NCBI GenBank assembly: GCA_002686215.1
Contig: NZAU01000163.1
Span: 1-7,460, forward strand
Direction: 5' to 3'
Source of the DNA: Candidatus Woesearchaeota archaeon
GTDB lineage: Archaea > Nanoarchaeota > Nanoarchaeia > UBA10117 > ARS21
DNA: 7,460 bases
In this document: positions 1 through 7,460 of the stretch, piece by piece
Position numbering within the stretch: the stretch's first letter is position 1
Layout: each line of letters begins with the position of its first letter
The notes under the pieces: model-generated
Seen by the model: only the letters and a program-made list of their open reading frames with translations
Database searches by the model: none
What the model was told of the DNA's origin: nothing
Made by a program: the position numbers and the translations under genes

Positions 1-571
1 CGTATTCGGAGTCGGGGTTGGCGGGGTATGCGGATTCTTCACGGCAATCGGGGTTGTCAGGATCAAGTTGGTTGTGCTCTGGATACATGCAAGCAGATCC
101 AGAATAGAAGATCTTAGTTGGTTGATCTAAACCAGGACGATTACACTCAGTATACTCCCTGGTCACACCATCAAAAGTTTCATTAAGTTTACGAACTTCC
201 TCAAGAACATTCAGGTTGATTGACACGGAGTTATGCATGATGTCTGCATCGTTCTCTCCAGTGAAAACGAAACCTGCACCACCCATATCAGCAGCGAACT
301 GATAGATCTCGTCAAAGGGGCGAACAAGACGATAAGGAACGTGATTGTAGAAGTTACCTTGTTCACCCTTAAACTGAATAACCCTTGCAACAAAATCTAC
401 ATCACGTAGATCTCCTTGCACAAATTCATTTGCTTCAGATTCAGAATACTCAGGATATTTGAGGTCTACACCACGAACCCAGTAACCTTCGGAACGTAGT
501 CGCTTAACCATGTGACTACCGATAAATCCACCAGCACCAAGCACCAATGCAGTTTTCTTGTATTCTCCCAT
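1..571 (-). CDS. NAD-dependent sugar-nucleotide epimerase (extended SDR), GDP-mannose 3,5-epimerase-like, C-terminus outside window
   Basis: The first 190 codons, read from ATG at 571, run off the window edge. A Rossmann fold is visible: GAGGFIG (12-18) is the GxxGxxG NAD site and VDL (35-37) carries the acidic residue after strand 2. AADMGG (93-98), SACMYPE (159-165) and the EESAYPANPDSEY stretch ending at residue 190 match plant GDP-mannose 3,5-epimerase (AADMGGMGF, SSACIYPE, ESDAWPAEPQDAYG). Cys161 falls on the epimerase's catalytic Cys and Tyr190 on the Tyr of YxxxK, so the catalytic Lys should lie just outside. Two insertions, about 64-88 and 129-152, are absent from the plant enzyme as I remember it. 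The family interconverts GDP-hexoses for surface glycans; here it might modify lipopolysaccharide or virion glycans (inference). A GDP-fucose synthase (WcaG) or other epimerase is possible. A sigma70-like promoter sits just upstream at 598-626; the Shine-Dalgarno is weak (GGA, 3 nt from ATG). Confidence 0.9.
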   Translation of the reverse strand, partial: MGEYKKTALVLGAGGFIGSHMVKRLRSEGYWVRGVDLKYPEYSESEANEFVQGDLRDVDFVARVIQFKGEQGNFYNHVPYRLVRPFDEIYQFAADMGGAGFVFTGENDADIMHNSVSINLNVLEEVRKLNETFDGVTREYTECNRPGLDQPTKIFYSGSACMYPEHNQLDPDNPDCREESAYPANPDSEY

Positions 572-597
572 TAATCCAGTAATAATGTATAGTATGT

Positions 598-626
598 ATT
601 ATACTAAAAAAGGGTGGTTTATGCAA
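598..626 (-). promoter_or_regulatory. Sigma70-like promoter of the epimerase gene, -35 inside a terminator loop
   Basis: On the minus strand a perfect -10 TATAAT (603-598) lies exactly 17 bases after TTGCAT (626-621). The -35 shares TTG and little else with TTGACA. The predicted start, near 591, gives a leader of about 20 nt to the ATG at 571. The -35 overlaps the loop and right arm of the terminator at 611-633, so the two signals share DNA. The -10 is convincing; the -35 is an inference from spacing. Confidence 0.6.
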
Positions 627-633
627 CCACCCT
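606..633 (-). terminator. Rho-independent terminator
   Basis: On the minus strand a perfect 9-bp stem AGGGTGGTT/AACCACCCT (633-625 with 619-611) encloses a 5-nt loop (624-620) and is followed by six U residues (611-606). This is a textbook intrinsic terminator. It ends the transcript that carries the two small genes at 1292-817 and the hairpin array, just before the epimerase gene. Confidence 0.88.
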
Positions 634-650
634 GTTAGGTCTTTTCATGC

Positions 651-810
651 ACGCCACTTGCTCTTTGTCCTGAAGCAAGAAACAGGGCGGGAGTTACCCC
701 ATCCGCACCACCTGCTTTTGAGAGAAGCAGGAAACTCTAAGAGGGTCTAATGACTCCACCACCTGATTTTACGAACCAGGAAACGCAGGGGTCGTTTACG
801 ACCATCCCGA
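651..810 (-). repeat. Array of tandem stem-loops (about 50-nt period) with compensatory base changes; probable structured RNA
   Basis: This gap between 817 and the terminator holds alternating hairpins and no convincing gene. Type B arms (plus strand): CTTGC/GCAAG (657-661/675-679), CCTGC/GCAGG (711-715/727-731) and CCTG/CAGG (762-765/777-780). Each is followed by AAAC (680, 732, 781), and the second and third are preceded by ACCA. The spacing is 54 and 51 nt. Type A hairpins lie between and beside them: 685-704, 743-756 (GGGTC/GACTC, one G-U pair) and 790-803 (GGTCG/CGACC). Arm sequences change in pairs between copies while the flanks stay constant, which suggests a selected RNA fold. On the minus transcript each unit reads GTTTC, hairpin B, GTGG, hairpin A. 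Flanking genes are all minus, so that strand is assumed. It may be a 3'-UTR element or a processed small RNA. The wcaG RNA motif of cyanophages is one candidate family, but I could not match its consensus. Confidence 0.62.
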
Positions 811-816
811 CCAGGG

Positions 817-1077
817 CTAGTTTTGAGACGATACCGAGTCTTTGATATAGCAGGGAACCCTTTCGGGATCCAACCATTTTGTGTATTCAAAATCATCAAT
901 GGCAGTCAGAAGTTGCATCTGATTGTCTAGAAGATACATGTCAGAGTAACGCTTGGTATACTCATTTGCTTTTTGAATACGATAGTCTGGCATACCATTG
1001 GTTTCCAATGTGCCACACTCAACATAACGATAGGGAAACCGCTCAAAAAGAACGGTTGGTTTTTTTGTTACCTTCAC
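817..1077 (-). CDS. Hypothetical protein, 86 aa
   Basis: I do not recognise this protein. It starts at GTG (1077), and its start codon overlaps the upstream stop (GTGA), so translation is probably coupled. A GAGG Shine-Dalgarno lies 7 nt before the GTG, inside the upstream gene. The product is soluble and charged, rich in Tyr and Asp, with no membrane segment or signal peptide. Visible blocks are RFPYRYVECG (13-22) and EYTKWLDPERVPCY (64-77). It is the second and last gene of a two-gene operon driven by the promoter at 1316-1344, and the hairpin array follows its stop directly. Coding is supported by overlap, SD and natural composition rather than by a family match. Confidence 0.75.
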   Translation of the reverse strand: MKVTKKPTVLFERFPYRYVECGTLETNGMPDYRIQKANEYTKRYSDMYLLDNQMQLLTAIDDFEYTKWLDPERVPCYIKDSVSSQN

Positions 1078-1292
1078 TGACTAACCTCAACAGTTTCTAG
1101 ATCCTGAAAAAGATTCTCCATCAACATTTCATAGTCATCAAGAGGTTCTCCAGAAAATACTACACCTTGATTTTCATAGAAGCGGCGTACCTTTTTGAAA
1201 AGTTTCGGATTCTTTACATCTAGATAAAAATCGCCATTCGCTGCGCCACGAAGAGTTGGAATGTCCTTCTTGAATTTTTCAGTAAGTGCCAT
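1074..1292 (-). CDS. Hypothetical protein, 72 aa
   Basis: This is an unrecognised small soluble protein. The ATG at 1292 has an AGGA Shine-Dalgarno 3 nt upstream, and a strong sigma70-type promoter (1316-1344) lies immediately before it, so the leader is short. The N-terminal half is basic (FKKD, LFKKVRRFYE at 31-40), while the C-terminal third is acidic (DDYEMLMENLFQDLETVE). No transmembrane segment or catalytic motif is visible. Its stop overlaps the GTG of the 86-aa gene. The promoter and position suggest early or host-polymerase-driven expression, which fits small phage proteins that act on the host, but nothing in the sequence proves a role. Confidence 0.78.
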   Translation of the reverse strand: MALTEKFKKDIPTLRGAANGDFYLDVKNPKLFKKVRRFYENQGVVFSGEPLDDYEMLMENLFQDLETVEVSQ

Positions 1293-1315
1293 TGTCCTGT
1301 TTGGTTTACCCTTGT

Positions 1316-1344
1316 ATTATAAGGTTTTAAAAGTATCTAGTCAA
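1316..1344 (-). promoter_or_regulatory. Sigma70 promoter for the 72-aa/86-aa operon
   Basis: On the minus strand TTGACT (1344-1339) and a perfect TATAAT (1321-1316) are separated by exactly 17 bases, 11 of 12 consensus positions. The predicted start is near 1309, about 17 nt before the ATG at 1292. It lies directly downstream of tRNA-Pro and its trailing hairpin, so the operon can be expressed independently of the tRNA transcript. Confidence 0.85.
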
Positions 1345-1347
1345 GTA

Positions 1348-1367
1348 TGCCAGCATTAAATCTGGCA
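1348..1367 (-). promoter_or_regulatory. Hairpin one base downstream of tRNA-Pro
   Basis: A perfect 6-bp stem TGCCAG/CTGGCA (1367-1362 with 1353-1348 on the minus strand) encloses an 8-nt loop and begins 1 nt after the tRNA discriminator base. No U-run follows, so it is not a standard terminator. It may guide 3'-end processing of the tRNA or act as a weak terminator. Confidence 0.4.
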
Positions 1368-1368
1368 A

Positions 1369-1442
1369 TCGGGGTGATAGGATTCGAACCTACGGCCACT
1401 CGCTCCCAAAGCGAGTGCTCTACCAAACTGAGCTACACCCCG
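1369..1442 (-). tRNA. tRNA-Pro (anticodon UGG)
   Basis: The 74-nt gene folds as a complete cloverleaf on the minus strand. The acceptor stem is CGGGGTG/CACCCCG (7 bp, perfect) with discriminator A at 1369. The D-arm contains TAGCTCAGTTTGGTAGAGC, the anticodon arm is a perfect stem with loop TTTGGGA, and the T-arm contains GGTTCGAATCC. The anticodon TGG is at 1408-1406 and can read all CCN proline codons by wobble. No CCA is encoded at the 3' end (TTG follows), so the host nucleotidyltransferase must add it. A perfect-looking sigma70 promoter precedes it (1515-1543). Phage tRNAs are usually read as topping up codons rarer in the host or boosting late translation. Confidence 0.97.
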
Positions 1443-1446
1443 TCGT

Positions 1447-1497
1447 GGTAGTTCCTATCGCCGCCAGTCCTGAACTACCAAGGGAACTGCCGCAGTT
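1447..1497 (-). promoter_or_regulatory. Structured leader of the tRNA transcript: two hairpins
   Basis: Between the promoter at 1515-1543 and tRNA-Pro, an 8-bp perfect inverted repeat GGTAGTTC/GAACTACC (1447-1454 with 1472-1479) encloses 17 nt. A shorter AACTG/CAGTT stem with a 3-nt loop lies at 1485-1497. They would form in the roughly 65-nt leader and may matter for 5' processing (RNase P or E). No ORF is present here. Confidence 0.4.
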
Positions 1498-1514
1498 GAT
1501 TTCTCAACACAGTA

Positions 1515-1543
1515 ATTATACTACTTCTTATGCCCCCTGTCAA
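1515..1543 (-). promoter_or_regulatory. Full-consensus sigma70 promoter upstream of tRNA-Pro
   Basis: On the minus strand the sequence reads TTGACA (1543-1538), exactly 17 bases, then TATAAT (1520-1515): 12 of 12 consensus positions with ideal spacing. The predicted start is near 1508. It lies over the last codons of the 42-aa gene and directs transcription into tRNA-Pro. A perfect host-type promoter suggests strong transcription by unmodified host RNA polymerase, so early expression. Confidence 0.92.
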
Positions 1544-1649
1544 ACGGTTCCCAGTGCTCCCAACCATACTTATGAACAAGATGCATTCCTATGATGGGCA
1601 CAAAAACTAAAAAGAACCCCATGATGCCCAGGCACCAAGGGGTTTGCAT
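1521..1649 (-). CDS. Small single-span membrane protein, 42 aa
   Basis: ATG at 1649 opens a 42-codon frame ending in TAG (1523-1521). Residues 5-25 are strongly hydrophobic (WCLGIMGFFLVFVPIIG) and the short tail is basic and aromatic (HKYGWEHWEPFDRGHKK), so a single membrane span with a cytoplasmic tail is likely. It is the second tiny membrane gene after zwf, 35 nt beyond the 27-aa one. No clear Shine-Dalgarno is seen. Its first codons coincide with a terminator-like hairpin (1615-1644) and its last codons with a perfect promoter. Natural composition supports a real gene, but conservation evidence is not available here. Confidence 0.6.
   Translation of the reverse strand: MQTPWCLGIMGFFLVFVPIIGMHLVHKYGWEHWEPFDRGHKK
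1609..1644 (-). terminator. Probable intrinsic terminator of the zwf transcript, inside the 42-aa gene
   Basis: On the minus strand AACCCC/GGGGTT (1644-1639 with 1620-1615) continues, after one mismatch, into TGGTGC/GCATCA (one G-U pair) with a 4-nt loop. CUUUUUAG follows the stem (1614-1607), then a second run of U. It has terminator form and lies just before the next promoter. It also encodes codons 2-13 of the 42-aa ORF, so its action would truncate that message. Confidence 0.55.
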
Positions 1650-1684
1650 TGTGTGTCTTATGAATAGTTGGATGTGATGCATCG

Positions 1685-1768
1685 CTATTTTCTGTATCTA
1701 ATTGGCCAGGTTAGATCCATACCAATAATAAGCAATAAAATAAAAGCAAATACGAACAATACACTCAT
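1685..1768 (-). CDS. Tiny membrane peptide, 27 aa
   Basis: ATG at 1768 overlaps the zwf stop codon (ATGA), which suggests translational coupling. The peptide is one hydrophobic helix (residues 2-16, SVLFVFAFILLLIIG) followed by a basic end (RYRK). A GGGA stretch 9 nt upstream, inside zwf, could be a ribosome site. The function is unknown. The IIGM- and W-containing ends of this and the 42-aa peptide look loosely alike, so they may be distant relatives. It is too short to confirm by composition; the overlap with zwf is the best evidence. Confidence 0.55.
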   Translation of the reverse strand: MSVLFVFAFILLLIIGMDLTWPIRYRK

Positions 1769-3135
1769 GCTGGATAGTCCCAATCTGTTATACGGTCTAC
1801 TTTATGCCATGGTCCCCACGAACCAGGAGCATAGATATAAGGAACAGTACGTATGGGGCAAGAATCCCCAGTGCAAAGTAAATCATCGACAATCCTCCAG
1901 GATTCCATTACCTCATCGGCATGAACAAAATTTGATTGATTACCTTTGATGGCATCATAAAGAAGTTTTTCATATCCATCAATTGCCCTATCTTGTGGAT
2001 AGGCATGAGTAAGAGTAGCAAGTTCTAGATTATTATCAAGTCCAGGAGATTTAATCTCCATACGAATATCAAGGTGTGGATTTGGTTGCAACCTCATAAC
2101 GATTCGATCACCAGATTCACCATCATAAAGTTTTAGTGGTGGTGTTTTTAATTTAACAACAACTTCTACACACCCATAGGGCATGTTCTTACCAGTCATG
2201 ACGCGAAAAGGAACTCCCTCCCAACGCCAGTTATCACAGTAAAGAGTACCAGCAACAAAGGTAGGAGTGTGACTGTTAGGATCAACACCCTCTTCAGATT
2301 TGTATGTGTCATATTGTCCAAGGATCATGTCCTCCCCTAAACGAGTAGCAGCAAGAACTTTTGTTTTTTCTCTCCTGATTTCTTTTGCATCCATCTTACA
2401 TGGTGCTTCCATAGTAATCAGTGAATATACCTGCAAAATATGATTCTGCAGCATATCTCTAACGGCACCAGCAGTTTCATAATATTGTGAACGCCCATCA
2501 CAACTAATAGTTTCAGTTGCATAGATCTGAATTTCATCTATACAATTACGATTCCATAAAGGTTCCAACAAAATATTGCCAAACCGTGTAGCAAGAATAT
2601 TGTTAACAGTATCTTTGCCAAGATAATGGTCAATGCGATATACCTGTTTTTCGCGTAAATGTCGCTCCACCACAGACTGTAAATGATGAGCAGATTTATA
2701 ATCATGTCCAAAGGGTTTTTCGATAACCACCCTAGACCTTTCTGGGTCTTCGAGTAATCCTGCTTCTTTGAGATTGACGATAGCATTCTCATAGCGTTCT
2801 GGCGGTACGGATAGGAAGTAAGTATTATCCTCTAGATAATCTGGCAGATGTGACAGAGTATCTGGCATGGAAAGATCTGCACAAATATAATCAAGATGAT
2901 ATAAAAATTCTTCAGGATACTCACCCAAAGATTCTTTCCATTGTTGTACTGTTGGTTCTCTTCTAGCAGAACCAGTAATAACAAAATTTTCTGGAAGTAA
3001 ATCTTTCTTCCAGAGATTATAGAGTGCTGGAATTAGTTTCTTCTTACAAAGGTCTCCCGTTGCTCCGAAGATAACTATCCCGCTACTAGTGGGCGGTGCC
3101 GTTTCCGTCATAGTCTTCCGAGTCGTAATAGTCAT
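1765..3135 (-). CDS. zwf: Glucose-6-phosphate 1-dehydrogenase
   Basis: Oxidises glucose 6-phosphate to 6-phosphogluconolactone with NADP+, the entry step of the oxidative pentose phosphate pathway. Motifs in order (from the ATG at 3135): nucleotide-binding FGATGDL (23-29) with KKK; GSARR (55-59), where an Arg usually contacts NADP phosphate; EKPFGHD (139-145); the substrate signature RIDHYLGKD (167-175) with Asp169 and His170; DMLQNH (227-232), whose His232 is the expected catalytic base; and the C-terminal YIYAPGSWGP (433-442). At 456 aa it is complete but shorter than the roughly 490-510 aa usual in bacteria, mainly at the N-terminus. ATG 3135 is chosen because AAGG lies 6 nt upstream; ATG 3111 (MTETAPP) is possible. 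A GTG at 3207 is open but lies inside an upstream gene. Cyanophages carry zwf as an auxiliary metabolic gene, thought to supply NADPH and ribose for phage DNA synthesis. Confidence 0.97.
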   Translation of the reverse strand: MTITTRKTMTETAPPTSSGIVIFGATGDLCKKKLIPALYNLWKKDLLPENFVITGSARREPTVQQWKESLGEYPEEFLYHLDYICADLSMPDTLSHLPDYLEDNTYFLSVPPERYENAIVNLKEAGLLEDPERSRVVIEKPFGHDYKSAHHLQSVVERHLREKQVYRIDHYLGKDTVNNILATRFGNILLEPLWNRNCIDEIQIYATETISCDGRSQYYETAGAVRDMLQNHILQVYSLITMEAPCKMDAKEIRREKTKVLAATRLGEDMILGQYDTYKSEEGVDPNSHTPTFVAGTLYCDNWRWEGVPFRVMTGKNMPYGCVEVVVKLKTPPLKLYDGESGDRIVMRLQPNPHLDIRMEIKSPGLDNNLELATLTHAYPQDRAIDGYEKLLYDAIKGNQSNFVHADEVMESWRIVDDLLCTGDSCPIRTVPYIYAPGSWGPWHKVDRITDWDYPA

Positions 3136-3217
3136 TTTCACCCTTAAATCTTCCAAATGCGAGGGTGGCACATACAAAAGGCGCTGCTGCCCATAAAAGA
3201 AATTCACCTAAATTCAT
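3086..3217 (-). CDS. Small membrane-anchored acidic protein, 43 aa
   Basis: ATG 3217 overlaps the stop of the 54-aa gene (ATGA) and has AGGA 8 nt upstream (3229-3226). Residues 5-21 form a hydrophobic helix (EFLLWAAAPFVCATLAF); the tail is acidic and tyrosine-rich (GENDYYDSEDYDGNG). The TAG stop (3088-3086) lies about 50 nt inside zwf, so its tail and the zwf N-terminus share DNA in different frames. The function is unknown. The same pattern, one span plus an acidic tail, recurs in the 69-aa gene upstream. The good SD and coupled start make it a likely gene. Confidence 0.68.
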   Translation of the reverse strand: MNLGEFLLWAAAPFVCATLAFGRFKGENDYYDSEDYDGNGTAH

Positions 3218-3378
3218 CGATATTGTCCTGGAACGTAACCTGGTCTTTGTGCCATAAATTCGTCCAATAATTTACCATAATTCTGAAATTGCTTATCTCC
3301 TGCAATAAATTGTCTCTGCCTCATCCAAACTGCATCGATTAACAGTTCGATTTCGTGTTGTGTATAGTCTCTACTCAT
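3214..3378 (-). CDS. Hypothetical protein, 54 aa
   Basis: ATG 3378 overlaps the stop of the preceding 48-aa gene (ATGA) and its own TGA overlaps the ATG of the 43-aa gene, so it sits mid-chain in a coupled run. The protein is soluble, probably helical in its first half (HEIELLIDAVWMRQRQF, 8-24), with a second helix GKLLDEFMAQ (36-45) and a Gly/Pro end. No enzyme motif is seen. A helix-rich, basic protein this small could be a protein-binding or regulatory factor, but no assignment is justified. No separate Shine-Dalgarno is visible; coupling probably supplies initiation. Confidence 0.72.
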   Translation of the reverse strand: MSRDYTQHEIELLIDAVWMRQRQFIAGDKQFQNYGKLLDEFMAQRPGYVPGQYR

Positions 3379-3521
3379 GGGTTTCTAGGGTCGATGTTTA
3401 GTTCCTGTAAATAATCAATCCACCATTGTGGATTTTTTTCTCTGCGCCATTGTGGGACTGGAAGTCCCTTCTCCGAATAATATTCGAACAACGCACTATC
3501 TATAGTCTGTGCGATCTCCAT
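3375..3521 (-). CDS. Hypothetical protein, 48 aa
   Basis: ATG 3521 is preceded by a very strong Shine-Dalgarno, AGGAGG at 3536-3531, 9 nt upstream. That site is built from the Asp/Glu codons near the end of the overlapping 69-aa gene. The frame is open upstream to 3614 (79 aa), but the extra N-terminus is Met/His/Gln-rich and looks like a shadow of the other frame, so the shorter form is preferred. The protein is soluble, with an N-terminal helix (EIAQTIDSALFEYYSEKG) then a Trp-rich section (PQWRREKNPQWWIDYL). Its stop overlaps the 54-aa gene start (ATGA). The function is unknown. Confidence 0.68.
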   Translation of the reverse strand: MEIAQTIDSALFEYYSEKGLPVPQWRREKNPQWWIDYLQELNIDPRNP

Positions 3522-3705
3522 ATTCTTCTTCCTCCTCATCAACGTCTGCATATGCATCTGCCACGTAGGGTCCATGTGGTTTTTTGGATTCTGCTCTGAC
3601 ATACTTTCGTTCATCGTTCGCTGAAAACAGCAATAAACTGAGTTTCATTACAATCCATATAATTACAATTGGTGATAGACAAGCAATTAATACTACTGGA
3701 TTCAT
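3496..3705 (-). CDS. Small membrane protein with acidic cytoplasmic tail, 69 aa
   Basis: ATG 3705 overlaps the stop of the 40-aa gene (ATGA), and GAGG lies 10 nt upstream. Residues 3-28 form one long membrane helix (PVVLIACLSPIVIIWIVMKL plus LLLF), then a basic stretch (DERKYVRAESKK) and a tail ending in DVDEEEEEYGDRTDYR. The helix-plus-acidic-tail design is that of a membrane-anchored adaptor, but no partner can be named. The codons for the Glu run double as the Shine-Dalgarno of the next gene, and the last 26 nt overlap it. Confidence 0.75.
   Translation of the reverse strand: MNPVVLIACLSPIVIIWIVMKLSLLLFSANDERKYVRAESKKPHGPYVADAYADVDEEEEEYGDRTDYR
3531..3536 (-). promoter_or_regulatory. Shine-Dalgarno AGGAGG embedded in an upstream coding sequence
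   Basis: AGGAGG on the minus strand, 9 nt before ATG 3521, is the strongest ribosome-binding site seen in the tiny-gene cluster. It decides the start of the 48-aa gene and is made of Asp/Glu codons of the 69-aa gene in another frame. Confidence 0.75.
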
Positions 3706-3824
3706 TTGTCATCATCCTCTTCTTCGTATAAAGGGCATGGTTCTTCAAAAAGATGTTGCATTCTAAGTTGTTTGATGCGCTCTCGGAGTCCTTTATAGAA
3801 CTCCCTCTTTTCGTCGTCCTTCAT
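3702..3824 (-). CDS. Hypothetical highly charged protein, 40 aa
   Basis: ATG 3824 overlaps the stop of the 88-aa gene, and the TGA at 3704-3702 overlaps the start of the 69-aa gene; both junctions are ATGA. The peptide starts basic and amphipathic (KREFYKGLRERIKQLRMQHLF, split by a Gly at 12) and ends acidic (YEEEDDDK). It looks like one soluble helix and possibly a short coiled coil. It is too small for a family call. The two precise four-base overlaps are the main reason to accept it as a gene. Confidence 0.65.
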   Translation of the reverse strand: MKDDEKREFYKGLRERIKQLRMQHLFEEPCPLYEEEDDDK

Positions 3825-4087
3825 TTAACATTTTCTCGGAAGTACTCTGGTAATGGGCATCCTTTAAAATCGTTAATTTCATCAACTGCCAATACGAACA
3901 TGGTACAGAAACCGATGCAAAAAGCAAAAAGCATTTGGGGAAAGTTGTAGTTCCCCATGTATGCAGTAGGATCTGGTTCATCATCATGAGGATGAATCAT
4001 CTTGGCGATTTCTAATGATCGCTTCGACTTGTCTTCTGACTCGATCTCTTGCTTCTTGGTCTTCGGTTTCTTTTCTGGTGTATCCAT
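3821..4087 (-). CDS. Small membrane protein, up to 88 aa (start uncertain)
   Basis: The frame ends at TGA 3823-3821, overlapping the next ATG. One membrane helix is clear at about 51-69 (QMLFAFCIGFCTMFVLAVD), followed by a short tail (FKGCPLPEYFRENVK). The N-terminus is Lys/Glu-rich (PEKKPKTKKQEIESEDKSK). With ATG 4087, some 104 nt overlap the 67-aa gene; starts at ATG 4000 (MIHPHDD) or ATG 3958 (MGNYNF) would cut this to 17 nt or nothing. None has a good Shine-Dalgarno, so the long form is given provisionally. The charged N-terminus could be an artefact of purine-rich DNA read in a second frame. The function is unknown. Confidence 0.65.
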   Translation of the reverse strand: MDTPEKKPKTKKQEIESEDKSKRSLEIAKMIHPHDDEPDPTAYMGNYNFPQMLFAFCIGFCTMFVLAVDEINDFKGCPLPEYFRENVK

Positions 4088-4187
4088 GTTTCTGATGGAA
4101 GATAAAATGACCTTGGCATAACATAGTCACGCCAAAAAAGAATAATAATATTGTACCAATGAACTCTATAATGTGATTTTGAGCCAT
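3984..4187 (-). CDS. Small membrane protein, 67 aa
   Basis: ATG 4187 lies inside the end of the 71-aa gene (22-nt overlap). Residues 6-27 form one membrane helix (IIEFIGTILLFFFGVTMLCQ), followed by a short His/Lys stretch and a charged, probably helical tail (KETEDQEARDRVRRQVEAII). The sequence looks natural in this frame across the whole length, including the part shared with the 88-aa frame. The stop TGA is at 3986-3984. It is not recognised; the design (one span, charged helical tail) matches its neighbours. Confidence 0.72.
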   Translation of the reverse strand: MAQNHIIEFIGTILLFFFGVTMLCQGHFIFHQKHGYTRKETEDQEARDRVRRQVEAIIRNRQDDSSS

Positions 4188-4381
4188 GGGAAAATAGGAT
4201 CAATTACTCCAATAAGTCGAAGCAAACCCTCAGCAAAAAGTGCAAGAACAACCCACCCAACACACATAGAGATAATTGAAGCATTGCGATTATGTTTTCT
4301 TATTGCAGCATCAATCATCTCCTGACACTCTTCATGAGTGACGTAATGTGCTGGTTTAATTTCATCCATCCTGTGAGACAT
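4166..4381 (-). CDS. Small membrane protein, 71 aa
   Basis: ATG 4381 overlaps the 78-aa gene by 20 nt; ATG 4369 (MDEIKP) is an alternative that would overlap by 8. A soluble N-terminal part (YVTHEECQEMIDAAIRKH, 13-30) precedes a membrane helix at about 35-58 (SIISMCVGWVVLALFAEGLL) and a hydrophobic tail with PIFPWLK. The layout is cytoplasmic domain, then anchor, the reverse of the 67- and 69-aa proteins. No enzyme motif is visible. Its end overlaps the start of the 67-aa gene. Confidence 0.74.
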   Translation of the reverse strand: MSHRMDEIKPAHYVTHEECQEMIDAAIRKHNRNASIISMCVGWVVLALFAEGLLRLIGVIDPIFPWLKITL

Positions 4382-4598
4382 TTGGTAGGTTGTCCATCGG
4401 GTCAGGTCCTCCCGAAACTATAGCACAAGCTCGCCTATAATAAAAATTATCTGTATTTCCTGATGTTTCTAATGCTTCTTTGACTCTCACCCAATTCTCG
4501 TAGGATGTTTTGTCCATTTGTTTTTTTGTTTCGAAATACTTACTAGCTATATTAGACAGTATTTCAATGTGTGCAACAATATGTCCATACCGTAACAC
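4362..4598 (-). CDS. Hypothetical protein, 78 aa (GTG start)
   Basis: The first of the tiny genes after the adhesin, only 22 nt past its stop, with no terminator between. The start is taken at GTG 4598 because a stop lies two codons upstream; ATG 4517 would give 51 aa. The protein is soluble and helical in the first 50 residues (HIEILSNIASKYFETKKQMD; YENWVRVKEALETSG), with a Gly/Pro/Asp-rich end. No Shine-Dalgarno is clear. The ATG of the 71-aa gene lies inside its 3' end. It is not recognised. Confidence 0.68.
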   Translation of the reverse strand: MLRYGHIVAHIEILSNIASKYFETKKQMDKTSYENWVRVKEALETSGNTDNFYYRRACAIVSGGPDPMDNLPNVSQDG

Positions 4599-4620
4599 AC
4601 ATTAAGTAAATATTAAATTC

Positions 4621-6702
4621 TTAGGTTGGATAAGAGATAATAACGATACCAGGACCACCATTACCGCCAGAATTACCTGGTCCTGAGCTACCGCCAGGTC
4701 CTCTTTCGGATCCACCACCACCGCCGCCAGTGAATGCTTGTCCTGATTCACCTCTACGGAGTGGACCACTATTATTAGGACCGACACCACCCATTCCACC
4801 ACCACCAAGTCCACCTCTTGCTCTATAAGTAGATCCTTGGAACGGATGATTTCCTCCCAACCAAGAAGATCCACCGCCACCACCACCATACCAAGTAGAA
4901 GTTCCACTAATACTGAATTGTAAACCATTTCCACCAGCACCGGTATCACTATCTATTGGCGTACCACCAGGGAATCCATTTTGTCCGATACCACCACCGC
5001 CACCTCCAAAGGCATTAGGTCCTGGTGCATTATGTTGTCCAAAACCACCTGGTTGTCCAAATCCATTTACGAATGCACTATTGATTGCATAACCACCGGT
5101 CATATTAGAAGTACCACCAGTACCAGGAGTATTAGTCTCAGTACCACCACCTCCACCACATCCACCATTTAAGGCAGGAGTTGTTGGTCCGTGGTGTGCT
5201 CCACCACCGCCACCACCGTTTCCAGTAGCACCAAAAACACTAGTATTTCCACCAGTAAAACCTCTTGCACCATTACCTGGTGGGGATTCTCCACCAGTGC
5301 CACCACCACCAATAATGACTGGATATGAAGATGCAGAAACTGGGAATGCTTCGGAATAAAATGCGCCACCAGCACCGCCACCACCTGCGTGATAAGCACC
5401 ACCGCCACCACCGCCGCCAGCGATACCAAAGAATTCCACTGATGTCAGACTTGGATTAGTAACAGTGAATGAACCTGCTGAATGGAAAGTGTGAATTGTT
5501 TTTCCATTCACATAACTAATAATTCCACCAGTTGCTTTTGCAGTTGCAGTTTTTGCTATTTCATAACGAACAATTACAATACCAGAACCACCATTACCTC
5601 CTTTAACAACACCATAAGCAGGTGCATAATCTCCACCACCTCCACCAGCACCTAAAGCAGCAGCACCGTTACCACCACTTTGTGCTGCTCCATTAGATCC
5701 ATCTCCTCCACCACCAGGTCCACCAGTTCCACCAGTAACACTTTGAGGAGCGTGACCCGCGCCAGCACCTCCTCCCGCATAAGTTACTGATATGCCAGTA
5801 ATAGATGATGTTGCGCCAGGTCCACCATTTCCACTCGAAGTGCTAGCAGTTGCATCAACACCTACTCCACCTGCTCCACCGCCGCCACCTGCAGCATTGG
5901 TAGCACCAGCCCCACCATTATTTCCTTGTCCAGCAGTTCCAGCTCCCCCAGCATTTCCTTGACGCCCTGATCCACCACCAGATCCACCAGCAGCGCCGTC
6001 ACCAATTCCACCACGACCACCACCAGTAGAAGTAATAGTAGAAAATATACTATCACCACCACTCGTGCCATCATAAGGTCCGTTTGAATCTCCACCTTGA
6101 CCGCCACCACCAACTGTAACAGCGTAATCCTGGTTAGAAATAGGAAGACCAGAACCACTTCTCATACCACCAGCACCACCGCCGCCAGCACCTTGTCTGG
6201 AAGATCCAGCACCACCACCAGCAATTACCAGATAGTCAACTTCAGCATTGGGTGGTGCAGATTGTACATTAAAGGTAGAACTGCCAGTAAATACATGTAG
6301 TCTGTATGCAGTGCCACTTTCTTCATATTCTGAAATTGTTCCTCCGGTGGCACTAATACTAGTGTCTTGTGAAATATTACTCCAAGCATCATTCACATAA
6401 ACCTGAATAGAACCTATATCACTATTATAAATTAGAGTTCCAGCAGCAGTACTAACACCAGCATTACGTCCCGTTGTTGTAGTAGCACCTACACCAATAG
6501 AATTAGACTTGATAATGGTATCACCAACTGTAATGCTACTACCAGTACCAGCAACGGATTGATTCAGAGTAGTCGCAGTTATAACACCAGTCACATTCAG
6601 ACCAGTGATATCACCAGATAATCCACCGGTAAACGTTGCAGTACCAATAGAAACGTTACCGTTATTACCGTTTATTTCATCTACACGAAGTTTACTAGCC
6701 AT
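4621..6702 (-). CDS. Glycine-rich tail-fibre/adhesin protein, 693 aa
   Basis: The N-terminus (ASKLRVDEINGN) is a common opening of cyanophage tail-fibre proteins. Residues 13-115 are a Thr/Ser/Gly/Val beta-rich stem (TGLNVTGVITATTLN; IGSIQVYVNDAWSNI). Two glycine-rich modules follow, about 118-380 and 390-691. Each opens with ATGG-I-S then a strand ending F-T-G-SSTFNV or F-H-SAGSFTV, continues into V(D/E)-(Y/F) and AGGGxG, and closes with GIVIVRY or GIVIISY. Long glycine runs (GGGGGG) alternate with turn and aromatic residues. Such proteins in T-even phages (gp38-type adhesins) form glycine-rich bundles at the fibre tip with variable loops contacting the host receptor; that role is inferred here. 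A single Cys (515) is present. ATG 6702 has only a weak GGTGG ribosome site. The coding DNA is dominated by GGT/GGA codons, so false frames rich in Val and Leu arise. Confidence 0.88.
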   Translation of the reverse strand: MASKLRVDEINGNNGNVSIGTATFTGGLSGDITGLNVTGVITATTLNQSVAGTGSSITVGDTIIKSNSIGVGATTTTGRNAGVSTAAGTLIYNSDIGSIQVYVNDAWSNISQDTSISATGGTISEYEESGTAYRLHVFTGSSTFNVQSAPPNAEVDYLVIAGGGAGSSRQGAGGGGAGGMRSGSGLPISNQDYAVTVGGGGQGGDSNGPYDGTSGGDSIFSTITSTGGGRGGIGDGAAGGSGGGSGRQGNAGGAGTAGQGNNGGAGATNAAGGGGGAGGVGVDATASTSSGNGGPGATSSITGISVTYAGGGAGAGHAPQSVTGGTGGPGGGGDGSNGAAQSGGNGAAALGAGGGGGDYAPAYGVVKGGNGGSGIVIVRYEIAKTATAKATGGIISYVNGKTIHTFHSAGSFTVTNPSLTSVEFFGIAGGGGGGGAYHAGGGGAGGAFYSEAFPVSASSYPVIIGGGGTGGESPPGNGARGFTGGNTSVFGATGNGGGGGGAHHGPTTPALNGGCGGGGGTETNTPGTGGTSNMTGGYAINSAFVNGFGQPGGFGQHNAPGPNAFGGGGGGIGQNGFPGGTPIDSDTGAGGNGLQFSISGTSTWYGGGGGGSSWLGGNHPFQGSTYRARGGLGGGGMGGVGPNNSGPLRRGESGQAFTGGGGGGSERGPGGSSGPGNSGGNGGPGIVIISYPT
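4630..5535 (-). repeat. Second glycine-rich module of the adhesin
   Basis: Codes for residues 390-691, a diverged copy of the first module. Shared landmarks are the ATGG-I-S opening, the H-TF-x-SAGSFTV strand, the GGGGAGG run after it and the GGNGGPGIVI closing. It is about 300 residues, with more His and aromatic residues (GAYHAG, AHHGP, WYGGGG, SSWLGG) than module one. Confidence 0.7.
5563..6351 (-). repeat. First glycine-rich module of the adhesin
   Basis: Codes for residues 118-380. It opens with ATGGTISEYEE, runs through HVFTGSSTFNV, VDYLVIAGGGAG and GGGGAGG, and closes with GGNGGSGIVIVRY. It is Ser/Thr/Ala/Gly-dominated and aromatic-poor compared with module two, as if the second copy carries the variable binding surface. 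Confidence 0.7.
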
Positions 6703-6718
6703 ACCACCAGTTTTTTAG

Positions 6719-6725
6719 ATATTTA
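6719..6725 (-). promoter_or_regulatory. Possible T4-like late promoter element
   Basis: CTAAATA on the minus strand (6725-6719) resembles the T4 late box TATAAATA. It lies over the stop of the 178-aa gene, about 17 nt before the adhesin ATG. It is the only match noticed in the window, but it is short and AT-rich, so chance is possible. Confidence 0.25.
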
Positions 6726-7259
6726 GCCAGAGATTTCCATTAGAACTATACTGCTTGATCCATTGTATCCACCAGGACCACGATTATAATACCCAGTACT
6801 ATCATGAACACCCCAAAGAACACCATATGTTACTGATGATGTTGTTCCTGGACTATCAACACCAAAATGGGATGTAGTTTGTCCATTTAAACCAGTATAC
6901 CCCTGCGATAAAAATAATTTAGAAACACCAGTAGAATTGTTACCTGGATTTAGACTAGATGCTACTCCAGAATTGGCAAAATATACAGGAGTTCCAGCAG
7001 GGTCACGAGCAAATATGATAGATCCAGTAGAAGAACCACTCATTTCTAAATGCATCGTAACCATCATCAGTATTTTATTGGATGCTGATGTTGGTGTTAT
7101 TGAAATATTTAAACCATCTACACCAGAATTTGTCCAAGAAGTTGATGTGGTAGTATTTGTGGTAGAGTCAATTTTTTCTACGATCTGAATAATACCACCA
7201 CTCGCACCAGCAGGCAGTCCGTCTCTTGGATAGATTTTATTTGTTCTTAATTCTGACAT
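6723..7259 (-). CDS. Tail-fibre-type structural protein, 178 aa
   Basis: The opening SELRTNKIYPRDGLPAGASGG (written here as SELRTNKIYPRDGLP then AGASGG) is a familiar N-terminus of cyanophage tail-fibre or virion proteins. The rest is a Thr/Ser/Gly/Asn-rich beta protein with repeated strand-turn patterns (SWTNSGVDGLNISITPTSAS, KILMMVTMHLEM) and ends in SSIVLMEISG. No signal peptide or enzyme motif is visible. Its ATG at 7259 shares one base with the stop of the preceding gene (TAATG), and GAGG lies 10 nt upstream. The C-terminal -(I/F)xLxE(I/V)S(G/A) pattern also ends the preceding protein, so the two may be related C-terminal domains. A role in the fibre or baseplate periphery is inferred from composition and neighbours. 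Confidence 0.8.
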   Translation of the reverse strand: MSELRTNKIYPRDGLPAGASGGIIQIVEKIDSTTNTTTSTSWTNSGVDGLNISITPTSASNKILMMVTMHLEMSGSSTGSIIFARDPAGTPVYFANSGVASSLNPGNNSTGVSKLFLSQGYTGLNGQTTSHFGVDSPGTTSSVTYGVLWGVHDSTGYYNRGPGGYNGSSSIVLMEISG

Positions 7260-7460
7260 TATGCTGATACCTCATATAGAAACATTCGTGCTGCCTGATA
7301 CCCATTATTAGCTGGAAATTCCACAGTACCAGAACCAGACTGCATTCTAATATAAACTTTATACTCTACGGATTGTGTAGTATTCGGACTATCCAAGTAT
7401 GGCATTGCTACTGGAACATGAATCCTTGAACTCGCACCATAAACCATAGCGAATCCATAA
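7259..7460 (-). CDS. Partial virion/tail-fibre protein, C-terminal end
   Basis: Open from the window edge in frame (codon boundary at 7459) to TAA at 7261-7259, leaving 66 residues. An ATG at 7447 exists, but the frame is open before it (YGFA precedes), so this is most likely the end of a longer gene. The fragment is beta-type: SSRIHVPVAMPYLDSP, VEYKVYIRMQSGSGTVEFPA, then ARMFLYEVSA. The style and the ending resemble the 178-aa protein that follows. The strand pattern fits a C-terminal domain of a phage fibre or decoration protein. Function beyond structure cannot be told. Confidence 0.72.
   Translation of the reverse strand, partial: YGFAMVYGASSRIHVPVAMPYLDSPNTTQSVEYKVYIRMQSGSGTVEFPANNGYQAARMFLYEVSA

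Follow-up and report, generated by a model that had tools for sequence, protein, structure and literature searches.

The locus and its genes

The window analysed here, a stretch of 7,460 nucleotides, is T4-like cyanophage DNA: sequence similar to its positions 560-900 occurs in 159 phage records, all named Synechococcus phage or Cyanophage, and its gene content includes a glucose-6-phosphate dehydrogenase and a nucleotide-sugar epimerase. On the minus strand, which is the RNA strand, positions 841-638 are taken up by four units in tandem, named F, m, W and T here. Each is about 50 nt long and is made of an H-type pseudoknot with a short hairpin or tail behind it, and the unit spans are 841-788 (F), 786-743 (m), 738-686 (W) and 686-638 (T). 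The order along the minus strand is 86-aa gene, F, m, W, T, terminator, promoter-like pair and epimerase. An earlier sequence-only reading of this DNA had placed a hairpin array after a small-gene operon, upstream of a terminator and ending short of the epimerase promoter, an order that the sequence bears out. In the features listed below, S2 is the inner stem of a pseudoknot and S1 the second stem, which crosses S2; percentages give the alignment cells that are paired in 24 relatives' arrays of the window's kind, or in 84 relatives where stated.

817-1077, minus strand: upstream gene, 86 aa, phrog_481, a family with no assigned function
814-841, minus strand: unit F pseudoknot, S1 AGAC/GTCT (95.8%), S2 GGTA/TA(G)CC (95.5%), both with double changes; shares sequence with the final codons and stop of the 86-aa ORF
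788-813, minus strand: unit F TGG and hairpin (four outer pairs 74.4%, inner pair 50%)
762-786, minus strand: unit m pseudoknot, S1 GCG/CGT (80.6%), S2 CCTGGTT/AATCAGG (76.2%, a value lowered by the mix of two m subtypes in the alignment)
743-761, minus strand: unit m TGG and hairpin GTC/GAC with a bulged A; its pairs are invariant in the 24 arrays and thus give no covariation evidence
711-738, minus strand: unit W pseudoknot (5' half of wcaG), S1 AGAG/CTCT (79.5%), S2 CCTGCTT/AAGCAGG (95.2%)
686-710, minus strand: unit W TGG and hairpin, nearly invariant, in part because the search pattern imposes it; its last base (position 686) is shared with S1 of unit T
657-686, minus strand: unit T pseudoknot (3' half of wcaG), S1 CCTG/CAGG (98.8% in 84 relatives, 91.7% in the 24 arrays), S2 CTTGCT/AGCAAG
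638-656, minus strand: conserved tail of unit T, beginning TGGCGTGCATG
606-633, minus strand: intrinsic terminator about 23 nt behind the last pseudoknot, with a 9-bp stem (93.8%), loop GCATA and a T-run
621-626, minus strand: -35 box TTGCAT within the terminator hairpin (arm and loop)
598-603, minus strand: -10 box TATAAT, 17 nt behind the -35 box
2-571, minus strand: downstream gene, an NAD-dependent nucleotide-sugar epimerase, start at 571, truncated by the window edge

The three type-B hairpins of the sequence-only reading, with their paired arm changes, are present at spacings of 54 and 51 nt. They stand as the S2 stems but are not plain hairpins, being crossed by S1 stems such as CCTG/CAGG to form H-type pseudoknots. 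Its type-A hairpins correspond to the hairpins of units W (685-704), m (743-756) and F (790-803). A fragment at 819-833 that it took for a decayed copy is in fact a piece of the intact F pseudoknot, which belongs to another subtype, and the extent it gave, 651-810, was too short, as the array runs from 841 to 638 and is followed by the terminator at 633-606.

The codons for KDSVSSQN and the stop of the 86-aa protein (841-817, minus strand) double as the F pseudoknot. Like protein ends are found in our loci L015, L017 and L113, and this recurring end is perhaps held by the RNA. Elsewhere on the minus strand, a tRNA-Pro (TGG) at 1369-1442 lies upstream of two small genes, and the glucose-6-phosphate dehydrogenase ORF spans 1765-3207; its listed start is a GTG within a small ORF at 3086-3217, and the true start may be further in. 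A glycine-rich-domain protein (4621-6702) and a protein that is weakly tail-fibre-like (6723-7259), also on the minus strand, are presumably virion fibre components.

The array core is wcaG RNA

The sequence-only reading had called the array a candidate for an undescribed structured RNA, possibly related to wcaG, and had proposed a search with Rfam models, giving RF01761 as the accession. The accession was right, and the search matched units W and T to wcaG RNA (739-643, minus strand, 99.7 bits, E = 7.4e-19, model positions 1-98), above the gathering score of 42. The suspected relation therefore holds but was understated, W and T together being a strong member of the family, and the array core had already been described (Weinberg et al. 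2010, PMC2864571, as far as its text could be consulted). A wholly undescribed RNA is accordingly ruled out. Units F and m gave a second wcaG match (843-748, minus strand, 37.6 bits, E = 0.00023) that lies under the gathering score, and the F and m units of relatives scored 48.4 (L049), 49.6 (L229), 42.9 (L256) and 30.6 (L024) with the same model. At L229 (3539-3749) and L256 (12384-12583, minus strand) wcaG matched twice in tandem, each time above the gathering score. We also considered manA RNA as the identity of F and m and rejected it, as there was no manA match in the loci scanned. A covariance model that we built on W and T did not report the window's F and m units at E values up to 0.5, so these two units were tracked by pattern and stem searches. 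STAXI (RF01728) was absent among the window's Rfam matches at E values up to 5.

The wcaG model matched once in each of five phages scanned. Among further genomes it scored 78.6 in L133 and 90.4 in L135, both above the cut-off, only 22.3 in L131, and gave no score in L132. A host element seems unlikely: a search for the wcaG pattern in genome contigs yielded 5 stretches, none of them in a record with a cyanobacterial title.

Pseudoknot structure in relatives

Alignments of relatives favour the covarying tandem array proposed in the sequence-only reading. Across 24 arrays with the window's unit order (FmWT), the proposed structure was paired in 89.5% of 1,410 cells and 38 of its 62 pairs were changed on both sides. 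None of 500 shuffles reached the observed percentage paired, number of double-changed pairs, number of double-changed cells or covariation score, while 73 of 500 reached the number of pair types, the fifth measure; these shuffles ignore kinship, and the contigs are related rather than independent. The alignment holds 24 of the 25 FmWT arrays (L051, a copy of L030, was dropped). Its structure was taken from the row of the window itself, an advantage over the slid controls.

A broader alignment of 84 relatives was picked by hand from 112 loci among the matches listed and omits 28, which comprise near-duplicates and many divergent 5' domains. Here both-side changes (exchanges among U-A, C-G and A-U) were found at 2 of the 4 pairs of the T unit's S1. 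Of 500 shuffles, 153 reached this alignment's 17 double-changed pairs and 0 to 2 reached each of the other four measures. S1 of unit W was paired in only 68.2% of cells, partly through misalignment, and conservation within W and within T's GTTTC is in part a product of the letters of the search pattern. G.U cells outnumbered A.C cells by 210 to 51 over all pairs and by 14 to 4 in the three best-aligned helices, as expected of an RNA made from the minus strand.

Among the matches listed, a scan of single units for mismatch-free two-stem pseudoknots found them in 127 of 128 T units, 11 of 12 n units (n being a fifth kind of unit), 117 of 164 W, 34 of 121 m and 0 of 112 F, against 0 to 1.3% of shuffles. 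F units belong to a different, bulged subtype. A stem test made for them found S1 in all 112 among the matches listed versus 17% of shuffles, and 1.6% of shuffles scored as high as the median or higher. In S2 of F, the first N pair was Watson-Crick in 78 of these 112 units and not in the other 34. The m and F subtype GTCACGGATGGAC showed no convincing second stem. When S1 partners were permuted among units having TTT and an S2 of at least 5 bp (127 of 132 T, 53 of 122 m, 141 of 167 W and 13 of 14 n), S1 was present in fractions of 0.937 for T (permuted mean 0.625, highest 0.701), 0.528 for m (0.22, 0.358), 0.936 for W (0.75, 0.809) and 0.923 for n (0.857, 0.923). The n value is no higher than the best permutation, so n adds no evidence. 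For the wcaG 5' domain, 72 of 109 unique sequences among the matches listed reached the 99th percentile of shuffled controls. Single-letter shuffles served as controls for the 5'-domain, pseudoknot and F-stem tests and, below, for the strict-unit, arm-complementarity, tRNA-locus and both terminator tests. We consider the structure of the array strongly supported and its anatomy well supported.

Modular composition of the arrays

Tail patterns for the five kinds of unit (F, m, W, n and T) were used to chain units over 232 sources. The scans with the wcaG and F patterns gave at least 120 loci each, and all counts describe these matches rather than prevalence. Among the matches listed there were 225 unique chains of at least two units: WT (45), mWT (41), FmWT (25), mFWT (24), FWT (23), Fm (22), FWnT (10), mFT (7), mF (6), mW (5) and rarer kinds. 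T was the last unit in 185 of the 189 chains that hold it (among the matches listed), and the median spacing from unit to unit was 49-55 nt for the common pairs and 64.5 nt from n to T. The order is not absolute, for in S-H35 a T unit with its hairpin precedes m, F and W.

A stricter scan for units at 120 loci (among the matches listed, chance matches included) found 0, 1, 2, 3 and 4 units in 1, 32, 63, 21 and 3 loci, respectively. Loci found by the F pattern alone led to both W and T in 48 of 75 unique cases with 300 nt downstream (among the matches listed), to T only in 9, to W only in 2 and to neither in 16, and 6 further loci were too short for this test. On inspection of eight of the 16, four proved to be F and m followed by a gene, and three had an early T that the coarse test had overlooked. 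In Bellamy, S-SM2 and SynMITS9220M01 the array is split, F and m being followed by a small gene and then by W and T. Split arrays with a small gene inside were seen at L122 (4188-4388), L123 (4187-4375) and L125 (3802-4008). One array was found in each of two whole phages scanned, with a few isolated single-unit matches elsewhere. A genome-wide repeat was thus rejected, since the exact m-tail pattern occurred once in each of 5 phages and one unit chain in each of the 2 whole genomes.

Terminators, promoters and neighbouring genes

Among the matches listed, 185 arrays end in T, of which 180 had enough downstream sequence for a terminator test. A hairpin with at least 4 T in 8 followed 142 of these 180, versus 5 in shuffled sequence, and began 19-23 nt (quartiles) past the last TGG. 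A looser rule found a hairpin and T-run in 104 of 112 loci among the matches listed versus 39.0 in shuffles, a control so high that we rely on the stricter test. A terminator together with a TATAAT-like box (at least five of six positions) was present at 108 loci among the matches listed, and in 93 of them a -35 box starting with TT lay 16-18 nt before that box. The spacing was exactly 17 nt in 88 of the 93, and all 93 boxes begin inside the hairpin. A control box placed 5 nt further upstream was found in 2 of 108. The window's own -35 box, TTGCAT, was identical in 52 of the 108 (among the matches listed). Terminator and promoter were observed to share DNA in the window (633-598, minus strand), the -35 box lying in the hairpin and TATAAT past the T-run. 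Away from arrays, this tight terminator-promoter pattern occurred at 3 places in 5 phage genomes, versus 1 for a reversed control pattern.

In the non-tRNA loci with a hairpin, a TATAAT-like box lay between array and gene in 112 of 132 and the T-run was at least 5 in 130 of 132 (among the matches listed). The next start codon was a median of 82 nt (quartiles 78-87) past the last pseudoknot in the 100 of 120 loci that gave a gene (among the matches listed). Upstream, a same-strand ORF of at least 35 aa ended no more than 150 nt before the W core in 112 of 120 loci among the matches listed, a count without a control. Since most loci seen have a terminator and then a separate promoter, the RNA would close the upstream transcript and the downstream gene would have a promoter of its own. 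Judged from sequence, the array RNA is thus probably, in the usual case, the 3' end of the upstream transcript and not a leader of the sugar gene. Among the matches listed, 15 of 147 non-tRNA arrays had no hairpin. Several of these run nearly straight into a start codon, for example of genes read from sequence as 2OG-Fe oxygenase-like or cupin-like.

A same-strand tRNA followed 27 of the 185 T-ended arrays (among the matches listed); it was tRNA-Gly in 22 and lay at +36 to +44 in 26. In 25 unique loci of this kind, with the tRNA itself excluded, a hairpin preceded the tRNA in all 25, versus 7.1 expected from shuffles. The T-run was at least 5 in only 2 (L104 and L245, which are alike) and shorter in 23, some with 3 or 4 T, and TATAAT occurred between array and tRNA in 1 of 25. 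The other 24, having no TATAAT, suggest that the tRNA is read from upstream. In L104, L034, L048, L076, L272 and L275 the array and hairpin were observed to abut the tRNA, mostly tRNA-Gly, with a recurrent TGACC-type loop.

The genes behind the arrays vary widely. Among the matches listed, 44 of 100 were nucleotide-sugar epimerases (phrog_540) and 15 of 100 cytidylyltransferase-like, the remainder being oxygenases, glycosyltransferases, carbamoyltransferases and others. The upstream ORFs, 106 of 112 after six were removed by hand, belonged to phrog_2318 in 32 and phrog_481 in 27 (among the matches listed), both of them families with no assigned function. A simple gene caller applied to 120 loci among the matches listed placed the upstream neighbour on the same strand in 111, on the opposite strand in 6 and found none in 3, and the downstream neighbour in 104, 10 and 6, respectively; at L125 the annotation has a same-strand gene where the caller put an opposite-strand one. 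In Sf-CH11, S-RIM2, S-H35 and S-RSM4 the array lies between the talC region and hli, psbA or tRNA genes.

Possible function of the array

The explanation we favour, at somewhat less than even confidence and from position and structure as read from sequence, is that the array is a modular 3'-UTR RNA that would serve as a 3'-end cap and as an insulator between gene blocks. It follows the upstream gene directly, its first unit starting within the last codons, and is succeeded by a terminator and then by a separate sigma-70-type promoter. Its compact pseudoknots have a U-rich first loop and an A-rich third loop, which we take to be the geometry of triplex-stabilised pseudoknots. They could act as a cap that slows 3'-to-5' exonucleases, which would give the upstream transcript a defined and long-lived 3' end and set apart the stability and expression of the two adjoining gene blocks. 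Where a tRNA stands in place of the promoter, RNase P cutting would supply the defined 3' end. REP-type intercistronic stabilisers are likewise structured repeats between genes and are proposed to protect upstream mRNA, but they are palindromes whereas the units here are pseudoknots, and the array occurs once per genome in the two whole phages scanned.

Several observations count against such a cap. A single array per phage (in the two whole phages, with wcaG once in each of five) is unlike a general stabiliser used genome-wide, and arrays abutting start codons have no 3' end in view. Loop conservation looks greater than a mere roadblock would need, though the search pattern imposes part of it. 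With 44 of 100 downstream genes in the epimerase family, regulation of the downstream gene would fit equally well. The array might then be a metabolite-sensing riboswitch or another 5'-leader regulator of the downstream sugar genes, in which a ligand bound by the pseudoknots sets termination or translation. We regard this as unlikely, though it is the most probable of the alternatives. It agrees with the consulted text of Weinberg et al. 2010 (PMC2864571), where wcaG, found near exopolysaccharide and high-light genes, counts as a probable riboswitch. It also agrees with the epimerase and cytidylyltransferase-like genes downstream and with the short distance from the end of the array to a terminator (about 20 nt) or, at some loci, to a start codon (12-45 nt). 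The TATAAT-like box between array and gene (112 of 132) argues against it, as does the lack of a clear alternative pairing of the terminator arms with the array in 138 loci: the mean best complementarity was 14.45 versus 13.77 for shuffled arms, with p no greater than 0.05 in 9.4% of the loci. With so slight an excess, classical attenuator pairing seems unlikely. In the window, the terminator at 633-606 and the -35/-10 pair separate the array from the epimerase, which does not fit the proposed 5'-UTR placement.

Structured nascent RNA upstream of terminators is also a feature of the put and EAR antitermination RNAs, and by analogy the nascent array might load onto RNA polymerase and carry it past the terminator into sugar or tRNA genes. 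The constant position directly upstream of the terminator would suit this, as would the 24 of 25 tRNA loci read from upstream, with L104 and L245 retaining a full T-run. The remaining tRNA loci (23 of 25), where read-through is needed, have mostly lost the T-run that 130 of 132 other loci keep, a loss that an antiterminator would not need, and we therefore think antitermination improbable. Slightly less probable again is a trans-acting RNA derived from the 3' UTR, in which the array, once terminated, would be released from the mRNA by cutting and would, for example, bind a host protein or act as a sponge. The discrete terminated module, its single occurrence in each of the two whole phages and the same TGG beside each pseudoknot (a TGG that is also part of the unit search pattern) speak for such an RNA, but arrays that abut start codons would yield no free RNA. 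We give the lowest probability to a DNA-level boundary for the exchange of gene cassettes, with RNA structure as a secondary matter. The small genes inside split arrays and the highly variable genes behind the array would fit a boundary, while the compensatory changes and the excess of G.U over A.C argue for an RNA read from one strand.

In a broader proposal, which we hold with a little less confidence than the cap itself, wcaG RNA might be no riboswitch but the closing module of a bacterial 3'-UTR element of a new kind. In such an element 2-5 pseudoknot-hairpin units would cap and protect phage transcripts, while the terminator hairpin would contain the promoter of the following operon, or the units would be released as a stable phage RNA. 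The array predicts a 3' end near 606, protections at the pseudoknots, a transcription start behind the TATAAT and altered decay of the upstream mRNA.

Relation to published descriptions

In the parts of Weinberg et al. 2010 (PMC2864571) available to us, wcaG, known from marine sequences and cyanophages, is said to be an RNA for certain and, with probability, both cis-regulatory and a riboswitch, the genes near it being for exopolysaccharides or induced by high light. That gene context recurs here, with the epimerase behind the array and hli genes near it in Sf-CH11, S-RIM2 and S-H35. The window's W and T units match the motif, in a cyanophage and with a sugar-nucleotide gene behind; the difference is that wcaG here is the 3' part of a four-unit array with a terminator and a promoter behind it, and so is not a simple 5' UTR. 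Because it stands before a transcription stop in the window and in most relatives seen, the idea of a simple gene switch needs to be retested, and if the upstream transcript usually ends with wcaG, looking for a ligand by which it controls the downstream gene may be misdirected. The same source, in the text seen, calls structured 3'-UTR elements in bacteria "highly unusual"; the array would add a phage case to these, in phages that carry host-type metabolic genes. The STAXI motif (RF01728), as described in that text, is likewise a pseudoknot in two or three tandem copies, but it belongs to Enterobacteriales rather than cyanophages, and the units in the window add a hairpin and have a terminator behind them.

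Later cyanophage papers restate the 2010 description in the passages seen (PMC9964418, PMC9602691, PMC10665884), and it went unmentioned in passages of an S-PM2 expression study (PMC5931967) and of a 2010 genome comparison (PMC3037559). The literature listings and passages searched held nothing on a wcaG array, a pseudoknot or a 3'-end position, and reported no wcaG ligand. The pseudoknots may already be drawn in the published wcaG figure, while searchable texts appear not to describe the larger array, the grammar of its units or the 3'-end position it usually has. An abiF RNA has been reported in S-CREM1 (PMC9964418, in the passages seen), and we observed an abiF match at L022 (13624-13660) on a contig that also carries an array.
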